A DNA stretch of 64,000 nucleotides from Saccharomonospora xinjiangensis XJ-54 (GTDB lineage: Bacteria; Actinomycetota; Actinomycetes; Mycobacteriales; Pseudonocardiaceae): contig NZ_JH636049.1 of assembly GCF_000258175.1 (NCBI RefSeq), forward strand, positions 1,382,482 through 1,446,481, given 5' to 3'. The notes beneath the pieces are model-generated. The model did no database searches. It was not told the DNA's origin and saw only the letters and a list, made by a program, of their open reading frames with translations. The position numbers and the translations under genes were made by a program. Positions within the stretch are counted from its first letter, which is position 1. Each line of letters starts with the position of its first letter. This document shows positions 1 to 64,000 of the stretch, piece by piece.

Positions 1-202
1 ACAACACAGCGCACGCCCTGCACGCACACGACAGTTCCCTCGACGGCAACCGCAGCAGGTGCCGGTGCGCATCAGGCACGATCTCCCCGCACAACTCGCA
101 CCGATGGCGTTCCTCGGCGGAGCCGGTGGCGGCGCGAGCCAGCTCCCGGAGCCTGCCGAGGGGCAACGGCCGGGTCACGCTCTCCGTGACAGGCCCCTTC
201 AT
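1..202 (-). CDS. DUF5947-type hydrogenase-operon protein (partial)
   Basis: Reads leftward off the window edge, so only the first 67 codons are present. The ATG (202-200) overlaps the TGA of the NifU-like gene (ATGA), which signals translational coupling and fixes the start. The N-terminal piece carries a CELC pair at residues 36-39 and a further cluster of three cysteines at about residues 59-64, suggesting a metal or Fe-S binding fold. Actinobacterial uptake-hydrogenase operons commonly carry a DUF5947 protein in this position; I assign it from position and cysteine pattern, so the family name is inferred. Role unknown; possibly electron transfer or maturation. Confidence 0.6.
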   Translation of the reverse strand, partial: MKGPVTESVTRPLPLGRLRELARAATGSAEERHRCELCGEIVPDAHRHLLRLPSRELSCACRACAVL

Positions 203-696
203 CGCGACCGCACCGCCGTGAGCGGGACGAACGCGGGTTCGGTTCGCACCCGCACGCGCACGTCCCTCACCTCGGGAGCCGCGGCGGCCACGGTACCTTT
301 CACCGTCTCCTCGGCGTCGCCTCCCGCTCGCGCGGCACCCTCGACCGACACGGTGGCCACACCGTCGTCGTAGCCGGTCAGCTCGGCGGCGAGCCGTGGT
401 CCGAGCTCCTCCAGCGCGCGACGGATACGGGTCGCCGGATCGTGGGGGTGCAGGTCGTGCACCAGCAGCAGATGCCCGACGAGCTCGTCGCGGCCCAGCG
501 TGTCATGGAGTCCGGGCGCGGTCTCGGTCGCGATGGCCACCACTCGGGCCAGTGCCTCGCCGTAGATTTCGACGAGGGCCCGCACCGTGTCGAGCGCCTC
601 GCCGTCGGCTCGCTCCGACAACCCGGCGAGTCCGTCGTCGAGTTCGGAGAGCCTGCGGCGGATGCGCCCGATGTCGTCCTTCCCGTGCTCACCCAT
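199..696 (-). CDS. NifU C-terminal-like protein of the hydrogenase operon
   Basis: 165-residue protein starting 6 bases after the large-subunit stop. The C-terminal third (about residues 105-155: YDDGVATVSVEG followed by a helix and an alternating V/R strand) has the layout of the NifU C-terminal scaffold domain. NifU-C domains normally bind an Fe-S cluster through CxxC, but this protein contains no cysteine at all, so it cannot scaffold a cluster in the usual way. The middle has an HDLHPHDP stretch that could bind metal. Its place between the large subunit and the DUF5947 gene suggests a structural or assembly role for the hydrogenase. Family call moderate, function inferred. Confidence 0.75.
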   Translation of the reverse strand: MGEHGKDDIGRIRRRLSELDDGLAGLSERADGEALDTVRALVEIYGEALARVVAIATETAPGLHDTLGRDELVGHLLLVHDLHPHDPATRIRRALEELGPRLAAELTGYDDGVATVSVEGAARAGGDAEETVKGTVAAAAPEVRDVRVRVRTEPAFVPLTAVRSR

Positions 697-702
697 CGAC
701 GA

Positions 703-2502
703 TCACGCCGGGTGCGCCGCGCCGAACGTGGGGGAGGCGATCTTCTTGAGCACCTTGCCCTCCCCGAGGTACATGTGCACACCACACGGCAGGCACGGGT
801 CGAAGCTGCGCACCGTGCGCATGATGTCGATGCCCTTGAAGTTCTCCCTGCCGTTCTCCTCGAAGATCGGCGTCCCCTGCACCGCGTCCTCGTACGGCCC
901 CGGCGTCCCGTAGCTGTCGCGAGGGCTCGCGTTCCACGGGGTTGGCGGGTAGGGGTGATAGTTGGCGATCTTCCCGTCGCGGATCACCAGGTGGTGCGAC
1001 AGCACACCCCGCACCGCCTCGTGGAAACCGACGCCGATGGCCTCGTCCGGGACCTCGAAGTTCTCGAACACCTTCGTGTTGCCGGAACGCACCTCCTGGA
1101 GCGCCTGCTCGACGAAGTGCAACGCCATGCCAGCCGCGTAGGCGACGAAGTACATCCGCGCCCTGTCGCGTTCGAGGGTGTTGGCGTAGCGGGGTGGCCG
1201 CCATTCCAGCCGCACGTCCGGGGTCTGCGGTGTGGCGGGCAGGTCGATCTGCACGGCCCCACCGGTCGCCTTGACGTACGGCGTGTCCACGAGACCGTTC
1301 AGCGCCGTCGCCCACAGCCTCGCCAGCGGGCCGCCCCCGGTGTCGAGTGCCAGGTGTTCGCGGCTCGACGGGTCGAACCAGCGCGGGCTCATCACCCAGC
1401 TGTAGTTGCCGTTCTCCAGGTCACGGGCCTGCGGGACGGGCAGCGTCGTCTGGTTCCACGGGTGCCGCTGATCGACGGGGTTGCCGAGCGGGTCGCGCTC
1501 CACGAACGTCTGCTCGTTCGTCCAGTCGTCGTAGTAGGAGCTGCCGAGCAGGATGCGCATGCCCAGGTTGATATCGACGAGGTTGTTGGTGAGCAGCTCG
1601 CCGTCCACCACGATGCCGGGTGTGACGTACATGTCACGGCCCCAGCTCGCCATGTTCTCGTAGCGGTAGTCCACCGAGTACGGGTCCTGGAAACAGCCCC
1701 AGCAGCCGAGGAGAATCCTCCTCCTGCCGACCTCCTCGTAGCCGGGCAGCGCGTCGTAGAAGAAGTCGAACACGTCGTCGTTCATGGCGACGGCCTGCTT
1801 CACGAAGTCGAGGCAGCGCAGCAGCCGGGTGAGGTAGTCGGTGAACACCTGCGGCGTCGCCACCGTCCCGACACCGCCGGGGTACAGGGTGGAGGGGTGC
1901 ACGTGTCTGCCCTCCATGAGGCAGCACATCTCCCTGGTGATCCGGCTGATCTGGAGGGCTTGTTTGTAGACCTCGCCCTCGAACGGGTTGAACGCGCGCA
2001 TGATGTCGGCGATGGTGCGGCGTCCGTGCAGGTCACCGCGAGGGGCTTCGGTGGTCTCCGCGCGCTTGAGCAGGCCGGGGTTGGTCTCGGCGACCATCCG
2101 CTCGCAGAAGTCAACGAAGACCATGTTGTCCTGGAAGATCGTGTGGTCGAACATGAACTCGGCGGCCTCACCGAGGTTCATGATCGTGTCGGCGAGCGGT
2201 GGTGGTTTCACGCCGTAGGCCATGTTCTGCGCGTAGATCGAGCACACCGCGTGGTTGTCACCGCAGATGCCGCAGATCCGGCTGGTGATGAAGTGCGAGT
2301 CACGCGGGTCCTTGCCCTTCATGAACACGCTGTAGCCGCGGAACAGCGACGAGGTGCTCCGGCACTCGACGACCTCGTTGTTGGCGAAATCCACCTTCGT
2401 GTAGATGCCGAGGTTGCCGACGATGCGGGTGATCGGGTCGAAGTTGACCTCGACCAACTCGCGCTGGGTCGGGGTACGGACCTCTCGCTGGGTCTGGGAC
2501 AT
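703..2502 (-). CDS. hhyL: [NiFe]-hydrogenase large subunit, actinobacterial (group 1h-like) type
   Basis: 599-residue catalytic subunit that binds the NiFe(CN)2CO site and splits H2. The N-terminal L1 motif RICGICGDNH puts nickel/iron ligands at C77 and C80 with H84. The C-terminal L2 motif DPCLPCGVH supplies C570 and C573, with H576 as the expected end of the mature protein. A 23-residue tail follows H576 and should be removed by the maturation protease encoded at 6582-7106. The gene lies 27 bases downstream of the small-subunit gene on the same strand and has a GGAG ribosome site. No membrane anchor is visible. The alternative, another group 1 hydrogenase, is less likely given the small-subunit cluster ligands. 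Confidence 0.95.
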   Translation of the reverse strand: MSQTQREVRTPTQRELVEVNFDPITRIVGNLGIYTKVDFANNEVVECRSTSSLFRGYSVFMKGKDPRDSHFITSRICGICGDNHAVCSIYAQNMAYGVKPPPLADTIMNLGEAAEFMFDHTIFQDNMVFVDFCERMVAETNPGLLKRAETTEAPRGDLHGRRTIADIMRAFNPFEGEVYKQALQISRITREMCCLMEGRHVHPSTLYPGGVGTVATPQVFTDYLTRLLRCLDFVKQAVAMNDDVFDFFYDALPGYEEVGRRRILLGCWGCFQDPYSVDYRYENMASWGRDMYVTPGIVVDGELLTNNLVDINLGMRILLGSSYYDDWTNEQTFVERDPLGNPVDQRHPWNQTTLPVPQARDLENGNYSWVMSPRWFDPSSREHLALDTGGGPLARLWATALNGLVDTPYVKATGGAVQIDLPATPQTPDVRLEWRPPRYANTLERDRARMYFVAYAAGMALHFVEQALQEVRSGNTKVFENFEVPDEAIGVGFHEAVRGVLSHHLVIRDGKIANYHPYPPTPWNASPRDSYGTPGPYEDAVQGTPIFEENGRENFKGIDIMRTVRSFDPCLPCGVHMYLGEGKVLKKIASPTFGAAHPA

Positions 2503-2529
2503 GGGTGATTCGCTCCTGCTCGGGGGATC

Positions 2530-3585
2530 TCAGGCTCGGGGGTAGCGGGGTTGGTAGCCGGTGGTGAGTTTCTCGCCGGGGTGGCGCCACTTCGGCTCTG
2601 TGTTGACTGTCTTGTTCGTGATGCTGCGCATCGTGCGCACGAAAGGCCCGTACACGCTCAGCAGCGCGGACGAGAGGGAACCGCCAGGCGGCTCGTCCAT
2701 GAACGGCATGAACTTGTCGGGGAATCCGGGCATCGTGCAGCCGATGCACACGCCGCCGACGTTGGGGCACCCTCCGACGCCGTCCATCCAGCCCCGCTTG
2801 GTGACGTTGCAGTTCACCACGGGTCCCCAGCAGCCGATCTTGACCTGGCACTTCGGGGAGTTGTAGTCGTGGGCGAAGTCGGCCTGCTCGTAGTAGGCCG
2901 CGCGATCGCAGCCCTCGTGCACGGTCTTACCGAAGAGCCACTGCGGCCGGAGCTGGTCGTCCAGCGGGATGGTGGGTGCGAGCCCTGCTGCCTGGTGCAG
3001 CACCCACAGCAGGGTCTCCATGAAGTTGTCGGGCTGCACCGGACAGCCGGGGATGTTGATGACGGGCAGGCCACCGGCCGACCGGAAATCCTCACCGAGA
3101 TAGTCAACGAGCCCCATGCACCCTGTCGGGTTTCCCGCCATGGCGTGAATCCCGCCGTAGGTGGCACAGGTGCCGATGGCGACGACGGCCCACGCTTTCG
3201 GGGCGAGTTCGTCGATCCACCGGTTGAGGGTCTTGGGCTTGCCGGTCTCGGGATCGTTGCCCATGGCCGTCCAGAACCCGTCGGGGTCGCTGTGGATGTT
3301 CTCGTTGGGGATGGAGCCCTCGACGACGAAGATGAACGGCGCGCCGAGTTCACCGTTGGCCGCCTGGAAGAACGGCCGGAGGAAATCCTCCCCCGTCTCG
3401 TAGGCGAGCACCTTGTTGTGCAGATGCACCTTAGGGATTCCGGGAACGGCCGACAGCACCACGTCCTCGATGCTCGGCAGTGACGCTGCGGTGACCGAGA
3501 CGGTGTCACCGTCGCAGCTCATTCCCTCCGAGGTCCACAGGATGTGGATCTCTTCGACGGCGGTGGCGCTTGCCTGTGTGCTCAT
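2530..3585 (-). CDS. hhyS: [NiFe]-hydrogenase small subunit, actinobacterial (group 1h-like) type
   Basis: Electron-transfer subunit carrying Fe-S clusters between the NiFe site and the electron acceptor. I start it at the ATG at 3585 (351 residues); the frame is open further upstream to 3714, but that stretch is arginine-rich and unlike the family. There is no twin-arginine signal, so a cytoplasmic or peripheral enzyme is expected. The proximal-cluster motif is C24-D-G-D27, not the CxxC of standard small subunits. An aspartate ligand here is known from the actinobacterial-type (group 1h) hydrogenase of Ralstonia. Other cluster cysteines lie in GTCATYGG, IPGCPVQ, and the C-terminal CGCWGP-like, GGCPN and CIGC segments. 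Confidence 0.95.
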   Translation of the reverse strand: MSTQASATAVEEIHILWTSEGMSCDGDTVSVTAASLPSIEDVVLSAVPGIPKVHLHNKVLAYETGEDFLRPFFQAANGELGAPFIFVVEGSIPNENIHSDPDGFWTAMGNDPETGKPKTLNRWIDELAPKAWAVVAIGTCATYGGIHAMAGNPTGCMGLVDYLGEDFRSAGGLPVINIPGCPVQPDNFMETLLWVLHQAAGLAPTIPLDDQLRPQWLFGKTVHEGCDRAAYYEQADFAHDYNSPKCQVKIGCWGPVVNCNVTKRGWMDGVGGCPNVGGVCIGCTMPGFPDKFMPFMDEPPGGSLSSALLSVYGPFVRTMRSITNKTVNTEPKWRHPGEKLTTGYQPRYPRA

Positions 3586-3774
3586 GCGTCCACAGTGCGG
3601 CCCCGGCGAACGCTTCGCACAGCTTCGCCCCCGTCCGGAGTGGACTTGTTTGAACCTCCTCGGGCGCGGGTAGAAACGGTGGTTTTGCCTTGCCCGGCAA
3701 GAAGATTCGCGCACCCGACATCGATTTGTGCCAGCTGTGCGCGAACCGTAACGTCAGGTCATCTCCGGTCCAGC
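3586..3774. promoter_or_regulatory. Divergent promoter region of the hydrogenase operons
   Basis: 189-bp gap between the divergently read small-subunit gene and the SIS/hyp operon; both promoters must lie here or just inside. It contains a perfect 13-bp palindrome, CTTGCCCGGCAAG (3689-3701, arms of 6 around a central C), that could be an operator. No convincing -35/-10 pair stands out. The regulatory role is inference from position. Confidence 0.4.
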
Positions 3775-4458
3775 ATGCGCCAGACCGTCCACAGTGATCA
3801 TTCACCGAGACGAAAGCCCGGACGACCAGTGCCTGACAGTTCTGCCTTCGACGCCCTTGTCGATGCCGCCATGGAGCGCCGTGACGCGCCCCTCGAATCG
3901 TTGCTCGGCGAAGCCGGGTCCGTGGCACGCGCCTGTCACGCGATGGCGGAGCGTTTTCACAACGGCGGCACACTCGTCGTCTTCGGCAACGGCGGCGGCT
4001 CGACCGACGCCCAGCACATCTCCGTGGAGTTCGTCCACCCGGTGATCGTGGGCAAACGCGCACTACCCGCGCTGTCGCTCACCGCCGACGTGGCCACCAT
4101 GACCGGAATCGCCGCCAGAGTGGGCTTCGACGAGGTGTTCGCCCACCAGTTGCGCCACCTGGCCACCCGCGACGACATCGCACTCGGCCTCTCGGTGGAC
4201 GGCAACTGCGCCAACGTGCTCCGCGGCTTCGAAGAAGCACGCGCGCTCGGCATGCTCACGATCGCGCTGGTGGGAGGCCGTACCGATCACGGTGGCGCCA
4301 TCGCGAGAAGTACTGCGGTCGATCACGTGCTGCGCGCCGACTCCGACGATCCACGGGTGGTCAAGGAGGTGCACGTGACCATGTACCACGTCCTGTGGGA
4401 GCTGGTGCACGTGTTCCTGGAGCACCCCGGCTCGCTGACCCCGGAGGCCGTGTCGTGA
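3775..4458 (+). CDS. SIS-domain phosphoheptose-isomerase-like protein, paralog 1
   Basis: 227 residues from the ATG at 3775; a GTG at 3829 giving 209 residues is equally possible, and neither has a clear ribosome site. Resembles GmhA (sedoheptulose-7-phosphate isomerase). It has the FGNGGGSTDAQH loop at 70-81, the equivalent of E. coli GmhA E65 at E85, and the EVHVTMYH helix with H200 and H205 (H205 equivalent to H180). The sugar-phosphate loop normally STSGNS is changed to SVDGNC (140-145), so phosphate binding is doubtful. It opens the hyp operon and its stop overlaps the next start. A second, differently altered paralog follows one gene later. Not obviously needed for heptose synthesis here; a role in hydrogenase biology is inferred from linkage. 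Confidence 0.8.
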   Translation: MRQTVHSDHSPRRKPGRPVPDSSAFDALVDAAMERRDAPLESLLGEAGSVARACHAMAERFHNGGTLVVFGNGGGSTDAQHISVEFVHPVIVGKRALPALSLTADVATMTGIAARVGFDEVFAHQLRHLATRDDIALGLSVDGNCANVLRGFEEARALGMLTIALVGGRTDHGGAIARSTAVDHVLRADSDDPRVVKEVHVTMYHVLWELVHVFLEHPGSLTPEAVS

Positions 4459-4685
4459 CCCCCGCGAGTAGCGAGGACGGCCATTGCGCGGGCGAGGTGT
4501 GCCTGACCTGCTCCGACGCCGCCGTCGTCGTCCGCGTGGTGCGGCTTCTCGGCGACGACCTCGCGCTCGTGGACACCGGGACAGGTCACGAGGAGGTCAG
4601 CGTGGCACTGGTCGATCCCGCATGTCTCGAACCCGGAGCCCACCTGCTCGTGCACGCCAAGGAGGCGATCGGGGTGCCCCGATGA
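4455..4685 (+). CDS. Atypical HypC/HupF-family chaperone-like protein
   Basis: 76 residues; the GTG start sits in a GTGA overlap with the upstream stop. The C-terminal half (VVVRVVRLLGDDLALVDT, then VSVALVDPACLEPGAHLLVHA) follows the HypC beta-barrel pattern. Classical HypC begins MC-L-x-x-P and uses that N-terminal cysteine to carry the Fe(CN)2CO group. This protein instead has C11, C16 and C19 (motif CLTC) after a 10-residue lead, so its metal site must differ. A normal HypC is encoded further along (7084), so this is a second, specialised member. Sits between the two SIS genes with 4-bp overlaps on both sides. Confidence 0.75.
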   Translation: MTPASSEDGHCAGEVCLTCSDAAVVVRVVRLLGDDLALVDTGTGHEEVSVALVDPACLEPGAHLLVHAKEAIGVPR

Positions 4686-5335
4686 CCGATGCGATGAGTT
4701 CGCTGTACCCGTTCCTCTACGACGCCGAGGACGGTGGAAGGTCCGCCGACGCGGTACTGGACGAGGTGCGCCGCTCCACCGTGGACAAGGCGAGGGAGAT
4801 CATGGCGTTGCGGCGGCGCGTCCACCGGGAGCAGGGTGCGCTGCTCGCCGCGTGCGGAGCCGCGATGGCGGAGCGGTTCTCCAGGGGAGGCCGCCTGTTC
4901 TGCTTCGGCAACGGCGGCAGCTCCACCGACGCGGCCGATCTCGCCACGCAGTTCCTCGACCCGCCCCAGGGCAGGACCCCGCTGCCTGCCTTCGCCCTCA
5001 CGGCCGAGGCCGCCGTGGTCACCGCACTGAGCAACGACGTGGGCTTCGACCTGGTGTTCTCGCGGCAACTCGCCGCGTTCGGCAGGAAGGACGACCTCGC
5101 GGTCGGCCTGTCCACCAGCGGCAACTCGGCCAACCTCCTCACCGCGTTCGACCAGGCGCATCGCATCGGGATGCTCACGATCGGGATCACCGGCGACGGA
5201 GGCGGCAGGATGGCCGAACTCGACTCGATCGACTACCTGTTCCGGGTGCCGTCGTCGTCGGTGCACCGGGTCCAGGAGGCGCAGACGACGATCTACCACG
5301 TGCTCGCCGAGCTCGCGGCGGAGGGTGCGCGATGA
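4682..5335 (+). CDS. SIS-domain phosphoheptose-isomerase-like protein, paralog 2
   Basis: 217 residues; ATG fixed by ATGA overlap with the HypC-like gene. It has an extra N-terminal helix of about 45 residues before the SIS fold. The FGNGGSSTDAADLATQF loop is at 75-91 and an intact STSGNS sugar-phosphate loop is at 144-149. The position equivalent to catalytic E65 of GmhA is Q90, and the first helix histidine is Q201, while H206 (GmhA H180 equivalent) is kept. So the binding loop survives but the catalytic acid does not, the opposite pattern to paralog 1. The two could form a hetero-oligomer with composite sites. Function in the hydrogenase operon unknown. Confidence 0.8.
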   Translation: MTDAMSSLYPFLYDAEDGGRSADAVLDEVRRSTVDKAREIMALRRRVHREQGALLAACGAAMAERFSRGGRLFCFGNGGSSTDAADLATQFLDPPQGRTPLPAFALTAEAAVVTALSNDVGFDLVFSRQLAAFGRKDDLAVGLSTSGNSANLLTAFDQAHRIGMLTIGITGDGGGRMAELDSIDYLFRVPSSSVHRVQEAQTTIYHVLAELAAEGAR

Positions 5336-6585
5336 CCGATCCGGCCGCGCTCGACCAGGTGAAAGCGGTGGCGGACGCCGTGCTCTACGAGGGGTACGTG
5401 CTCTACCCGTACCGCGCGTCCGCGCAGAAGAACCACGTCCGCTGGCAGTTCGGTGTGCTGGTGCCGCCGTCGTACGCGGCAACGGGCACCGGCGAACACT
5501 CCGCGTGCCGCACGGAGTGTCTCGCCGAGGTGGGGCCGGACGCCGAACTGCACATCCGCCTGCGGTTCCTCCAGGCTCAGCGCCGCACCGTTGAGGTCGA
5601 ACGAGAAGACGCGCCCAGCGGCTTTCGCGAGGTGGACGCCCTGATCATCGGCGAGGACGAACTACTGCCGTGGGACGAGGCGGTGGAGTGCGAGCAGGAC
5701 GTCACGCTGCCGGTCGGGCGGCTGCTCGACTCCGACCAGTACCTTCCGGTGATCGTGCGCGGCGGCGAGCTGACCACCGCCGTGGACGGCGGGCGCGTGG
5801 TACGCCGCAAGAACCCGCTGACCGCGGAGCTGCGGTGCAGGGCCGAACGGCTGCCCGGGCTGGTGCGCCTGCATGTCACGGTGGCGAACACGGACACCGT
5901 CGATTGTTCGCGGCACACCAGGGACGAGGCGCTGCGGCACTCCCTCATCGCGGCACACACGGTGCTGAGCCTGCGCAACGGCCGCTTCCTCTCGCTGCTG
6001 GACCCGCCTGAGTGGGCGAGGGAGTACGCGAAGGGATGCGTCAACGAGCACACCTGGCCGGTGCTGGTCGGCCCGGTGGGCAGCGACGACGTGATGCTGT
6101 CCTCGCCGATCATCCTCTACGACCACCCGAAAGTGGACCCGAGCAGTCATGGCGACTTCTTCGACGCCTGCGAGATCGACGAGATGCTGACGCTGCGCAC
6201 GCTCACGCTCACGGACGCCGAGAAGCGCGAGGCCCGTGCCACCGACGAGCGCGCGAGGCGCATCGTCGATCGCGTCGAGGACCTGCCGCACCAGCCGAGG
6301 GAGTCGATGCACGGCAGGGTCCGCGTCGTGCGCGTGGCAGGCACCGAGATCGGCACGGGGAGCAAGGTGGTGCTGCGCCCTCACCAGGACGGCGACGCGC
6401 AGGACATGTTCGTCGATGGGCGTGTGGCCACCGTGCGCAGCGTCCTGGAGGACGTGGACGGAACCTGCTTCCTCGCGGTGACCGTCGATGGCGACCCCGC
6501 CGAGGAGTGGCAGCTCGCCCAGGGCCGGTTCCGGTACTTCACCACGGCCGAGGTCGAGCCCTATCCAGGGGAGGTGGTGCCGTGA
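5332..6585 (+). CDS. Conserved unknown protein of the hydrogenase operon
   Basis: 417 residues, ATG in an ATGA overlap with the SIS gene. I do not recognise a named family. The first 300 residues are soluble mixed alpha/beta with the stretch LYEGYVLYPYRASAQKN near the start and a conserved-looking segment (CVNEHTWPVLVG) near 240. The last 80 residues (GTEIGTGSKVVLRP, then DGRVATVRSVLEDVDG) look like a small beta-barrel of the SH3 kind. No signal peptide or membrane segment. Tight coupling to the maturation protease downstream (GTGA overlap) argues for a part in assembling or stabilising the hydrogenase. Function should be left open. Confidence 0.7.
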   Translation: MTDPAALDQVKAVADAVLYEGYVLYPYRASAQKNHVRWQFGVLVPPSYAATGTGEHSACRTECLAEVGPDAELHIRLRFLQAQRRTVEVEREDAPSGFREVDALIIGEDELLPWDEAVECEQDVTLPVGRLLDSDQYLPVIVRGGELTTAVDGGRVVRRKNPLTAELRCRAERLPGLVRLHVTVANTDTVDCSRHTRDEALRHSLIAAHTVLSLRNGRFLSLLDPPEWAREYAKGCVNEHTWPVLVGPVGSDDVMLSSPIILYDHPKVDPSSHGDFFDACEIDEMLTLRTLTLTDAEKREARATDERARRIVDRVEDLPHQPRESMHGRVRVVRVAGTEIGTGSKVVLRPHQDGDAQDMFVDGRVATVRSVLEDVDGTCFLAVTVDGDPAEEWQLAQGRFRYFTTAEVEPYPGEVVP

Positions 6586-7106
6586 CGAGCAAGGTGCTCA
6601 TCGCAGGCATCGGCAACGTCTTCAACGGCGACGACGGGTTCGGTGTCGAGGTGGTGGCCCGGCTGTCCACCAGGGACCTGCCACCGGAAGCCGTCGTCGC
6701 GGACTACGGCATCCGGGGCGTGCACCTGGCGTACGAGCTCCTCGACGGCGGGTACGAGACCACGATCTTCGTGGACGCCGTTCGCCGTGGTGGTGAGCCG
6801 GGAACCGTCTACGTCATCGACGCCGACCCCGCCTCGACGCCGTCGGCGGGCGATCACAGCGACGAGGGCCCTGTGCTCGACGCGCACGGCATGCATCCCG
6901 CCGCCGTCCTCGCGTTGCTGCGCAGGCTGGGCGGGACTCCCGGCCGCGTGTTCGTCGTCGGTTGCGAACCGCTCACCGTCGCCGAGGGCATGGGGCTGAG
7001 CGAACCGGTGGCCGCCGCGGTGGACGAGGCGGCACGGCGAGTGCGCGAGCTCGTCGCCGACGCGTTGGAAAGGGGTGGCGTCGATGTGTCTCGGCATTCC
7101 CGGTGA
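6582..7106 (+). CDS. Hydrogenase maturation protease (HyaD/HupD/HybD family)
   Basis: 174 residues, GTG start in a GTGA overlap. Peptidase M52 proteases remove the C-terminal tail of the large subunit after nickel is inserted. The N-terminal GIGNVFNGDDGFG motif (9-21) is diagnostic, with D18 at the place of the nickel-sensing E16 of HybD. A DYGIRG segment and an HGMHP motif provide the other acidic and histidine metal contacts. Its substrate should be the large subunit encoded at 703-2502, which has the DPCLPCGVH cleavage context and a 23-residue tail. Confidence 0.92.
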   Translation: MTSKVLIAGIGNVFNGDDGFGVEVVARLSTRDLPPEAVVADYGIRGVHLAYELLDGGYETTIFVDAVRRGGEPGTVYVIDADPASTPSAGDHSDEGPVLDAHGMHPAAVLALLRRLGGTPGRVFVVGCEPLTVAEGMGLSEPVAAAVDEAARRVRELVADALERGGVDVSRHSR

Positions 7107-7356
7107 GGTGGTTGAGATCCTGGCGGATCGGCCGGATCTGGCCAGGGTGCACGTGAGCGGGGTGCGCAGGGCGATCAACATCGGCCTGCTGTCAGACGAC
7201 CCGCCTGTTCCCGGCGACTGGGTGCTCATCCACGTCGGGTTCGCAATGTCCAAAATAGACCAAAAAGAGGCCGAGGCGGTGTTGCGCTACCTGGAGGAAC
7301 TGGGCAGTGCTTACACCGACGAGATGGACGCACTGAGTCAATCGATGATCGAGTGA
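7084..7356 (+). CDS. hypC: Hydrogenase assembly chaperone HypC
   Basis: 90 residues. The ATG at 7084 gives the required MCLGIPG N-terminus and has a good AAGGGG ribosome site at about 7069-7075; an in-frame GTG at 7075 would bury the cysteine. HypC works with HypD to hold iron while CN and CO are added, then delivers it to the large-subunit precursor; Cys2 is the key ligand. The HVGFAMSKID motif near residue 50 is typical. Overlaps the protease gene by 23 bases and hypD by 4. Confidence 0.95.
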   Translation: MCLGIPGEVVEILADRPDLARVHVSGVRRAINIGLLSDDPPVPGDWVLIHVGFAMSKIDQKEAEAVLRYLEELGSAYTDEMDALSQSMIE

Positions 7357-8495
7357 AGGCGGCGACGATGCGGTTTGTCGATGAGTACCGCGACGCGGAC
7401 ACGGCACGGGCGCTGGCGAAGCGGATCGCTGAACTGTGCGAACCCGGCCGCGAGTACAAGTTCATGGAGGTGTGCGGCGGTCACACCCACACCATCTACA
7501 AGCACGGGATCGCCGACTACCTGCCCGAACAGGTCTCCCTCGTGCACGGGCCCGGCTGCCCGGTGTGCGTGATCCCCATGGGCCGGATCGACGACGCCAT
7601 CCACATCGCGAGCCTCGACGACGTCATCATGACCTCGTTCGGCGACATGATGCGGGTTCCCGGCAGCGGCGGCACGTTCTTCGACTCCAACTCGGAGGGC
7701 ACCGACATCCGCATGGTGTACTCGCCGCTCGACTCCCTACGCATTGCCAGGCAGAACCCCGACAAGCAGGTCGTGTTCATGGCGATCGGGTTCGAGACCA
7801 CCGCGCCTTCCACCGCCATGACGGTGCTGCGCGCGCAACGCGAGGGTATCGAGAACTTCTCGGTGTTCTGCAACCACGTCACGATCATCCCCGGCATCAA
7901 GGCGATCCTCGACTCCCCCGACCTGAGGCTCGACGGCTTCCTCGGGCCTGGCCACGTCTCCACCGTGATCGGTTGCCGTCCCTACGAGTTCATCCCGCGC
8001 GACTACGCCAAACCACTCGTGGTGGCGGGCTTCGAGCCGCTGGACATTCTTCAGTCGGTGTACTTCCTGCTCCGGCAACTGCGGGAGGGCCGCTGCGAGG
8101 TGGAGAACCAGTACGCGCGGGTGGTGCCGTGGAACGGCAACCCCGTCGCACTCGACGCCATCGCGCGCACCATGCGGCTGCGCCCCTACTTCGAGTGGCG
8201 CGGTCTCGGCTTCATCTCCCACTCGGCGCTGCGGCTGCGCGACGAGTACGCGGCGTTCGACGCCGAGCAGCGGTTCTCGCTGCCCGGCGTGCGCGTCGCC
8301 GACCCGAAGTCGTGCCAGTGCGGCGAGGTACTCAAGGGCGTGCTGAAGCCGTGGGAGTGCAAGGTGTTCGGTACCGCGTGCACCCCGGAGACCCCCATCG
8401 GCACCTGCATGGTGTCGCCGGAGGGCGCGTGCGCCGCCTACTACAACTTCGGCCGGTTCACCCGGCAGCGGATCAAGGAGGCGACCACGGCATGA
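7353..8495 (+). CDS. hypD: Hydrogenase formation protein HypD
   Basis: 380 residues, GTG start in a GTGA overlap with hypC. HypD is the Fe-S scaffold on which Fe(CN)2CO is assembled. The expected motifs are all present: MEVCGGHTH (C41), HGPGCPVC (C69, C72), FETTAPST, PGHVS, and the C-terminal [4Fe-4S] ligands beginning CQCGEVLKG and continuing through ECKVFG, ACTPETP and GACAAYY. Length is normal for the family. Ends in an ATGA overlap with hypE, so hypC-D-E are translated as a unit. Confidence 0.97.
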   Translation: MKAATMRFVDEYRDADTARALAKRIAELCEPGREYKFMEVCGGHTHTIYKHGIADYLPEQVSLVHGPGCPVCVIPMGRIDDAIHIASLDDVIMTSFGDMMRVPGSGGTFFDSNSEGTDIRMVYSPLDSLRIARQNPDKQVVFMAIGFETTAPSTAMTVLRAQREGIENFSVFCNHVTIIPGIKAILDSPDLRLDGFLGPGHVSTVIGCRPYEFIPRDYAKPLVVAGFEPLDILQSVYFLLRQLREGRCEVENQYARVVPWNGNPVALDAIARTMRLRPYFEWRGLGFISHSALRLRDEYAAFDAEQRFSLPGVRVADPKSCQCGEVLKGVLKPWECKVFGTACTPETPIGTCMVSPEGACAAYYNFGRFTRQRIKEATTA

Positions 8496-9583
8496 AGACC
8501 GGCATGAAGACCGGCACGAGAACCGAGGACGACGTGCTCGACCGCATCGAGCGGGCTCGCCGCCGCAAGCCGAGGGTGCTCCAGGAACGCATCACCGCCG
8601 CGCACGGCGCAGGTGGCAAGGCGACGCAGACGCTCGTGGAGGCCGTGTTCGTCGATGCCTTCCGCAACGCGCTGCTCGAACCGCTCGGTGACGCCGCCGA
8701 CCTCGTCCTCGGCGGCACGAGGCTGGCGATGACGACCGACTCCTTCGTCGTGTCACCACTGTTCTTCCCCGGCGGCAACATCGGTGACCTCGCCGTCAAC
8801 GGAACCGTCAACGATCTCGCTGTGGCAGGCGCGCGGCCTTCCTACCTCTCGTGCGGGTTCATCCTGGAGGAAGGCTTCGAAGTCGCCGACCTCCGCCGCA
8901 TCGTGGAGTCGATGCGGGAGTGCGCCGATGCCGCGGGTGTCACGCTCGTGACCGGTGACACCAAGGTCGTCGGCAAGGGCAGCGGGGACGGGTGCTACAT
9001 CAACACCACGGGAGTGGGTCTGCTGCCGACGGACCGGGCCCTCGGCATCCACACCGTGAAGCCGGGGGACGCCGTGATCGTCTCGGGCCCCGTCGGTGAG
9101 CACGGCGTCACCGTGATGCTCGCCCGAGGTGAGCTGGACATCGAGGCGGAACTCGTCTCCGACACCGCGCCGCTCGCGGATCTCTGCGCGCGGCTGCTGA
9201 CCGTGCCCGGGGTGCGGGCCATGCGGGACGCCACCCGGGGTGGGGTCGCGACAGTGCTGAACGAGATCGCCCGCGCGGCCGAGGTGTGCGTGGTGGTGGA
9301 CGAGGAACGCGTCCCGGTGCGCGACGAGGTCAGAGGCGCCTGCGAGTTACTCGGCATCGACCCGCTGTACGTGGCCTGTGAGGGGCGGTTCGTCGCGGTG
9401 GTCGAGGGTGCGCACGCGGAGCAGGCCGTCACGATCCTGCGGGAACACCCGCAGGGAGCCGAGGCCGCTGTGATCGGCAGGGTGGGCCCCGATCCCGCAG
9501 GCACGGTGTTGCTCAACACGGCCTTCGGTGGAACAAGGGTCGCCGACCTGCTCGTCGGCGATCCACTGCCCCGCATCTGCTGA
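8492..9583 (+). CDS. hypE: Hydrogenase expression/formation protein HypE
   Basis: 363 residues, ATG in an ATGA overlap. HypE uses ATP to dehydrate the carbamoyl group received from HypF on its C-terminal cysteine, making the thiocyanate that becomes the cyanide ligands. The protein ends in PRIC, so the essential terminal cysteine (C363) is present. The AIRS/PurM-type fold is seen in AHGAGGKATQ, MTTDSFVVSPLFFPGG and GTVNDLAVAGA. The first 25 residues (two MKTG repeats, then a charged stretch) are an extension not usually found. Confidence 0.97.
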   Translation: MKTGMKTGTRTEDDVLDRIERARRRKPRVLQERITAAHGAGGKATQTLVEAVFVDAFRNALLEPLGDAADLVLGGTRLAMTTDSFVVSPLFFPGGNIGDLAVNGTVNDLAVAGARPSYLSCGFILEEGFEVADLRRIVESMRECADAAGVTLVTGDTKVVGKGSGDGCYINTTGVGLLPTDRALGIHTVKPGDAVIVSGPVGEHGVTVMLARGELDIEAELVSDTAPLADLCARLLTVPGVRAMRDATRGGVATVLNEIARAAEVCVVVDEERVPVRDEVRGACELLGIDPLYVACEGRFVAVVEGAHAEQAVTILREHPQGAEAAVIGRVGPDPAGTVLLNTAFGGTRVADLLVGDPLPRIC

Positions 9584-9584
9584 C

Positions 9585-9938
9585 ATGCACGAACTGTCGA
9601 TCACCCAGAGCATCGTGGACGCCGTCGTCGAGCACACCAGCGGCGCGCGGGTGTGCTCGGTTCGCCTTGAGATCGGTGCCCTGTCCGGCGTCGAGGCGGA
9701 CGCGCTGCGGTTCTGCTTCGACGCGGTGACGAGGGGAACCCCGCTGGACGGCGCCGGATTGGTGATCGAGCCCGCGGCCGGGGCAGGCCGATGTGGACGG
9801 TGCGGTGCCGACGTGCCGCTGTCGTCGTTTCTCGACGCCTGCCCGTGCGGGTCGGTGGATGTGGCTGTCAGATCGGGACAACAACTACGAATTCTCGACG
9901 TGGAGGTGGAACGCGATGTGCGGGACCTGCGGATGTGA
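9585..9938 (+). CDS. hypA: Nickel metallochaperone HypA
   Basis: 117 residues starting MHELS one base after the hypE stop. HypA passes nickel to the large subunit together with HypB; H2 and E3 are the nickel end. The zinc site is normally two CxxC pairs. The first is normal (C70, C73), but the second reads C86-P-C88, a CxC with one residue missing compared with the usual CPxCG. All four cysteines are still available. Overlaps hypB by 23 bases. Confidence 0.95.
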   Translation: MHELSITQSIVDAVVEHTSGARVCSVRLEIGALSGVEADALRFCFDAVTRGTPLDGAGLVIEPAAGAGRCGRCGADVPLSSFLDACPCGSVDVAVRSGQQLRILDVEVERDVRDLRM

Positions 9939-10674
9939 CGAGGTCACTGCGGCCGGGACGAGTGAGACCGTCACGGTCGAGAAGGACGTGCTCGCCAAGA
10001 ACGACCGGATCGCCGAGGAGAACCGGGCGTGGCTCGCCTCACGGTCGGTGTTCGCGGTGAACCTGATGAGCGCGCCGGGATCGGGCAAGACCACTCTGCT
10101 GGAGGCCACGGTACGTGTGCTGGCTGACGACGTGTTCGTCGGCGCGGTGGAGGGCGACCAGGCCGGTTCGCTCGACGCCGACCGGCTGCGTGCGGTGGGC
10201 TGCAGGGTGGTGCAGATCAACACCGGCTCAGGCTGCCATCTCGACGCTGGCATGCTGGCCCGTGCGCTGAGGGAGCTCGACCCGCAACGGGGCTCGCTCG
10301 TCGTGGTGGAGAACGTGGGAAACCTGGTGTGCCCCGCGCTGTTCGACCTCGGTGAGCGGCGCAGGGTCGTGCTGGCGTCCACTGCCGAGGGTGAGGACAA
10401 GCCGCTCAAGTACCCGCACATGTTCCGCGCGGCCGACCTCGTGGTGCTGACGAAGGCCGATCTCGTCCCGCATCTGACGTTCGACGTTGACCACTTCGCC
10501 AGGCACCTGAGCAGGGTGAATCGGTCGGCGGAACTGCTGGTGACCTCGGTGGTGTCCGGGGAGGGGCTACATCAGTGGTTCTCGTGGTTGCGGTCCGAGC
10601 TGGGAGTGCCGTCCCGCGAAGTGTCCGAACCGGCCGCGCCTGCCGAGCTGGAGGCACCGTCGGTGCCCTCGTAA
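9916..10674 (+). CDS. hypB: Nickel-insertion GTPase HypB
   Basis: 252 residues. The ATG at 9916 gives the MCGTCGC N-terminal nickel-binding motif and follows a GGAGGTGGA ribosome site. G-domain motifs: P-loop GSGKTT (55-60), GDQAGSLDA switch, TKAD base-recognition motif. The internal metal site C-H in GSGCHLDA is present. There is no histidine-rich nickel store between the N-terminal motif and the G domain. The last 25 residues are a low-complexity tail rich in Pro, Ala and Glu, and their DNA overlaps the tail of the convergent permease gene by 103 bases. Confidence 0.97.
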   Translation: MCGTCGCDEVTAAGTSETVTVEKDVLAKNDRIAEENRAWLASRSVFAVNLMSAPGSGKTTLLEATVRVLADDVFVGAVEGDQAGSLDADRLRAVGCRVVQINTGSGCHLDAGMLARALRELDPQRGSLVVVENVGNLVCPALFDLGERRRVVLASTAEGEDKPLKYPHMFRAADLVVLTKADLVPHLTFDVDHFARHLSRVNRSAELLVTSVVSGEGLHQWFSWLRSELGVPSREVSEPAAPAELEAPSVPS

Positions 10675-11525
10675 GCACCCGCGGCCCCGTGCAGCGACGG
10701 TGACCGGGCCAGCAGAACCGTGCACGCGGCGATCAACGCGAATCCGGCGATCTCGGCGGCGATCCACCCGCCACCACGGACGTCCTCCCCGAAGACCGCG
10801 ACGCCCCAGCCGATGCCGACCACGGGATTGGCGAGCGTCAGACCCGGCTGGGATGCCACGAGACTGCCTGCCCGCAACGTCGCCTGAAGGAGGAAGAACC
10901 CGGTCGGCCCCGCCACCACGACCGCGTAGGTCTGCCATGCCGAGAACACGGCGCCTGCGCCGTCGGGAAACAGTCCCGTCACCCCGGCGACGAGCACGGC
11001 GAGAAAGCCGAAGAACAGCCCGGACGCGATGCCGAGATAGGCGGCCCTGTGCGCGTAGCGGTAGCGATGCGCCACGACGACGAACGTGCCGATGATCAGA
11101 AGCGTCACCGCGCAGCCGACCGCCCACTTCGGCCCTGACACCTGCGTGGCACCGCCGCTTGGGGTCAGCGCGACGAGCAGCAGGGCGATGCCGGAGTTCA
11201 TGCCGAGCACCGCAGTCCACTCCCGGATGTGCAGGCTCGCACCGAGCAGCATGGCTGACAGCACCAGTGTGAAGCCGAGTTCGGCCACGAGGATCGGTTG
11301 CACGAGTGAGATCGGCCCGGTGGACAGCGCGGCGACCTGGAACCCGAAGCCGCCGAGCATGGCCGCGATTCCCCCGAGCCACGCGGCACTGTGCCCGAGC
11401 TTCCACAGCAGGCGCGGTGACATCGCCTCGTCGGAGGGCACCTCACGGGCACCCTTGCGCTGGAGCACCGAGCCGAGCGCGTTGCACAGCGCGGCGGTCA
11501 CGGCACAGACCACGGTCACCAGCAC
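10572..11525 (-). CDS. DMT/EamA-type membrane permease
   Basis: 317 residues with about nine hydrophobic helices in the pattern of small drug/metabolite transporters and NIPA-like proteins (LGSVLQRKGAR after helix 1, a repeat of the fold in the second half). I choose the GTG at 11525 because AGGGAG lies six bases before it; the longer frame to 11606 runs back into hypF. Only 11 bases separate it from the hypF stop, so the two genes are co-transcribed. A role in metal or ion supply for hydrogenase maturation is possible but not shown. The hydrophilic C-terminal tail overlaps hypB on the other strand. Confidence 0.8.
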   Translation of the reverse strand: MLVTVVCAVTAALCNALGSVLQRKGAREVPSDEAMSPRLLWKLGHSAAWLGGIAAMLGGFGFQVAALSTGPISLVQPILVAELGFTLVLSAMLLGASLHIREWTAVLGMNSGIALLLVALTPSGGATQVSGPKWAVGCAVTLLIIGTFVVVAHRYRYAHRAAYLGIASGLFFGFLAVLVAGVTGLFPDGAGAVFSAWQTYAVVVAGPTGFFLLQATLRAGSLVASQPGLTLANPVVGIGWGVAVFGEDVRGGGWIAAEIAGFALIAACTVLLARSPSLHGAAGAYEGTDGASSSAGAAGSDTSRDGTPSSDRNHENH

Positions 11526-11536
11526 GGCGGCTCCCT

Positions 11537-13840
11537 TCAGCGGGCTGCCCTGTCGCGGGCGCCCACGACAACGGCCTGCCCGAAACCGATGCCGCCGTCG
11601 TTGCACGGCACGTGGCCGTGACTGAGCACGGTGAATCCGTGTTGCTCCAGCGCATCAACCGTCCTGCCGAGCAGCAGCCGGTTCGCGAACACCCCGCCGG
11701 ACAGCGCGACGAGGCGTATCCCGGTGCGTTCGGCGATCTCCTGGCAGGTACGGCGGATCACGTCCGCGAGCCCGTTGTGGAACCGGGCGGCCACGAGTGC
11801 GGGGTCCACGCCCCGCCGATGGTCGTCCACGACGGCGCCGAGGAGTGCGGGCGAGTCCACGACCAGTGTTCCGCCGATGTCGGTGACGCCCGCGTGGTAG
11901 CCGTCCGGGTGATGCGGGTCGGCGCGCTGTTCGAGTTCGATCGCCGCCTGCCCCTCGTAGGTGACGGTGTCGCGCACCCCGAGAACGGCCGCGACGGCGT
12001 CGAACAGCCTGCCCGCGCTCGACGTCGCAGGCGTGTTCACGCGCGAATCGATCAGTTTCCGCACCTGCTCCCACCGGTCGCCCTGGCGTCGTGCCACCGC
12101 GAGGTCACCCGCACGCGAGTCCGCTCGCAGGTAGGCTGCGGCCATCCGCCACGGCTGCCGCACGGCGGCCTCGCCACCCGGCATCGGCACGGTCGCGAGG
12201 TGGCCTGCCCTCTCGAACGTCGCGCAGGTGGCGAGCAGGAACTCACCGCCCCACACGGTGCCGTCGGTGCCGTATCCGGTGCCGTCGAACGCCACCCCGA
12301 TCGCGGGACCGTCCACACCGTTGTCCGCGAGGCACGCCGCCACGTGGGCGTGGTGGTGCTGCACCCCGATCGCGTCGAGGCCGGTCTCCTCCAGCGCGTA
12401 CCGGGTGGACGCGTAGTCGGGATGCAGGTCGTGGGCCACCACCTCGGGGGTGATGTCGAAGAGGCGGCACAGGTGCTCGATCGACTCGGTGAACGACAGC
12501 AGGGTCTCGGCGTTCTTCAGATCACCGATGTGCGCGGACAGCACCGCTCTGCGCCCCGTGGCGAGGCAGACGGTGTTCTTCAACTCGGCACCGCAGGCGA
12601 GGACGGGACGCGGGAACTCGCGGGGGCAGGCAATCGGCTCGGGCGCGTAGCCACGCGACCGCCGCACCGGGATTACCCTGCCGCGCCAGGTCGTCACCAC
12701 CGAGTCGTCCGCTCTGACGTGGATGGGGCGGTCGTGAACGAGGAAGGCGTCGGCGATGCCGGCCAGCCGGGCGAGCGCGTCGTCGTCGGTGAACGCGATG
12801 GGCTCGTCGGAGACGTTCCCGCTGGTGAGCACGATGGGTGTCGCGAGCTCACGCATCAGCAGGTGATGTAGCGGCGTGTACGGCAGCATGATCCCGAGCC
12901 TGCGAGTGCCGGGTGCCACCGCATCGGACACGGGTGCACCGGCGCCCCCCGCGTCACGGCGGTCGAGCAACACGACAGGACGGCGCCTTCCCGACAGCGC
13001 TCGCTCGGCGCATTCATCCACATGGCACAGACGCCTGGCTTCGGCGAGTGTCGCGACCATGACCGCGAAGGGTTTGTCCTCCCGGTGTTTCCGAACGCGC
13101 AGCGTCGCGGCGGCGTCGCGGCTCACGGCGTCGGCGGCGAGGTGGTAGCCGCCGAGCCCCTTGACGGCCACGATCATCCCCGCCCGCAGCAACTCGGCCG
13201 CCCGCGAGACCGGGTCCTCGCCCAGTGGCCGCCCGTGGGCATCGATGATCCGGAGCTGTGGACCGCACTCGGGACAACACACCGGCTGGGCGTGGAAGCG
13301 GCGGTCGGAAGGGTCGTGGTACTCGCGTGAGCACGCGCCGCACAGCGGAAATCCCGCCATCGTCGTGTTCGGCCGGTCGTACGGGATGTCGCGCACGATC
13401 GTGAAGCGGGGCCCGCAGTCGGTGCAGTTGACGAACGGGTAGCGGTAGCGCCGGTCGTGCGGGTCGAACAGCTCCCGAAGGCACGCCTCGCAGGTGGCGG
13501 AGTCGGCGGAGATCAGCGCCCTGCGCCGCCCCGACCCGTCACTGTCGAGAATGCGGAAGCCACGGCCTCCCCTCGGGACGAGCTCGACGACGGAAAGCTC
13601 GTGGATCGCCGCGAGTGGAGGGGCGTCCGAACGCAGTGCCTTGAGGAAACCGGACACCGCCTCTCTCGGTCCCTCGGCCTCGATCACGACGCCCGCGGTG
13701 TCATTGCCGACGTGCCCCGAGAGGGCGAGCCGCTGCGCCAGCCCGTGGACGAAAGGGCGGAATCCCACGCCTTGAACAACACCCTCGACACGGACCTCGA
13801 CGCGCCTGACCGGGTCCGCACCGCACTCAGGCGTGTCCAC
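11537..13840 (-). CDS. hypF: Carbamoyltransferase HypF
   Basis: 767 residues, GTG start. HypF makes the carbamoyl precursor of the cyanide ligands from carbamoyl phosphate and ATP and passes it to HypE. Domains in order: acylphosphatase-like (about 13-100, VQGVGFRPFVHGLA), double zinc finger (CEACL, CTDCG, CGACS, CCPECG between 115 and 205), YrdC-like domain (about 210-400, KGLGGYHLAADA), and Kae1-like carbamoyl-transfer domain with the HHHAHV metal motif in the C-terminal half. Reads toward hypB, completing the hyp set. No strong ribosome site; the true start could be slightly different. Confidence 0.97.
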   Translation of the reverse strand: MDTPECGADPVRRVEVRVEGVVQGVGFRPFVHGLAQRLALSGHVGNDTAGVVIEAEGPREAVSGFLKALRSDAPPLAAIHELSVVELVPRGGRGFRILDSDGSGRRRALISADSATCEACLRELFDPHDRRYRYPFVNCTDCGPRFTIVRDIPYDRPNTTMAGFPLCGACSREYHDPSDRRFHAQPVCCPECGPQLRIIDAHGRPLGEDPVSRAAELLRAGMIVAVKGLGGYHLAADAVSRDAAATLRVRKHREDKPFAVMVATLAEARRLCHVDECAERALSGRRRPVVLLDRRDAGGAGAPVSDAVAPGTRRLGIMLPYTPLHHLLMRELATPIVLTSGNVSDEPIAFTDDDALARLAGIADAFLVHDRPIHVRADDSVVTTWRGRVIPVRRSRGYAPEPIACPREFPRPVLACGAELKNTVCLATGRRAVLSAHIGDLKNAETLLSFTESIEHLCRLFDITPEVVAHDLHPDYASTRYALEETGLDAIGVQHHHAHVAACLADNGVDGPAIGVAFDGTGYGTDGTVWGGEFLLATCATFERAGHLATVPMPGGEAAVRQPWRMAAAYLRADSRAGDLAVARRQGDRWEQVRKLIDSRVNTPATSSAGRLFDAVAAVLGVRDTVTYEGQAAIELEQRADPHHPDGYHAGVTDIGGTLVVDSPALLGAVVDDHRRGVDPALVAARFHNGLADVIRRTCQEIAERTGIRLVALSGGVFANRLLLGRTVDALEQHGFTVLSHGHVPCNDGGIGFGQAVVVGARDRAAR

Positions 13841-13965
13841 GGCAGTGGCGGTGGCCCGCCTCGCTCGTCACTCTCGCTGACACGCACCCCCCGTACCCGC
13901 TCCGCTGCGGACCGAAACCCTGAGACCAGCGGCGTGGCGGCCGGAGAGCACCGGGTCCACGCGGG

Positions 13966-14556
13966 TCAGCCCGCCCACTCCTGGCGCAGGACCGCGTAGA
14001 CGCTGGTGTCCTCCCACCCGTTCTTGATCCACAAATCGGCGCGGTGCAGTGCCTCGTGACGCATCCCGAGCCGCTCGCACAGTCGCGACGACGCCGTGTT
14101 GTCCGGATGAAGGTGGGCGATCACGCGATGCGCGCCGAGGGTCTCGAAGGTGTAGCCGAGCAGAGCGCGCGCCGCCTCGGTGGCGTAGCCACGGCCCCTG
14201 GCGTGTGGGGAGAAGATCCAGCCGATCTCCACGGTGGCGGAGGTGACCGACACGATGTTGAGCATGACGTCACCCACCACGGTGCCGTCCTCGTTCCGCA
14301 CGACGGCGAGCCGGACGAAGTCGCCGTTCTCCCCCAGTGTCGAGCGGCTCTCGCACTCGGTGAGCTTGGCCCTCACCTCCTCGCGCGACAGGGGTTCGTT
14401 CAACAGGTAGCGGCAGGTGTCCTCACGCGAGAGATAGGCGTGCATCGCGTCGAGGTCCGAGACGGCCACCGGCCGCAGGGTCAGCCGTTCGGTGTGCAGG
14501 GTCGGCAACGATCGCTGCGGGCGAAGGTCGGGTGCGGGATGTGCGCGGGCATGCAT
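13966..14556 (-). CDS. GNAT-family N-acetyltransferase (RimJ-like)
   Basis: 196 residues from the ATG at 14556; the frame extends upstream, but with basic low-complexity residues that are not part of the fold. HTERLTLRPV at the start, the acetyl-CoA loop ARGRGYATEAARALLGY, and the GAHRVIAHLHPDNTASSR segment are characteristic of RimJ/RimL type acetyltransferases that modify N-termini or small amines. The substrate cannot be told. Stands alone between hypF and an accessory patch. Confidence 0.88.
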   Translation of the reverse strand: MHARAHPAPDLRPQRSLPTLHTERLTLRPVAVSDLDAMHAYLSREDTCRYLLNEPLSREEVRAKLTECESRSTLGENGDFVRLAVVRNEDGTVVGDVMLNIVSVTSATVEIGWIFSPHARGRGYATEAARALLGYTFETLGAHRVIAHLHPDNTASSRLCERLGMRHEALHRADLWIKNGWEDTSVYAVLRQEWAG

Positions 14557-14618
14557 GCCGCGATCATCTCGCGCCCGGTGGGAAGGCAGGCAACGCTTTT
14601 TCCTGCTGACGCCGTCAT

Positions 14619-14783
14619 GTGGCACCACGGCGGTTCGCCGGGCGCGGCGACGTCGCGAGCCTCGGGTCACAGGTCAGCGCGGCCGTCGGCGGCGGGATGC
14701 GGGCGACCGCGCTCGCTGCGGCGGCGCTGTTGTGCGCCGGGATGCTCTCGACGCTGGTGGCCGCGAGGCAGGGCAGGCGCTGA
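14619..14783 (+). pseudogene. 3' remnant of an MFS drug-efflux transporter
   Basis: A 54-codon open frame from a GTG at 14619 to TGA at 14783, preceded in frame by a stop. The translation ends with one hydrophobic helix (ATALAAAALLCAGMLSTLVA) and a basic tail QGRR, with LGSQVSAAVGGGMRA before it. This is the layout of the last transmembrane helix and tail of DHA2-type MFS transporters. No ribosome site and no rest of the gene, so I read it as a decayed 3' end. It could also be chance. Confidence 0.35.
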
Positions 14784-14847
14784 CGAAGTTCAACGACCGC
14801 GGCCCGCACATCGGTGCGGTGCGGGCCGCCGGTGTGGTCGCGGATGC

Positions 14848-15237
14848 TCACGCCGCGATGGCGTCAACCTCGAACAGCATGCCGGGCAGAGCCAGTGTGG
14901 CCACGCCGATGAGGGTCTGCGTCGGCGGGCGCTCGCCCCAGATCTCGGCGATCTGCCTGCCGAGCACCGCCAGCTTCTCGGTGTCGTGGTCCACGATGTA
15001 CGTGCCCAGCCGCAGGACCGACGAGAAGTCGAGCCCCTCGGCGGCCAGCGCGATGCGGAGGTTCTCGAACGACTGGCGCACCTGGCCGGCGAAGTCGCCG
15101 GACACGAGGTTGCCCTCCGCGTCGGCCGCGTACTGACCCGCCACGAACACGAGCCCGCCCAGTCCGCGAGCGATGTGGCTGTAGCCGTACTTCACCGGAT
15201 CGGCCAAGCCCTCCGGGTTGACGATGACGTGCGACAT
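14848..15237 (-). CDS. RidA-family (YjgF) enamine/imine deaminase
   Basis: 129 residues of the usual RidA length. RidA proteins hydrolyse reactive enamines made by PLP enzymes, or act on related small molecules. The trimer core and active-site region are recognisable: YSHIARGLGGLVFVAGQ, GQVRQSFENLRIALAAEG, and LALPGMLFEVDAIA near the end. The typical substrate arginine (usually in R-x-x-V before the end) is not obvious, so this may be a divergent subgroup with another substrate. GGAA-type ribosome site precedes the ATG. Isolated gene. Confidence 0.88.
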   Translation of the reverse strand: MSHVIVNPEGLADPVKYGYSHIARGLGGLVFVAGQYAADAEGNLVSGDFAGQVRQSFENLRIALAAEGLDFSSVLRLGTYIVDHDTEKLAVLGRQIAEIWGERPPTQTLIGVATLALPGMLFEVDAIAA

Positions 15238-15425
15238 CGGCTGTTCCTTCCCCCCGGGCCGAGCGCCGAGCGCGCCCGAGCCATGGATGTGCTGTCACCC
15301 AACAACCACGGCTCCCATACACCTGATTCCCGGCCCGGGGCGATGAGTCGATGATCACAGGGGTGCCGCACACTCGCCCTGCACGGCGGAGCCACACCGG
15401 ACCGCCCGAGCACAGCGATTATCCA

Positions 15426-16649
15426 CTATGGAGCGTTGTCGGCCGCTGCCGCCGGGTTCGCGTCCTCGCGTTCGGGGACGGTCAGCAGTGCGGCTGCCCC
15501 GACCGTCCCCGCTGCGAGCAGAGCCGTGCCCGGCCAGCCGAACCACTCGACCGACGCCGCACCGAAGGCAGTACCGAGGCTTCCGCCCACGAAGTACACC
15601 AGCATGTAGGCGCTGTTGAAGCGCGAAGGGGCTGCGGGATTGATGGCGAGGACGGTGCTCTGGTTCGCGACCTGAGCGGCGAACAGACCGGCGTCGAAGA
15701 GCGCGAGACACACCAGCGTCACGGCGGTGTTCTCCAGCGCGAAACCGATGACGGCGGCGGCCGCTCCCGTGAGTGCGAGGCCGACCAGGATCACGCGGCG
15801 GGCGCCTGCCCTGTCGGTCCAGGTACCGGCGATCCGTGTCGCGACGATGCCGGAAAGGCCGGCCAGCGCGTACAGGCCGATCCGCTCGGCCGAGTACGAG
15901 AACGGGGGTTCCGAGAGGGCTACCGCGAGCCCCGCCCACACGGCGCAGAACGCGAAGAACCACAGGGCTCCGCGAAGCGCCGCGAGCCGGAGGACGGAAT
16001 ACCGGACGACCAGGCCGGGGATCGAGCGCAAGGTGGCGAGGTAGCCGCGCCCGCCGCCACCTTGCGTGGCGGGAAGCAGGGACAGGCAAGACACCGCGAC
16101 AACGGCACAAGCCGCGGCGAAGACCAGGATCATGCCGCGCCAGCCGATCTCGTCGGCGAGCCACCCACCGACGATCCTGCCGGCGAGGATTCCTGCCGAG
16201 ATCCCGGCGGTCACGATCCCCAGAATCGTCGCGCGCCGGTGAGGCGGGGCAAGCCGGGCGGCCACCGAGCTGAGCCCGGCACCGACCGCCGAACACGCGC
16301 CGATCACGCCGATCACCGGCCCCAGCGCCCACACGCTGCTGACAACGGTGTTCACCGCCAGCGCGGCAGCCAGGACCGCGAACTGCATCGCCAGCACCCG
16401 GTTCGCGGGGAACCGATCGACCATCGGCACGAGCAGAGCGAGGCCGATCAGGTATCCGGCGGGACCGCACGCCAGCGCGAAGCCCACAGCGGTGACTGGA
16501 GAACCCAGTGAGCCGGCCACATCGGCGATCGCGGGCTGCAGCGGGTAGATCGCAGAGGTCCCCAACGCCGCCGCGAGCGACATGAACCACACGACGGGAG
16601 CGCGGAGCGGAGCCGCGATCGGGGTCGTCGCGGCGAAGTCAACGTTCAC
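15426..16649 (-). CDS. Major facilitator superfamily transporter
   Basis: 407 residues, GTG start, twelve hydrophobic segments. Motif A-like sequences occur after helix 2 (PMVDRFPANRV) and after helix 8 (GTWTDRAGARRV), and RLAPPHRRATILGIV lies in the first half. Overall closest in style to YnfM/inner-membrane MFS exporters. Substrate unknown. The gene faces the RidA gene's upstream region, with 188 bp between them. No regulator is adjacent. Confidence 0.88.
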   Translation of the reverse strand: MNVDFAATTPIAAPLRAPVVWFMSLAAALGTSAIYPLQPAIADVAGSLGSPVTAVGFALACGPAGYLIGLALLVPMVDRFPANRVLAMQFAVLAAALAVNTVVSSVWALGPVIGVIGACSAVGAGLSSVAARLAPPHRRATILGIVTAGISAGILAGRIVGGWLADEIGWRGMILVFAAACAVVAVSCLSLLPATQGGGGRGYLATLRSIPGLVVRYSVLRLAALRGALWFFAFCAVWAGLAVALSEPPFSYSAERIGLYALAGLSGIVATRIAGTWTDRAGARRVILVGLALTGAAAAVIGFALENTAVTLVCLALFDAGLFAAQVANQSTVLAINPAAPSRFNSAYMLVYFVGGSLGTAFGAASVEWFGWPGTALLAAGTVGAAALLTVPEREDANPAAAADNAP

Positions 16650-16794
16650 ACCGATCGACCGTAGGAACGGGCACGGTCGGAGGCTGGCGGAATCCGGACC
16701 TCACCGTAGGACGTCCGGCCACTCCACCGGGCGAGAGTAGCTCGTCGGCAGGACCCCGTGATGGCCCGCACATCAAGGGCGGCCCCTCCCTGCC

Positions 16795-17010
16795 CTATCC
16801 TTCGGCATCCCCTGGAATCGACAGCCTGGCGCCCGGCGAAACGACCAGCGCCAACACCAGTCCGATCACGATGGCACAGGCTGACGTGATCAAGTAGAAG
16901 ATGAATGCCTTAGCGCCGATCCGCCCGAGTGCACCAGGATCGATAGCCGAAACACCTGCTATCAGAGTCAAGATGATCAGCGGCATGACCAGCATCGTCA
17001 GTAGTGGCGA
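16795..17010 (-). pseudogene. Internal fragment of a dicarboxylate/amino-acid:cation symporter (DAACS)
   Basis: 71 codons resemble the region around helices 2-3 of GltP/DctA-type symporters: SPLLTMLVMPLIILTL, GVSAIDPGALGRIGAKA, then a helix ACAIVIGLVLALVV and the proline-glycine turn. A full protein is about 400 residues; both the first 40 or so residues and everything after about residue 110 are missing. The frame ends in an unrelated GDAEG tail and stop. Upstream, the sequence changes abruptly into the truncated threonine-synthase-like gene read on the other strand, so a rearrangement joint lies near 17010-17025. Confidence 0.65.
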
Positions 17011-17025
17011 TTCGCAGGACTCGAC

Positions 17026-17907
17026 GTGGCAGTCAAAGTAGAGTCGTGCAACCCCACAGCCAGCTTCAAAGACCGGGGCACCTCCGTGGTGATCAGTACC
17101 TTGCGCGCTCAAGGCATTCACGCGGTGCTGGAGGACTCCAGCGGCAACGGCGGCTCCTCCTTCGCCGCCTACTGCGCTGCGGCTGGCATGGACGCGCAAA
17201 TCCTCGCCCCGGAAACAACCTCGTCTTTTAAGATCCTTCAGAGCAACGTCCACGGCGCCTCGGTGAACCTCATTCCGGGGACCCGGCAGGACACCGCTGA
17301 CGAAGCACTTCGCCGCTCCGCCGAGCGGTTCTACGCCAGCCACAACTGGCACCCCCAATTCATCGAAGGCACCAAGCTCATCGCCTACGAAATGTGGGAA
17401 GACCTCGGATTCACAACACCGACCGCCATCGTCATCCCGGCCGGTGCAGGCAGCCTCGTGCTGGGTTGCGCCATCGGTTTCTCCGAGCTTTACCGGGCCG
17501 GAGAAATCACGCACCTTCCGCGTCTACTGGTCGCCCAGCCCGCACACTGCAGCCCACTGGTCCACGCGTTCACCTCGGGCGTCGATGCGGTCGAACCGGC
17601 CGAATGGCGGAGGACGATCGCCGAGGGGACCTCCATCGCGCGTCCGGTCCGCGACCGCGAGGTACTACGCGCGATCCGTGACAGCGGAGGTGCGATGACC
17701 GCTGTCCCCGAGGAGAAGCTGCGTCCAGCGACCCTCGAACTGGCCAAGACCGGCCTCTACACCGAACCCACCAGCGCACAAGTAGTACCCGCTGTCGAAC
17801 AGTTCGCCCGTAACGGCCAGCTCAGTCGCGATGACACGATCGTCGCCGTACTGACCGGCTCCGGACTCAAAGCCAGCACCGCGATGACCCAACTACTCGA
17901 CCGCTGA
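17026..17907 (+). pseudogene. 5'-truncated threonine synthase-like PLP enzyme
   Basis: 293 codons from the GTG at 17026 of a fold-type II PLP enzyme. It begins at VKVESCNPTASFKDRG, so the PLP lysine (SFKDRG) is only about 15 residues in. Threonine synthases have roughly 50-60 more residues before it, forming part of the N-terminal domain. The asparagine loop (SSGNGGSSFAAY) and phosphate-binding loop (IPAGAGSLVLG) are present and the C-terminus looks complete. In-frame TAG lies just upstream and no ribosome site is seen. The gene abuts a symporter fragment. I treat it as broken; a shortened functional enzyme is less likely. Confidence 0.65.
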
Positions 17908-18236
17908 GCCTACACGGAGACCATTGGTCGGCACGGGCTCACGCATTCCGGTGGTCGCGCTGCTGCGCACGAAAGTCTGCCGCCGAACAGATCATCGACA
18001 TCGCTACGGCTTGCCCTCTCGCCCCAGCATGCGCGACCTCGGTCGAGCCGAGCCGTGTCGGTAGCAGGTCCCTGTGACGACGCACTTCCCTGCCGCCCGC
18101 CACCACGAACATCATGCGGACTGGGTGCCGACGCACCCACCGGTTGAGGCCTGTGCCTCAACCGGCACCGGGCTGCCACGGGCCCTGGGCTCGCGCGCTG
18201 GTTCAGTTCAGGAAGGTACATTCGCCCGTCATCATG
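17908..18236. other. Non-coding gap
   Basis: 329 bp between the truncated PLP gene and the tRNA-Ala terminator. Short frames exist on both strands but none has a ribosome site, family motif or convincing codon pattern. I see nothing further in it. Confidence 0.5.
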
Positions 18237-18274
18237 AAAAAAGCCGCTACCTTCGGAAAACCGTCGGTAGCGGC
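18237..18274 (-). terminator. Intrinsic terminator of tRNA-Ala
   Basis: Perfect 9-bp stem GCCGCTACC (18243-18251) with GGTAGCGGC (18266-18274), loop of 14, followed on the minus strand by a run of six T (18242-18237). It lies 26 bases beyond the tRNA 3' end. Confidence 0.85.
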
Positions 18275-18300
18275 ATCGAGCGTTCACACTCTCGCCAATG

Positions 18301-18376
18301 TGGTGGAGCTAAGGGGACTCGAACCCCTGACCCCCTCACTGCCAGTGAGGTGCGCTACCAGCTGCGCCATAGCCCC
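18301..18376 (-). tRNA. tRNA-Ala(GGC)
   Basis: 76 nt including an encoded CCA (18303-18301). Acceptor stem GGGGCTA pairs with TAGCTCC and contains the G3:U70 wobble that marks alanine tRNAs. Anticodon stem CCTCA/TGAGG encloses the loop CTGGCAG, anticodon GGC, reading GCC. T-loop GTTCGAGTC is standard. Confidence 0.97.
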
Positions 18377-18434
18377 GTGTTCATCTGTACCCAGAACTAT
18401 ACAAGGCCCGAAAACCGCCCTCGACCGGGGGTCG

Positions 18435-18983
18435 CTATCTGTCCGACCGCAGTGTCGCGGGGTCGAAGGTGTCGAGGTCGTAGTCGTCGGCCTCGCCCTG
18501 CGCGCCGTCTCCCGCGTCGTGCTGACGAGCGGCGCCGCCCGTACGGCGTTCGGTCTCCCGAAGGCGTAGCTCGCGCCGCCGCTGGAACTCCTCCACAGTG
18601 ATGCCCGTGTCGGCCTGCGGGTCGCGAGCAGGCGCAGGCATGCCGGAGAGCTGCTCGATGAGGTAGGTCATGTCCTCGCCCAGCCGCAACGCCACCAGGT
18701 TGTAGCTCGCCTGGATGGCCTCGCGCATGGCCACCTGCGCCACCTCGACGATGAGCGAGCCGAGTCGCTGCGGCCCCCAGTTCACGGCAGACGGCGCCAG
18801 CCACAGCCGCAGCAGCGTGCCGCGCGCGTCCACCGTCAACTCCATCGTGTTGTCGATGTCGTGCGCGGTGCCCGTTGCCGTGGCCATGAGCGCGTCCACG
18901 GACGCCAGCGCGTCCTGACGTGCCCTGGCCTGCGCGATGAGCTCCCTGGTGCTTCCTCCGCCGACCGGCACCTGCTCGATCAC
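18435..18983 (-). CDS. YbaB/EbfC-like protein, second in cassette
   Basis: 182 residues from the GTG at 18983, which overlaps the upstream TGA (GTGA) and follows GGGGAGAGGAA; a GTG at 19001 lies upstream but inside the previous gene. The central part (LTVDARGTLLRLWLAPSAV, then LIVEVAQVAMREAIQASY) follows the YbaB fold: two strands flanked by helices. The C-terminal 60 residues are charged and low-complexity, ending in an acidic YDLDTFDP stretch. YbaB-like proteins in actinobacteria often accompany ESX-secreted proteins; whether this one binds DNA is unknown. Confidence 0.65.
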   Translation of the reverse strand: MIEQVPVGGGSTRELIAQARARQDALASVDALMATATGTAHDIDNTMELTVDARGTLLRLWLAPSAVNWGPQRLGSLIVEVAQVAMREAIQASYNLVALRLGEDMTYLIEQLSGMPAPARDPQADTGITVEEFQRRRELRLRETERRTGGAARQHDAGDGAQGEADDYDLDTFDPATLRSDR

Positions 18984-19375
18984 CGTGTTCCTCTCCCCCA
19001 CACGGAACCGGGTTCCTCGTTCTCGTCCTCGGGCAGCGGCTCGTAGCCGAGGGACGCCAACGTGGCGTCGCCGTCAGGTCCGAGCACAGGCGACAACGCG
19101 CGGTACATGCGGTCGCCCGCACGCCGCGTGGCGGTGTGTGCCAGCGCCAGGATCTGCTGAGCGAGCGCGTCGGTGCCCGACCTCAGCGCGGCGTGCGTCA
19201 GCCGAACCTCCGTCAGCAACCCTCCCGGAGCCACCTCGACCCGCACTGCGCCGTCACCGGACTCCGCCACCCCGCTGACAGCACCCATCCTGGCGAACTG
19301 GCCCGCGGCTCGCTCCGAGGTCTGCCGCACCTGCTCGTCGATCCGGTCAGCCTCACGCTGCGCGTCGAGTTCCAT
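18980..19375 (-). CDS. YbaB/EbfC-family protein, first in cassette
   Basis: 131 residues, ATG at 19375. A helical N-terminus (MELDAQREADRIDEQVRQTSE... as a coiled coil of about 30 residues) leads into the YbaB-type core SGDGAVRVEVAPGGLLTEVRLT, then another long helix. The same fold, in Gly/Val-rich strands flanked by helices, is used by the nucleoid protein EbfC, but here it lies directly downstream of an NlpC/P60 protein and an EspC-like protein, which points to a secretion-related role. Translationally coupled to the second YbaB-like gene. Confidence 0.7.
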   Translation of the reverse strand: MELDAQREADRIDEQVRQTSERAAGQFARMGAVSGVAESGDGAVRVEVAPGGLLTEVRLTHAALRSGTDALAQQILALAHTATRRAGDRMYRALSPVLGPDGDATLASLGYEPLPEDENEEPGSVWGRGTR

Positions 19376-19440
19376 AACACCCCCATGAACAACCGCGAAT
19401 CCACGCGAACCCCAACCGTCGCCCGACGGCACGGCCAACC

Positions 19441-20559
19441 CTATCCGGTCGGCCGGTAGAAGCCGATGAACTGCTGTCCGGCGTTGGTGGTGCGGATGGG
19501 ACCGATCTGAACCGGGTCCCCTGCCTCGATCATGAGGCCGTCGCCGACGACCATCGCGACGTGACCCGACCAGACGACGAGGTCGCCCGGCAGCAACTGG
19601 TCCTGCGACGGCACCTCGGCGCCCACCGTCTGCTGCTGCGCGAGCCTCGGGATCTCCAGCCCAGCCTCGCCGTACGACGTCATGGTGAGCCCGCTGCAAT
19701 CCAGCCCGACGCCGCGTGCCGTGCCGCCCCAGACATAGGGGACGCCGAGCTGCGAGATCGCCGCGCGCACAGCCTTGGCCGCCGTCTCGTTCGGCGCCTC
19801 GACCGTCTGCCCGTTCGGCAGATTGATCTTCACTCCGGTGCCGGGCTGCGGCGGGATGGCCACGGGCAGGCGAGGTTTGGTGACGGCTCCGCCCCCACCG
19901 CTGTAGCCGCCGCCTGCACCGCCACCACCACCGCCGCCGCCACCACCGGAGCCCTGCGAGTTGAACGACGACGCCACCTCGGTACTCGCGCTGCTCGCGG
20001 TGGTGGACCCGCTATCCCTGCCGAGCTTGCCCGCGATACCGGTCAAGGTGGAGAGCGTGCGGTCGCTGATGTCGGCCGACTGCCCGGTCAACTCCGCGAT
20101 CTTCTGCTGAAGCGCCACCATTAACTCGCGGACGGCGGCCTGGCCACCCGTGGGCACCGGCGGCGTCTGCCTCGCGGCGGCGACCGCCTTCATCGTCTTG
20201 CTGATCTCGCGGATGATCTCCTCGCGGACCCGGTCGTTCTCGACCTGACCCACCTTGAGAGCCTCGGCGGCCTCGGCCACGGCGTTCTCGATCTCGACGC
20301 TCTCGTCGAGCAGCGCCTGGACCTCGTCCTCCAGCGCCTGCGCGGTGCCGACGGCGTTGTCGGTGGCGTTGCCGGACGAGCGTTCCGCCAGCAGCGCCCG
20401 CTGTGCCGATGCGGTGCCGCGGACACCGTCCAGCGACGTCCTCAGCCTCGACTGCCCGCCGACGGCGGAGTCGATCGCCGTGTCGTCGGTTCGCATCCGC
20501 CTGGCGAACTGGTCGGGCAGGTCCAGTGCCGCCCTCGTGACGTCCGCGGTCTCGGTCAT
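19441..20559 (-). CDS. NlpC/P60 (C40) peptidoglycan endopeptidase with helical N-domain
   Basis: 372 residues. Residues 1-180 are helical and heptad-like without a classical signal peptide. A glycine-rich linker with a run of ten glycines follows near 205-225. The C-terminal C40 domain (about 260-372) has the catalytic cysteine in LDCSGLT (C288), histidine in SGHVAMV (H333) and the usual PYVWGG motif ahead of the cysteine. Such enzymes cut the D-Glu-mDAP bond in the wall peptide. Starts within the ATGA overlap of the EspC-like gene, so the pair is made together. Lack of a Sec signal and the EspC-like partner suggest export by a type VII (ESX) system, which is not in this window. Confidence 0.85.
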   Translation of the reverse strand: MTETADVTRAALDLPDQFARRMRTDDTAIDSAVGGQSRLRTSLDGVRGTASAQRALLAERSSGNATDNAVGTAQALEDEVQALLDESVEIENAVAEAAEALKVGQVENDRVREEIIREISKTMKAVAAARQTPPVPTGGQAAVRELMVALQQKIAELTGQSADISDRTLSTLTGIAGKLGRDSGSTTASSASTEVASSFNSQGSGGGGGGGGGGAGGGYSGGGGAVTKPRLPVAIPPQPGTGVKINLPNGQTVEAPNETAAKAVRAAISQLGVPYVWGGTARGVGLDCSGLTMTSYGEAGLEIPRLAQQQTVGAEVPSQDQLLPGDLVVWSGHVAMVVGDGLMIEAGDPVQIGPIRTTNAGQQFIGFYRPTG

Positions 20560-20897
20560 CTCAGCTCCCTGCCCAGCCGCTGGACGGTTTCCTGCTGCTC
20601 GGCCTCGACGACCTCGTAGTTCGCGCTGGTGCGGCGGGCCGCGTCGGCCATCGCCGACCAGTTGCCCCCAAGCTTGCTCAGCCGCTCCTGAATCCCGCGC
20701 ATCCGCGCGGTGTAGGCGCCGGCGAACCCGGCTTCCGTTCCCATCGCGGAGAACCCGTCGCCACCCAGTTCGACGTTCGGCGAGACATGCCGGTCGGATG
20801 CCTGCCTCACGTCGTCGCCGGTGGGGTCGATACTGCGGGCGTAGTGGTCGTACGCGCCTTCCTCGACCCAGAAACCCGTGTGTGGTGTGCCGTCCAC
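20556..20897 (-). CDS. EspC-like/WXG100-related ESX-associated protein
   Basis: 113 residues, mainly two long helices (about 45-110) around a GGNWSAMADAARRT turn, resembling the actinobacterial EspC/WXG100-like secreted protein families in which a W-x-G turn joins two helices. The first 45 residues are a separate acidic segment. First gene of a four-gene cassette with an NlpC/P60 enzyme and two YbaB-like proteins. No signal peptide. Assignment rests on helix pattern and neighbours, so the exact family is uncertain. Confidence 0.65.
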   Translation of the reverse strand: MDGTPHTGFWVEEGAYDHYARSIDPTGDDVRQASDRHVSPNVELGGDGFSAMGTEAGFAGAYTARMRGIQERLSKLGGNWSAMADAARRTSANYEVVEAEQQETVQRLGRELR

Positions 20898-20950
20898 GTC
20901 ACCCTCCTTCGCGTGAGTGCGACGCGGCCGGACCCCACCCGGTTCCCCAG

Positions 20951-20995
20951 CGCGTGCACTCCGGGTCGAACACTAGAACACCCGGAGTGCACGCG
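20951..20995. terminator. 16-bp perfect inverted repeat, probable terminator
   Basis: Arms CGCGTGCACTCCGGGT (20951-20966) and ACCCGGAGTGCACGCG (20980-20995), loop of 13. Lies 13 bases after the DsbA-like gene stop and 53 before the next gene on the same strand. No T run, so it would act as a strong GC hairpin terminator or transcript 3' end. Confidence 0.6.
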
Positions 20996-21007
20996 AGGGC
21001 CGAATGC

Positions 21008-21847
21008 TCAACTCGTGGCCGTTCCCACGACCTTGTCGAGCCAAGCCGGGTCACCGATGTCCACGATCTTGCCGTTCGCGACGACGGTCGGCGTGCCGAA
21101 GCCGACCCTGCCGCCCCCGAAGTCGCGGCGCAGGCTCGTGTCCGCGCTGACGCGCTCCATCTCCTCGGTGAGCACCTTCTCGTACTTGCCGTTGCGGACG
21201 CCCTCGGCGAACGCCTTGTCGGTGATACCGAGATCCCGCCCCAGCTGGATCAGTTGGTCCTTGTCGTAGCCGCGCTTGCCTTCTTCCGGCTGGTTGGCGA
21301 AGAGGCTGTCGTGGAACTCGACGAACTTGCCCGCGTCGGCCGCGAGCAGAGCAGCATTGGCCGACTCCATGGAGTAGCCGGGCGGATCGGACATCTCCAC
21401 CAGCATCGGCAGCATGTGCTGGCGAACCTGCACCGTGCCGTCGGCGACTTTCTGCTTGATCTGCGCGCCGTACTGCTGGTCGAACGTGGCGCACACGGGG
21501 CACAGGAAGTCGGCGTACACGTCGATGGTCGCGGGCGCGTTCTCGTCACCGAGCACCACCACGGCGCCGTCCCTGCGCTCGGCGATCTCCGTCTGCCCCG
21601 TCTCGGTGGGGATCTTCTGCCCTTCGGTGGCGTTCTTGGCCGCGTTGGTCCAGATGAGACCACCGACCACCACAGCGAGCACGGCCACGACCACGCCGAC
21701 GATCACGGCGACGCGCTTGCCGTCGCCACCACGCCGCGCGGCGGAGACGGCCTTCGCGCCGCTGCTCCTACCGGCCACCTGCTGTTGACGCCGCTTCCTC
21801 GCCGTCCGCTCCGCTCCGCCCACTGGGGTCCTTCCTCGATTCGTCAT
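21008..21847 (-). CDS. Membrane-anchored DsbA-like thiol oxidoreductase
   Basis: 279 residues. Basic cytoplasmic N-terminus (1-45), one membrane helix (about 46-68), then an extracytoplasmic thioredoxin-fold domain of the Thioredoxin_4/DsbA type. Active site CPVC at 116-119 in YADFLCPVCATF, and the cis-proline loop GTPTVVANGK near the end. Such proteins form or shuffle disulfides in exported proteins. The gene overlaps the DoxX/MauE gene upstream by 80 bases; MauE-like proteins often serve as the quinone-linked redox partner of these thioredoxin-fold proteins, so the two likely form one pathway. Confidence 0.9.
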   Translation of the reverse strand: MTNRGRTPVGGAERTARKRRQQQVAGRSSGAKAVSAARRGGDGKRVAVIVGVVVAVLAVVVGGLIWTNAAKNATEGQKIPTETGQTEIAERRDGAVVVLGDENAPATIDVYADFLCPVCATFDQQYGAQIKQKVADGTVQVRQHMLPMLVEMSDPPGYSMESANAALLAADAGKFVEFHDSLFANQPEEGKRGYDKDQLIQLGRDLGITDKAFAEGVRNGKYEKVLTEEMERVSADTSLRRDFGGGRVGFGTPTVVANGKIVDIGDPAWLDKVVGTATS

Positions 21848-22367
21848 TCAATTCGGCGGGCTCGGCCTGGTACGTCTCAGACCTCGTCTCGCCCCGCCCT
21901 CGCCGCAACCATCGGTCGATCGACAACGGCGTGTCCGGCCTCACCCACAACCACACCGCGAGCGCCAGGAACCCGATGTCCCGCGCAAGTTCCTCCGGGT
22001 AGGCCGTCTCGCCCGGCTTCACCTCGCCGCCGCCGCCGAAGCACCCGCAGTCGATCGTCAGACCCCTCGCCCACGACTGCGCGACCCCTGCGATGAACAC
22101 GACGAGTAACGCCGCCGAGGCCACCGCCGTGATCCGGGTCGCCACCCCGAACAGCAGAAGCAGACCCAACACGATCTCCACCAGCGGCAACGCGGTCGCC
22201 ACCACACCGATCAACGAGTCCGGCAGGACGTCGTACGCCTGCACCGCGAGGTACGTCTGGCCGGGGTCGGAGACCTTCAGGACCCCTGACACCAACCAGA
22301 TGGCGGCAAGGCCGAGCCTGACGAGCAATCCGACGCCTCGAAGCAGCCGTCCACGGGAGGGAAGCAC
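21768..22367 (-). CDS. DoxX/MauE-family membrane protein
   Basis: 199 residues from the GTG at 22367. A -10 like hexamer TAGCCT lies 7 bases before it, so the mRNA may be leaderless; a TTG at 22412 would add 15 residues that cover this hexamer. Four membrane helices in the first 150 residues, with the invariant-looking CGCFGGGG motif between helices 3 and 4 giving the redox cysteines of MauE-type proteins. The long hydrophilic tail is cytoplasmic and its coding sequence overlaps the start of the DsbA-like gene. Predicted role: supplying oxidising or reducing equivalents to that partner. Confidence 0.85.
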   Translation of the reverse strand: MLPSRGRLLRGVGLLVRLGLAAIWLVSGVLKVSDPGQTYLAVQAYDVLPDSLIGVVATALPLVEIVLGLLLLFGVATRITAVASAALLVVFIAGVAQSWARGLTIDCGCFGGGGEVKPGETAYPEELARDIGFLALAVWLWVRPDTPLSIDRWLRRGRGETRSETYQAEPAELNDESRKDPSGRSGADGEEAASTAGGR

Positions 22368-22417
22368 AACGTCTAGGCTAGCCAGCGCACCTGTGAAAAT
22401 GATGAGGGGCAAGGGTG

Positions 22418-23248
22418 ATGCGACGGCTCAGCTGCCTGGTCAACGCGGCCGTAGCAGGGCTTCTGCTCGCGGCGTGTTCGGCGACCGGTGCCGAACACGA
22501 CTCGATTGTCGCCCGCGCGAGTGACACCGAATCGTTGACCATCGGCATCCGATTCGATCAGCCTGGCTTGGCGGAGCGCACCGTGGACGGACGGTTCGTC
22601 GGCTTCGACGCCGACGTCGCGCGGTTCGTCGCAGGGGAACTCGGTGTGGCCGAGGAGAACATCGTCTGGAAGGAGACGATCCCGGCCGAACGGGAGGAGG
22701 CCCTCGTCTCCGGTTCCGTCGATATGGTGGTGGCCTCTTATTCGATCACCGAGGAACGCACGCGAGAGGTGACGTTCGCGGGCCCGTACTTCGAGACGGG
22801 GCAGGATCTGCTTGTGCGGCGCACCTCCAGTGACATCACGGATTCCGATTCCCTCGCTGGAAGAACGGTGTGCACGTCCACGGGTTCAACCTCCGCGAGC
22901 AACGTCAAACGCCGCTTCGGTACGTCGGTGACGCTCGTCGAGTACCCGCGCATCTCCGAGTGCGTCACCGCGCTGCTGGCAGGCAGGGTGGACGCCGTGA
23001 CGACGGACGGCGCCATCCTCGCTGGATACGTCGCGCAGAACCCCGAACTCGTGAGACTCGCAGGTCGGCAGTGGTCAATCGAGCGTTACGGGATCGGTCT
23101 CCGTCAGGGCGACACCGAGGGAAGGGCCGCCGTCAACGCCGCCCTCAGGAAGATGATCGACTCGGGTTCGTGGAGGGCGTCGCTGGAACGACATCTCGCC
23201 CCGTCCGGCATCGAGGTCTCCCAGCCGCCGAAGGTCGAAGGGCCGTGA
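22418..23248 (+). CDS. ABC transporter solute-binding lipoprotein, glutamate-type
   Basis: 276 residues (a GTG three bases earlier is an alternative). Signal peptide with lipobox LLAAC, cleaved before C20 (counting from ATG), so the protein is lipid-anchored outside the membrane. SBP_bac_3 features: LTIGIRFDQPGL, GFDADVARFVAGELG, SITEERTREVTFAGPYF, and LAGRTVCTSTGSTS. Closest in pattern to GluB-like glutamate/polar amino acid binders. No permease or ATPase gene is beside it, so it is either an orphan receptor or works with a transporter elsewhere. The helicase gene follows with a GTGA overlap. Confidence 0.9.
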   Translation: MRRLSCLVNAAVAGLLLAACSATGAEHDSIVARASDTESLTIGIRFDQPGLAERTVDGRFVGFDADVARFVAGELGVAEENIVWKETIPAEREEALVSGSVDMVVASYSITEERTREVTFAGPYFETGQDLLVRRTSSDITDSDSLAGRTVCTSTGSTSASNVKRRFGTSVTLVEYPRISECVTALLAGRVDAVTTDGAILAGYVAQNPELVRLAGRQWSIERYGIGLRQGDTEGRAAVNAALRKMIDSGSWRASLERHLAPSGIEVSQPPKVEGP

Positions 23249-25797
23249 CCTGGCCCGGTATCGCGGAGTGGCCCGATCTTCCCGTGCGGGCGGTGCTCGG
23301 CGAGATCGGCCACGCACTGGACACGCACGGCAGCGCGGTCCTCGTCGCGCCGCCCGGTACGGGCAAGACCACGCTCGTCCCGCTGGCGCTTGCGGGGCTC
23401 GGCCCCCGAGAGGGCGCCGCGGTGGGACCGCGCAACAAGACAGCGGTGGGACCGCGCAACAAGACAGCGGTGGAACCGCGCAACAAGACAGCGGTGGGAC
23501 CGCGCAACAAGACAGCGGTCGAACCGCGCAAAGTTGTCGTGGCCGAGCCACGCAGGATCGCCGCGAGAGCGGCGGCTGCCCGGATGGCGGCGTTGCTCGG
23601 TGAACAGGTCGGGGGCACGGTCGGCTACTCGGTGAGAGGTGATCGCAAGGTCTCGGCGAGGACCCGCATTGAGGTGGTCACCTCCGGCCTGCTCGTGCGA
23701 CGGCTTCAGAACGATCCGGAGCTTTCCGACACGTCCGTGGTGGTGCTCGACGAGTGCCACGAACGCCAGCTCGACGCCGACCTGCTGCTGGCGCTGCTGC
23801 TGGACGCACGCGCGGGGCTGCGGGACGATCTGCGAATTCTCGCCATGTCTGCGACCGTGGCGGCGGACCGGCTGGCCACGCTCCTCGGCGACGCTGCCGT
23901 CGTCACCGCGGAGGCACCCCTGCACCCGGTCGAGGTCGTGCACCGGCCGCCCGGAAGGGGCGAACGCATCGAGGCTGGTGTCGCCAGGTGTGTGAGGTCG
24001 GCGTTGTCGGCTCACGACGGTGACATCCTCGCGTTCCTTCCCGGCGTGGCCGAGATCGACAGGGTCGCCTGCCTTCTCGACGGGATCGACGCCGACGTTG
24101 TCGCACTGCACGGCAGGCTGCCGGGACGGCAACAGGATCTGGCGCTCACCCCGGGACCGCGCAGGCGCGTCGTGCTGGCGACGGCGGTGGCGGAGTCGAG
24201 CCTGACAGTGCCGGGGGTCCGGGTCGTCGTGGACTCCGGACTCGCCCGCGTGCCACGCGTGGATCACCGTCGCGGCCTTCCCGGTCTGGCGACGGTACGG
24301 GTGTCCCGCGCGGTCGCCGAGCAACGCTCCGGCAGGGCGGGCCGGGAGGCACCGGGGGTGGCGTATCGCTGCTGGAGCCGGGCGGAGGGTGCGAGCCTGC
24401 CTGCCTATCCGGAACCGGAGATCCGCACGGCCGAGTTGTCGCGACTGGCGCTCGAACTGGCGTGCTGGTCCACTCCGGACGGTGCGGGGCTCGTCTGGTT
24501 GGATTCGCCACCGGAGGGCGCGCTGGCCGCGGGCAGGAACGTGCTGTCCACGCTGGGTGCCGTGGACGAGTCCGGCCGCCCCACCGAGCGGGGGCGGCGG
24601 ATGGCCTCCGTAGGACTGCACCCACGGCTCGCCCGCGCGCTGCTCGACGGGGCACGGGAGGTGGGCGCCCTGGCAGCGGCCGAGGTCGTGGCACTGCTCG
24701 ACGCGGGGTCGGCGCGCACCGATCTCGACGCTGAGCTCACCCGCCTCCGCCGCGCCGACGACGCGGTGGCACGGCGCTGGCACAGGGAGGTGACCCGGCT
24801 CGCTGCGCTGGTGGACGACGACGCCGATGGCCCGCCCGACCCTGCGGCGGTGGTGGCTCTGGCCTTTCCCGAGCGGCTCGCCCGTCGCAGGCACGGCGCC
24901 TCACCCGTCTATCTGATGGCGAGTGGAACAGCCGTGGAGGTTCCGCGGGGAAGCGGTCTTGGGGACAGCGAATGGCTCGCCGTGGCCGAGGCGACGCGCG
25001 AACCGGGTCGCGCCCACGGCGTGGTGCGGCTGGCCGCTGTCGCAGACGAGCGACTGGCGACACGAGCCGGGGCCGCACTCGTCAACGAGTCCGACGAGAT
25101 CGCGTGGATCGACGGCGACGTCGTGGCGCGCCGGGTGCGGCGGCTGGGCGCTGTGACGCTCTCCGAACAGCCGCTGGCATCGCCCGATCCCTCGGCCGTG
25201 CGGGCGGCGGTGTCGGAGGGGCTGCGCAAGATCGGACTCCGGCTGCTCCCGTGGCCGCAGGCCGCCACCCGGCTGCGGGAGCGCCTCACCTTCCTGAACC
25301 GGAGTCTCGGCGAGCCGTGGCCACCGGTGTCGGACACCGAACTGCTCTCGCGGATCGACGACTGGCTCGGGCCGGAACTCGCCTCCGTGCGCCGCAGGGC
25401 CGATTTCGCCGGTATCGACACCGCCACGGCTCTGCGCAGGCTGCTGCCGTGGCCGCAGGCGTCGCGGTTCGACGAGCTGGCACCGGATCGGCTTCAGGTG
25501 CCCAGCGGTTCGTCGGTGAGGGTGGACTATTCCGGTGCCGAGCCCGTGCTCGCGGTGAAGCTCCAGGAGACGTTCGGCTGGCGCACGACGCCGAGAATCG
25601 CCGACGGCGCTGTTCCCGTCGTCCTCCACCTACTGTCACCCGCGGGGCGCCCGGCCGCGGTGACCTCCGACCTGGAGTCCTTCTGGCAGCACGGTTACCC
25701 GGCGGTGCGGGCGGAACTGCGAGGCCGTTACCCGAAACACCCGTGGCCACCCGCCCCGCTGACCGCCACTCCCAGCAAAGGCACGAAGCGCCGCTGA
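23245..25797 (+). CDS. hrpB: ATP-dependent helicase HrpB
   Basis: 850 residues from the GTG at 23245 (GTGA overlap); open frame continues upstream only as a shadow of the previous gene. Superfamily 2 DEAH-type helicase. Walker A PPGTGKTT at 36-43, motif Ia AEPRRIAARAA near 100, DECH box at 169-172, SAT motif (AMSATVAAD), motifs V-VI (ATAVAESSLTVPGVRVV, EQRSGRAGRE), then HA2 and the HrpB C-terminal domain with the LLPWPQ repeats. Residues about 58-97 are an insertion made of four and a half copies of AVGPRNKT/AVEPRNKT between motifs I and Ia, not found in the usual protein. RNA/DNA substrate not known in actinobacteria. Confidence 0.93.
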   Translation: MTWPGIAEWPDLPVRAVLGEIGHALDTHGSAVLVAPPGTGKTTLVPLALAGLGPREGAAVGPRNKTAVGPRNKTAVEPRNKTAVGPRNKTAVEPRKVVVAEPRRIAARAAAARMAALLGEQVGGTVGYSVRGDRKVSARTRIEVVTSGLLVRRLQNDPELSDTSVVVLDECHERQLDADLLLALLLDARAGLRDDLRILAMSATVAADRLATLLGDAAVVTAEAPLHPVEVVHRPPGRGERIEAGVARCVRSALSAHDGDILAFLPGVAEIDRVACLLDGIDADVVALHGRLPGRQQDLALTPGPRRRVVLATAVAESSLTVPGVRVVVDSGLARVPRVDHRRGLPGLATVRVSRAVAEQRSGRAGREAPGVAYRCWSRAEGASLPAYPEPEIRTAELSRLALELACWSTPDGAGLVWLDSPPEGALAAGRNVLSTLGAVDESGRPTERGRRMASVGLHPRLARALLDGAREVGALAAAEVVALLDAGSARTDLDAELTRLRRADDAVARRWHREVTRLAALVDDDADGPPDPAAVVALAFPERLARRRHGASPVYLMASGTAVEVPRGSGLGDSEWLAVAEATREPGRAHGVVRLAAVADERLATRAGAALVNESDEIAWIDGDVVARRVRRLGAVTLSEQPLASPDPSAVRAAVSEGLRKIGLRLLPWPQAATRLRERLTFLNRSLGEPWPPVSDTELLSRIDDWLGPELASVRRRADFAGIDTATALRRLLPWPQASRFDELAPDRLQVPSGSSVRVDYSGAEPVLAVKLQETFGWRTTPRIADGAVPVVLHLLSPAGRPAAVTSDLESFWQHGYPAVRAELRGRYPKHPWPPAPLTATPSKGTKRR
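23419..23532 (+). repeat. 24-bp coding minisatellite in hrpB
   Basis: Four full tandem copies (23419-23442, 23443-23466, 23467-23490, 23491-23514) and one partial copy of a 24-bp unit encoding AV(G/E)PRNKT. Differences between copies are limited to the G/E codon (GGA or GAA) and the last partial copy. In frame, so it lengthens the protein without breaking it. Confidence 0.95.
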
Positions 25798-25923
25798 CTT
25801 CCCGCACGCGTGTCCGCACTTCCCGCACGCGTGTCCGCACTTCCCGCACGCGTGTCCGCACTTCCCGCACGCGTGTCCGCACTTCCCGCACGCGTGTCCG
25901 CACTTCCCGCACGCGTGTCCGCA
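25798..25923. repeat. Six perfect 21-bp tandem repeats after hrpB
   Basis: Begins with the base after the hrpB stop. Unit CTTCCCGCACGCGTGTCCGC plus A, six identical head-to-tail copies with no spacers. Each contains CGTGTCCGCA; the complement TGCGGACAC occurs three times in the next 100 bases (25933-25941 in part, 25972-25981, 26014-26022), so the transcript can fold back. It lies between convergent genes. Function unknown; a transcript-end structure or replication-slippage product. Confidence 0.95.
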
Positions 25924-26039
25924 GCCTCCGGCGCGGACACGGACGGCAACTGCCAACACCCGCACACACACTGCGGACACGAGCGCACAGGCTACAAACA
26001 CCCGTGCGCAGACTGCGGACACACGCGACGCGGTGTGCG

Positions 26040-26447
26040 TCAGCGCATCTCCCCTCTGCTGCCGGAGTCCACGAGCGGCCGAAGATCCACAGGCAGCGAG
26101 TCGCGGACCTTGCCCAGAACTCCTTGGGTCGCCTCACCGGTCACCTCAAGGACCACCCGCGACCCGTACACCGCGTTCGGTTCGGGAAGATGCCCGCGTT
26201 CGGAGACCCTGCGCACGAATTCGTCGAGTCCGAAGCGCTCCCCCGATCCGGCGCCGCCCATGGTGACGGTCCTGCGCAGGTTCTCGCCGATCTCGGTGGG
26301 AAGCTGATCGGCCAGGTGAGCGGCCAATTGCTCGGGGATGCGTTCCCCGAGCGTCTCCAGAGTGGCGCGGGTCAGTCCTTCCGCCTCACCGCGACTGGCC
26401 AGCTGTGCGCGGGCCTGCACCTGACCGATGAAGTGATCGTGGTCCAT
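26040..26447 (-). CDS. DUF2267-domain protein
   Basis: 135 residues from the ATG at 26447 with AGGGG just upstream. The sequence HFIGQVQARAQLASRGEAEGLTRATLETLGERIPEQLAAHLADQLP (helical) matches the DUF2267 pattern of helices that pair duplicated repeats; one and a half copies are present. Soluble, acidic, no catalytic motif. DUF2267 proteins are often stress-induced in actinobacteria, but the role is unknown. Directly follows, by 4 bases, the small gene upstream, and the two are probably an operon. Confidence 0.8.
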   Translation of the reverse strand: MDHDHFIGQVQARAQLASRGEAEGLTRATLETLGERIPEQLAAHLADQLPTEIGENLRRTVTMGGAGSGERFGLDEFVRRVSERGHLPEPNAVYGSRVVLEVTGEATQGVLGKVRDSLPVDLRPLVDSGSRGEMR

Positions 26448-26451
26448 GGGA

Positions 26452-26676
26452 TCACCCCTTCTCCAGCCGCCGGGCCAGCAACTCCTTGCCCTGTTCACCA
26501 GCCTTCAGATTGTTGTGCTGGATCTTGCGGAACCAGGTCGCGAGTTCGCTGTCGCCCTCGCGCTCGGCATCAGCGATGTAGGTTTCCATCTGCCAGGCGT
26601 ACTCGAGCGATGCTTGGAGAACGCTGATGAGGTTGTAGTTCTTGTCCTTGACCGGACTCTGCGGTTGCGCCGTCAT
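26452..26676 (-). CDS. Small conserved helical protein
   Basis: 74 residues from the ATG at 26676 (GGAGG ribosome site close upstream). Two helices: YNLISVLQASLEYAWQMETYIADAEREG and SELATWFRKIQHNNLKAGEQGKELLARRL (described here by ends only). This looks like the small actinobacterial proteins of unknown function that resemble ferritin-like half-bundles. Four bases separate it from the DUF2267 gene. No function can be given. Confidence 0.7.
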   Translation of the reverse strand: MTAQPQSPVKDKNYNLISVLQASLEYAWQMETYIADAEREGDSELATWFRKIQHNNLKAGEQGKELLARRLEKG

Positions 26677-26828
26677 CGGTGCCTCCTCTCCCGCAGTCGC
26701 AGACTTGCCGGGCGTAGGAGGGTCCAAACAGCCGCGCCCTCAGCCGTCCAACGCAAGCCGGGTTCGCCGAGAACACCCGTAGACGCGACGACGGGCCACC
26801 CAATCCAAGGGTGGCCCGTCGTCGTCGG

Positions 26829-27198
26829 TGGAGGTGCCGGGAATCGAACCCGGGTCCTCTGTCGCCTTTCCAGGGCTTCTCCGTGCGCAGTTCGCTGTGT
26901 CTCTGCTCGGCCCCACCGGTCACGCGAACAAGCCGGTGTGACGGGCCCAGCCACTGTTTGCTTCCCAACCGGGTCCCGTGGCCGGAACCGGCGGTGAGCC
27001 TCCTAGCTGATGCCGGCGAACCGGGGCGGAGGCATCCCCGGGCCGACAGACTTCACACTCGCTCAGGCGGCGAGGGCGAAGTCGCGCTGACTGTTCGTCT
27101 TGGCGCTTGTATTTATTGCGACGACGCTCACGGTGGTCGTTGCCTGCACCGGCACGCTTCCCCTGGATCAACGTCCAGAGTCGAAACCGTTCACCCCC
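26829..27198 (-). ncRNA. ssrA: Transfer-messenger RNA (tmRNA)
   Basis: About 370 nt. The tRNA-like ends pair as GGGGGUG (27198-27192) with CACCUCC (26836-26830), including a G3:U70 wobble, and the T-arm GGGTTCGATTCCCG is standard. Next bases after discriminator A are CCG, so CCA is added after transcription. The tag reading frame, after GUCGUC, encodes AINTSAKTNSQRDFALAA followed by UGA, ending in the usual ALAA degradation signal. Works with SmpB (gene at 32361) to rescue stalled ribosomes. Ends are placed to within a few bases. Confidence 0.95.
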
Positions 27199-27399
27199 TC
27201 GTCCAGTCGATCTCTTCCGATCGCTGCATCCAGGATAACGCGGACCGCAACCCCATAATTCCCACGGGTTCCACGGCGGGGACGGCGGGGACGGTGGGGA
27301 CAGCCCCACCCCCACGAGACCGGCAGGCCTGATTGTCGGCGAGTCGGGCGTGCTCGATGCTGATGACACCACGAAAGACGTGAAAGGAACCTCACAGCC

Positions 27400-28098
27400 A
27401 TGTCAACGGCCCGGTCCCACGACGACCATGAGCGCTCCCGACCCTCCATCGGAGGCTCGCTCGCCTACCTGCTGTTGAGCTTCCCCGTCGGTGTCAGCGC
27501 CTTCGTCGTCCTGCTGACCTTGACAGTCCTGGGGGTCGGCACCGCGATTGTGTGGGTCGGCCTGCCGGTGCTCGGCGCCACGGTGCTGTTGACGAGGGGA
27601 GCCGCCGTCACGGAGCGGGCCCGGGTTTACGCCCTCCTCGGCAACTACATTCCTCCCGCGACCCGCCCCCTGCCCGAGGGCAACTTCCGGCAGCGGTGGC
27701 GGACACGGCTCACCGACACGGCCACGTGGCGCGAATACACCTACCTCTTCCTTCTCTTCCCCATCGGCATCGTCGAGTTCGTGCTGATGGTCGCCACCTG
27801 GGGTGTCTCGCTGGCCCTTCTCGGGTTGCCGATCTACTACCGCTCCCTTCCGGGCGGCGTGTGGCACTTCCCCTCCTATGACCCCGCAGTGCGCTGGGTG
27901 ACCGTCGATTCCGTGTGGTCGGCGCTGCCCTGGGCGGCGATCGGCCTGGTGTTCGTGGTCATCACCGCGCTGTTCACGCAGCGGCTGGGAGCCGCACACG
28001 GGCGCTTCGCCAGGGCCATGCTCGGCCCAACGTACGCGCGGATGCGGGAGCTGGACGAGGACGACGCCGAGACGGCTCAGTCTCTGATGCGGCCGTGA
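27400..28098 (+). CDS. Sensor-domain membrane protein of two-component cluster
   Basis: 232 residues. Two repeats of a module made of an FPVGVSAFVVLLTLTV/FPIGIVEFVLMVATW type double helix followed by a cytoplasmic stretch. This is the actinobacterial 'putative sensor' domain (about PF13796) normally found at the N-terminus of histidine kinases. It has no kinase part. AAAGGA precedes the ATG by about 10 bases. The kinase gene that follows has the same membrane module, so this protein may be a co-receptor for it. A 4-bp overlap with a GTG at 28095 is an alternative kinase start. Confidence 0.8.
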   Translation: MSTARSHDDHERSRPSIGGSLAYLLLSFPVGVSAFVVLLTLTVLGVGTAIVWVGLPVLGATVLLTRGAAVTERARVYALLGNYIPPATRPLPEGNFRQRWRTRLTDTATWREYTYLFLLFPIGIVEFVLMVATWGVSLALLGLPIYYRSLPGGVWHFPSYDPAVRWVTVDSVWSALPWAAIGLVFVVITALFTQRLGAAHGRFARAMLGPTYARMRELDEDDAETAQSLMRP

Positions 28099-28115
28099 CC
28101 GCGGAGAATGGGGTC

Positions 28116-29267
28116 ATGCCCAAGGACGCCTCAGCGGGTTCGCCACGCTTCCCGGAGCGCCCCGCAGCGTGGCGGACGATCCTGTTCATGGTCGTGAGCT
28201 TCCCGCTGCGGATCCTGCAGTTCGTCCTCCTCGTCTGCGGCGGGCTCATCGGCGCCGCCACCGTGATCATCTGGATCGGCATCCCGATACTGGCCGTGAC
28301 GATCTGGCTGGTTCACGCCTTCGGCGACCTGGAACGGGTCTGGCTACGGAAGACGCTCTGCGTGGACGTCCCCGACGCGGAGCGCGCGCGGAGTGAAGGC
28401 GGGTGGGGACGCCGCTGGCTCGCGCAGGCGACCGATCCGACGACGTGGCGCGACCTCGCGTACCTGATGCTTGTCTTCCCCGTCGGAATCCTCGAATTCG
28501 CTCTCGGTCTCGTCGCCATCCTGCTGGTCCCGGTGGCGGTCTGGGTCGTCCCCTCACTCGGGTGGCTGCACGCACAGCTCGCCATCACCCTGCTCGGGCC
28601 GCCGAAGGCACGCAGGGCCGAAGCCAGGGCGCAACGCCTCCAGGCGTCCCGAGCGCGGGGAGTGGACGCCGCCGAGGCGGAACGACGGCGCATCGAGCGG
28701 GATCTCCACGACGGCGCGCAACAGCGGCTCGTGTCCGTGGCCATGACCCTGGGCAGGGCGAAGGCCAAGGTCGGCGTCGGCGCGCAACCCGACACCGACG
28801 CGCTTCGAGCGCTGATCGACGAGGCGCATTCCGACGCGAAACTTGCCGTGTCGGAGCTGCGTGACCTCGCGAGGGGCATCTACCCCGCCGTGCTGGCGGA
28901 CCGGGGTCTGGACGCCGCGCTGTCCGCGCAGGCCGCCAAGTCGCCCATTCCCGTCGATGTGTCGGTGGACGTGGAGCCCCGCCCTCCGGCGGCCGTCGAG
29001 ACGACGGCCTACTTCATCGTGGGGGAATCGCTGACCAACACCGCCAAACACGCCGAAGCGGACAGGGCGTCCGTGAAGGTGTGGCGCGACGGCGACACCG
29101 TCGTCGTGGAGGTGACCGACGACGGTAAGGGAGGCGCCGGTCTGCGACCGAACGGTGGCCTCGCAGGGCTGGCCGACCGGGCTGCGACCATAGACGGCAC
29201 AGTCACCGTCGTCAGCCCACCCGGGGGCCCCACCGTGGTCCGCGCGATCCTTCCGTGCACCTGGTGA
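28116..29267 (+). CDS. Sensor histidine kinase (HisKA_3/NarL type)
   Basis: 383 residues from the ATG at 28116 (GGAG 9 bases upstream); GTG at 28095 is an alternative in GTGA overlap. Residues 15-170: four-helix sensor module like that of the preceding gene. Dimerisation/phosphoacceptor helix AEAERRRIERDLHDGAQQR with H198. HATPase_c with N-box ESLTNTAKHA and G-boxes DDGKGG and GLAGLADR. Lacks a periplasmic loop of size, so the stimulus is probably in or near the membrane, as in LiaS-like kinases. Partner regulator follows. Confidence 0.92.
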   Translation: MPKDASAGSPRFPERPAAWRTILFMVVSFPLRILQFVLLVCGGLIGAATVIIWIGIPILAVTIWLVHAFGDLERVWLRKTLCVDVPDAERARSEGGWGRRWLAQATDPTTWRDLAYLMLVFPVGILEFALGLVAILLVPVAVWVVPSLGWLHAQLAITLLGPPKARRAEARAQRLQASRARGVDAAEAERRRIERDLHDGAQQRLVSVAMTLGRAKAKVGVGAQPDTDALRALIDEAHSDAKLAVSELRDLARGIYPAVLADRGLDAALSAQAAKSPIPVDVSVDVEPRPPAAVETTAYFIVGESLTNTAKHAEADRASVKVWRDGDTVVVEVTDDGKGGAGLRPNGGLAGLADRAATIDGTVTVVSPPGGPTVVRAILPCTW

Positions 29268-29295
29268 GCTGACGCGCACACCTTGGAGCACACAC

Positions 29296-29937
29296 ATGCG
29301 CGTGGTCATCGCGGAGGACGCCGTCCTGCTGCGGGTAGGGGTCCAGCGGCTGCTGGCCGACGACGGGGTCGAAACGGTGGCCGCTGTGGACAACGGCGAC
29401 GACCTCGTGGAAGCGGTCCAGCGGCACCGCCCCGACCTCGCCATCGCGGACGTGCGCATGCCACCGACGTTCACCGACGAGGGGTTGCGGGCCGCATTAC
29501 GGGCCCGGCGCCTGCTGCCTGGACTACCGGTACTCGTGTTGTCCCAGTACGTCGAGGAGACGTACGCGGTGGAACTGCTGTCCGGCGGAGCGGGCGGCGT
29601 TGGTTACCTGCTCAAGGAGCGGGTCGCCGACGTGGCCGAATTCCTCGACGCCATCCGCAGGGTGGCAGCGGGAGGCACCGCGATCGATCCGGAAGTGATC
29701 ACTCAGCTCATGGCACGGGGACGCCGCAGCCCGCTCGAAACACTCACCCCGAGGGAGACGGAGGTGCTCGGCCTCATGGCTCAGGGCCTCACGAACAGCG
29801 CCATCGCGGCACGCCTCGTGGTGTCTCACGGCGCCGTGGAGAAACACATCGGCAACATCTTCGCCAAGCTCGGTCTCGAAGCGAGCGACACAGAACACCG
29901 CCGGGTCCGCGCAGTTCTCACCTACCTCGGCCGCTGA
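29296..29937 (+). CDS. NarL/LuxR-family response regulator
   Basis: 213 residues. Receiver domain 1-120 with acidic pair E7-D8, phosphoacceptor D52 (LAIADVRMPP), S in VLVLSQY and K in GYLLKERV. LuxR-type HTH (about 145-205) with LTPRETEVLGLMAQGLTNSAIA and VEKHIGNIFAKLGL. Starts 28 bases after the kinase. Cluster lies beside an acyltransferase gene on the same strand that may be a target; that is inference from position. Confidence 0.94.
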   Translation: MRVVIAEDAVLLRVGVQRLLADDGVETVAAVDNGDDLVEAVQRHRPDLAIADVRMPPTFTDEGLRAALRARRLLPGLPVLVLSQYVEETYAVELLSGGAGGVGYLLKERVADVAEFLDAIRRVAAGGTAIDPEVITQLMARGRRSPLETLTPRETEVLGLMAQGLTNSAIAARLVVSHGAVEKHIGNIFAKLGLEASDTEHRRVRAVLTYLGR

Positions 29938-30176
29938 ACCGATCTGATTCCCGCCCGCGTCGCGCGGGCGATTTGGTCACGGAAAGGACCGGAAAAACTC
30001 CCGTGAACCGAGGTTCTTCGCGCGGTCGGCTTCGCCGTGCCCGCACGCGCGGGCCACGCAGACCCGCGGGCATCGGACCGTCCACTGTGGTGCCTCGCCG
30101 GGGTAGGGCCAGCCCCACCTCGAAGACACCGGCTCGCACCGCTGTTTTCCGCTCCCTCGTGGACCAGGCTCGGATC

Positions 30177-31460
30177 ATGACTTTGAGTCCTCCAAGGCCG
30201 GTGACAGTCGCGCCGTCCCGAGACCGCTTCCTCGACGTCGTGCGCGCGCTGGCCATCGCGGCCGTCGTCGTTCAACACTGGACCATGCCGGTGCTCGGCT
30301 ACGCCGACGGCACCCTCACCGCGGGCAACGCGCTCACCACGCCCGGCTGGTGGGCCGTCACCTGGCTTTCTCAGGTCATGCCCCTCGTGTTCTTCACGGG
30401 AGGGGCCGCCAATCATCTTTCGCTCTCCCGCGGCGGTGCGGCGGCACCGTGGTTGGCAACCAGGCTCGGCAGGCTCCTGTTTCCCGTGTTGCCGCTGCTG
30501 GCCGTGTGGGCGGTCGTTCCGCCAGCCCTGCGTCTGTTCGGCGTGCCGGAACAACCGGTGGCGCTGGCTGGTTCCATCGCGGCGCAGCTTCTGTGGTTCC
30601 TCGGCGTCTACCTCATCACCGTGCTCGCCACGCCGTTGCTCGCGGCGGCTCACCGTCGCTGGCGCTGGGCCGTTCCGGCAGCGCTCGCGAGTATGGCCGC
30701 GCTGGTGGACATCGCCCGCTTCGACGGAGTGCCGTACGTCGGGTACGCCAACGCGGTCTTCGTCTGGCTCGCGATCCACCAGCTCGGATTCTTCTACTCC
30801 GACGGCACTCTCCGCGCACTGTCCCGGCGCGCCGCGCTGATCATGTCCGCGACGGGTTTCGGTGTCACCGCGCTGCTCGTGTCGGCAGGCCCTTACGTGG
30901 CCAGCATGATCGGCATGCCCGGTGCCCCGATGTCCAACATGAGCCCTCCCGCCGCCGTCCTGGTGTCACTCGCCGTCGGGCAGATCGGGCTCGCGCTCGC
31001 CGCCCGCGACCTCCTTACAGCGTGGGCCAACCTCCCCTCGGTCGCGGCGGTCCTCGGCTGGGTCGGCCCCCGCTTCATGACCGTGTACCTATGGCACATG
31101 CCTGCGCTCATCGGGCTCGCCGCCCTGACGGTGCTCTGGCTCGACTACGCGACACCGGTGCCCGGCACGATCACCTGGCTCGCCACCGTTCCGGGCTGGC
31201 TGCTCTCGGCAGGCGCGCTCCTCGCGGTGCTACTCCGCGTCTTCGGCCGCTTCGAGACCCGGGTGCCGCGCTGCGCCCCCGCTCCCATGCCCCTGCTCTG
31301 CGTCGCCGCGCTGCTCGCCGCGACGGGGACCCTCACGCTCGCCGCGACGGGTTTCTCCTCGGCTCCGTGGCCGTGGATCGCCCTGATCGTCGTCGCCTAC
31401 GCACTCATCCGCGTCCCTATCCGGAACGGGACACGGAACCGGACGCCGGTGCCTGCCTGA
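30177..31460 (+). CDS. Acyltransferase-3 family membrane protein
   Basis: 427 residues from the ATG at 30177; the open frame upstream is non-coding. About ten membrane helices. The N-terminal RDRFLDVVRALAIAAVVVQHW carries the family's catalytic histidine region (R...H). These enzymes acylate wall glycans, lipids or exported sugars at the membrane. The acyl acceptor cannot be told. The 239 bp upstream of it hold no other gene. Its 3' end overlaps the convergent amidohydrolase gene by 44 bases. Confidence 0.85.
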   Translation: MTLSPPRPVTVAPSRDRFLDVVRALAIAAVVVQHWTMPVLGYADGTLTAGNALTTPGWWAVTWLSQVMPLVFFTGGAANHLSLSRGGAAAPWLATRLGRLLFPVLPLLAVWAVVPPALRLFGVPEQPVALAGSIAAQLLWFLGVYLITVLATPLLAAAHRRWRWAVPAALASMAALVDIARFDGVPYVGYANAVFVWLAIHQLGFFYSDGTLRALSRRAALIMSATGFGVTALLVSAGPYVASMIGMPGAPMSNMSPPAAVLVSLAVGQIGLALAARDLLTAWANLPSVAAVLGWVGPRFMTVYLWHMPALIGLAALTVLWLDYATPVPGTITWLATVPGWLLSAGALLAVLLRVFGRFETRVPRCAPAPMPLLCVAALLAATGTLTLAATGFSSAPWPWIALIVVAYALIRVPIRNGTRNRTPVPA

Positions 31461-32319
31461 GCAACCGCGACGGCGTGTCGTGCAGTACCGCGCGCAGGAA
31501 AGACCGGCCGAGCCGCGGATCCGACTCCGCCCACCCAGCCACCGCGCGCAGCTGGGTGGCGTAGGAGTAAGGGATGTTCGGGAAGTCCGTGCCCAGCACC
31601 ACGCGATCGGCGAGCTCGGCGAGCCTGCTCGGCCAGTCACTGGGCACCGGCATGAACTCCTCCGTGAACGGAACACCGACCATCGTGGTGTCGAGGTAGA
31701 CATTCGGGTACCGCCGCACCAGCGCCAGCGCGGCGTCGTACTCCGGCATACCCGCGTGCGCGAGAACCGTCACCAGCCCGGGATGCCGCCGCAGCACCTG
31801 CTCGAAGACCCCGATGCCGGTGTGCTCACCGCGCAACGGCCCGTGCCCGCAGTGCACGACCACCGGCACGGCCGCATCCGCGATCAGCCCCCAGGCGCCG
31901 TCGAGGATCGCGTCGGCTGGGTCGTAGCCGCCCACCTGCACGTGGGCTTTGAAACACCGCACCCCGGCGGCCAGCGCCTCTGCCACGTAGCCCGACACCG
32001 TCGGCTCGGCGTACAGCGTCGCCGTGGGAACGGCTTCGGGCACCTCGGCGGCGAACTCGCGAACCCAGGTGTTGAGCCAGTCCGCCATGTCCGGCTTGTG
32101 CGGGTAGACGAGCGGAGCGAATGTTCGCACTCCCAGCGAGCGGAGCGTCGCGATCCGCTCGTGCTGCGGCACGCGGTACCGGACCGGCCACCTCATGCCG
32201 TAGTTGCGCTCGGCGTCGTCGAAGTACGCCCACACCTTGCGCAACACCCGCTCCGGCAGAAAATGCACGTGGATGTCCACAATCCCGTCGAGCCCGAGGC
32301 CCCGCACCCAGTCGGCCAC
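31417..32319 (-). CDS. Amidohydrolase-family metal-dependent hydrolase
   Basis: 300 residues from the GTG at 32319, 41 bases beyond the smpB stop. TIM-barrel amidohydrolase 2 pattern: DIHVHF with H17 and H19, VVVHCGHG, TVLAHAGMPEYD, and the final metal aspartate in LGTDFPNIP. This group includes decarboxylases and lactonases; the substrate is not clear. No signal peptide. It is the last gene of the prfB-ftsEX-smpB strand group. In-frame sequence to 32625 is a shadow of smpB. Confidence 0.88.
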   Translation of the reverse strand: MADWVRGLGLDGIVDIHVHFLPERVLRKVWAYFDDAERNYGMRWPVRYRVPQHERIATLRSLGVRTFAPLVYPHKPDMADWLNTWVREFAAEVPEAVPTATLYAEPTVSGYVAEALAAGVRCFKAHVQVGGYDPADAILDGAWGLIADAAVPVVVHCGHGPLRGEHTGIGVFEQVLRRHPGLVTVLAHAGMPEYDAALALVRRYPNVYLDTTMVGVPFTEEFMPVPSDWPSRLAELADRVVLGTDFPNIPYSYATQLRAVAGWAESDPRLGRSFLRAVLHDTPSRLLRQAPASGSVSRSG

Positions 32320-32360
32320 ATCCGTGTCCGACCTCGGCCCGGGGCCGTCCCGATCGGGCC

Positions 32361-32843
32361 TCAACGGCGGTACTTGCCCTTGGCGGCCCTGCCGATCGCA
32401 CGCGCCATCTCGCGCTGCGCATCGCGCTTGGCGATCGCCTGCCGCTTGTCGTGCGCCTTGCGGCCCTTCGCCAGCGCCAGCTCGACCTTGACCTTGCCCT
32501 CTTTGAAGTAGAGGGAAAGGGGAACGAGGCTGAGGCCCGACTCCTTCGTCTTGCCGATCAGCTTCTCGATCTCCTTGCGGTGCAGCAGGAGCTTGCGCGT
32601 CCGCCTCGGCTCGTGGTTGGTCCACGTGCCGTGCGAGTACTCGGGGATGTGCAGGCCCCGCAGGAACACCTCGCCGTCGTCCACGGTGGCGAACGAGTCG
32701 GCCAGCGACGCCTTGCCCGCGCGCAGGCTCTTCACCTCGGTGCCGACGAGCGCCACCCCGGCCTCATAGGTGTCGATGATCGTGTAGTCGTGCCGGGCAC
32801 GCCGGTTCGACGCGATCACCTTCTGACCGACTTCCTTCGCCAT
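32361..32843 (-). CDS. smpB: SsrA-binding protein SmpB
   Basis: 160 residues, ATG. SmpB binds tmRNA and places it in the A site of stalled ribosomes. [54 protein letters not shown] and the basic tail are full family signatures. Only 40 bases follow before ftsX upstream. The tmRNA gene lies 5 kb away in this window. Confidence 0.97.
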
Positions 32844-32883
32844 AACTCGACTGTAGCTCTCCCTGCCGTCCTGCCCGACCGAA

Positions 32884-33783
32884 TTAGTGCCGCACGTAGA
32901 GGCGCAGCGTCGCGTATCCGGTCACGGCCGAGATCAGCACCGACGTGCCCAGCAGGATGGGCGCGACGGGGAAGAGGATGTCAACCAACTCGATCTTGGG
33001 GATTACCGAGCCCGTCGCCCCGATGATCGAGTCGAGCACCAGGTAATTCAGCGCGACCAGCCCACCCGTGCCGAGGACCGCGCCAGCCACCCCGGCGACC
33101 ACCGCCTCCAGCAGGAACGGCAGCTGCGTGTACCACCGGGTGGCGCCGACGAGACGCATGATGCCCACCTCGGTACGCCGGGTGAAGGCAGAGACCTGAA
33201 TGGTGTTGGCGATCAGCAGCACCGCGGCGAGAGCGGCGATCAACGCGACGATGAACGTCCCGTTCCGCCCCGCGTTGAGGATGCCGAAGAACCGTTCGAG
33301 GAACTTGTTCTGGTCATCGATCTGGTAGACGCCCTCCGTGGCCGAGTACTCCTGAACAAGCACCTCACTGCGCTCAGGGTTGACCAGCTTGACCTGCAAG
33401 GATGACGGCAGGGACTCGGGACGGGCGAGTTCGACGAGCTCAGGCTGCCCCGCGAAGATCTCCTGGAACCGCTTGTACGCCTGGTCCCGGTTCTCGTACA
33501 CCACCGACTCGACGGCGGGGTTCGTCTCGAGCGACTGCCGCAGCGAGGTGCACGTGCTCGAGGAGCAGGTGGGGTCGTTCGAACTGATCTCGTCGTTCAG
33601 ATAGACGGTCACCTGGACGTCGTCGAGGTAGTTCGCCTTCATCTTGTCGATCGTGCGGACGAACAGCAGACCACCACCGAACATCCCGAGCGAGATGGCC
33701 GTGGTGAGGATCATCGCGATGGTCATCGTGACGTTCCGGCGAAGACCGGTGAAGACCTCGCTGAAGACGAAGCTGGCACGCAT
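32884..33783 (-). CDS. ftsX: Cell-division protein FtsX
   Basis: 299 residues. FtsEX is an ABC-type complex that links the divisome to peptidoglycan hydrolases. One N-terminal helix (about 22-45), an extracellular domain (about 45-175, holding a Cys pair, [11 protein letters not shown]), and three C-terminal helices. Actinobacterial size and shape. 57 bases after ftsE. Confidence 0.96.
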
Positions 33784-33840
33784 CGGTAGGGGGTTTCCTT
33801 GGGTCGGGGGGACGTGGGGATGGTGCGGGGAGCCCGGGTG

Positions 33841-34530
33841 TCAGCGACCGACGCCGTACACGCCGCGCCGGTCGTCGCGGACCACGCGACCGTGATCCAG
33901 CTCGACGACCCTGCGGCGCATCGAGTCAACGATGGAGTGGTCGTGGGTGGCCATCAGCACCGTCGTTCCGGTGCGGTTGATGCGCTCCAACAAGAGCATG
34001 ATGTCCTGGCTCGTGTCGGGGTCCAGGTTTCCTGTCGGCTCGTCCGCCAGCAGGACAAGCGGACGGTTCACGAACGCGCGTGCGATCGCGACCCGCTGCT
34101 GCTCACCACCGGACAGCTCCTTCGGCATCCGGTCCGCCTTGCCGTCGAGACCGACCAGTTCCAGGACCTCGGGGACGACCCTGTCGATGGTCTTCTTCGG
34201 CTTGCCGATCACTTCGAGGGCGAACGCGACGTTTTCCGCCACGGTCTTGTTGGTCAGCAGACGGAAGTCCTGGAACACGCAGCCGATGGTCTGTCGCAGC
34301 CTCGGCACCCTGCGCCGGGGCAGTTTGGCCACGTCCACGTTCGACACGATCACTCGGCCATGGCTGGGCACCTCCTCCCGCAGCAGCAGCCGCAGGAAGG
34401 TTGACTTCCCCGACCCCGACGGACCGATGAGGAAGACGAACTCGCCTTTGTCCACGTCCACCGAGACATCCGCGAGCGCGGGACGCTGGGAGGTCTTGTA
34501 GACCTTGGAGACACTCTCAAGCCGGATCAC
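33841..34530 (-). CDS. ftsE: Cell-division ATP-binding protein FtsE
   Basis: 229 residues, GTG start. ABC ATPase: Walker [10 protein letters not shown] (36-44), Q-loop, signature LSGGEQQ, Walker [13 protein letters not shown]-loop ATHDHS. Partner of FtsX. Follows prfB by 65 bases in the same direction, a gene order I recall as conserved in actinobacteria (prfB-ftsE-ftsX-smpB). Confidence 0.97.
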
Positions 34531-34595
34531 GGTCGGCCATCCTACAGTCGAAGCCGGTTAAGCCTCGGTTGACCACCGGCTCCGCACAACCCGCC

Positions 34596-35702
34596 CTACG
34601 CGACCTCGGCCTGCTGCTTGCGCCACCGGATGCCGGCCTCAAGGAAGCCGTCCAGCTCACCGTCGAGCACCGCCGACGGGTTGCCCACCTCGTGTTCGGT
34701 GCGAAGATCCTTCACCAGCTGATACGGGTGCAACACGTAGGAACGCATCTGGTTGCCCCAGCTCGAACCGCTGTCGCGGAGCGCGTCGAGCTCCTTGCGC
34801 TCCTCTTCCTTCTTTCGCTGGAGCAACTTGGCCTGGAGCACCTTCATCGCCGATGCCTTGTTCTGCAACTGCGACTTCTCGTTCTGGCACGACACCACGA
34901 TGCCCGTGGGCAGGTGGGTGATGCGGACGGCCGAGTCGGTCGTGTTCACGCTCTGCCCACCAGGCCCCGACGAACGGTAGACATCGACCCGGATGTCCTT
35001 CTCCGGCACCTCCACGTGGTCCACCTCCTCGACCTCGGGAAGCACCTCGACATGCGCGAACGAGGTCTGCCGCCTGCTCTGGTTGTCGAACGGGGAGATA
35101 CGGACGAGGCGGTGGGTGCCCTGCTCGACCGAGAGAGTCCCGTAGAGGTACGGCCCGCTGACCTTGAAGGTGGCCGACCTGATGCCTGCCTCCTCTGCGT
35201 ACGAGATGTCATAAACCTGGGTCGGGTAATCGTGTCGCTCGGCCCACCGCAAATACATCCGCAGCAGCATCTCCGCCCAGTCGGCCGCGTCAACACCGCC
35301 TGCCTCCGACCGGATCGTCACGACGGCGTTGCGCTCGTCGTACTCGCCGGAGAGCAGTGTGCGGACCTCGAGGGCGTCGATGTCGCGGGAGAGTCCCGCG
35401 AACTCCGTTTCCACCTCGGATCGGCTCGCCGCGTCACCCTCGGCCTCCGCCAGCTCGTGGAGGACGGTGAGGTCGTCCACCCGCTGGCGCAGCTCGGTGA
35501 CCTTCCGCAGCGACGCCTGCTTGTGGGAGAGCTGGCTGGTCACCTTCTGCGCGGTCTCCGGATCGTTCCAGAGGTCCGGGCGGGCGGCTTCCTCCTCCAG
35601 CTCGGCGACCTCCTTGCGGAGCGAATCCAGATCCATCACGGCCTCGATCTGGGCCAGCTTGCCGCCAAGGTCCTTCAACGCAGCTTCGAAGTCGGCACTC
35701 AC
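34596..35702 (-). CDS. prfB: Peptide chain release factor 2
   Basis: 368 residues from a GTG at 35702. A TTG at 35711 would add three residues. TAACCT lies 8 bases before the GTG and no ribosome site is seen, so the message may be leaderless. Recognises UGA/UAA. SPF-type anticodon tripeptide region at [14 protein letters not shown], and the catalytic GGQ in [17 protein letters not shown]. No internal frameshift with in-frame UGA, so unlike many bacteria it is not made by programmed frameshifting. Confidence 0.96.
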
Positions 35703-35799
35703 AAAACACAAGGTTACGGCAAATCGAGCGACCGCTTCCCTCGCGGTCGCTCCGACTCGCCGTCCCCGCGCTTCCGGCTCTGTCCGCCGCCGCCGGCCC

Positions 35800-36300
35800 T
35801 CAGGCCGACGACACGGTGTCCAGCAACTTCAACGCGGCCCTCGCATGCGCTTGACCGAACTCCGCGACCGCCTTCTCCACCGGGTCGGTCGCGGCCTTCA
35901 CGGCAGCCTTGGCCTCGTCGAGTTCGGCCTTGTAGGTCTCCCTCGCGGCATCGAAGAGCCCCGCGCGCTGCTTCGGCGTCAGCACACCGGAGTTGACGAC
36001 CCTGAGGATGAGCGGGCTCCGCAGGTGGTCGGGCGAGGACGCACTCGTCAGCCAGGCCTTGAAGGCCTTCTTCCCCCCTGCTGTGAGGACGTACTGCTGG
36101 CTCGAGCGTGGCCCCTGCTTGCCGAGCCGCACATAACCTTCCTTGTGCAGCGCGGGAAGCTCCCGGTAGACCTGGCTCCTCGTGACGCTGAAGAACGTGC
36201 CGAATCGTTCCTCAGCCGCCGCGACGAGTTCGCCACCGGTAGCCGGACCGTCGTGGAGCAAACCAAGCAATGCTGCGGCAGTTGCGTTCAAATCGGACAC
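35800..36300 (-). CDS. PadR-family transcriptional regulator
   Basis: 166 residues. N-terminal winged helix (about 5-80): [47 protein letters not shown]-terminal helical effector region ([20 protein letters not shown]). No divergent target gene is adjacent, though it lies just upstream of prfB on the same strand. Inducer unknown. Confidence 0.9.
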
Positions 36301-36400
36301 GTCCTCTACGGTGCCACGAAAATCGAGATCTGTCCACAGTGGTCAAGCTTTCGTCCACAATGGAACGGCTGGTTCACCCTGCGCACTGGACCGCATACAC

Positions 36401-36437
36401 GAAGAAGGCCCGGATCATTGCGATCCGGGCCTTCTTC
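36401..36437 (-). terminator. Terminator after initiator tRNA
   Basis: Perfect 16-bp stem GAAGAAGGCCCGGATC (36401-36416) with GATCCGGGCCTTCTTC (36422-36437), loop of 5. It lies 7 bases past the tRNA 3' end on the minus strand. The stem is pyrimidine-rich at its 3' side and ends in TTCTTC, replacing a T run. Confidence 0.8.
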
Positions 36438-36443
36438 GTTTCG

Positions 36444-36517
36444 TAGCGGGGACAGGATTCGAACCTGCGACCTCTGGGTTATGAGCCCAGCGAGCTACCG
36501 AGCTGCTCCACCCCGCG
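36444..36517 (-). tRNA. Initiator tRNA-fMet(CAT)
   Basis: 74 nt. Anticodon CAT in the loop CTCATAA, with three G:C pairs (GGG/CCC) at the bottom of the anticodon stem and a non-Watson-Crick first pair (C1 opposite T72), the two marks of initiator tRNA. Acceptor starts CGCGGGG. CCA is not encoded (next bases CGA). Confidence 0.96.
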
Positions 36518-36670
36518 TCGTTGTGATTTCCACTCTAGCACATCCGTTTTCCCCTCTTTCGAGGGGGTCCGGGAGTGTGTCGGCCGTGGCTCTCACCTCT
36601 TCGGTGACACCCACCTTACGCCAAGGTAGCGCCTCGGCGCAAAGCGGGTGTCCCGTAGATCACATGATCG

Positions 36671-39625
36671 TCAGTTGCCCGACCCTGTGAGCTCCTCGTA
36701 TCGCTGGGCGGCCGCGTCGAGTTCCTGCAGCGCCTTGCCCTGTGCCTCGAAGTCACCGGACTTCTGAGCGTCCTTCAACTTCCGCAAGGCGGTCTGGATG
36801 TCGTCAACGGCCTGCGCGATCTCGGCCTCGTTCTGGTCGCCGTTCGCGGGCGGGCTCGCCTGGTCGTCGCCCCCGGGGTTCTGCGGTGGTTGCTGCTGAT
36901 CGCCCGTGTCACCGCCTGAGCTGCCGTCGTCGGCCGGACCGGTCGCGGCCTCTCCCGTCCCTTCACCGAACACCTCGTCCAGTGCCTCGTTGAGTGTGGA
37001 CGCGACGCCGATACGGCCGCCGAACGACACCAGCACCCTCGCGAGCTGTGGGTAGCTCTGGGCGTTGCGTTGCTGGATGTACACCGGTTCCACGTAGAGG
37101 AACCCGCCCGCGACGGGCAACGTGAGCAGGTTGCCGTAGATGATGTCCACGCTCTGGTTGCCGAGCAATGTCCGGTCCTGGGTGAACTTCGGGTTGCTCT
37201 GGAAGGCGTTCTGGACCTGAACCGGACCTTCCAACTGCTGGCCGCCACCGGTGGGCAGCTTGAGCACCGTCATCTTGCCGTAATCGTCCGGTTCGGACGA
37301 CACCGTCACCCACGCCGCCAGATATTGCCGAGCCAGCGGCGTCAACGCGCTCGTGATCTGGAACGTGGGTTCCTTCTGGCCCGGCGCCTGCGCGTAGATG
37401 TAGTAAGGCGGCTGGTTGGCCGTGTCGGAGTTCGGATCAAGGCCGCCTTCCTCGGTCGGATCCTGCGGCACGTTCCAGAACGTCTGCGTCGAGTAGAACT
37501 CCTGTGCGTTCTTCACGTGGTACTTCGTCAGCAGCTCACGCTGCACCTTGAACATGTCCTCGGGGTAGCGGAAGTGCTCCCGCAGCTCCGGAGTGATCTC
37601 CTTGTTCGGCTTCACCAACCCGGGGAACGTCTTCATCCACGTCTTCAGAACCGGGTCTTTCTTGTCCATCTCGTACAGGGTCACGGTGCCGTCGTACGCA
37701 TCGACGGTGGCCTTGACCGAGTTGCGGATGTAGTTGATCCGGTTGTCCTGCTGCCGTGCAACCCCGGTGAGCGAGTCCTGTGTCGCTCCGCCGAGAGACG
37801 TCCGCTGCGCGTACGGGAAGTTGTTGAGCGTGGTGTAGCCGTCAACGATCCACTTGATGCGTCCCTCGACCACGGCGGGGTAGGGGTCGCCGTCAACGGT
37901 GAGCCACGGCGCGATCTTCTCGACCCGCTCACGCGGATCGCGGTGATACATGATTTTGGCGCCGTCACTGATCTGGTCGGAGAACAGGATGTTGCGTTCC
38001 CCGTACTGCGCCGCGAAGACCAACCGGTTGAACAGGTTGTCGATCGGGACGCCGCCCTTGCCTTCGTACAGGTAGCTCCGGTCGGTCGCCGTGTCGTACT
38101 CGCCGGGCGCCTGTCCCTTCGTACCGCCCACGATCGCGTAGTCGGTGGCCAGTTCGCCGTAGTAGATCCGTGGCTCGGTGACCTCGATGCCCGCCCCTGT
38201 GGGGTTCTGCGTGTCGCTCGTCCTCGCCAGCGGGTAACCGCCGTCGCTGTTGGCGTCCTCCAGCGCGCGGTCGATCGTGTTGGCAGGCGCCGCGACGAAC
38301 CCGTTTCCGTGCGTGTACACCAGATGCCGGTTGATCCAGGTCTGCTGATTCTCGGCGAGACCGCTGGTGTTGATCTCCTTCGCCGCGACGATGTACGCCT
38401 GCCGCTCCCCGTCAACCGTGTAGCGGTCCACGTCGAGCTTCTTGGGGAAGCCGTAGAAGTTCTCGCGGCCGACCCGCTGGGTGAAGGTGGAGCTCAGCAC
38501 GTTGGGATCGAGCAGCCGGATGTTCGGGATCGTGCCCGAGTCCGCCCTGATCTCCTCAGGAGTCGCGTTGCTGTTGCCCGTGTAGTCCTCACGCATGTCA
38601 ACGTGTCCGGGGTCCAGCTGATAGGCGTACTTGGTGGCCGCCATGTTGTGCTCGATCGACTGGGCTTCCTTCTCGTTGGCGTTCGGCCGCACGGAGAACT
38701 GCTCCAGCACGGCAGGCCACGCAACGCCCAGGATCAAACCGGAGAGCAGCAACAGCACCAACGCGATCGCGGGGAGCTGGATGTTCTTGAGGAACGCCCC
38801 GACGAAGAACGCGATGGCGCAGAGCACCGAGATGCACAGCAGGATCAGCTTGGCAGGCATGGCCGCGTTCAGATCGGTGTAGGCGGCCCCCGTGAAAAGG
38901 TCGTTGCGCCCAGACAGCAGCAGCTCGTACCGGTCGAGGAAGTACTCGAGCGCCTTGAAGAGCACGAACACGCCGATCATCACGAGCAGATGCACCCGCG
39001 CAGGCCCTGAGACCTGGCCGCCCCTGCCCGCGAGCCGCACACCGCCGAACAGGTAGTGGGTCACCAGCGCACCGAAGAACGAAATGACCAGCGCGACGAA
39101 GACCCACCCGAGCAACCAGCCGTAGAACGGCAGGTCGAAGGTGAAGAAGCTGGCGTCCTTGTCGAACACCGGGTCGGTTCTGCCGAAGTCGGTGCCGTTC
39201 AGCCACAGCTGGACGACCTGCCAGTTGCCCTGCCCGCTCGCGCCCGCGATGAGGCCCGCGACGACCGGGATACCGATGCCGAAGAGCTTGGTCCTTGCCG
39301 CGATCAGCGTGCGGTACCGCGCGAGCGGGTCCTCCGCGCTCGACACGGGAACGAACACGGGTCGGTTGCGGTACGCGAGCCACAGGCTCAGAGCGAGCAG
39401 CCCGCCCACGAGCAGGCCCGTGGCGAAGAACAGCGCCACCCTGGTCAACAGCATCGTCGTGAAGACGCTGCGGGCGCCGACCTCGCCGTACCAGAGCCAG
39501 TCCACATAAGTGTCCAGCAGACGGGCGCCGAGTAGGAGCAGAAGAACGATGACGGCCGCGATGATCAGCAGCACGCGGGCACGCCGAGAAAGTTTCGGCA
39601 GACTGGCTGGGGGCCGGGTGGCCAC
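36671..39625 (-). CDS. UPF0182-family large membrane protein
   Basis: 984 residues from the GTG at 39625, 8 bases after a GGGGAG ribosome site. Seven membrane helices lie in the first 310 residues, then a large extracytoplasmic domain of about 580 residues (LDPNVLSSTFTQRVGRENFYG, then RNSVKATVDAYDGTVTLYEMD). The tail is disordered, Pro/Gly/acidic (about 870-930), ending in a short helix. Widely conserved in actinobacteria (Rv3193c in M. tuberculosis, from memory) with unknown function. Reads away from the PPA1309-like gene. Confidence 0.93.
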   Translation of the reverse strand: MATRPPASLPKLSRRARVLLIIAAVIVLLLLLGARLLDTYVDWLWYGEVGARSVFTTMLLTRVALFFATGLLVGGLLALSLWLAYRNRPVFVPVSSAEDPLARYRTLIAARTKLFGIGIPVVAGLIAGASGQGNWQVVQLWLNGTDFGRTDPVFDKDASFFTFDLPFYGWLLGWVFVALVISFFGALVTHYLFGGVRLAGRGGQVSGPARVHLLVMIGVFVLFKALEYFLDRYELLLSGRNDLFTGAAYTDLNAAMPAKLILLCISVLCAIAFFVGAFLKNIQLPAIALVLLLLSGLILGVAWPAVLEQFSVRPNANEKEAQSIEHNMAATKYAYQLDPGHVDMREDYTGNSNATPEEIRADSGTIPNIRLLDPNVLSSTFTQRVGRENFYGFPKKLDVDRYTVDGERQAYIVAAKEINTSGLAENQQTWINRHLVYTHGNGFVAAPANTIDRALEDANSDGGYPLARTSDTQNPTGAGIEVTEPRIYYGELATDYAIVGGTKGQAPGEYDTATDRSYLYEGKGGVPIDNLFNRLVFAAQYGERNILFSDQISDGAKIMYHRDPRERVEKIAPWLTVDGDPYPAVVEGRIKWIVDGYTTLNNFPYAQRTSLGGATQDSLTGVARQQDNRINYIRNSVKATVDAYDGTVTLYEMDKKDPVLKTWMKTFPGLVKPNKEITPELREHFRYPEDMFKVQRELLTKYHVKNAQEFYSTQTFWNVPQDPTEEGGLDPNSDTANQPPYYIYAQAPGQKEPTFQITSALTPLARQYLAAWVTVSSEPDDYGKMTVLKLPTGGGQQLEGPVQVQNAFQSNPKFTQDRTLLGNQSVDIIYGNLLTLPVAGGFLYVEPVYIQQRNAQSYPQLARVLVSFGGRIGVASTLNEALDEVFGEGTGEAATGPADDGSSGGDTGDQQQPPQNPGGDDQASPPANGDQNEAEIAQAVDDIQTALRKLKDAQKSGDFEAQGKALQELDAAAQRYEELTGSGN

Positions 39626-39779
39626 TACGCACACTCCCCGTGGTCAAGGCTGTCGTTGTCAGGGCGCCGACCTGCGGGCGTCCCTGGTTACCTAACTGTA
39701 CGGATCGCGACCCGAGTTCCCGAAGACACCCAAATCGGGCGCCGCGCGGGCCGTTCCCGTCACCTGCCAGGATGGCGTC

Positions 39780-40364
39780 ATGACGGAGAGCGAGAACCGG
39801 GCAGGTTCCGGAAGGGTAGCCGCGCTGGCCCGCGAGGTCGAGGAGTTCGTCGCGAGCGGCGGCTGGGACCAGAGGCCACAACTGTTCGCGCTGGTGCCGA
39901 CGGCGGACATCCTCCGCCAGCAGCCCGAGCTCGCAGGCCAGTTGGACCAGGAAAGCGAGTTCACCCCGGTCGCGCAGGACGAACTACCCGATGGCGACCT
40001 CGGCCAGGCTCTCGGTCGAATCGCGTGGCCCGACGCCGTTCACGGGTGCGCGCTCGCCCAGGAGATCATCGTGCTGCCGCCCGACGCAGAGTCGGAACTC
40101 CCCGCCCTGGCCGAAGCCACCGCCGAGGGCGAGGTCACCGAGCAAGACCTCGAGCGTATCCGGCAGGCCGCGGCCGACCATCCACGCCGCACCGAGGCCC
40201 GCCTGGTCGCCGCCGTCCTCCGCGATGGCTCGGCCTCCTGTGTCATGCGTCTGCGCGGCGGTGTTCCCGGCAGCAACGCCCCCGAGGTTCCCGACGAGAT
40301 CGTCGAGAGCCCTGACCTCGCACCGAACCTGATCGAGGCACTGCGAGCGACCCTCCAACCTTGA
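39780..40364 (+). CDS. PPA1309-family protein
   Basis: 194 residues. Recognisable by GGWDQRPQLFALVPTADILRQQPEL and the HGCALAQEIIVLPPDAE segment, typical of the actinobacterial PPA1309 family. Soluble alpha/beta protein, no catalytic motif I can name. Usually next to the UPF0182 and ylbL-type genes, as here. It converges on the ylbL-like gene with only 8 bases between the stops. Confidence 0.88.
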   Translation: MTESENRAGSGRVAALAREVEEFVASGGWDQRPQLFALVPTADILRQQPELAGQLDQESEFTPVAQDELPDGDLGQALGRIAWPDAVHGCALAQEIIVLPPDAESELPALAEATAEGEVTEQDLERIRQAAADHPRRTEARLVAAVLRDGSASCVMRLRGGVPGSNAPEVPDEIVESPDLAPNLIEALRATLQP

Positions 40365-40372
40365 GACCGGCC

Positions 40373-41515
40373 TCAGGTACCGCAGGACGGCGCCGGGCGT
40401 CCCTGTGACAGGAGCTCCAGTGCGTCAACGGCGTCGTCCAACGTGGCCACCTTGACCAGCCGGAGCCCCTCCGGCGCGCCCGCCACCGCCTCGTCGCAGT
40501 TGCCCTCCGGAACCAGAAACGCCGTGGCACCGGCTTCGTGGGCCGCGACGAGCTTGAACGTGATGCCGCCGATCTCTCCCACATTGCCCTTCGAGTCGAT
40601 CGTCCCCGTGCCCGCGACGTGCTCACCTCCCGTCAACTGACCGGGAGTCAGCTCGTCCACGATGGCCAGCGCGAACATCAACCCTGCCGAGGGGCCACCG
40701 ACATCCTCCAGCGCGATGTCCACCGTGAAGGGCACCTCGGCGCTGTCGGCAGGCTGGATGCCGAGGAATCCGTACGAGCCGTTGGGATGCCGTGCCAAGG
40801 TCACCGACTCGGTGCGCTCCGGCTCCTCGCCCCGCATGAACGTCACGGACACCGTCTGCCCTGGACGAGTACCGCCGAGTACCTCACGGACCGCTTCGGA
40901 GTCGGCGACCTCCTTGCCGTCCACCTTGACGATCCGGTCGCCGGGTTCGAGGACGTCCGCGGCGGGGCTGTCGCCGACGACCTGATCGACCACCGGAACC
41001 ACCGGGTGGCCGAGCTCGCGCAGAGCCGCGACCTCGGCGTTGCTCTGCGAGTCCTGGAACTGCCTCAGGTTCTCCTTGCGTACTTCCTCCTCCGACTGAC
41101 CAGGACGGAAGTACTCCTCCCTCGGGGCGAGTGCGTAACGTCCGCTGAGCCACATTCCCAGCGCGCCGAACATCGTGATGTTGTCGTTGAGGGACACCGT
41201 GGTCATGCGCAGCTCACCACCGGTGGGATACGTTCGCTCGCCCTCGACCTTGATGACCTCGGTGCCGTCCACCGCGCCGAGCGTGTCGAAGGTCGGCCCC
41301 GGCCCGAGCGCCACGTACGGCACGCGCACGAAAGCGCCGAGGACGGCGAATGTGAGCATGAGGAGACCGCTGACCACCATGGTCCAGCCGCGTCTGCTCA
41401 ACCGGCGCCGGTCGCGCACGAGGTACGGCTTCGCCCCGTCGTGGTCACTGAGTGTGCCGACAGGACGCCCTGCGGAATCCTCGGTGGGTGCCGCCTTGTC
41501 CGGGGAGTCACTCAC
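40373..41515 (-). CDS. YlbL-family PDZ-Lon (S16) membrane protease
   Basis: 380 residues. Cytoplasmic N-terminus, one membrane helix (about 43-65), PDZ domain (about 180-270: VVPVVDQVVGDSPAADVLEPGDRIVKVDG), then a Lon-type proteolytic domain. Catalytic serine in GGPSAGLMFAL, lysine in the GIT-FKLVAAHEAG helix. Lacks the AAA+ part of Lon, as in all YlbL proteins. Acts outside the membrane on unknown substrates, probably surface proteins. Orthologous by synteny to Rv3194c (from memory). Confidence 0.92.
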   Translation of the reverse strand: MSDSPDKAAPTEDSAGRPVGTLSDHDGAKPYLVRDRRRLSRRGWTMVVSGLLMLTFAVLGAFVRVPYVALGPGPTFDTLGAVDGTEVIKVEGERTYPTGGELRMTTVSLNDNITMFGALGMWLSGRYALAPREEYFRPGQSEEEVRKENLRQFQDSQSNAEVAALRELGHPVVPVVDQVVGDSPAADVLEPGDRIVKVDGKEVADSEAVREVLGGTRPGQTVSVTFMRGEEPERTESVTLARHPNGSYGFLGIQPADSAEVPFTVDIALEDVGGPSAGLMFALAIVDELTPGQLTGGEHVAGTGTIDSKGNVGEIGGITFKLVAAHEAGATAFLVPEGNCDEAVAGAPEGLRLVKVATLDDAVDALELLSQGRPAPSCGT

Positions 41516-41605
41516 GTGACCAGCCTACGGATCGCACGTGGCGCGTTCGCCGTGGGCGTCACAGTCCGTTCTCCGCCCGTCCACCGAGCCGCGTACGGTG
41601 GTGTT

Positions 41606-42997
41606 ATGAGCAACCCACCGTTCGGCTTCGGACTGCCCGATCCCGACAAAGGCCGCGACAACGAATCGTCGGGCGGGCAATCCGGCTCGGGCCCCGACGC
41701 GTTCCAGCAGCTTGGGCAGATGCTCAGCCAGCTCGGGCAGATGCTGAGCCAGGCAGGCAGTACGTCAGGGCCGGTGAACTACGACCTGGCCAAGCAGATC
41801 GCCCTTCAGCGGCTCGGTTCCGAGGGCCGGATGGGGTTCACGGCGGGGGAGGAGTCCAGCGAATCGGCCGTCCGAGACTCGGCTCATCTCGCGGAACTCT
41901 GGCTCGACGAGGCCACGATCCTGCCTGCGGGAGCCACGACCACCGCGGCGTGGACAGCTCGGGACTGGATCGACAGAACGCTCCCGACCTGGCAGCGGCT
42001 GTGTGACCCTGTCGCGAAGCAGGTCTCAAGCGCGTGGATGCAGGCACTTCCCGACGAAGCCAAGCAGGCGGCAGGCCCGCTGCTCTCCATGGTGGGACAG
42101 ATGGGAGGCATGGCGTTCGGCTCGCAGCTCGGCAACGCACTGGCGGGGCTCGCCTCCGAGGTGCTGACCTCCACGGACGTCGGACTGCCGCTCGGCCCCG
42201 AGACGACGTCGGCCCTGCTGCCCCAGAACATCGCCAAGTTCACCGAGGGACTGGAACGACCGAAGAGCGAGGTTCTCGTGTACCTCGCCGCCAGGGAGGC
42301 AGCACACCAACGGCTGTTCGCCCACGTCCCATGGCTGCGGCAACGCCTGCTGGCCACCGTCGAGGAGTTCGCGTCGGGGATCACCGTGGACACCAGCGCA
42401 CTCGAACAACTCGCCGGCCGCGTCGATCCGACCAACCCGGCCAGCATCGAGGAAGTGATGTCCTCCGGCCTCCTCGAACCGCAGACCACCCCGGGGCAGA
42501 AGGCGGCGCTCGGCAGGCTGGAGACGCTGCTGGCGCTCGTGGAGGGCTGGGTTGACGTCGTGGTGGCCGACGCCGTCGGTGAACGCCTTCCCGGGGCTGA
42601 GGCGCTGCGCGAGACACTGCGGAGGCGGCGCGCGACGGGCGGGCCTGCCGAGCAGACGTTCGCCACGCTCGTGGGCCTCGAACTGCGTCCTCGCCGAATG
42701 CGCGCCGCGTCGGCTCTGTGGAAGCTCATCGGCGACCGGCACGGCATGCAGGCCCGCGACACCCTGTGGACCCACCCCGACCTCATGCCGACGGCCGACG
42801 ACCTCGACGATCCACTCGGCTTCGCCGAGCGCCTCGGGGACACAGGCGCTCTCGATGACGGTGTCGATCCGATCGCGGAGCTCGAACGCGCAGAGCGAGC
42901 CCGCAGGAGCGAGAGCGAGCCGGGCCCGGAAGAGGAACGTCGCGACGAGGGCGACGGCGAGAACGGCGTCGCCGGACGAGAGCCCGGCGACGTCTGA
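41606..42997 (+). CDS. DUF2342 zinc-dependent metalloprotease-like protein
   Basis: 463 residues, ATG at 41606. A low-complexity N-terminus (FQQLGQMLSQLGQMLSQ), then the zincin-like DUF2342 fold once named 'F420 biosynthesis associated'. The metal-site helix is YLAAREAAHQRLFAHVPWL, which resembles HExxH only loosely (E-x-x-H), so activity is uncertain. The last 60 residues are acidic and disordered. Syntenic with Rv3195. Reads away from the YlbL gene. Confidence 0.88.
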   Translation: MSNPPFGFGLPDPDKGRDNESSGGQSGSGPDAFQQLGQMLSQLGQMLSQAGSTSGPVNYDLAKQIALQRLGSEGRMGFTAGEESSESAVRDSAHLAELWLDEATILPAGATTTAAWTARDWIDRTLPTWQRLCDPVAKQVSSAWMQALPDEAKQAAGPLLSMVGQMGGMAFGSQLGNALAGLASEVLTSTDVGLPLGPETTSALLPQNIAKFTEGLERPKSEVLVYLAAREAAHQRLFAHVPWLRQRLLATVEEFASGITVDTSALEQLAGRVDPTNPASIEEVMSSGLLEPQTTPGQKAALGRLETLLALVEGWVDVVVADAVGERLPGAEALRETLRRRRATGGPAEQTFATLVGLELRPRRMRAASALWKLIGDRHGMQARDTLWTHPDLMPTADDLDDPLGFAERLGDTGALDDGVDPIAELERAERARRSESEPGPEEERRDEGDGENGVAGREPGDV

Positions 42998-43010
42998 GGT
43001 GCGGACGGGA

Positions 43011-43676
43011 TCAAGACTGTTCGAGTGGTGAACCGCCCAGGCGTTCGGCTGCCGAGAGTCCTTCGAGGTACCCGATGGCCCTCTCGGTCTTCGGGTACCG
43101 GTTGACCAGGTTCCAGAACGTGCGATTGTGCTCGGCGACCCTCAGGTGTGCCAGCTCATGGACGAGGACGTAGTCGAGTACCCACGACGGCACCTCCCTG
43201 AGTCGTTCGCTCACCCGGATGGTGCGATCGGCGGGAGTGCACGAAGCCCAGCGTGTGCGCATGGGCGGAACCCATCTGACACTCGCGGGTTGCGCCGTCC
43301 CGTCCAGGTACCGCCGGGAAAGCTGGGTACAGCGCAGGAGGAGAGCCTCGTCGGAGGCTCGAGCGGGATTCGCCCTCCTGCTCTCCGTGCGTTGCAGCTT
43401 GCGCTGCATCTCGACGACCCAGTGTTTCTCCTCAGCCTTCGTCATGGTGGCGGGGATCAGCACGACGAGCGTGTCGCCGTCCCGATACGCCGTGACCGTC
43501 CGGCGGCGTCGGGGACTCCTCCGGACTTCCACTTTTTCCTGTTCCGCAGCGGGATCACGCTGCGAGCTGCTCCGATTCCTGAGCGAGGGAACCCGTACAT
43601 CGGCCACGGGGACAACGGTAAGGCCAGGCACCGACATCCCGGTGATCACAGGGGCGGATCGCCCTGACTTGTCCAC
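43011..43676 (-). CDS. YgjP/SprT-like M48-type metallopeptidase
   Basis: Up to 221 residues from GTG 43676; an ATG at 43637 (208 residues) is as likely, no ribosome site helps. Zinc motif HELAH (173-177) with third histidine H183 (VAEHNRTFW) and the preceding RWASCTP and SWVLDYVLVHE strands are those of the DUF45/YgjP family. Soluble. Convergent with the DUF2342 gene, 13 bases apart. Its upstream region holds two opposed TTGTCCACA sites. Confidence 0.88.
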   Translation of the reverse strand: MDKSGRSAPVITGMSVPGLTVVPVADVRVPSLRNRSSSQRDPAAEQEKVEVRRSPRRRRTVTAYRDGDTLVVLIPATMTKAEEKHWVVEMQRKLQRTESRRANPARASDEALLLRCTQLSRRYLDGTAQPASVRWVPPMRTRWASCTPADRTIRVSERLREVPSWVLDYVLVHELAHLRVAEHNRTFWNLVNRYPKTERAIGYLEGLSAAERLGGSPLEQS

Positions 43677-43698
43677 AGATGCTTCACCCTGTGGACAA
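43669..43698. promoter_or_regulatory. Pair of opposed DnaA-box-like sites
   Basis: TTGTCCACA at 43669-43677 and its complement TGTGGACAA at 43690-43698, 12 bases apart, in the divergent region between the YgjP-like and ThiF-like genes. Each equals the actinobacterial DnaA-box consensus. Could be a regulatory DnaA site or simply an inverted-repeat operator. The first overlaps the GTG start candidate at 43676. Confidence 0.45.
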
Positions 43699-43747
43699 CT
43701 CGCTCACGACGCGTGCGGAATGGTCCGCTCGGGGTCACAGTGAGCAC

Positions 43748-44794
43748 ATGACCGGATCGCCGTCGGGAATCGTCTCCCGCGTACCGCTGCCGAGACGCCC
43801 GCGCCTTCGCGCGGGGCTGCCCGTCGTACAACGTCGGACAAACGAGATCCAGATCGGTCTTGACGCCCGTCACGCCGTCATCGCCACCGATCTCCCGCCG
43901 ATTCTGGTGGACGTCCTGCGCGGTCTCGACGGGAGACGAAGTACCGACACGCTTCTCTCGCTGGTGCGCGGCGAGCACGCCGATCGCCTCAAAGCCATGT
44001 TGTGGAGTCTCGCCCAACGAGGATTGGTTGAGGACGCCGAGGGCTCCGCACACCGTTCCGGCCTCCCGGTGAGCCCGTCCGGTATCGCGCCGGACTCCGC
44101 TGCGCGCCGCTCATTCGGAGTTCACGGAGGCGGTAGGTTGGGGGCGGCCGTCACCGCACTGCTGGCCGGTGCCGGTGTCGCCCGGCTCTGTCTCGCAGCC
44201 GACGGGGTCGTCGGCAAGTCCGACGTCGGGTCTGGATTCCACGACGACGATGTCGGCAGAGATCGCACCTCCGCGCTCGCAAACGTCGCGCGGAGGCTCC
44301 ATCCGGACGTCCGGATCGGCCGTCTCCGTCCCGGTTCTGCTTCCACCGAGCTGGTTATTCTCACCGATGCCGTCGTGCCGGCCCCCGAGGTGGTCACCGA
44401 CCTCGTCGCGTGGGGTGTGCCGCATCTGGTGGCCCGGGTCAGGGACGGGATCGGCATCGTCGGCCCACTGGTGGTGCCCGGCCGGAGCAGCTGCCTGAGG
44501 TGTGCCGATCTCCACAGAGCAGGCAGGGATTCCTGTTGGCCTCGCATCGCGGGTCAGCTCGCGGGCCGGTATCAGGAGGCGGATATCACAAGTGTTTACG
44601 GTACCGCGGCGCTGGCGGTGGGCCAGGCCGCTCGAGCGCTCTCGGTGACACTGGGAACACCCTCTGCCCAACCGCCACCGACCTGGAACGCGACACTGGA
44701 GCTCGACTGCGTCACGGGCGTTGTCACAAGACGAGAGTGGCCACCGCATCCTCGCTGTCAGTGTGGAGCGCCACAGCGAAGGGCAGGTCACTGA
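43748..44794 (+). CDS. ThiF/E1-like (TOMM cyclodehydratase-type) protein, orphan
   Basis: 348 residues, ATG at 43748. N-terminal 110 residues resemble the leader-peptide-binding region of TOMM cyclodehydratases (LDARHAVIATDLPPILVDVLRGLDG). Then an E1-like Rossmann segment, VHGGGRLGAAVTALLAGAGV, with the glycine motif changed. Zinc ligands CLRC (about residue 255) and CQC near the C-terminus form a four-cysteine site. No YcaO, dehydrogenase or precursor gene nearby. The same gene precedes an ABC1 gene in mycobacteria (Rv3196, from memory), so this is a housekeeping protein of unknown function rather than a natural-product enzyme. Confidence 0.75.
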   Translation: MTGSPSGIVSRVPLPRRPRLRAGLPVVQRRTNEIQIGLDARHAVIATDLPPILVDVLRGLDGRRSTDTLLSLVRGEHADRLKAMLWSLAQRGLVEDAEGSAHRSGLPVSPSGIAPDSAARRSFGVHGGGRLGAAVTALLAGAGVARLCLAADGVVGKSDVGSGFHDDDVGRDRTSALANVARRLHPDVRIGRLRPGSASTELVILTDAVVPAPEVVTDLVAWGVPHLVARVRDGIGIVGPLVVPGRSSCLRCADLHRAGRDSCWPRIAGQLAGRYQEADITSVYGTAALAVGQAARALSVTLGTPSAQPPPTWNATLELDCVTGVVTRREWPPHPRCQCGAPQRRAGH

Positions 44795-44854
44795 CTTCCC
44801 TTTCACAGCCGAAACCAGTGCGCGAGCGGTGATCTGGAAGGCAGAATCGCTGGC

Positions 44855-46201
44855 GTGACGGACTCCCGCGATTCCCTCGGCGATCAGCAGGACGCTGCCC
44901 TTCCTCGGCGGACGATGGCGCGAACCGCGAAGCTGGCGAGCTTGCCGCTCGGCATAGCGGGCCGAGCGGTCGGAGGGTGGGGACGACGCCTCACAGGGCA
45001 GAGCGCCGAGGACGTCAACGCTGTGCTGTCCGCCAAGGCTGCCGAGCAACTGTTCGAAGTCCTCGGCACGCTCAAGGGCGGTGCCATGAAGTTCGGACAG
45101 GCCCTCAGCGTGTTCGAGGCAGCCGTCCCCGAGGAATTCGCGGCCCCTTATCGGGACGCGCTCACGCGCCTTCAGTCGGCAGCACCGCCGATGCCGTCGC
45201 GGCAGACGAGGCGAGTGCTGGCCGAACAACTCGGCAGGTCGTGGACCCAGCGGTTCGCCGACTTCGACGACGAGCCCGCTGCTGCGGCGAGCATCGGCCA
45301 AGTGCATCGGGCCGTGTGGCACGACGGCAGAGAAGTCGCGGTGAAGGTTCAGTATCCGGGGGCGGACGAGGCGCTGCGCAGCGATCTCAGGCAGTTGCAG
45401 AGGTTCAGCAGGCTCTTCCAGGCATTGGTGCCCGGCACGGAGGTGAAGCCGCTGCTCGCCGAACTGGCCGAGAGGATGAACGAGGAACTCGATTACCGCA
45501 CGGAGGCCGATAACCAACGCCGGTTCGCCAGGGCCTTCTCGGGCGATGACAACGTTTTCGTCCCGAAGGTCGTGGCGAGTGCCCCGAAGGTGATCGTGTC
45601 GGAGTGGGTCACCGGCACCCCCTACTCGCGCATTATCGCCGACGGCACCGTCGAGCAACGGAACGCGGCAGGCCGTCTGCTCGCCGAGTTCCACTACTCG
45701 TCCCCGGCGAGGGCGCACCTGCTCCACTCTGATCCGCATCCGGGCAACTTCATGCTCCTCGACGACGGGCGGTTGTGCGTCATCGACTTCGGCGCCGTCG
45801 CGAACCTTCCCGACGGGGCGCCGCGGGCACTCGGCGTGATGATGCGGCTGGCCCTCGAAGGCAAGTCACAGGATCTGTTCGAGCTGCTGCGGGCCGAGGG
45901 ATTCGTGCGTCCCGAGGTCGGCCTCGACGCCGACGACGTCTACGCCTGGCTCCTGCCGCTCGTCGCGCCGCTGACGGGCGAGACGTTCCATTTCACGAGG
46001 CGCTGGGCGCAGAAGCAGGCGATGCGCATGGGCGACACCCGGAACAAGGATTTTCACATCGGCCGGTCGCTCAACCTGCCACCCCAGTGGTTGCTGATCC
46101 ATCGGGTAACCGCTGGAGCGATCGGAATCCTGTGTCAACTGGACGCCGAGCTGCCCGTGCGGGCGATCGTCGAACGATGGCAGCCCGGCTTCGCCGACTG
46201 A
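44855..46201 (+). CDS. ABC1/UbiB-family atypical kinase
   Basis: 448 residues. KxGQ motif in LKGGAMKFGQALSVFE, alanine-rich loop AAAASIGQVH in place of the normal P-loop, VAVKVQYPGADE lysine, DPHPGNF catalytic-like loop and DFGA metal site. ABC1 kinases act on quinone or lipid metabolism. No C-terminal membrane helices as in UbiB. 60 bases after the ThiF-like gene, probable operon; orthologous in place to Rv3197. Confidence 0.92.
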   Translation: MTDSRDSLGDQQDAALPRRTMARTAKLASLPLGIAGRAVGGWGRRLTGQSAEDVNAVLSAKAAEQLFEVLGTLKGGAMKFGQALSVFEAAVPEEFAAPYRDALTRLQSAAPPMPSRQTRRVLAEQLGRSWTQRFADFDDEPAAAASIGQVHRAVWHDGREVAVKVQYPGADEALRSDLRQLQRFSRLFQALVPGTEVKPLLAELAERMNEELDYRTEADNQRRFARAFSGDDNVFVPKVVASAPKVIVSEWVTGTPYSRIIADGTVEQRNAAGRLLAEFHYSSPARAHLLHSDPHPGNFMLLDDGRLCVIDFGAVANLPDGAPRALGVMMRLALEGKSQDLFELLRAEGFVRPEVGLDADDVYAWLLPLVAPLTGETFHFTRRWAQKQAMRMGDTRNKDFHIGRSLNLPPQWLLIHRVTAGAIGILCQLDAELPVRAIVERWQPGFAD

Positions 46202-46219
46202 CTGAAATCCCCGTCAGCG

Positions 46220-46287
46220 GTGGGTTGTCCACAGGGACGTTCCTGCCGGAACCGACTGGCACCGTTCGCGGCCGTGGGTTGTCCACA
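46220..46287 (+). repeat. 14-bp direct repeat with DnaA-box core
   Basis: GTGGGTTGTCCACA at 46220-46233 and 46274-46287, starts 54 bp apart, about five helical turns. Each holds TTGTCCACA. They lie upstream of the AbiEi-like gene (ATG 46338) and downstream of the ABC1 gene, so they could be an operator or a DnaA-binding pair. Confidence 0.6.
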
Positions 46288-46337
46288 TCGGTTGCGAGGC
46301 GGTGTCGCGGGGTGGGGGCGCGGTGCAGGCTTGCGGC

Positions 46338-47345
46338 ATGACGACAACGGCTGCTGCGGCACACGCCGCGATCACAGATCCCACACCCACGATGGCCTCG
46401 GTTTTCTCGGCCGCGAGCACACCCGCGCGACAGGCTGATCCCGGGGCGCAGGTGCTCTCCGTGGCTCAGTTGCGCTCCCTCGGTGTCCATCCCAGCACGG
46501 TCACGAAGCGATGCAGGCCGGGTGGACCATGGCGCCGACTCGCCACCGGCGTCGTCCTGCTCGAAAGAGGTGAACCCACCCGCCACCAGTTGTTGCAGGC
46601 CGCTGTCGCGTACCTGGGCCACAGCGTGATCACTGGTGTTGACGCCTTGCGCGCTCACGGCATCGGGTTACCTCCGCCGCCAGCCGTGCGCACGCTCGTC
46701 TCCACGCACCGCCGACTCACACCGCCCGCGTTCGTGGCCCTCGAGCGCACCTCACGATTACCTGTCCCGATCATCATTGAAGGGTTGCCGTTCGCACCTC
46801 CGGCGCGCGCCACGATCGACGCAGCCCGTCACGAGACGGAGCCCGACCGTATCCGCCGTGTCCTGGCGCTGGCGGTACGCGACGGCCTCTGCACCCTCGA
46901 CGAACTCGGTGAGGAACTCGGTGAGGGAAACCAGCGCGGCTCGGCAGCTGTTCGGGTCGAACTACGCAAGCTCTCCCGAACCGACACGTGCGACCTGCGG
47001 AGCGCAGCCCATCAGCTCGCGCGCCGTTGTCCCCTGCCGCCGCCGCGGTGGGACACGACCGTGTTCACCCGCGACAGACGCCACCTCGGCCAGGTCGATG
47101 CCTGGTGGGACGACGTCGGCCTTGCCTGGTCGGTCGCCCCCACCACCTCGCCGCACGGCGGGACTCGGGACGAACCGAGCCATCTCGCACTCGCAGCGGC
47201 AGGGGTCGTACTGGTTCGCACCGACCCTTCCGTGCTCCGGCACCACGGTGACCTCGTCGTCGCGGAGCTTGTCGGTGCCTTCCGGCAGGCGGCGCGACGC
47301 CCACGTCCCCACGTGTTGGCCGACGCCCGCGTCGTCGCCGCCTGA
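46338..47345 (+). CDS. AbiEi-like (type IV antitoxin-type) protein
   Basis: 335 residues from the ATG at 46338; earlier GTG/ATG choices lack a ribosome site, and the first 40 residues are low complexity. A winged-helix start, VLSVAQLRSLGVHPSTVTKRC then PWRRLATGVVLL, is the AbiEi_4 N-terminal pattern. A central region (ITGVDALRAHGIGLPP, ARATIDAARHE) follows, and the C-terminus has a PD-(D/E)xK-like layout (GQVDAWWDDVGLAWSV) seen in DUF559-type domains. No AbiEii toxin gene is next to it. These orphan proteins are common in actinobacteria. Breaks the ABC1-whiB7 synteny. Confidence 0.75.
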   Translation: MTTTAAAAHAAITDPTPTMASVFSAASTPARQADPGAQVLSVAQLRSLGVHPSTVTKRCRPGGPWRRLATGVVLLERGEPTRHQLLQAAVAYLGHSVITGVDALRAHGIGLPPPPAVRTLVSTHRRLTPPAFVALERTSRLPVPIIIEGLPFAPPARATIDAARHETEPDRIRRVLALAVRDGLCTLDELGEELGEGNQRGSAAVRVELRKLSRTDTCDLRSAAHQLARRCPLPPPRWDTTVFTRDRRHLGQVDAWWDDVGLAWSVAPTTSPHGGTRDEPSHLALAAAGVVLVRTDPSVLRHHGDLVVAELVGAFRQAARRPRPHVLADARVVAA

Positions 47346-47360
47346 TCAGCGATGATCCTC

Positions 47361-48236
47361 TCAGCGAGGTCGCACCGCAGTGTGCACGGTGCGGGCGTAG
47401 AGCATGAACACGTCGTCACGAGCACCCACGTAGTAAGCACTGTCCGGATCGAGCAGTTCGGCGAGAGTCTCCCTGTCCGCCGGGGCCAGCCGGTCATTCA
47501 CCACGTCGGCGAGCCAGGTGAACCGTTCCACCACATATCGCCGCACGGCGTCGTCCACGGGAGGAGGATGCTCGACAAGGTAGCTGAACGATGTGGCTTC
47601 CACGAGTCCAGCCCGGATCAACGCTGTGGTCCAGCCGTAAGGCATGGCCACCGCACCGTCGATCCTCCCGCGCATGTCGGCGAACCAGGCGTTGCGAGCC
47701 GCGTTGAGACGGGACTCCAGACCGGGATGTCCCAGACCGATGTCCCACGGGAGGAACGATTGCCCCGTCCCGCCCTCGGCGAGTGCCAGCCTTCCTCCGG
47801 GGGCGAGCAACCGCACAAGGGCTGTGACACCAGCCTGCTGGTCCGGCAGGTGGTGCACCATGGCCGATGCCCAGACCAGATCGGCCTGCGGCACCAGCGA
47901 GGCCAGCGGATCGACGGCCACATCGGCGACCACCGTGGTCACCGCGACGTCTCCGCCCCCTGTCTCCTCAGCCATCTCCTGAGCCGCGACGAGAAGCTCC
48001 TCGCTCGCATCGATGAGCACGAGCCGACCGCCACCGTTGTCCTTCAGAACCGAAGCCAAGGCGGCGCTCATCCCTCCCGCTCCGCAGCCCGCGTCCACGA
48101 CGACCGCGTCTTGGGGCAGACCACCCGCGAGTCTCTCGGCCACCTCCTGCACAGCATCGCTTTCGAGAGCGTCAAGCCGACGCAGCTCGGTGAGCCTTGC
48201 GGCCCAATCGATGTCGTCATGCGCCCCAGCGGACAT
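47361..48236 (-). CDS. Class I SAM-dependent methyltransferase
   Basis: 291 residues from the ATG at 48236, with GGGGAGGAG 8 bases before it. Motif I VVDAGCGAGGMSAAL (about 46-60), acidic LVLIDAS, and ASAMVHHLPD in the position of motif post-II. Substrate cannot be told. Faces the AbiEi-like gene with 15 bases between stops. A 14-bp hairpin lies in its 5' region. Confidence 0.88.
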   Translation of the reverse strand: MSAGAHDDIDWAARLTELRRLDALESDAVQEVAERLAGGLPQDAVVVDAGCGAGGMSAALASVLKDNGGGRLVLIDASEELLVAAQEMAEETGGGDVAVTTVVADVAVDPLASLVPQADLVWASAMVHHLPDQQAGVTALVRLLAPGGRLALAEGGTGQSFLPWDIGLGHPGLESRLNAARNAWFADMRGRIDGAVAMPYGWTTALIRAGLVEATSFSYLVEHPPPVDDAVRRYVVERFTWLADVVNDRLAPADRETLAELLDPDSAYYVGARDDVFMLYARTVHTAVRPR

Positions 48237-48264
48237 GACGGAATCTCCTCCCCTTACCCGCAAA

Positions 48265-48298
48265 GGCGGGGGCAGCGACGTCCATCGCTGCCCCCGCC
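48265..48298. terminator. 14-bp perfect hairpin between whiB7 operon and methyltransferase gene
   Basis: GGCGGGGGCAGCGA (48265-48278) with TCGCTGCCCCCGCC (48285-48298), loop of 6. It lies 61 bases after the small gene downstream of whiB7 and 29 before the methyltransferase ATG on the same strand. No T run on the minus strand (an A run is absent). Terminator or 5'-UTR structure. Confidence 0.6.
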
Positions 48299-48359
48299 CT
48301 GCTTAGAACCCCTGACACAGTGGTCTTTTCGGCTCCCGACGCCGAAAAGTTGGGAACTT

Positions 48360-48620
48360 TTACGAACCGAATCGATGAGCCCGGCGTTGCGCCCAATAGG
48401 CCACGCGCGTCCAGAGCCGAGCGCTTCTGGAATGTCCAGCCTCACGCTGCGCGGACGCCGATTGCAGCATATCCCGTATTCGTTCTCTGGCGAGTTCTTC
48501 ATTCATCAACATGGTGATGGGCTCCTTGTTGCACAGTGTGGTGAATGCGACAAATCGGGCATTGTTGCGGATCTCGCTCCGATGCGACGTTCCATGGTCG
48601 ATGGTGAGCGTGGTGGTCAT
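48360..48620 (-). CDS. Small protein co-translated with WhiB7
   Basis: 86 residues; ATG overlaps the whiB7 stop (ATGA), so it is translationally coupled. The C-terminal half (EELARERIRDMLQSASAQRE then RLWTRVAYWAQRRAHRF) is an amphipathic basic helix found in small actinobacterial proteins; an internal ATG at about residue 39 would give just that part. The N-terminal half is unfamiliar. No function known. Coupling to WhiB7 suggests it may be part of the antibiotic-response regulon. Confidence 0.6.
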   Translation of the reverse strand: MTTTLTIDHGTSHRSEIRNNARFVAFTTLCNKEPITMLMNEELARERIRDMLQSASAQREAGHSRSARLWTRVAYWAQRRAHRFGS

Positions 48621-49027
48621 GCCGCACTCCGTTGTCCGGCCGGCTGCGCCGCCTGCGCCGCCTGCGTTGCCGGTGATGCCTGCGAGACCGTGGGTACGAC
48701 AGGGTGCTTGCGCGGACGTCCTCGCGGCCTCTTCCTCGCCACAACCGCGCCTCGCTCGAAGATCTCGCCGCCCCACACCCCCCAGGGCTCCCGGCGGGCG
48801 AGTGCGCCCGCCAGGCAGGATGCCCGCACCGGACAGTCCCCGCACAGATACTTCGCCCGCTCGAGATCCGCCGGAGCTTCGGCGAACCACAGGTCCGCCT
48901 CCCCCGAACGGCACGGCAGATCGGTTTCCGGCGTAGTGACCGAGTCGAGCAACTCGGCCACGCCAGTCGTACCGGCGTTGTCGTCGGTCAGCGCCTTCTC
49001 CGACGCGAAGGCGGTCGCCGATGGCAT
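48617..49027 (-). CDS. whiB7: Redox-sensing transcription factor WhiB7
   Basis: 136 residues. Four cluster cysteines C39, C62, C65, C71, G(V/I)WGG turn at 83-87, and an AT-hook RGRPRK (102-107) that distinguishes WhiB7 from other Wbl proteins. It is the master activator of intrinsic antibiotic resistance. The C-terminal 25 residues are Gln/Ala-rich. GGGAGAG ribosome site. Upstream lie a probable attenuator hairpin, an 85-codon ORF and a promoter with an AT-rich element as WhiB7 itself uses. Located next to uvrD2 as in M. tuberculosis. Confidence 0.93.
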   Translation of the reverse strand: MPSATAFASEKALTDDNAGTTGVAELLDSVTTPETDLPCRSGEADLWFAEAPADLERAKYLCGDCPVRASCLAGALARREPWGVWGGEIFERGAVVARKRPRGRPRKHPVVPTVSQASPATQAAQAAQPAGQRSAA

Positions 49028-49090
49028 TCGTTCTCTCCCTTGTGTTGTTGTGCGCTACTTGATTCAGCCGGTCTCCAGACCGAGACAGCA

Positions 49091-49129
49091 CAAAGGCCGC
49101 GGATCCGGAGTACGGTTCCGCGGCCTTTG
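49091..49129 (-). terminator. Probable whiB7 leader attenuator
   Basis: 13-bp perfect stem CAAAGGCCGCGGA (49091-49103) with TCCGCGGCCTTTG (49117-49129), 13-base loop; on the minus strand the arm ends in CCTTTGTGCTG. It sits between the leader ORF stop (49155) and whiB7 (49027). whiB7 is known to be controlled by leader attenuation in mycobacteria; here the same logic is inferred from position and strength. Confidence 0.7.
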
Positions 49130-49154
49130 TGAGCCTGTTCCACTGACACTCAGG

Positions 49155-49412
49155 TCAGGGGGCGCGCTCCTGTGGACACAACGGAACCCAGAACTGCTTC
49201 GGCAGATCGCCGGTCATACGAAGGGCTGCCGAGCAGATTGCTTCGGCACCGCCGACGACGGCAGAGAAAGCGGGCGCAGCGCCGACGCGCACACCCGTCC
49301 CCTGGCTCTGCTGCGCGTACCGCGACACGACGAGGTGTCGGCGCTCACGGATGACGTGACCGATCGGGGACAGCAGAGTGCCGACAATGCCGTTCGTCTG
49401 GTTGAGCGTCAT
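49155..49412 (-). CDS. 85-codon leader ORF upstream of whiB7
   Basis: 85 residues from the ATG at 49412, with an excellent GAGGAGGTG ribosome site. Not a family I recognise. Mixed sequence: GIVGTLLSPIGHVIRERRH, VSRYAQQSQGTGVRVGA, then SAVVGGAEAICSAALRM, no membrane helix strong enough to be sure. Stop lies 26 bases before the attenuator stem and about 75 after the promoter. It could be a leader peptide whose translation couples ribosome state to whiB7 read-through, though it is longer than known uORFs. Might also be an ordinary small gene. Confidence 0.55.
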   Translation of the reverse strand: MTLNQTNGIVGTLLSPIGHVIRERRHLVVSRYAQQSQGTGVRVGAAPAFSAVVGGAEAICSAALRMTGDLPKQFWVPLCPQERAP

Positions 49413-49492
49413 CACTGGCACCTCCTCTCGCTGTCCGCGGCTCTCCGTACGCAACGGTGGCCGAGATCGCACAATATTCACCCAGTGCTTGC

Positions 49493-49530
49493 AGGTTATT
49501 GCCCGGACCGGCCCTGCGGCAACTTATTTT
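49493..49530 (-). promoter_or_regulatory. Putative WhiB7-type promoter
   Basis: On the minus strand: AAAATAAG (49530-49523), TTGCCG as -35 (49522-49517), 18-base spacer, TAACCT as -10 (49498-49493). WhiB7-activated promoters have an AT-rich block just before the -35 to receive the AT-hook, which fits. Predicts a transcript start near 49486 and a leader of about 460 nt before whiB7. Confidence 0.55.
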
Positions 49531-49592
49531 CCGGAAAGTTCCCCAGATTCTCGGGAAGTTGCCCTGACCAGCGCTTTCACGCCGACGTCTGG

Positions 49593-51707
49593 TCAGCGAC
49601 CGGGGACGTCCTCGGTGAGGAGCGTGAGGACGTCCTCACCGAACCGCTCGACCTTGGTCGCACCGATGCCGGAGATCGACACAAGGCCACGCACGTCGGC
49701 AGGACGTTGCTCGGCGATGGCGACGAGTGTGGCGTCGGTGAACACGACGAAGGCGGGGACGCCAAGCTCTCTGGCCTTTTCCCCGCGCCACTGCCTGAGC
49801 CGTTCGAGGAGTTCCTCGTCCACATCGGAGGGGCAGTCGGCGCAACGGCCGAGCTTCACCTCCACTGTGGAGTTGAGCGCACGGCCACAAACCCGGCAGA
49901 CCGCTCGCGAACCCGCGCGATGCCGCGCAGGACGGCGGACACTCCGTGCGGCGTCCTCCTCAGGAACGAGGCCGTGAAGGAAGCGGCTGCGCCTGCGATG
50001 TGGCCTGCCACCTGGAGTGCGGGACAGCGACCAGCTGAGCGCCAGATGTTCCCTCGCCCGTGTCACACCGACGTAGAACAGCCTGCGCTCCTCCTCGACC
50101 GCATCGTCCGTGGTGGCGTGCTGGATCGGCACGGTGCCATCCGCGAGGCCGACAAGGAAGACCGCGTCCCATTCGAGCCCCTTGGCCGCGTGGAGAGAAG
50201 CCAACGTCACGCCGTCTACCTCGGGAGGATGCTGGCTCGCTGCGCGCTGCTCCAACTCGGCGACGTAGCGCGCCAAAGCCGGCCGCTCGTCCGTGGAGAT
50301 CGCACGGAACTCGGGCTCGAGATCCTGTGCGAGTTCGTGAAGTGCCTGCAAGCCACTCCAACGCTCGCGAGCAGCGCCGCCGGTTGGTTGCCTCGGGCTC
50401 CACCCGAGCTGGGAGAGGATTTGCCCCACCATCGTGGGCAGGTCGGTGGCCGAGGCTCCGGTCTGCGCCGCCGCGGCGGTGCGCAACGCCGTCATCGCCT
50501 GCCGGACCTCTTGCCGCGCGAAGAAGCGTTCACCGCCTCGGATCTGGTAGGGCACTCCGGCGTCGGCCAGCGCGCGCTCGTACGTCTCCGACTGTGCGTT
50601 GACCCGGAAGAGCACAGCGATCTCACCGGCGGGTACTCCGGCACCGACGAGGTCGCGAACCTTGCGGGCCACAGCAGCGGCCTCTGTGGGCTCGTCGTCG
50701 TACTCGGCGAACGTCGGTCTCGGTCCGTCGGGCCGTTGTCCGACGAGACGCAGCCGGGCGCCGGCCGGGCGCCCGCGTGCTCCGCTGATGACTCGGTTGG
50801 CGAGCTCCACCACCTGCGGAGTCGATCGGTAGTCGCGCTCGAGCCGGACCACCGTGGCGTCCGGGTATTTCCGGGTGAAGTCGAGCAGCGGGCGCGGAGA
50901 AGCACCACCGAAAGAGTAGATCGTCTGGTTGACGTCGCCGACGACCGTGACGTCGTCACGACCGCCGAGCCAGGCTTGCAGCAACCGCTGCTGCGCGGGC
51001 GTGATGTCCTGGTACTCGTCCACGACGAAGCAGCGATAGCGGTCGCGGAACTCCTCCGCCACCCCCCGGTGCTCCTCCAGCGCCGCCGTGGTGTGCAGGA
51101 GAAGGTCGTCGAAGTCGAGCAGCCGCCGGTCGTTCTTGAGCTCCTCGTAGGTCCGGTAGGCCTCCGCGACCCGCTCGGCAGGGTGCCCGATGTCGCGTCG
51201 TCGCGCCAGCGCCACAGACGGGTAGTCGTCCGGCCCGACCAGGCAGGCCTTGGCCCATTCGATCTCGCCCGCGAGGTCACGCAGCACTTCCGTCTCGGTC
51301 GGCATCCCGAGTTTGCCGGCAGCGAGCCCGACCAGTCGGAGCTTGTTGTTGTCGATCAAGTCCCAGTGTTCACCGCCGACGACCCGGGGCCAGAAGTACC
51401 GCAGCTGGCGAAGCGCGGCGGCGTGGAACGTGCGTGCCTGGGCTCCATCGACCCCGAGCTGCCGCAGGCGCGCCCGAAGTTCTCCCGCGGCCCGCGCGGT
51501 GAAGGTGACCGCCAGTACCTGACCTGCGGCAACGTGCCCCTGCCGCACGAGGTACGCGATACGCCGGGTGATCGTGCGGGTCTTTCCGGTGCCGGCGCCC
51601 GCGAGCACACATACGGGGCCTCGAGGGGCACTCGCAGCCGCGCGCTGTTCCGGATCGAGACCGTCGAGTGGGTCCCGCAATCGGGAAGAGCGTTGTGCGC
51701 TGGCCAC
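49593..51707 (-). CDS. uvrD2: ATP-dependent DNA helicase UvrD2 with HRDC domain
   Basis: 704 residues from the GTG at 51707; the frame continues upstream as a shadow of the DUF4191 gene. SF1A helicase: Walker A GAGTGKT, DEYQDI motif II, GDVNQTIYSFGGA motif III, LHAAKGLEWDAVFL (motif V region), VGVTRAREHLALSWS motif VI. After the helicase come four cysteines (CRVCG, CADC) and a C-terminal HRDC domain (SGIGATKVERFG). UvrD2 is essential in M. tuberculosis (known), where HRDC and the zinc motif affect coupling. Divergent from the DUF4191 gene, 66 bases apart. Confidence 0.96.
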   Translation of the reverse strand: MASAQRSSRLRDPLDGLDPEQRAAASAPRGPVCVLAGAGTGKTRTITRRIAYLVRQGHVAAGQVLAVTFTARAAGELRARLRQLGVDGAQARTFHAAALRQLRYFWPRVVGGEHWDLIDNNKLRLVGLAAGKLGMPTETEVLRDLAGEIEWAKACLVGPDDYPSVALARRRDIGHPAERVAEAYRTYEELKNDRRLLDFDDLLLHTTAALEEHRGVAEEFRDRYRCFVVDEYQDITPAQQRLLQAWLGGRDDVTVVGDVNQTIYSFGGASPRPLLDFTRKYPDATVVRLERDYRSTPQVVELANRVISGARGRPAGARLRLVGQRPDGPRPTFAEYDDEPTEAAAVARKVRDLVGAGVPAGEIAVLFRVNAQSETYERALADAGVPYQIRGGERFFARQEVRQAMTALRTAAAAQTGASATDLPTMVGQILSQLGWSPRQPTGGAARERWSGLQALHELAQDLEPEFRAISTDERPALARYVAELEQRAASQHPPEVDGVTLASLHAAKGLEWDAVFLVGLADGTVPIQHATTDDAVEEERRLFYVGVTRAREHLALSWSLSRTPGGRPHRRRSRFLHGLVPEEDAARSVRRPARHRAGSRAVCRVCGRALNSTVEVKLGRCADCPSDVDEELLERLRQWRGEKARELGVPAFVVFTDATLVAIAEQRPADVRGLVSISGIGATKVERFGEDVLTLLTEDVPGR

Positions 51708-51773
51708 TCCCGCATCCTCGCAGAGGGGACCGAGCGCCCTGCGCCCACCCGGGCGCCCGTATCCTGGGGAATT

Positions 51774-52502
51774 ATGGCGGGAAAGCAGGACAAAGAGGCT
51801 GCCAAGCAGGCCAAGCGAGAGAAGCGTGCCGCGAGTAAGGCCAGGCGGGCACAGATCTTCCAGGCGTTCTCGATGCAACGCAAAGAAGACAAGGCCCTCA
51901 TCCCCTGGATGCTCGGGTCGTTCCTGGTCGTGGCCGGGCTCGTGTTCGGCCTCGGATGGCTCATGGGCATCGAGTGGTGGCTGCTGCCGATCGGGATCAT
52001 GCTCGGTCTGCTCGCCGCCATGATCATCTTTGGTCGGCGCGTACAGAAGACCGTCTTCACCAAGGCCGAGGGGCAGCCAGGTGCTGCCGCGTGGGCTCTC
52101 GACAACCTCCGTGGCCGCTGGCGCGTCACCCAGACGGTCGCCGCCACGACACAACTCGACGCCGTTCACAGGGTGCTCGGCGGGCCGGGGATCATTCTGG
52201 TGGCCGAGGGCGCACCGCACCGCGTGAAGACCCTGATGTCGCAGGAGAAGAAGCGCATCGCACGCCTCGTCGGTGAGACACCGATCTACGACGTCATCGT
52301 GGGTACCGACGAAGGTCAGGTGCCGCTGCGAAAGTTGCAGAGCCACATGATGAAGCTGCCCCGCAACCTCAGGCCCCGCGACATCGATGTGCTCGAAACC
52401 AAGCTCGCGGCACTCGGAAACCGCGGTGCCGCCCTGCCGAAGGGCCCCATGCCGCAGGGCGCGAAGATGCGCAACGTTCAGCGCACCATCCGTCGGCGCT
52501 GA
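51774..52502 (+). CDS. DUF4191-family membrane protein
   Basis: 242 residues, ATG at 51774; a TATCCT element and GGGGA lie in the 14 bases before it, so the transcript is short-leadered or leaderless. Basic N-terminus, two membrane helices (about 44-90: LIPWMLGSFLVVAG, WWLLPIGIMLGLLAAMIIFG), then a conserved cytoplasmic domain (EGQPGAAAWALDNLRGRWRVTQ, KLPRNLRPRDIDVLE). Function unknown; located before the RDD gene and glnA in actinobacteria (Rv2219, from memory). Confidence 0.92.
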   Translation: MAGKQDKEAAKQAKREKRAASKARRAQIFQAFSMQRKEDKALIPWMLGSFLVVAGLVFGLGWLMGIEWWLLPIGIMLGLLAAMIIFGRRVQKTVFTKAEGQPGAAAWALDNLRGRWRVTQTVAATTQLDAVHRVLGGPGIILVAEGAPHRVKTLMSQEKKRIARLVGETPIYDVIVGTDEGQVPLRKLQSHMMKLPRNLRPRDIDVLETKLAALGNRGAALPKGPMPQGAKMRNVQRTIRRR

Positions 52503-52540
52503 CGCTCGTCAGCCCGTCGCCGTGGCGGCACGCCGCCGGG

Positions 52541-53023
52541 TCATCGCATCGTCACCACGACGGTGTTGGTGAGGCGGTCGTGCCAGCCGCGATTGTCGGC
52601 GTTGCGCACGGCTGCTGGGACGATGAAGAAGGTCAGCACACACCGCAGGGCGGCCCGCCACAGTCCGACGACCGCCGCGCCGTCCAACCGCGCCACGCGG
52701 ATCCCCGTCAGCGCCATGCCTGGCGTGAACCCGAAGAATGTCACCGGGACGACCGTGATGACCGTCCAGGTCACGAGAGCCCAGAGGTTGTGTTCCTGCA
52801 TTGCTGCCAGGTCGGAGTAGTCCGGGCGGGTGAAAATCGCCGTCAGCAGGGAGGCGAGGACCAGGTCCCCCAGTAGCGCGAGGAAGCGCCGCCCCGTCCC
52901 CGCGACGGCGCGCGGCCCGCGCTGGGGAAGGCCGAGACGCTCACCCGGCCACCGAGGGGGCTCTTGTGTCGTCGCCCCGCCGGACGAGAGAGTCTGCAAC
53001 CATTCGCCGGTCCATCGTGCCAC
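52541..53023 (-). CDS. RDD-family membrane protein
   Basis: 160 residues from the GTG at 53023, 6 bases after TACTCT, so probably leaderless; the frame upstream to 53086 lies in the promoter. RDD pattern: GRRFLALLGDLVLASLL, three membrane helices, GMALTGIRVARLDG between them, and NRGWHDRLTNTVVV at the end. RDD proteins in other bacteria are sodium/proton exchangers or of unknown function. Orthologous by place to Rv2219A. Divergent from glnA, 183 bases. Confidence 0.9.
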   Translation of the reverse strand: MARWTGEWLQTLSSGGATTQEPPRWPGERLGLPQRGPRAVAGTGRRFLALLGDLVLASLLTAIFTRPDYSDLAAMQEHNLWALVTWTVITVVPVTFFGFTPGMALTGIRVARLDGAAVVGLWRAALRCVLTFFIVPAAVRNADNRGWHDRLTNTVVVTMR

Positions 53024-53101
53024 TCTTCCAGAGTATTCGGAGTGCGCAGGCCGCTTCCGGCCTGGTCGGCTCGCCTGTGTCACCACGGCACAACCAGCCA
53101 G

Positions 53102-53139
53102 TTAACGTCCGCGAAACATCGAGGTGACGGTCGGGCAAC
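53102..53139 (+). promoter_or_regulatory. GlnR box upstream of glnA
   Basis: Four half-sites each six bases apart: TTAAC (53102-53106), GAAAC (53113-53117), GTGAC (53124-53128), GCAAC (53135-53139). Matches the GTnAC-n6-GAAAC-n6-GTnAC-n6-GAAAC layout of GlnR sites, with one mismatch in each of the outer sites. Lies 67 bases before the glnA GTG, where GlnR would activate glnA under nitrogen limitation. Confidence 0.8.
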
Positions 53140-53206
53140 ACCGCGGTCGTAACGTGGGTAAACGAGAGTACTGCCGCCCGCACCGACCATGAAGGAGTCA
53201 CCGAGC

Positions 53207-54631
53207 GTGTCCACTACTCCAGACGAGGTCCTACGTCTGATCGCGGACGAGGACGTCCAGTTTGTCGATGTGAGGTTCTGTGACCTGCCGGGCGTGATGC
53301 AGCACTTCACCGTACCCGCATCGGCGTTCGACGCGGAGGCGTTCGAAGAGGGCCTTGCGTTCGACGGGTCGTCGGTCCGCGGCTTCCAGTCGATTCACGA
53401 ATCGGACATGCTGTTGCTGCCCGATCCCGCGACGGCTCGGATCGACCCGTTCCGCAAGCACAAGACGTTGTCGCTGAACTTCTTCGTGCACGACCCCTTC
53501 ACGCGGGAGCCCTACAGCCGCGACCCTCGCAACATCGCGAGGAAGGCCGAGCAGTACATCGGGGAATCCGGTATCGCCGATACCGCCTTCTTCGGCCCCG
53601 AGGCGGAGTTCTACCTCTTCGACTCGGTGCGGTTCGACTCCTCCGAGCACGCGACGTTCCACGAGATCGACTCGATCGAGGGCTGGTGGAACACCGGGCG
53701 CGAGGAGGAAGGCGGGAACAAGGGTTACAAGACCAAGTTCAAGGGCGGCTACTTCCCCGTGCCGCCGGTGGACCACCTGGCCGACCTTCGAGACGACATC
53801 TCGCAGCAACTCGTCGAGTCGGGTTTCGTACTAGAACGGGCACACCACGAGGTGGGCACCGCAGGCCAGACCGAGATCAATTATCGGTTCAACACACTGC
53901 TGCACGCGGCCGACGACCTTCAACTGTTCAAGTACATCGTCAAGAACACGGCGTTCGCCGCAGGCAAGACCGCGACGTTCATGCCGAAGCCGCTTTTCGG
54001 TGACAACGGGTCAGGCATGCACTGCCACCAGTCGCTGTGGAAGGACGGCGAGCCGCTGTTCTACGACGAGTCCGGCTACGCGGGCCTTTCGGACATGGCC
54101 CGCCACTACATCGGTGGCATCCTGGCGCACGCGCCGAGCCTGCTGGCGTTCACGAACCCCACCGTCAACTCCTATCACCGCCTGGTTCCTGGCTACGAGG
54201 CGCCGGTGAGCCTGGTGTACTCGCAGCGCAACCGCTCCGCATGCGTCCGCATCCCGATCACGGGAAGCAACGCCAAGGCCAAGCGCATCGAGTTCCGGTG
54301 CCCTGACTCGTCCGGTAACCCGTACCTGGCGTTCGCCGCGATGGTGATGGCAGGGCTCGACGGCATCAAGAACAAGATCGAGCCGCCGGACCCCATCGAC
54401 AAGGACCTCTACGAGCTTCCTCCTGAGGAGGCCAGGGACGTCAAGCTCGTTCCGACCGACCTGGGCACAGTGCTCGACACGTTGGAGACCGACCACGACT
54501 TCCTTCTCGAGGGCGGCGTCTTCACCCCCGACGTGATCGAGACCTGGATCGCGTTCAAGCGGGAGCACGAGATCGACCCACTGCGACTTCGCCCGCACCC
54601 CTACGAGTTCGCCCTGTACTACGACGTGTGA
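53207..54631 (+). CDS. glnA: Glutamine synthetase type I
   Basis: 474 residues from the GTG at 53207: AAGGAG lies 9 bases before it, whereas the ATG at 53189 has no site. ATP + glutamate + NH3 to glutamine; dodecamer. Beta-grasp start ([17 protein letters not shown]), [12 protein letters not shown] and [16 protein letters not shown] metal ligands, [12 protein letters not shown] and [18 protein letters not shown] substrate sites. The adenylylation tyrosine is in [10 protein letters not shown]. Belongs to the glnA1 type, regulated by GlnE (gene at 56385) and, through the upstream box, by GlnR. Confidence 0.97.
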
Positions 54632-54642
54632 TCCACCCGCAT

Positions 54643-54680
54643 CGGACGGCCCATCGGCATTCACGCCGCCGGGCCGTCCG
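54643..54680. terminator. Bidirectional terminator between glnA and tetR
   Basis: 10-bp perfect stem CGGACGGCCC (54643-54652) with GGGCCGTCCG (54671-54680), loop of 18, between two convergent genes. Short T-containing tail (TGTTC) on the plus strand. Confidence 0.6.
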
Positions 54681-54683
54681 TGT

Positions 54684-55272
54684 TCAACCGCCGAGGTTCG
54701 CCGCGCCGAACATGGCTCCGAACACGGCGTGTGCCGCCTGTTCCGGGTCGTTGCCGATGCTCTCCGGAAACGCTCCACTCAACCACAAGTGCGCGAACCC
54801 GTGAGCACACGACCACGCAGTGAGGGCGATCGCCCTGTCGGATTCTCCGGACGCGGTGTCAGGGGTGAGTGTTCGTGCGCCCTCGCTCAGCACGGCACGG
54901 GCGCGGTCGCGTCCCGCGACCACCGCCGGGTCGTTCACGCGATAGAGGTCCGGGCGGAACATCACCGTGAAGTGGGCGGGGTTCTCCAGCGCGAAGCGCA
55001 CGTAGGCGACACCGACCTGGCGGAAGTCGTGCGACTGACGTTCGAGGGTGTCGGCGAACATCGCGTATCCCTCTGCTGCGACAGCGGTGAGTACTCCAGT
55101 CTTGTCACCGAAGTGGTGCGCCGGAGCTGCGTGAGAGACGTTGGCGCGCCGTGCGAGTTCACGAAGACTCCACGCGGTCGGCCCGTGCTCGGTGATCGCG
55201 TGGAGCGCGGCGTCGAGAAGGGCGCGCCTCAGATTGCCATGGTGGTAGCCCGAAGAGCCGATCGTCCGTCAC
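54684..55272 (-). pseudogene. TetR-family regulator with a frameshift near its start
   Basis: The HTH (ALLDAALHAITEHG, LRELARRANVSHAAPAHHFGDKTGVL) and C-terminal TetR_C domain (about 125 residues from the internal ATG 55061) are intact and in one frame, but that frame has no ATG/GTG/TTG before the HTH: the only upstream codons are R-T-I-G-S-S-G-Y-H-H. A GTG at 55272 is one frame off. Removing one G from the GGG near 55248-55251 would give MTDDRLFGYHHGNLRRAL, a normal TetR N-terminus. So there is a one-base insertion, a sequencing error, or a rare ATC start at 55262. It is divergent from the DoxX gene it would control. Confidence 0.75.
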
Positions 55273-55279
55273 CTCCGAA

Positions 55280-55332
55280 ATCTTGACGTTGACAAGTTAC
55301 CGTATCTCCTGGCATCTTTCCATCGTCAAGAT
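55280..55332. promoter_or_regulatory. Operator-like repeats between TetR and DoxX genes
   Basis: ATCTTGACG (55280-55288) and its complement CGTCAAGAT (55324-55332), 35 bases apart. The first overlaps the imperfect palindrome CTTGACGTTGACAAG (55282-55296). Fits a TetR-type operator over the divergent promoters. Confidence 0.55.
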
Positions 55333-55342
55333 TGGAGCTGTT

Positions 55343-55783
55343 GTGGTACCTCTCTTCGCACTCCTCGGCGGCTTTGCCGCGTTCCGGCTGATCGGTGTGG
55401 CCGGTGTGGACGTCCTCGACAGCTGGCAGCCCGCCCTACGCGCCGCGCTGGCCCTGATGCTGCTCTTCACGGCGATCCCGCACTTCCTGCCTGGATGGCG
55501 TGACGACATGGCGGCCATGATTCCGCCTGGCCTGCCGTATCCCCGGATTCTGGTGGCTGTGACCGGGGTGCTGGAGCTGGCCTGCGCCGCAGCCCTGCTC
55601 ATTCCGCCACTCGCCAGGTGGGCGGCGCTCGGGCTCGCGGCGCTCATGCTGGCCATGTTCCCAGCGAACGTGTCCGCGGCCCGGCGCAAACTCACGCTCG
55701 GCGGCAAACCTGTGACACCGCTGCCGCTGCGCACGGCAATACAGGTGATCTTCGTCGCTGCGGCCGTCGCCGCGGCCTTCTGA
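55343..55783 (+). CDS. DoxX-like small membrane protein
   Basis: 146 residues from the GTG at 55343 with GGAG five bases upstream; the frame to 55283 would pass through the operator. Four membrane helices with the DoxX-like HFLPGWRDDMAAMIPPGLPYPRI segment between helices 2 and 3. Family function unknown, some members act in redox or thiol chemistry. Divergent from a TetR-type gene and probably repressed by its product. Confidence 0.85.
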   Translation: MVPLFALLGGFAAFRLIGVAGVDVLDSWQPALRAALALMLLFTAIPHFLPGWRDDMAAMIPPGLPYPRILVAVTGVLELACAAALLIPPLARWAALGLAALMLAMFPANVSAARRKLTLGGKPVTPLPLRTAIQVIFVAAAVAAAF

Positions 55784-55897
55784 CCAGCGACTCCGGGCGA
55801 CCTTGTCAGCGTCTTCGAGGCTCTGGACCGATTCGTGTAGCCCGCACATCGCGCCTGCTGTCGGGCGGCTCCGGCTCAGCGAGCCGGACTCCTCAGG

Positions 55898-56335
55898 CTA
55901 TTGAGCCGTCCCGCAGAACAGGTCGATGTCGAGTCCCGCCTCAGCCATGCGTTCACGAGGCTGCGCCACGAGCTTGCGCAGTGTCAGATCCATGAGACCC
56001 AGGGTGCAGCGGATGTCGGCCGAGAGTGTGCCATCGAGCTTGACGATCTCGTTGGTCATCCAGAACACCTTGCCGTCGCCGAACGAGGCGCGGCAGCTCA
56101 CGTCCACCTCGTCACCCGAGCGCAGTTCCCTGCGGTAGACGATGTGCGACTCCAGAAGCACGGGAGCCATGCCCAGCTCGGCGAGACCGCTGTCGATGCC
56201 CCCGGCCTTCTCGAACAACTCCAGTCTGGCGACCTCGCCGTACTGGTGATAGACGGCGTGGTTGACGTGTCCGAGACTGTCGAGTTCGTAATGCCGCACC
56301 TTGATCCGGGTGCGAAACGGCTCCTGCTCACTCAC
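55898..56335 (-). CDS. 4HBT/YbgC-type acyl-CoA thioesterase
   Basis: 145 residues, GTG at 56335; longer frame to 56419 is upstream shadow. Hot-dog fold: TRIKVRHYELDSLGHVNHAVYHQYGEVAR (split: RHYELDSLGHVNHAVYHQY is the active-site helix, D in YELD the catalytic acid). Substrate unknown. 49 bases downstream of glnE; not clearly linked in function. Confidence 0.9.
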   Translation of the reverse strand: MSEQEPFRTRIKVRHYELDSLGHVNHAVYHQYGEVARLELFEKAGGIDSGLAELGMAPVLLESHIVYRRELRSGDEVDVSCRASFGDGKVFWMTNEIVKLDGTLSADIRCTLGLMDLTLRKLVAQPRERMAEAGLDIDLFCGTAQ

Positions 56336-56384
56336 GCGCCCACGATAAGCCGCCCACGTCACCGCCGTCCCCCGGCGGTGACGA

Positions 56385-59357
56385 TCACGACTCGTAGAAA
56401 AGGCGCTGGACAACGGCATGAGCGCGTCGTGTCACCCGACGGTAACGGTCGAGGAACTCACCGGGGTCGTCATCGGCGGAGAGACCGAACGCGCGCGCCA
56501 CGGCCGCGAGCTCCCGGCCCGACGCGGGAAGCTGGTCGGACGGCTTTCCCTTGACGAGCATGGTGACGTTGCGTGCTCGCGTGGCCAGCTCCCACGCCCG
56601 GATAAGCGCCTCCACGTCGTCGCGGTCGGCGATTCCCTCAGCGGCGAGCGTGCGCAGCGCCATCGAGGTCGAGGTGGTGCGCAGGCCGGGGATCCGGTGT
56701 GCGTACCGCAGCTGCATCAGCTGGGCCGTCCACTCGACGTCCGCGAGCCCACCGCGACCGAGTTTCGTGTGGACGGTCGGGTCGGCTCCCTTGGGGAGAC
56801 GCTCGGTCTCGACCCTCGCCTTGATACGGCGGACCTCCCGTATCTCCGCCGCGTCCAGGCCACCCTCCGGATACCGGAAGGGGTCCACGGCCGCGAGGAA
56901 CCGATCACCGAGTTCGGCGTCCCCCGCCACGACCCGGCCGCGCAGCAGGGCCTGCGCTTCCCACACCTGTCCCCACCGCGCGTAGTACGCACGGTAGGAA
57001 TCCACTGTGCGCACCAGCGGTCCGCTTCGTCCCTCGGGACGGAGATCGGTATCCACGACCAGCGGGGGGTCCTGGCTCGGTGCGCCGAGCGCCGAACGCA
57101 CCGACTCGGCGACGGAGGTCGCGAACCGCACGGCCTCGGAATCGTTCGCACCTCCCACCGGCTCGCACACGAACAGCACGTCGGCGTCCGAGCCGTATCC
57201 GAGTTCCTCCCCGCCGAGTCTGCCCATACCGATCACGGTGATGCGCGCCCGCTCACCCCCCGCCTCGTCGGCGCGAGCCCGGACGGCTGCCGCCAGCGTG
57301 GCCTGCAACACCGCCGTCCACACCGACGACAGTGCGAGACACACCGAATTCACGTCGAGCAGTCCGAGCAGGTCGGCACAGGCGACTCGCAGGAGCTCGT
57401 GCCTGCGCAGCGATCGGGCAGCCACGACGGTGCCTTCCACACCCGGCTGCCTGCCTGCCGCGGCGCGCAACGACCGCGCCACCTCACCGGGGTCCCGGCC
57501 CGCGAGTGCTCTGTCGTCGCTCAGCCGTTGCAGGACCTCAGGCGCGCGCACCAGGAGGTCCGGTATCAGGTTCGACGTGCCGAGCAGCGTGGCGAGCCGT
57601 TCGACGACAGCAGCCTCGTCCCGCAGCACCCTGAGATACCACGGGGTCTCAGCCAGTGCTTCCGACACTCGCCGATACGCCAGAAGGCCGCCGTCCGGGT
57701 CGGCCGTGTCGGCAAGCAGGTCCAGGAGCACGGGCAGCAACGTCCTCTGAATCGCCGCTCGCCGCGACACCCCCGACGTCAACGCACGGATGTGCCGGAG
57801 TGCACCGTCGGGCGCGAGATAACCCAACGCGGACAGTCTGTTCGCCGCCTGCTGAGTGGTCAGCCGCAATGCCGCTGTGGGGACCCTGGACACGGCTTCC
57901 AGCAGCGGACGGTAGAACAACTTCTCGTGCAGTCTGCGCACCCGCAGCAGGTGCCTGCGAAACTCGGAGATCAGCACCTCGCTCTCCGGTTTGCCCCGTA
58001 CTGGCCGCATGGCGCCTGCGCGCGCGAGCCTGCGCAGCTCCTCCGCGTCGCCGGGCTCGGGGAACAGGTGCGTCCGGCGTAGCCCGCGCAGCTGTAGCCG
58101 GTGTTCCACCATGCGCAGAAACTCGTACGACTCACGCAATTCGGCCGCGTCCACCCTGCCGACGTAACCGCCCGCGCCCAACGCCTCCAGAGCGTCCAGA
58201 GTGGACGGAGCTCGCAGCGTGGTGTCCGCTCGGCCGTGGACGAGCTGCAGCAGTTGCACGGCGAACTCGACGTCCCGCAACCCGCCCTTGCCGAGTTTCA
58301 GCTCCCGATCGGCGAGCTCGGCGGGAACGTGTCGCTCGACCCTGCGGCGCATCCGTTGCACATCGGCGACGAAGTCTTCCCTCTCGGCCGCCGACCACAC
58401 CATGGGTGCGACCAACTCGGCGTAGCGCCGCCCCAGTTCTCTATCGCCTGCCACGGGGCGGGCCTTGAGCAGAGCCTGGAACTCCCACGTCCTGGCCCAC
58501 CGCGTGTAGTAGGTCTCGTGACTGTCGAGCGAACGAACTAACACTCCGGCCTTGCCTTCCGGCCGCAACGCCGCGTCCACCTCGAAGCAGGCCTGCCCGA
58601 CGATCCGCATCAGGGATGCTGCCAGCCGTGTGGCGACCGGGATGTCCCCCGCACCGACGAACACGACATCGACATCGCTCACGTAGTTGAGTTCACGCGC
58701 ACCGCATTTGCCCATCGCGATGACCGCCAAGGTCTCGTCGGCGCTGTGCCCCACCTCCCGCTCGGCCAGCGAGAGCCCTGTGCGCAGCGCCGCCTCGGCC
58801 AGCATGGTCAGAGCGCCGGTGATGTCGGTGAGCGACGGCCTGTCCAGTTCCGGTTCCACGACGTGCGCGAGGTCGGACGCCGCGATCTCCAGCAGCAGCC
58901 CCCGGTATCCCGATCGCAGTGCCCGCACCGCGGCAGCTCCCGTGAGCTGGGCGCCGTCGGCGGTGACGGCGTCGGCGAGGTGTTGGTCGTAGTCGTTCAC
59001 AGGGCTCAGCGATACTGCGGCGAGCCGGCGCCACTGGCCCGGTTCAGCGGCGACGAGATCGCCGAGGACCGTGGAGCAGCCGAGCACCGACAACAGCCGC
59101 GCTCGGAGGCGCCGGTCGGCGCGCAATCTTTCGTCGAGTTCCGCCCAGCCTGCCTCGTCCCCCGTCCGGACTCGGTCGAGGGTGAGCAGGGCGAGATTCG
59201 GGTCAGGGGTGCGCGCGAGTGCGGCCAGCAGTTCACCGGCTCCGGAGTCCGCGCCGGCGTCCGTCCACCATCCTGCGGACCGCAACGCTTCCTGTGCGGC
59301 GGGTTCGGTGAAGCCGAAGCGGGCCAACGACGCCGCGGGCCTTGCTGGTTCAGCCAT
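56385..59357 (-). CDS. glnE: Glutamine synthetase adenylyltransferase/deadenylase GlnE
   Basis: 990 residues from ATG 59357. Two nucleotidyltransferase halves joined by a linker. N-terminal deadenylase (about 180-360): MGKCGARELNYVSDVDVVFVGA, with GxGxxG-type and D-x-D metal motif. C-terminal adenylylase (from about 680): MGRLGGEELGYGSDADVLFV, again D-x-D. C-terminal regulatory helices after about 860. Modifies GlnA at the tyrosine of its KDLYELP loop. Overlaps the amidotransferase gene by 8 bases at its start. In M. tuberculosis it sits next to glnA1; here TetR, DoxX and thioesterase genes separate them. Confidence 0.96.
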   Translation of the reverse strand: MAEPARPAASLARFGFTEPAAQEALRSAGWWTDAGADSGAGELLAALARTPDPNLALLTLDRVRTGDEAGWAELDERLRADRRLRARLLSVLGCSTVLGDLVAAEPGQWRRLAAVSLSPVNDYDQHLADAVTADGAQLTGAAAVRALRSGYRGLLLEIAASDLAHVVEPELDRPSLTDITGALTMLAEAALRTGLSLAEREVGHSADETLAVIAMGKCGARELNYVSDVDVVFVGAGDIPVATRLAASLMRIVGQACFEVDAALRPEGKAGVLVRSLDSHETYYTRWARTWEFQALLKARPVAGDRELGRRYAELVAPMVWSAAEREDFVADVQRMRRRVERHVPAELADRELKLGKGGLRDVEFAVQLLQLVHGRADTTLRAPSTLDALEALGAGGYVGRVDAAELRESYEFLRMVEHRLQLRGLRRTHLFPEPGDAEELRRLARAGAMRPVRGKPESEVLISEFRRHLLRVRRLHEKLFYRPLLEAVSRVPTAALRLTTQQAANRLSALGYLAPDGALRHIRALTSGVSRRAAIQRTLLPVLLDLLADTADPDGGLLAYRRVSEALAETPWYLRVLRDEAAVVERLATLLGTSNLIPDLLVRAPEVLQRLSDDRALAGRDPGEVARSLRAAAGRQPGVEGTVVAARSLRRHELLRVACADLLGLLDVNSVCLALSSVWTAVLQATLAAAVRARADEAGGERARITVIGMGRLGGEELGYGSDADVLFVCEPVGGANDSEAVRFATSVAESVRSALGAPSQDPPLVVDTDLRPEGRSGPLVRTVDSYRAYYARWGQVWEAQALLRGRVVAGDAELGDRFLAAVDPFRYPEGGLDAAEIREVRRIKARVETERLPKGADPTVHTKLGRGGLADVEWTAQLMQLRYAHRIPGLRTTSTSMALRTLAAEGIADRDDVEALIRAWELATRARNVTMLVKGKPSDQLPASGRELAAVARAFGLSADDDPGEFLDRYRRVTRRAHAVVQRLFYES

Positions 59358-60108
59358 CGGCGATCGGCAGTGACGGCGGTGCCTGCACCGGGGCCAGCCG
59401 ACCCGCGGCCAGATCGACGAACCGGTGGGCGAAGGGGCGCCAGGTTTCGGCGATGTCGGCATGGACCCGGGTCAACGTCTCGTCATCGAGGGCAGCATGG
59501 CGGACAGCCTCGGCCTTCGACCGCGTGTTCGCAGCCCACCGCCGCACAATCTCAGGGGTGGTCTCGATATGGAACTGGATGGCGTACACACGGCGGCCGA
59601 GGCGAAACGCCTGGTGCGGGTAGCGCGGTGACGAGGCCAGGAGGACGGCGTTCGGCGGAAGTTGTGCGATCTCGTCGGAATGGAATTGCAGGACGTCCTG
59701 CATGAGTGGGAGATCTGCGAAAAGCGGGTCGATCCACGCGGCGTCCTTCTTCGCGACGAGCGCGGGCCCGACCTCGGGGCCGTCGTGCCCAGTGGTCACC
59801 CGGCCTCCAGACGCCACGGCCAAGAGTTGAGCACCGAGGCAGACACACAGCGTGGTCCTGTCCTGCTCGACAGCTTGGGTGAGCAGCGTTCGCACACTGG
59901 CAAGCCACGGGTGCTTCTCGTCCTGCTCTGCATTCGCGCCGCCACCGAGAACGACGACCGCCTCGTACTCGTCCAGGGATGTCGGCAGAGGGTCGTCCGG
60001 CATCATCCGAAGATCGAGCGATGCGCCGGCCTCGGTGAGCCAGTCACCAAGTGGGCCCAGCGGAGCGAACGGGTCCGGCTGAATGACGAGAAGTCGCGGT
60101 GCACTCAC
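59350..60108 (-). CDS. Type 1 glutamine amidotransferase-like protein
   Basis: 252 residues. Class I GATase fold: LCVCLGAQLLA with catalytic C90, QFHIETTPEI with the histidine and glutamate of the triad. Resembles GMP-synthase-type and YfeJ/gamma-glutamyl hydrolase-like stand-alone domains. No synthetase partner in the same gene; possibly hydrolyses a gamma-glutamyl compound or supplies ammonia. Translationally overlaps glnE by 8 bases, consistent with co-expression in nitrogen metabolism. Confidence 0.88.
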   Translation of the reverse strand: MSAPRLLVIQPDPFAPLGPLGDWLTEAGASLDLRMMPDDPLPTSLDEYEAVVVLGGGANAEQDEKHPWLASVRTLLTQAVEQDRTTLCVCLGAQLLAVASGGRVTTGHDGPEVGPALVAKKDAAWIDPLFADLPLMQDVLQFHSDEIAQLPPNAVLLASSPRYPHQAFRLGRRVYAIQFHIETTPEIVRRWAANTRSKAEAVRHAALDDETLTRVHADIAETWRPFAHRFVDLAAGRLAPVQAPPSLPIADG

Positions 60109-60429
60109 GCGCCCAGCTTAGAGCCCAAGGTGCCGTGCCCTGTGTTGCTCGCGACATCCGGGCGGCACCTCGCCACGGTGGAGGGCTTTGCGTCTACCTC
60201 CAGTAGAGGCGGACGCTCTTCCGCCCTGCTGGACATGGGCCTTCCGCCCGGCTTACCGCACCCAGCGGAAACCGTTTGACCGCCGCTCCTGTCGCCCTTT
60301 GGTCGCGTCTCGCGAGTCCGTTTCGCAGAGCTGGTCCACGACGGCATGGAGAACGAACCTCTCGCCGAAACACCGAGCTGCCAGGAGCATGCGACTTCTC
60401 TTGACGAACCGGGGTTGCAGCCGAACAGC
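60109..60429. other. Non-coding gap
   Basis: 321 bp between the amidotransferase gene start and the rRNA-side terminator. Promoter for the amidotransferase/glnE pair must lie near its right end of the gene, but I see no clear -35/-10 pair, repeat or ORF with a ribosome site. Confidence 0.5.
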
Positions 60430-60460
60430 AAAAAGCCCGCGAGTGTACCCACTCACGGGC
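60430..60460 (-). terminator. Intrinsic terminator, likely of the rRNA operon
   Basis: On the minus strand GCCCGTGAGTG GGTA CACTCGCGGGC (60460-60450 and 60445-60435), an 11-bp stem with one G.U and a 4-base loop, followed by TTTTT (60434-60430). Lies 270 bases beyond the 5S gene, with no gene between. Confidence 0.85.
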
Positions 60461-60645
60461 GAAGACAAATTGGCATCCGACGCAGTAATAAAGAATGCGG
60501 CCGCAGGGTTGGCTTCTTGGTGTGTGATCCGAGCCCTTCACGCCCCCCGGGGCAACGCCCCGCCTCTCTGCCCGTCGTGAGATATAAGACGTCGTGGTAA
60601 GTGTGTGGTTCGCACTCGTGGGTTGCGATCTGGGTGGGGGGAGAG

Positions 60646-60711
60646 AAGGGGCCCCGGAGGGTGCGGTGGGAGATGTGGTCTCGACCTTCCGCTGTTGTTC
60701 CGGGGCCCCTT
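60646..60711. terminator. GC-rich terminator-like hairpin after 5S rRNA
   Basis: 13-bp perfect stem AAGGGGCCCCGGA (60646-60658) and TCCGGGGCCCCTT (60699-60711) with a 40-base loop. A TTTTCTTTT run follows only on the plus side; on the minus (rRNA) side the tail is CTTCTCTCC. It may work as the first rRNA terminator, or as a barrier to antisense read-in. Confidence 0.6.
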
Positions 60712-60729
60712 TTCTTTTGTGTGGTTGTG

Positions 60730-60848
60730 TTCGGCGGTGTCCTACTCTCCCACACCCCTTCGGGTGCAGTACCATCGGCGCTGGTGGGCTTAGCTTCCGG
60801 GTTCGGGATGGGTCCGGGCGTTTCCCCTACCGCTATGGCCGCCGTAAC
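60730..60848 (-). rRNA. rrf: 5S ribosomal RNA
   Basis: About 119 nt on the minus strand, from GTTACGGCGGCC to the complementary CCGCCGAAC end. Contains the conserved CCCGAACCCGGAAGCUAAGCC-like arm (shown in part: GAACCCGGAAGCTAAGCC) and GGAGAGTAGGAC. Ends placed to within a few bases. 59 bases from the 23S gene. Confidence 0.96.
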
Positions 60849-60907
60849 GTTGTGAAACAACCATTGTGTGTGGTGTTTCAGAGTTGCAGAGTGGGTGCGT
60901 AGCATGT

Positions 60908-64000
<3,093 letters not shown>

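Follow-up and report, generated by a model that had tools for sequence, protein, structure and literature searches.

Why should a hydrogenase maturation operon carry two GmhA-like SIS proteins, each lacking a different part of the active site? The question arises in a 64,000-nucleotide stretch of the Saccharomonospora xinjiangensis XJ-54 genome (contig NZ_JH636049.1, positions 1,382,482 to 1,446,481), hereafter the window. Here, the hydrogenase genes hhySL (3588-703, minus strand; small subunit HhyS at 2530..3588, large subunit HhyL at 703..2502) diverge from a plus-strand run. This run comprises SIS1 (3775..4458, with a possible alternative GTG start at 3829), a HypC-like protein, HypC' (4455..4685), SIS2 (4682..5335), a 417-aa protein (5332..6585), a HycI-family maturation protease (6582..7106), a canonical HypC with an MCLGIPG start (7084..7356), a protein that we take from its sequence and place to be HypD (7353..8495), and further hyp genes, including hypA (9528..9938, likely start 9585). 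Overlaps of 4 nt at SIS1/HypC', HypC'/SIS2, SIS2/417-aa gene and 417-aa gene/protease suggest that these five genes are translationally coupled. The 417-aa protein is 38% identical to C. necator H16_RS31865 and has no Pfam or NCBIfam match at E 0.1. HhyL shares 72% identity with its counterpart in the C. necator pHG1 cluster (L008), presumably a group 1h (5) enzyme, which places the window hydrogenase in group 1h. Downstream of HhyL, a minus-strand frame (199-696) is 31% identical to a C. necator NifU-family protein, yet contains zero cysteines; mycobacterial HhyE-type proteins are described in published passages as putative iron-sulfur proteins. The 4.78 Mb genome has other SIS_2 matches, the top one distant from the window (C2:2838689, 125.4 bits), so SIS1 and SIS2 need not be its sole isomerase of this kind.

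Both window proteins have the SIS_2/GmhA-like fold (PF13580, 60.4 and 63.8 bits against a cut-off of 27), and they are 43% identical to each other over 152 residues. SIS1 retains H81, E85 and H205; its phosphate loop is now SVDGNC (140-145), and K197 stands where GmhA has a bridging Gln. SIS2 retains GNGGS, ND, STSGNS (144-149) and Q198, has D86 and Q90 at the metal His and Glu positions, and carries an N-terminal LYPFL motif. Neither chain combines all four zinc ligands with the Ser loop, SIS1 being without the loop and Gln, and SIS2 without the His and Glu; complete single-copy SIS proteins have the full set in one chain in 25 of 25 cases. Scores against the GmhA equivalog TIGR00441 (111.8 and 130.9) fall below its cut-off of 209.45, and with the split residues they rule out an ordinary GmhA. 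A preliminary description of this DNA had recorded E85, H205 and the SVDGNC loop in SIS1, and STSGNS, H206 and Q90 at the Glu position in SIS2. Residue mapping bears out both accounts, and H81/D86 and K197/Q198 complete the split pattern. The HypC-like protein between the paralogs is atypical, as had also been claimed: HypC' starts VTPASSEDGHC, with cysteines at 11, 16 and 19 (CLTC motif), and lacks the N-terminal Met-Cys, which carries the Fe ligand in HypC/HupF proteins.

Published GmhA structures suggest how two such halves might meet. Passages on the B. pseudomallei enzyme give the zinc ligands as H64, E68, Q175 and H183, call them completely conserved in orthologs, and report that mutations lower activity (PMC5705639). 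According to passages on N. gonorrhoeae GmhA, one monomer gives His, Glu and His, and its neighbour gives Gln (PMC5387315). A model of the M. tuberculosis enzyme, in passages of PMC7705670, has the substrate contacted by the GNGG segment, the Ser loop and Gln, with Glu coming from another monomer. The Glu is not invariant in solved relatives, as those passages also note Gln in 5BY2 and Lys in 3TRJ (PMC7705670), so Q90 of SIS2 by itself would prove little. By analogy with these homologs, SIS1 would be the His-Glu-His part, the metal half of a predicted composite site, and SIS2 the loop-Gln part, its predicted substrate/phosphate half, the two meeting across the subunit interface.

The division of residues recurs well beyond the window. 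Our first set held 102 hydrogenase loci: the window, C. necator pHG1, 20 sample genomes, and the best 80 of 571 relatives (genome contigs), the last biased toward relatives of the C. necator enzyme. The sample genomes come from a phylum sample of 198, of which 26 gave HhyL-like matches, leaving out G081, G114 and G141 (41-43% identity), and G087 and G184 (contig ends). SIS frames occur in 46 of the 102 loci: 22 have both types, 23 one complete SIS, and L049 SIS2 only. For residue counts we also took plasmid loci of Bradyrhizobium, Afipia, Thermus and M. intracellulare, together with 13 of the 16 SIS1-SIS2 fusions that we recognised in retrieved proteins (the other three had truncated N halves), and dropped a SIS1 fragment (L042). 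With chains grouped by position in fusions and by residue for separate genes (5 SIS1, 7 SIS2), the His/Glu/His triad is present in 36/36 SIS1, which keep at most four of six substrate features. The loop, Gln and other substrate features are present in 38/38 SIS2, with the metal His in 0/38 and the Glu in 1/38. This exception, L106, has a SIS1 with four of the six substrate features. Where a hydrogenase-linked SIS stands singly, its site is complete at 25 of 26 loci, L049 being the other.

The grouping was checked in two ways, by a tree built without the diagnostic columns and by a second set. The latter comprised 28 regions from 17 SIS-positive genomes and 10 genomes with SIS outside the first loci; after removal of L201 (a repeat of L109) and L202 (another complete SIS in the same genome), 26 remained, where assignment was by profile score. 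The triad is present in 24/24 SIS1; a 25th (L185) was split by alignment, one fragment showing His and Glu and the other fragment the second His. All 26 SIS2 have GNGGS, ND, [ST]TSGxS and Gln, and none has the His or Glu. A further SIS match of 208 bits (G216:C39) lies outside these counts. The ligands predicted to be idle have drifted, the Gln being kept in 26/60 SIS1, and H183 lost in 10/64 SIS2 versus 0/60 SIS1. Complementary loss thus seen spans Actinomycetota, Chloroflexota, Acidobacteriota and one Thermus plasmid, and the substitutions are conserved among orthologs, a point on which the preliminary description had staked its proposal.

It had likewise staked the proposal on neither chain being widely found alone, and this too has held. 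Both chains are present at 47 surveyed loci (22 in the first set, 25 in the second), SIS2 only at two (L049 and L183, the latter at a contig end), and SIS1 only at none. The one clear exception to pairing is L049:6281-7782 (genome G042), where SIS2 and HypC' lie beside hhySL without SIS1. Natural fusions include SIS1-SIS2, SIS1-HypC' and HypC'-SIS2. For example, an M. intracellulare plasmid gene annotated as HypC (L141:3138-3848) is a SIS1-HypC' fusion in which SIS1 is very divergent, with its metal residues kept. An AF2 model of the fused SIS1-SIS2 chain (22 sequences used) resembles the tandem SIS of GlmS. A Thermus plasmid (L144:1274-8465) carries hypC, HypC', hypD, hypE, a SIS1-SIS2 fusion, a Uxx-star glutaredoxin-like gene, hypF and a PIG-L deacetylase; a glutaredoxin is noted at acidobacterial group 1h loci too, in passages of PMC5900883.

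Split pairs are located in hyp clusters, and in three plasmids a single complete SIS lies between hypC and hypD. C. necator H16, which has an actinobacterial-type hydrogenase, carries one complete SIS gene, H16_RS31885. HypC' occurs near the split pair in the window, L042, L043, L047, L054-L056, L086, L095, L106 and Thermus, near the unpaired SIS2 in L049, as well as in L038, L040 and L053, which have SIS elsewhere. At the thresholds used, it was not found near single complete SIS genes, the Acidobacteriota fusions or L051, so HypC' as a companion of all SIS genes is not upheld. Gene neighbourhood and the HypC' fusions together point to a role for the pair in maturation.

The pair appears to have arisen once. 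In a tree of 86 rows (from 102, after a redundancy filter), built by a quick method with no bootstrap, rooted on GmhA and with 19 diagnostic columns removed, SIS1 forms one clade (SH-aLRT 100) and SIS2 another (92); they are sisters (90), nested among complete single-copy forms. Chloroflexota group together, as do Acidobacteriota and Thermus, similarly in both subtrees. The subtrees disagree on the position of the M. intracellulare type, whose SIS1 (Mintra_N) is a long branch. The similar clades suggest one duplication and then complementary loss, after which the two genes were inherited or transferred together and in places fused. Support for this single origin is moderate. Independent duplications in each phylum are disfavoured by the single SIS1 and single SIS2 clades, recovered even without the diagnostic columns.

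We consider it most likely that SIS1 and SIS2 are obligate partners in a hetero-oligomer, that each heterodimer has a single composite site, and that they take part in [NiFe]-hydrogenase maturation together with a HypC-like protein; the two probably work only as a joined pair. The ancestor would have been a complete, homomeric GmhA-like metal isomerase in a hyp gene cluster, duplicated once, after which each copy could have shed the active-site half that its partner supplies across the subunit interface, making the partners obligate. Each heterodimer would then have one working and one dead site. In the working site, H81, E85 and H205 of SIS1 would bind the metal, and GNGGS, ND, STSGNS and Q198 of SIS2 would bind a phosphorylated substrate and close the metal site. 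Half-of-the-sites behaviour has been reported for GmhA, and the asymmetry of the pair would hard-wire it. Operating next to HypC', HypC and HypD, the pair would most likely convert an aldose or ketose phosphate, or an alpha-hydroxy-carbonyl related to these, via a metal-bound enediol, in a reaction that would help Fe(CN)2CO assembly or protect Fe(CN)2CO in air. The earlier suggestion of a hetero-oligomer with composite sites has gained ground in its structural part, through conserved complementary loss, single-chain fusions, the published cross-subunit geometry of GmhA and the AF2 tandem model; its suggested action on a sugar phosphate or cofactor precursor stands as a proposal. That a duplicated GmhA-like isomerase became such a pair, with a composite metal/sugar-phosphate site aiding Fe(CN)2CO assembly or protection, seems to us quite probable.

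Other explanations fare less well. SIS1, SIS2 and HypC' might instead form a non-catalytic adaptor that serves the Hyp machinery as sensor or scaffold, with a sugar phosphate or some protein as its ligand; the GmhA homolog DiaA, which binds DnaA, plays such a part for DnaA. DiaA is among the PDB relatives, SIS1 sits on a long tree stem (0.9), and the HypC' fusion suggests scaffolding. However, a pure binder would have no need of a metal triad, and no counted SIS1 lacks the triad, nor any SIS2 the substrate loop and Gln, each part being in the chain that would need it; we judge an adaptor unlikely. It is considerably more doubtful that the chains are two separate homomers with new, different functions that share an operon by chance. 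Each does have its own SIS_2 domain, and they are 43% identical over the 152 residues, but this fits poorly with the SIS1-SIS2 fusions, the 4-nt gene overlaps, the 47 loci with both chains against two with SIS2 only, and a loss that is complementary residue by residue. That SIS1 is a copy decaying under relaxed selection, as its mostly lost loop, GNGGS and ND and its great divergence in M. intracellulare and family-code f2 genomes might imply, is scarcely credible, given that its metal residues hardly vary, that the same is true of the stretch VEFVHPVIVGKRALPAL, and that SIS1 is retained in several phyla.

The proposed catalysis by the pair also raises the matter of HypX, which is known to supply the CO ligand under aerobic conditions. 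Hydrogenase-type SIS, defined as at least 180 bits against A4, occurs in 62 of 133 HhyL-bearing genomes (45/68 and 17/65, the 68 being 21 sample genomes and the genomes of 47 of the 80 loci). It was not found at this threshold in the other 71/133, and not every group 1h enzyme therefore needs SIS. HypX occurs in 34/133 (13/68 and 21/65). Six genomes have both, 28 HypX only, 56 SIS only and 43 neither; in family code f72, all 20 genomes with HhyL have neither. Within clusters, the 102 loci divide into 46 with SIS, 16 with HypX, none with both and 40 with neither, 20 of these 40 having less than 8 kb on a side. The 16 loci with HypX in the cluster all seem to belong to a single family, with Streptomyces, Kitasatospora and Actinacidiphila as the named members and two of family code f4. 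In Streptomyces-type loci (L111, L113, L115, L133 and others) no more than a few kb separate hypX from hhySL, and there is no SIS. Fisher tests that ignore kinship give p values of 0.0068 (68 genomes), 1.1e-4 (133 genomes) and 3.8e-5 (in-cluster table). A kinship-aware test on seven independent pairs is not significant (median p 0.5), with averages of 1.7 pairs differing in opposite directions, 0.1 the same way and 5.1 without difference. SIS as a strict substitute for HypX is not upheld by this test, and the mutual exclusion is largely a lineage effect. We can imagine, as a long shot, that the composite enzyme provides clusters without HypX, in air, with the CO ligand or the C1 unit that gives rise to it: the 2-His-1-carboxylate metal site of SIS1 and the sugar-phosphate pocket of SIS2 could hold a metal-bound enediolate that releases a C1 fragment, to be passed to HypCD through HypC'. 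The 43 of 133 genomes with neither gene speak against a strict need of this kind.

The neighbourhood of SIS and hydrogenase genes is already published as annotation. Passages of PMC12727194 list 68 genes near hydrogenases as one SIS cluster, those of PMC5900883 mark gmhA in acidobacterial group 1h loci, and those of PMC3231954 link Clostridium acetobutylicum GmhA to HypD/HypE; these passages are without the pair or the split site. In the portions of the open-licence literature searched, we found neither a description of the pair or split site nor a treatment of CO supply in aerobic clusters without HypX, and term look-up in available text of PMC4767420, PMC6883350, PMC13098282 and PMC10657181 returned no isomerase or SIS mention. 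The pair is a natural example of complementary degeneration of uncommon clarity: two copies of an interface-site enzyme each dropped what the partner provides, and the pattern holds across several phyla. A half-of-the-sites homotetramer would thereby become a pair with fixed asymmetry. The pair further draws attention to a component, so far largely unexamined, of the maturation gene set for hydrogenases that remove atmospheric H2.

Among known systems, the GlmS isomerase domain, GKRP and other tandem-SIS proteins carry two SIS domains per chain as a pseudo-dimer, and the SIS1-SIS2 fusion model aligns with them over both halves. They are, however, other SIS lineages, whose two sites are used unequally, with about 8-14% identity to the fusion model among the matches listed. 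HypX is likewise an extra maturation gene in some aerobic hyp clusters, but its fold and chemistry are unrelated. DiaA is also a GmhA-like SIS protein in a non-heptose role, and differs in having Ser in place of Glu, according to passages of PMC7705670. Trypanosomatid deoxyhypusine synthase, as portrayed in passages of PMC3663545, offers a parallel in that an interface-site tetramer became a paralog hetero-oligomer after duplication; the enzyme is unrelated, however, and one paralog is dead and the other impaired, with no half-site exchange. A further close system is GmhA itself, the sedoheptulose-7-phosphate isomerase (TIGR00441; PDB 2xbl, 5ltz, 5i01), with the same fold, zinc ligands, phosphate loop and interface active site, and a full residue set matched by the single-copy hydrogenase SIS. 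In SIS1 and SIS2, by contrast, the halves lie on two paralogs, the scores are below the gmhA cut-off, and the genes reside in hyp clusters.
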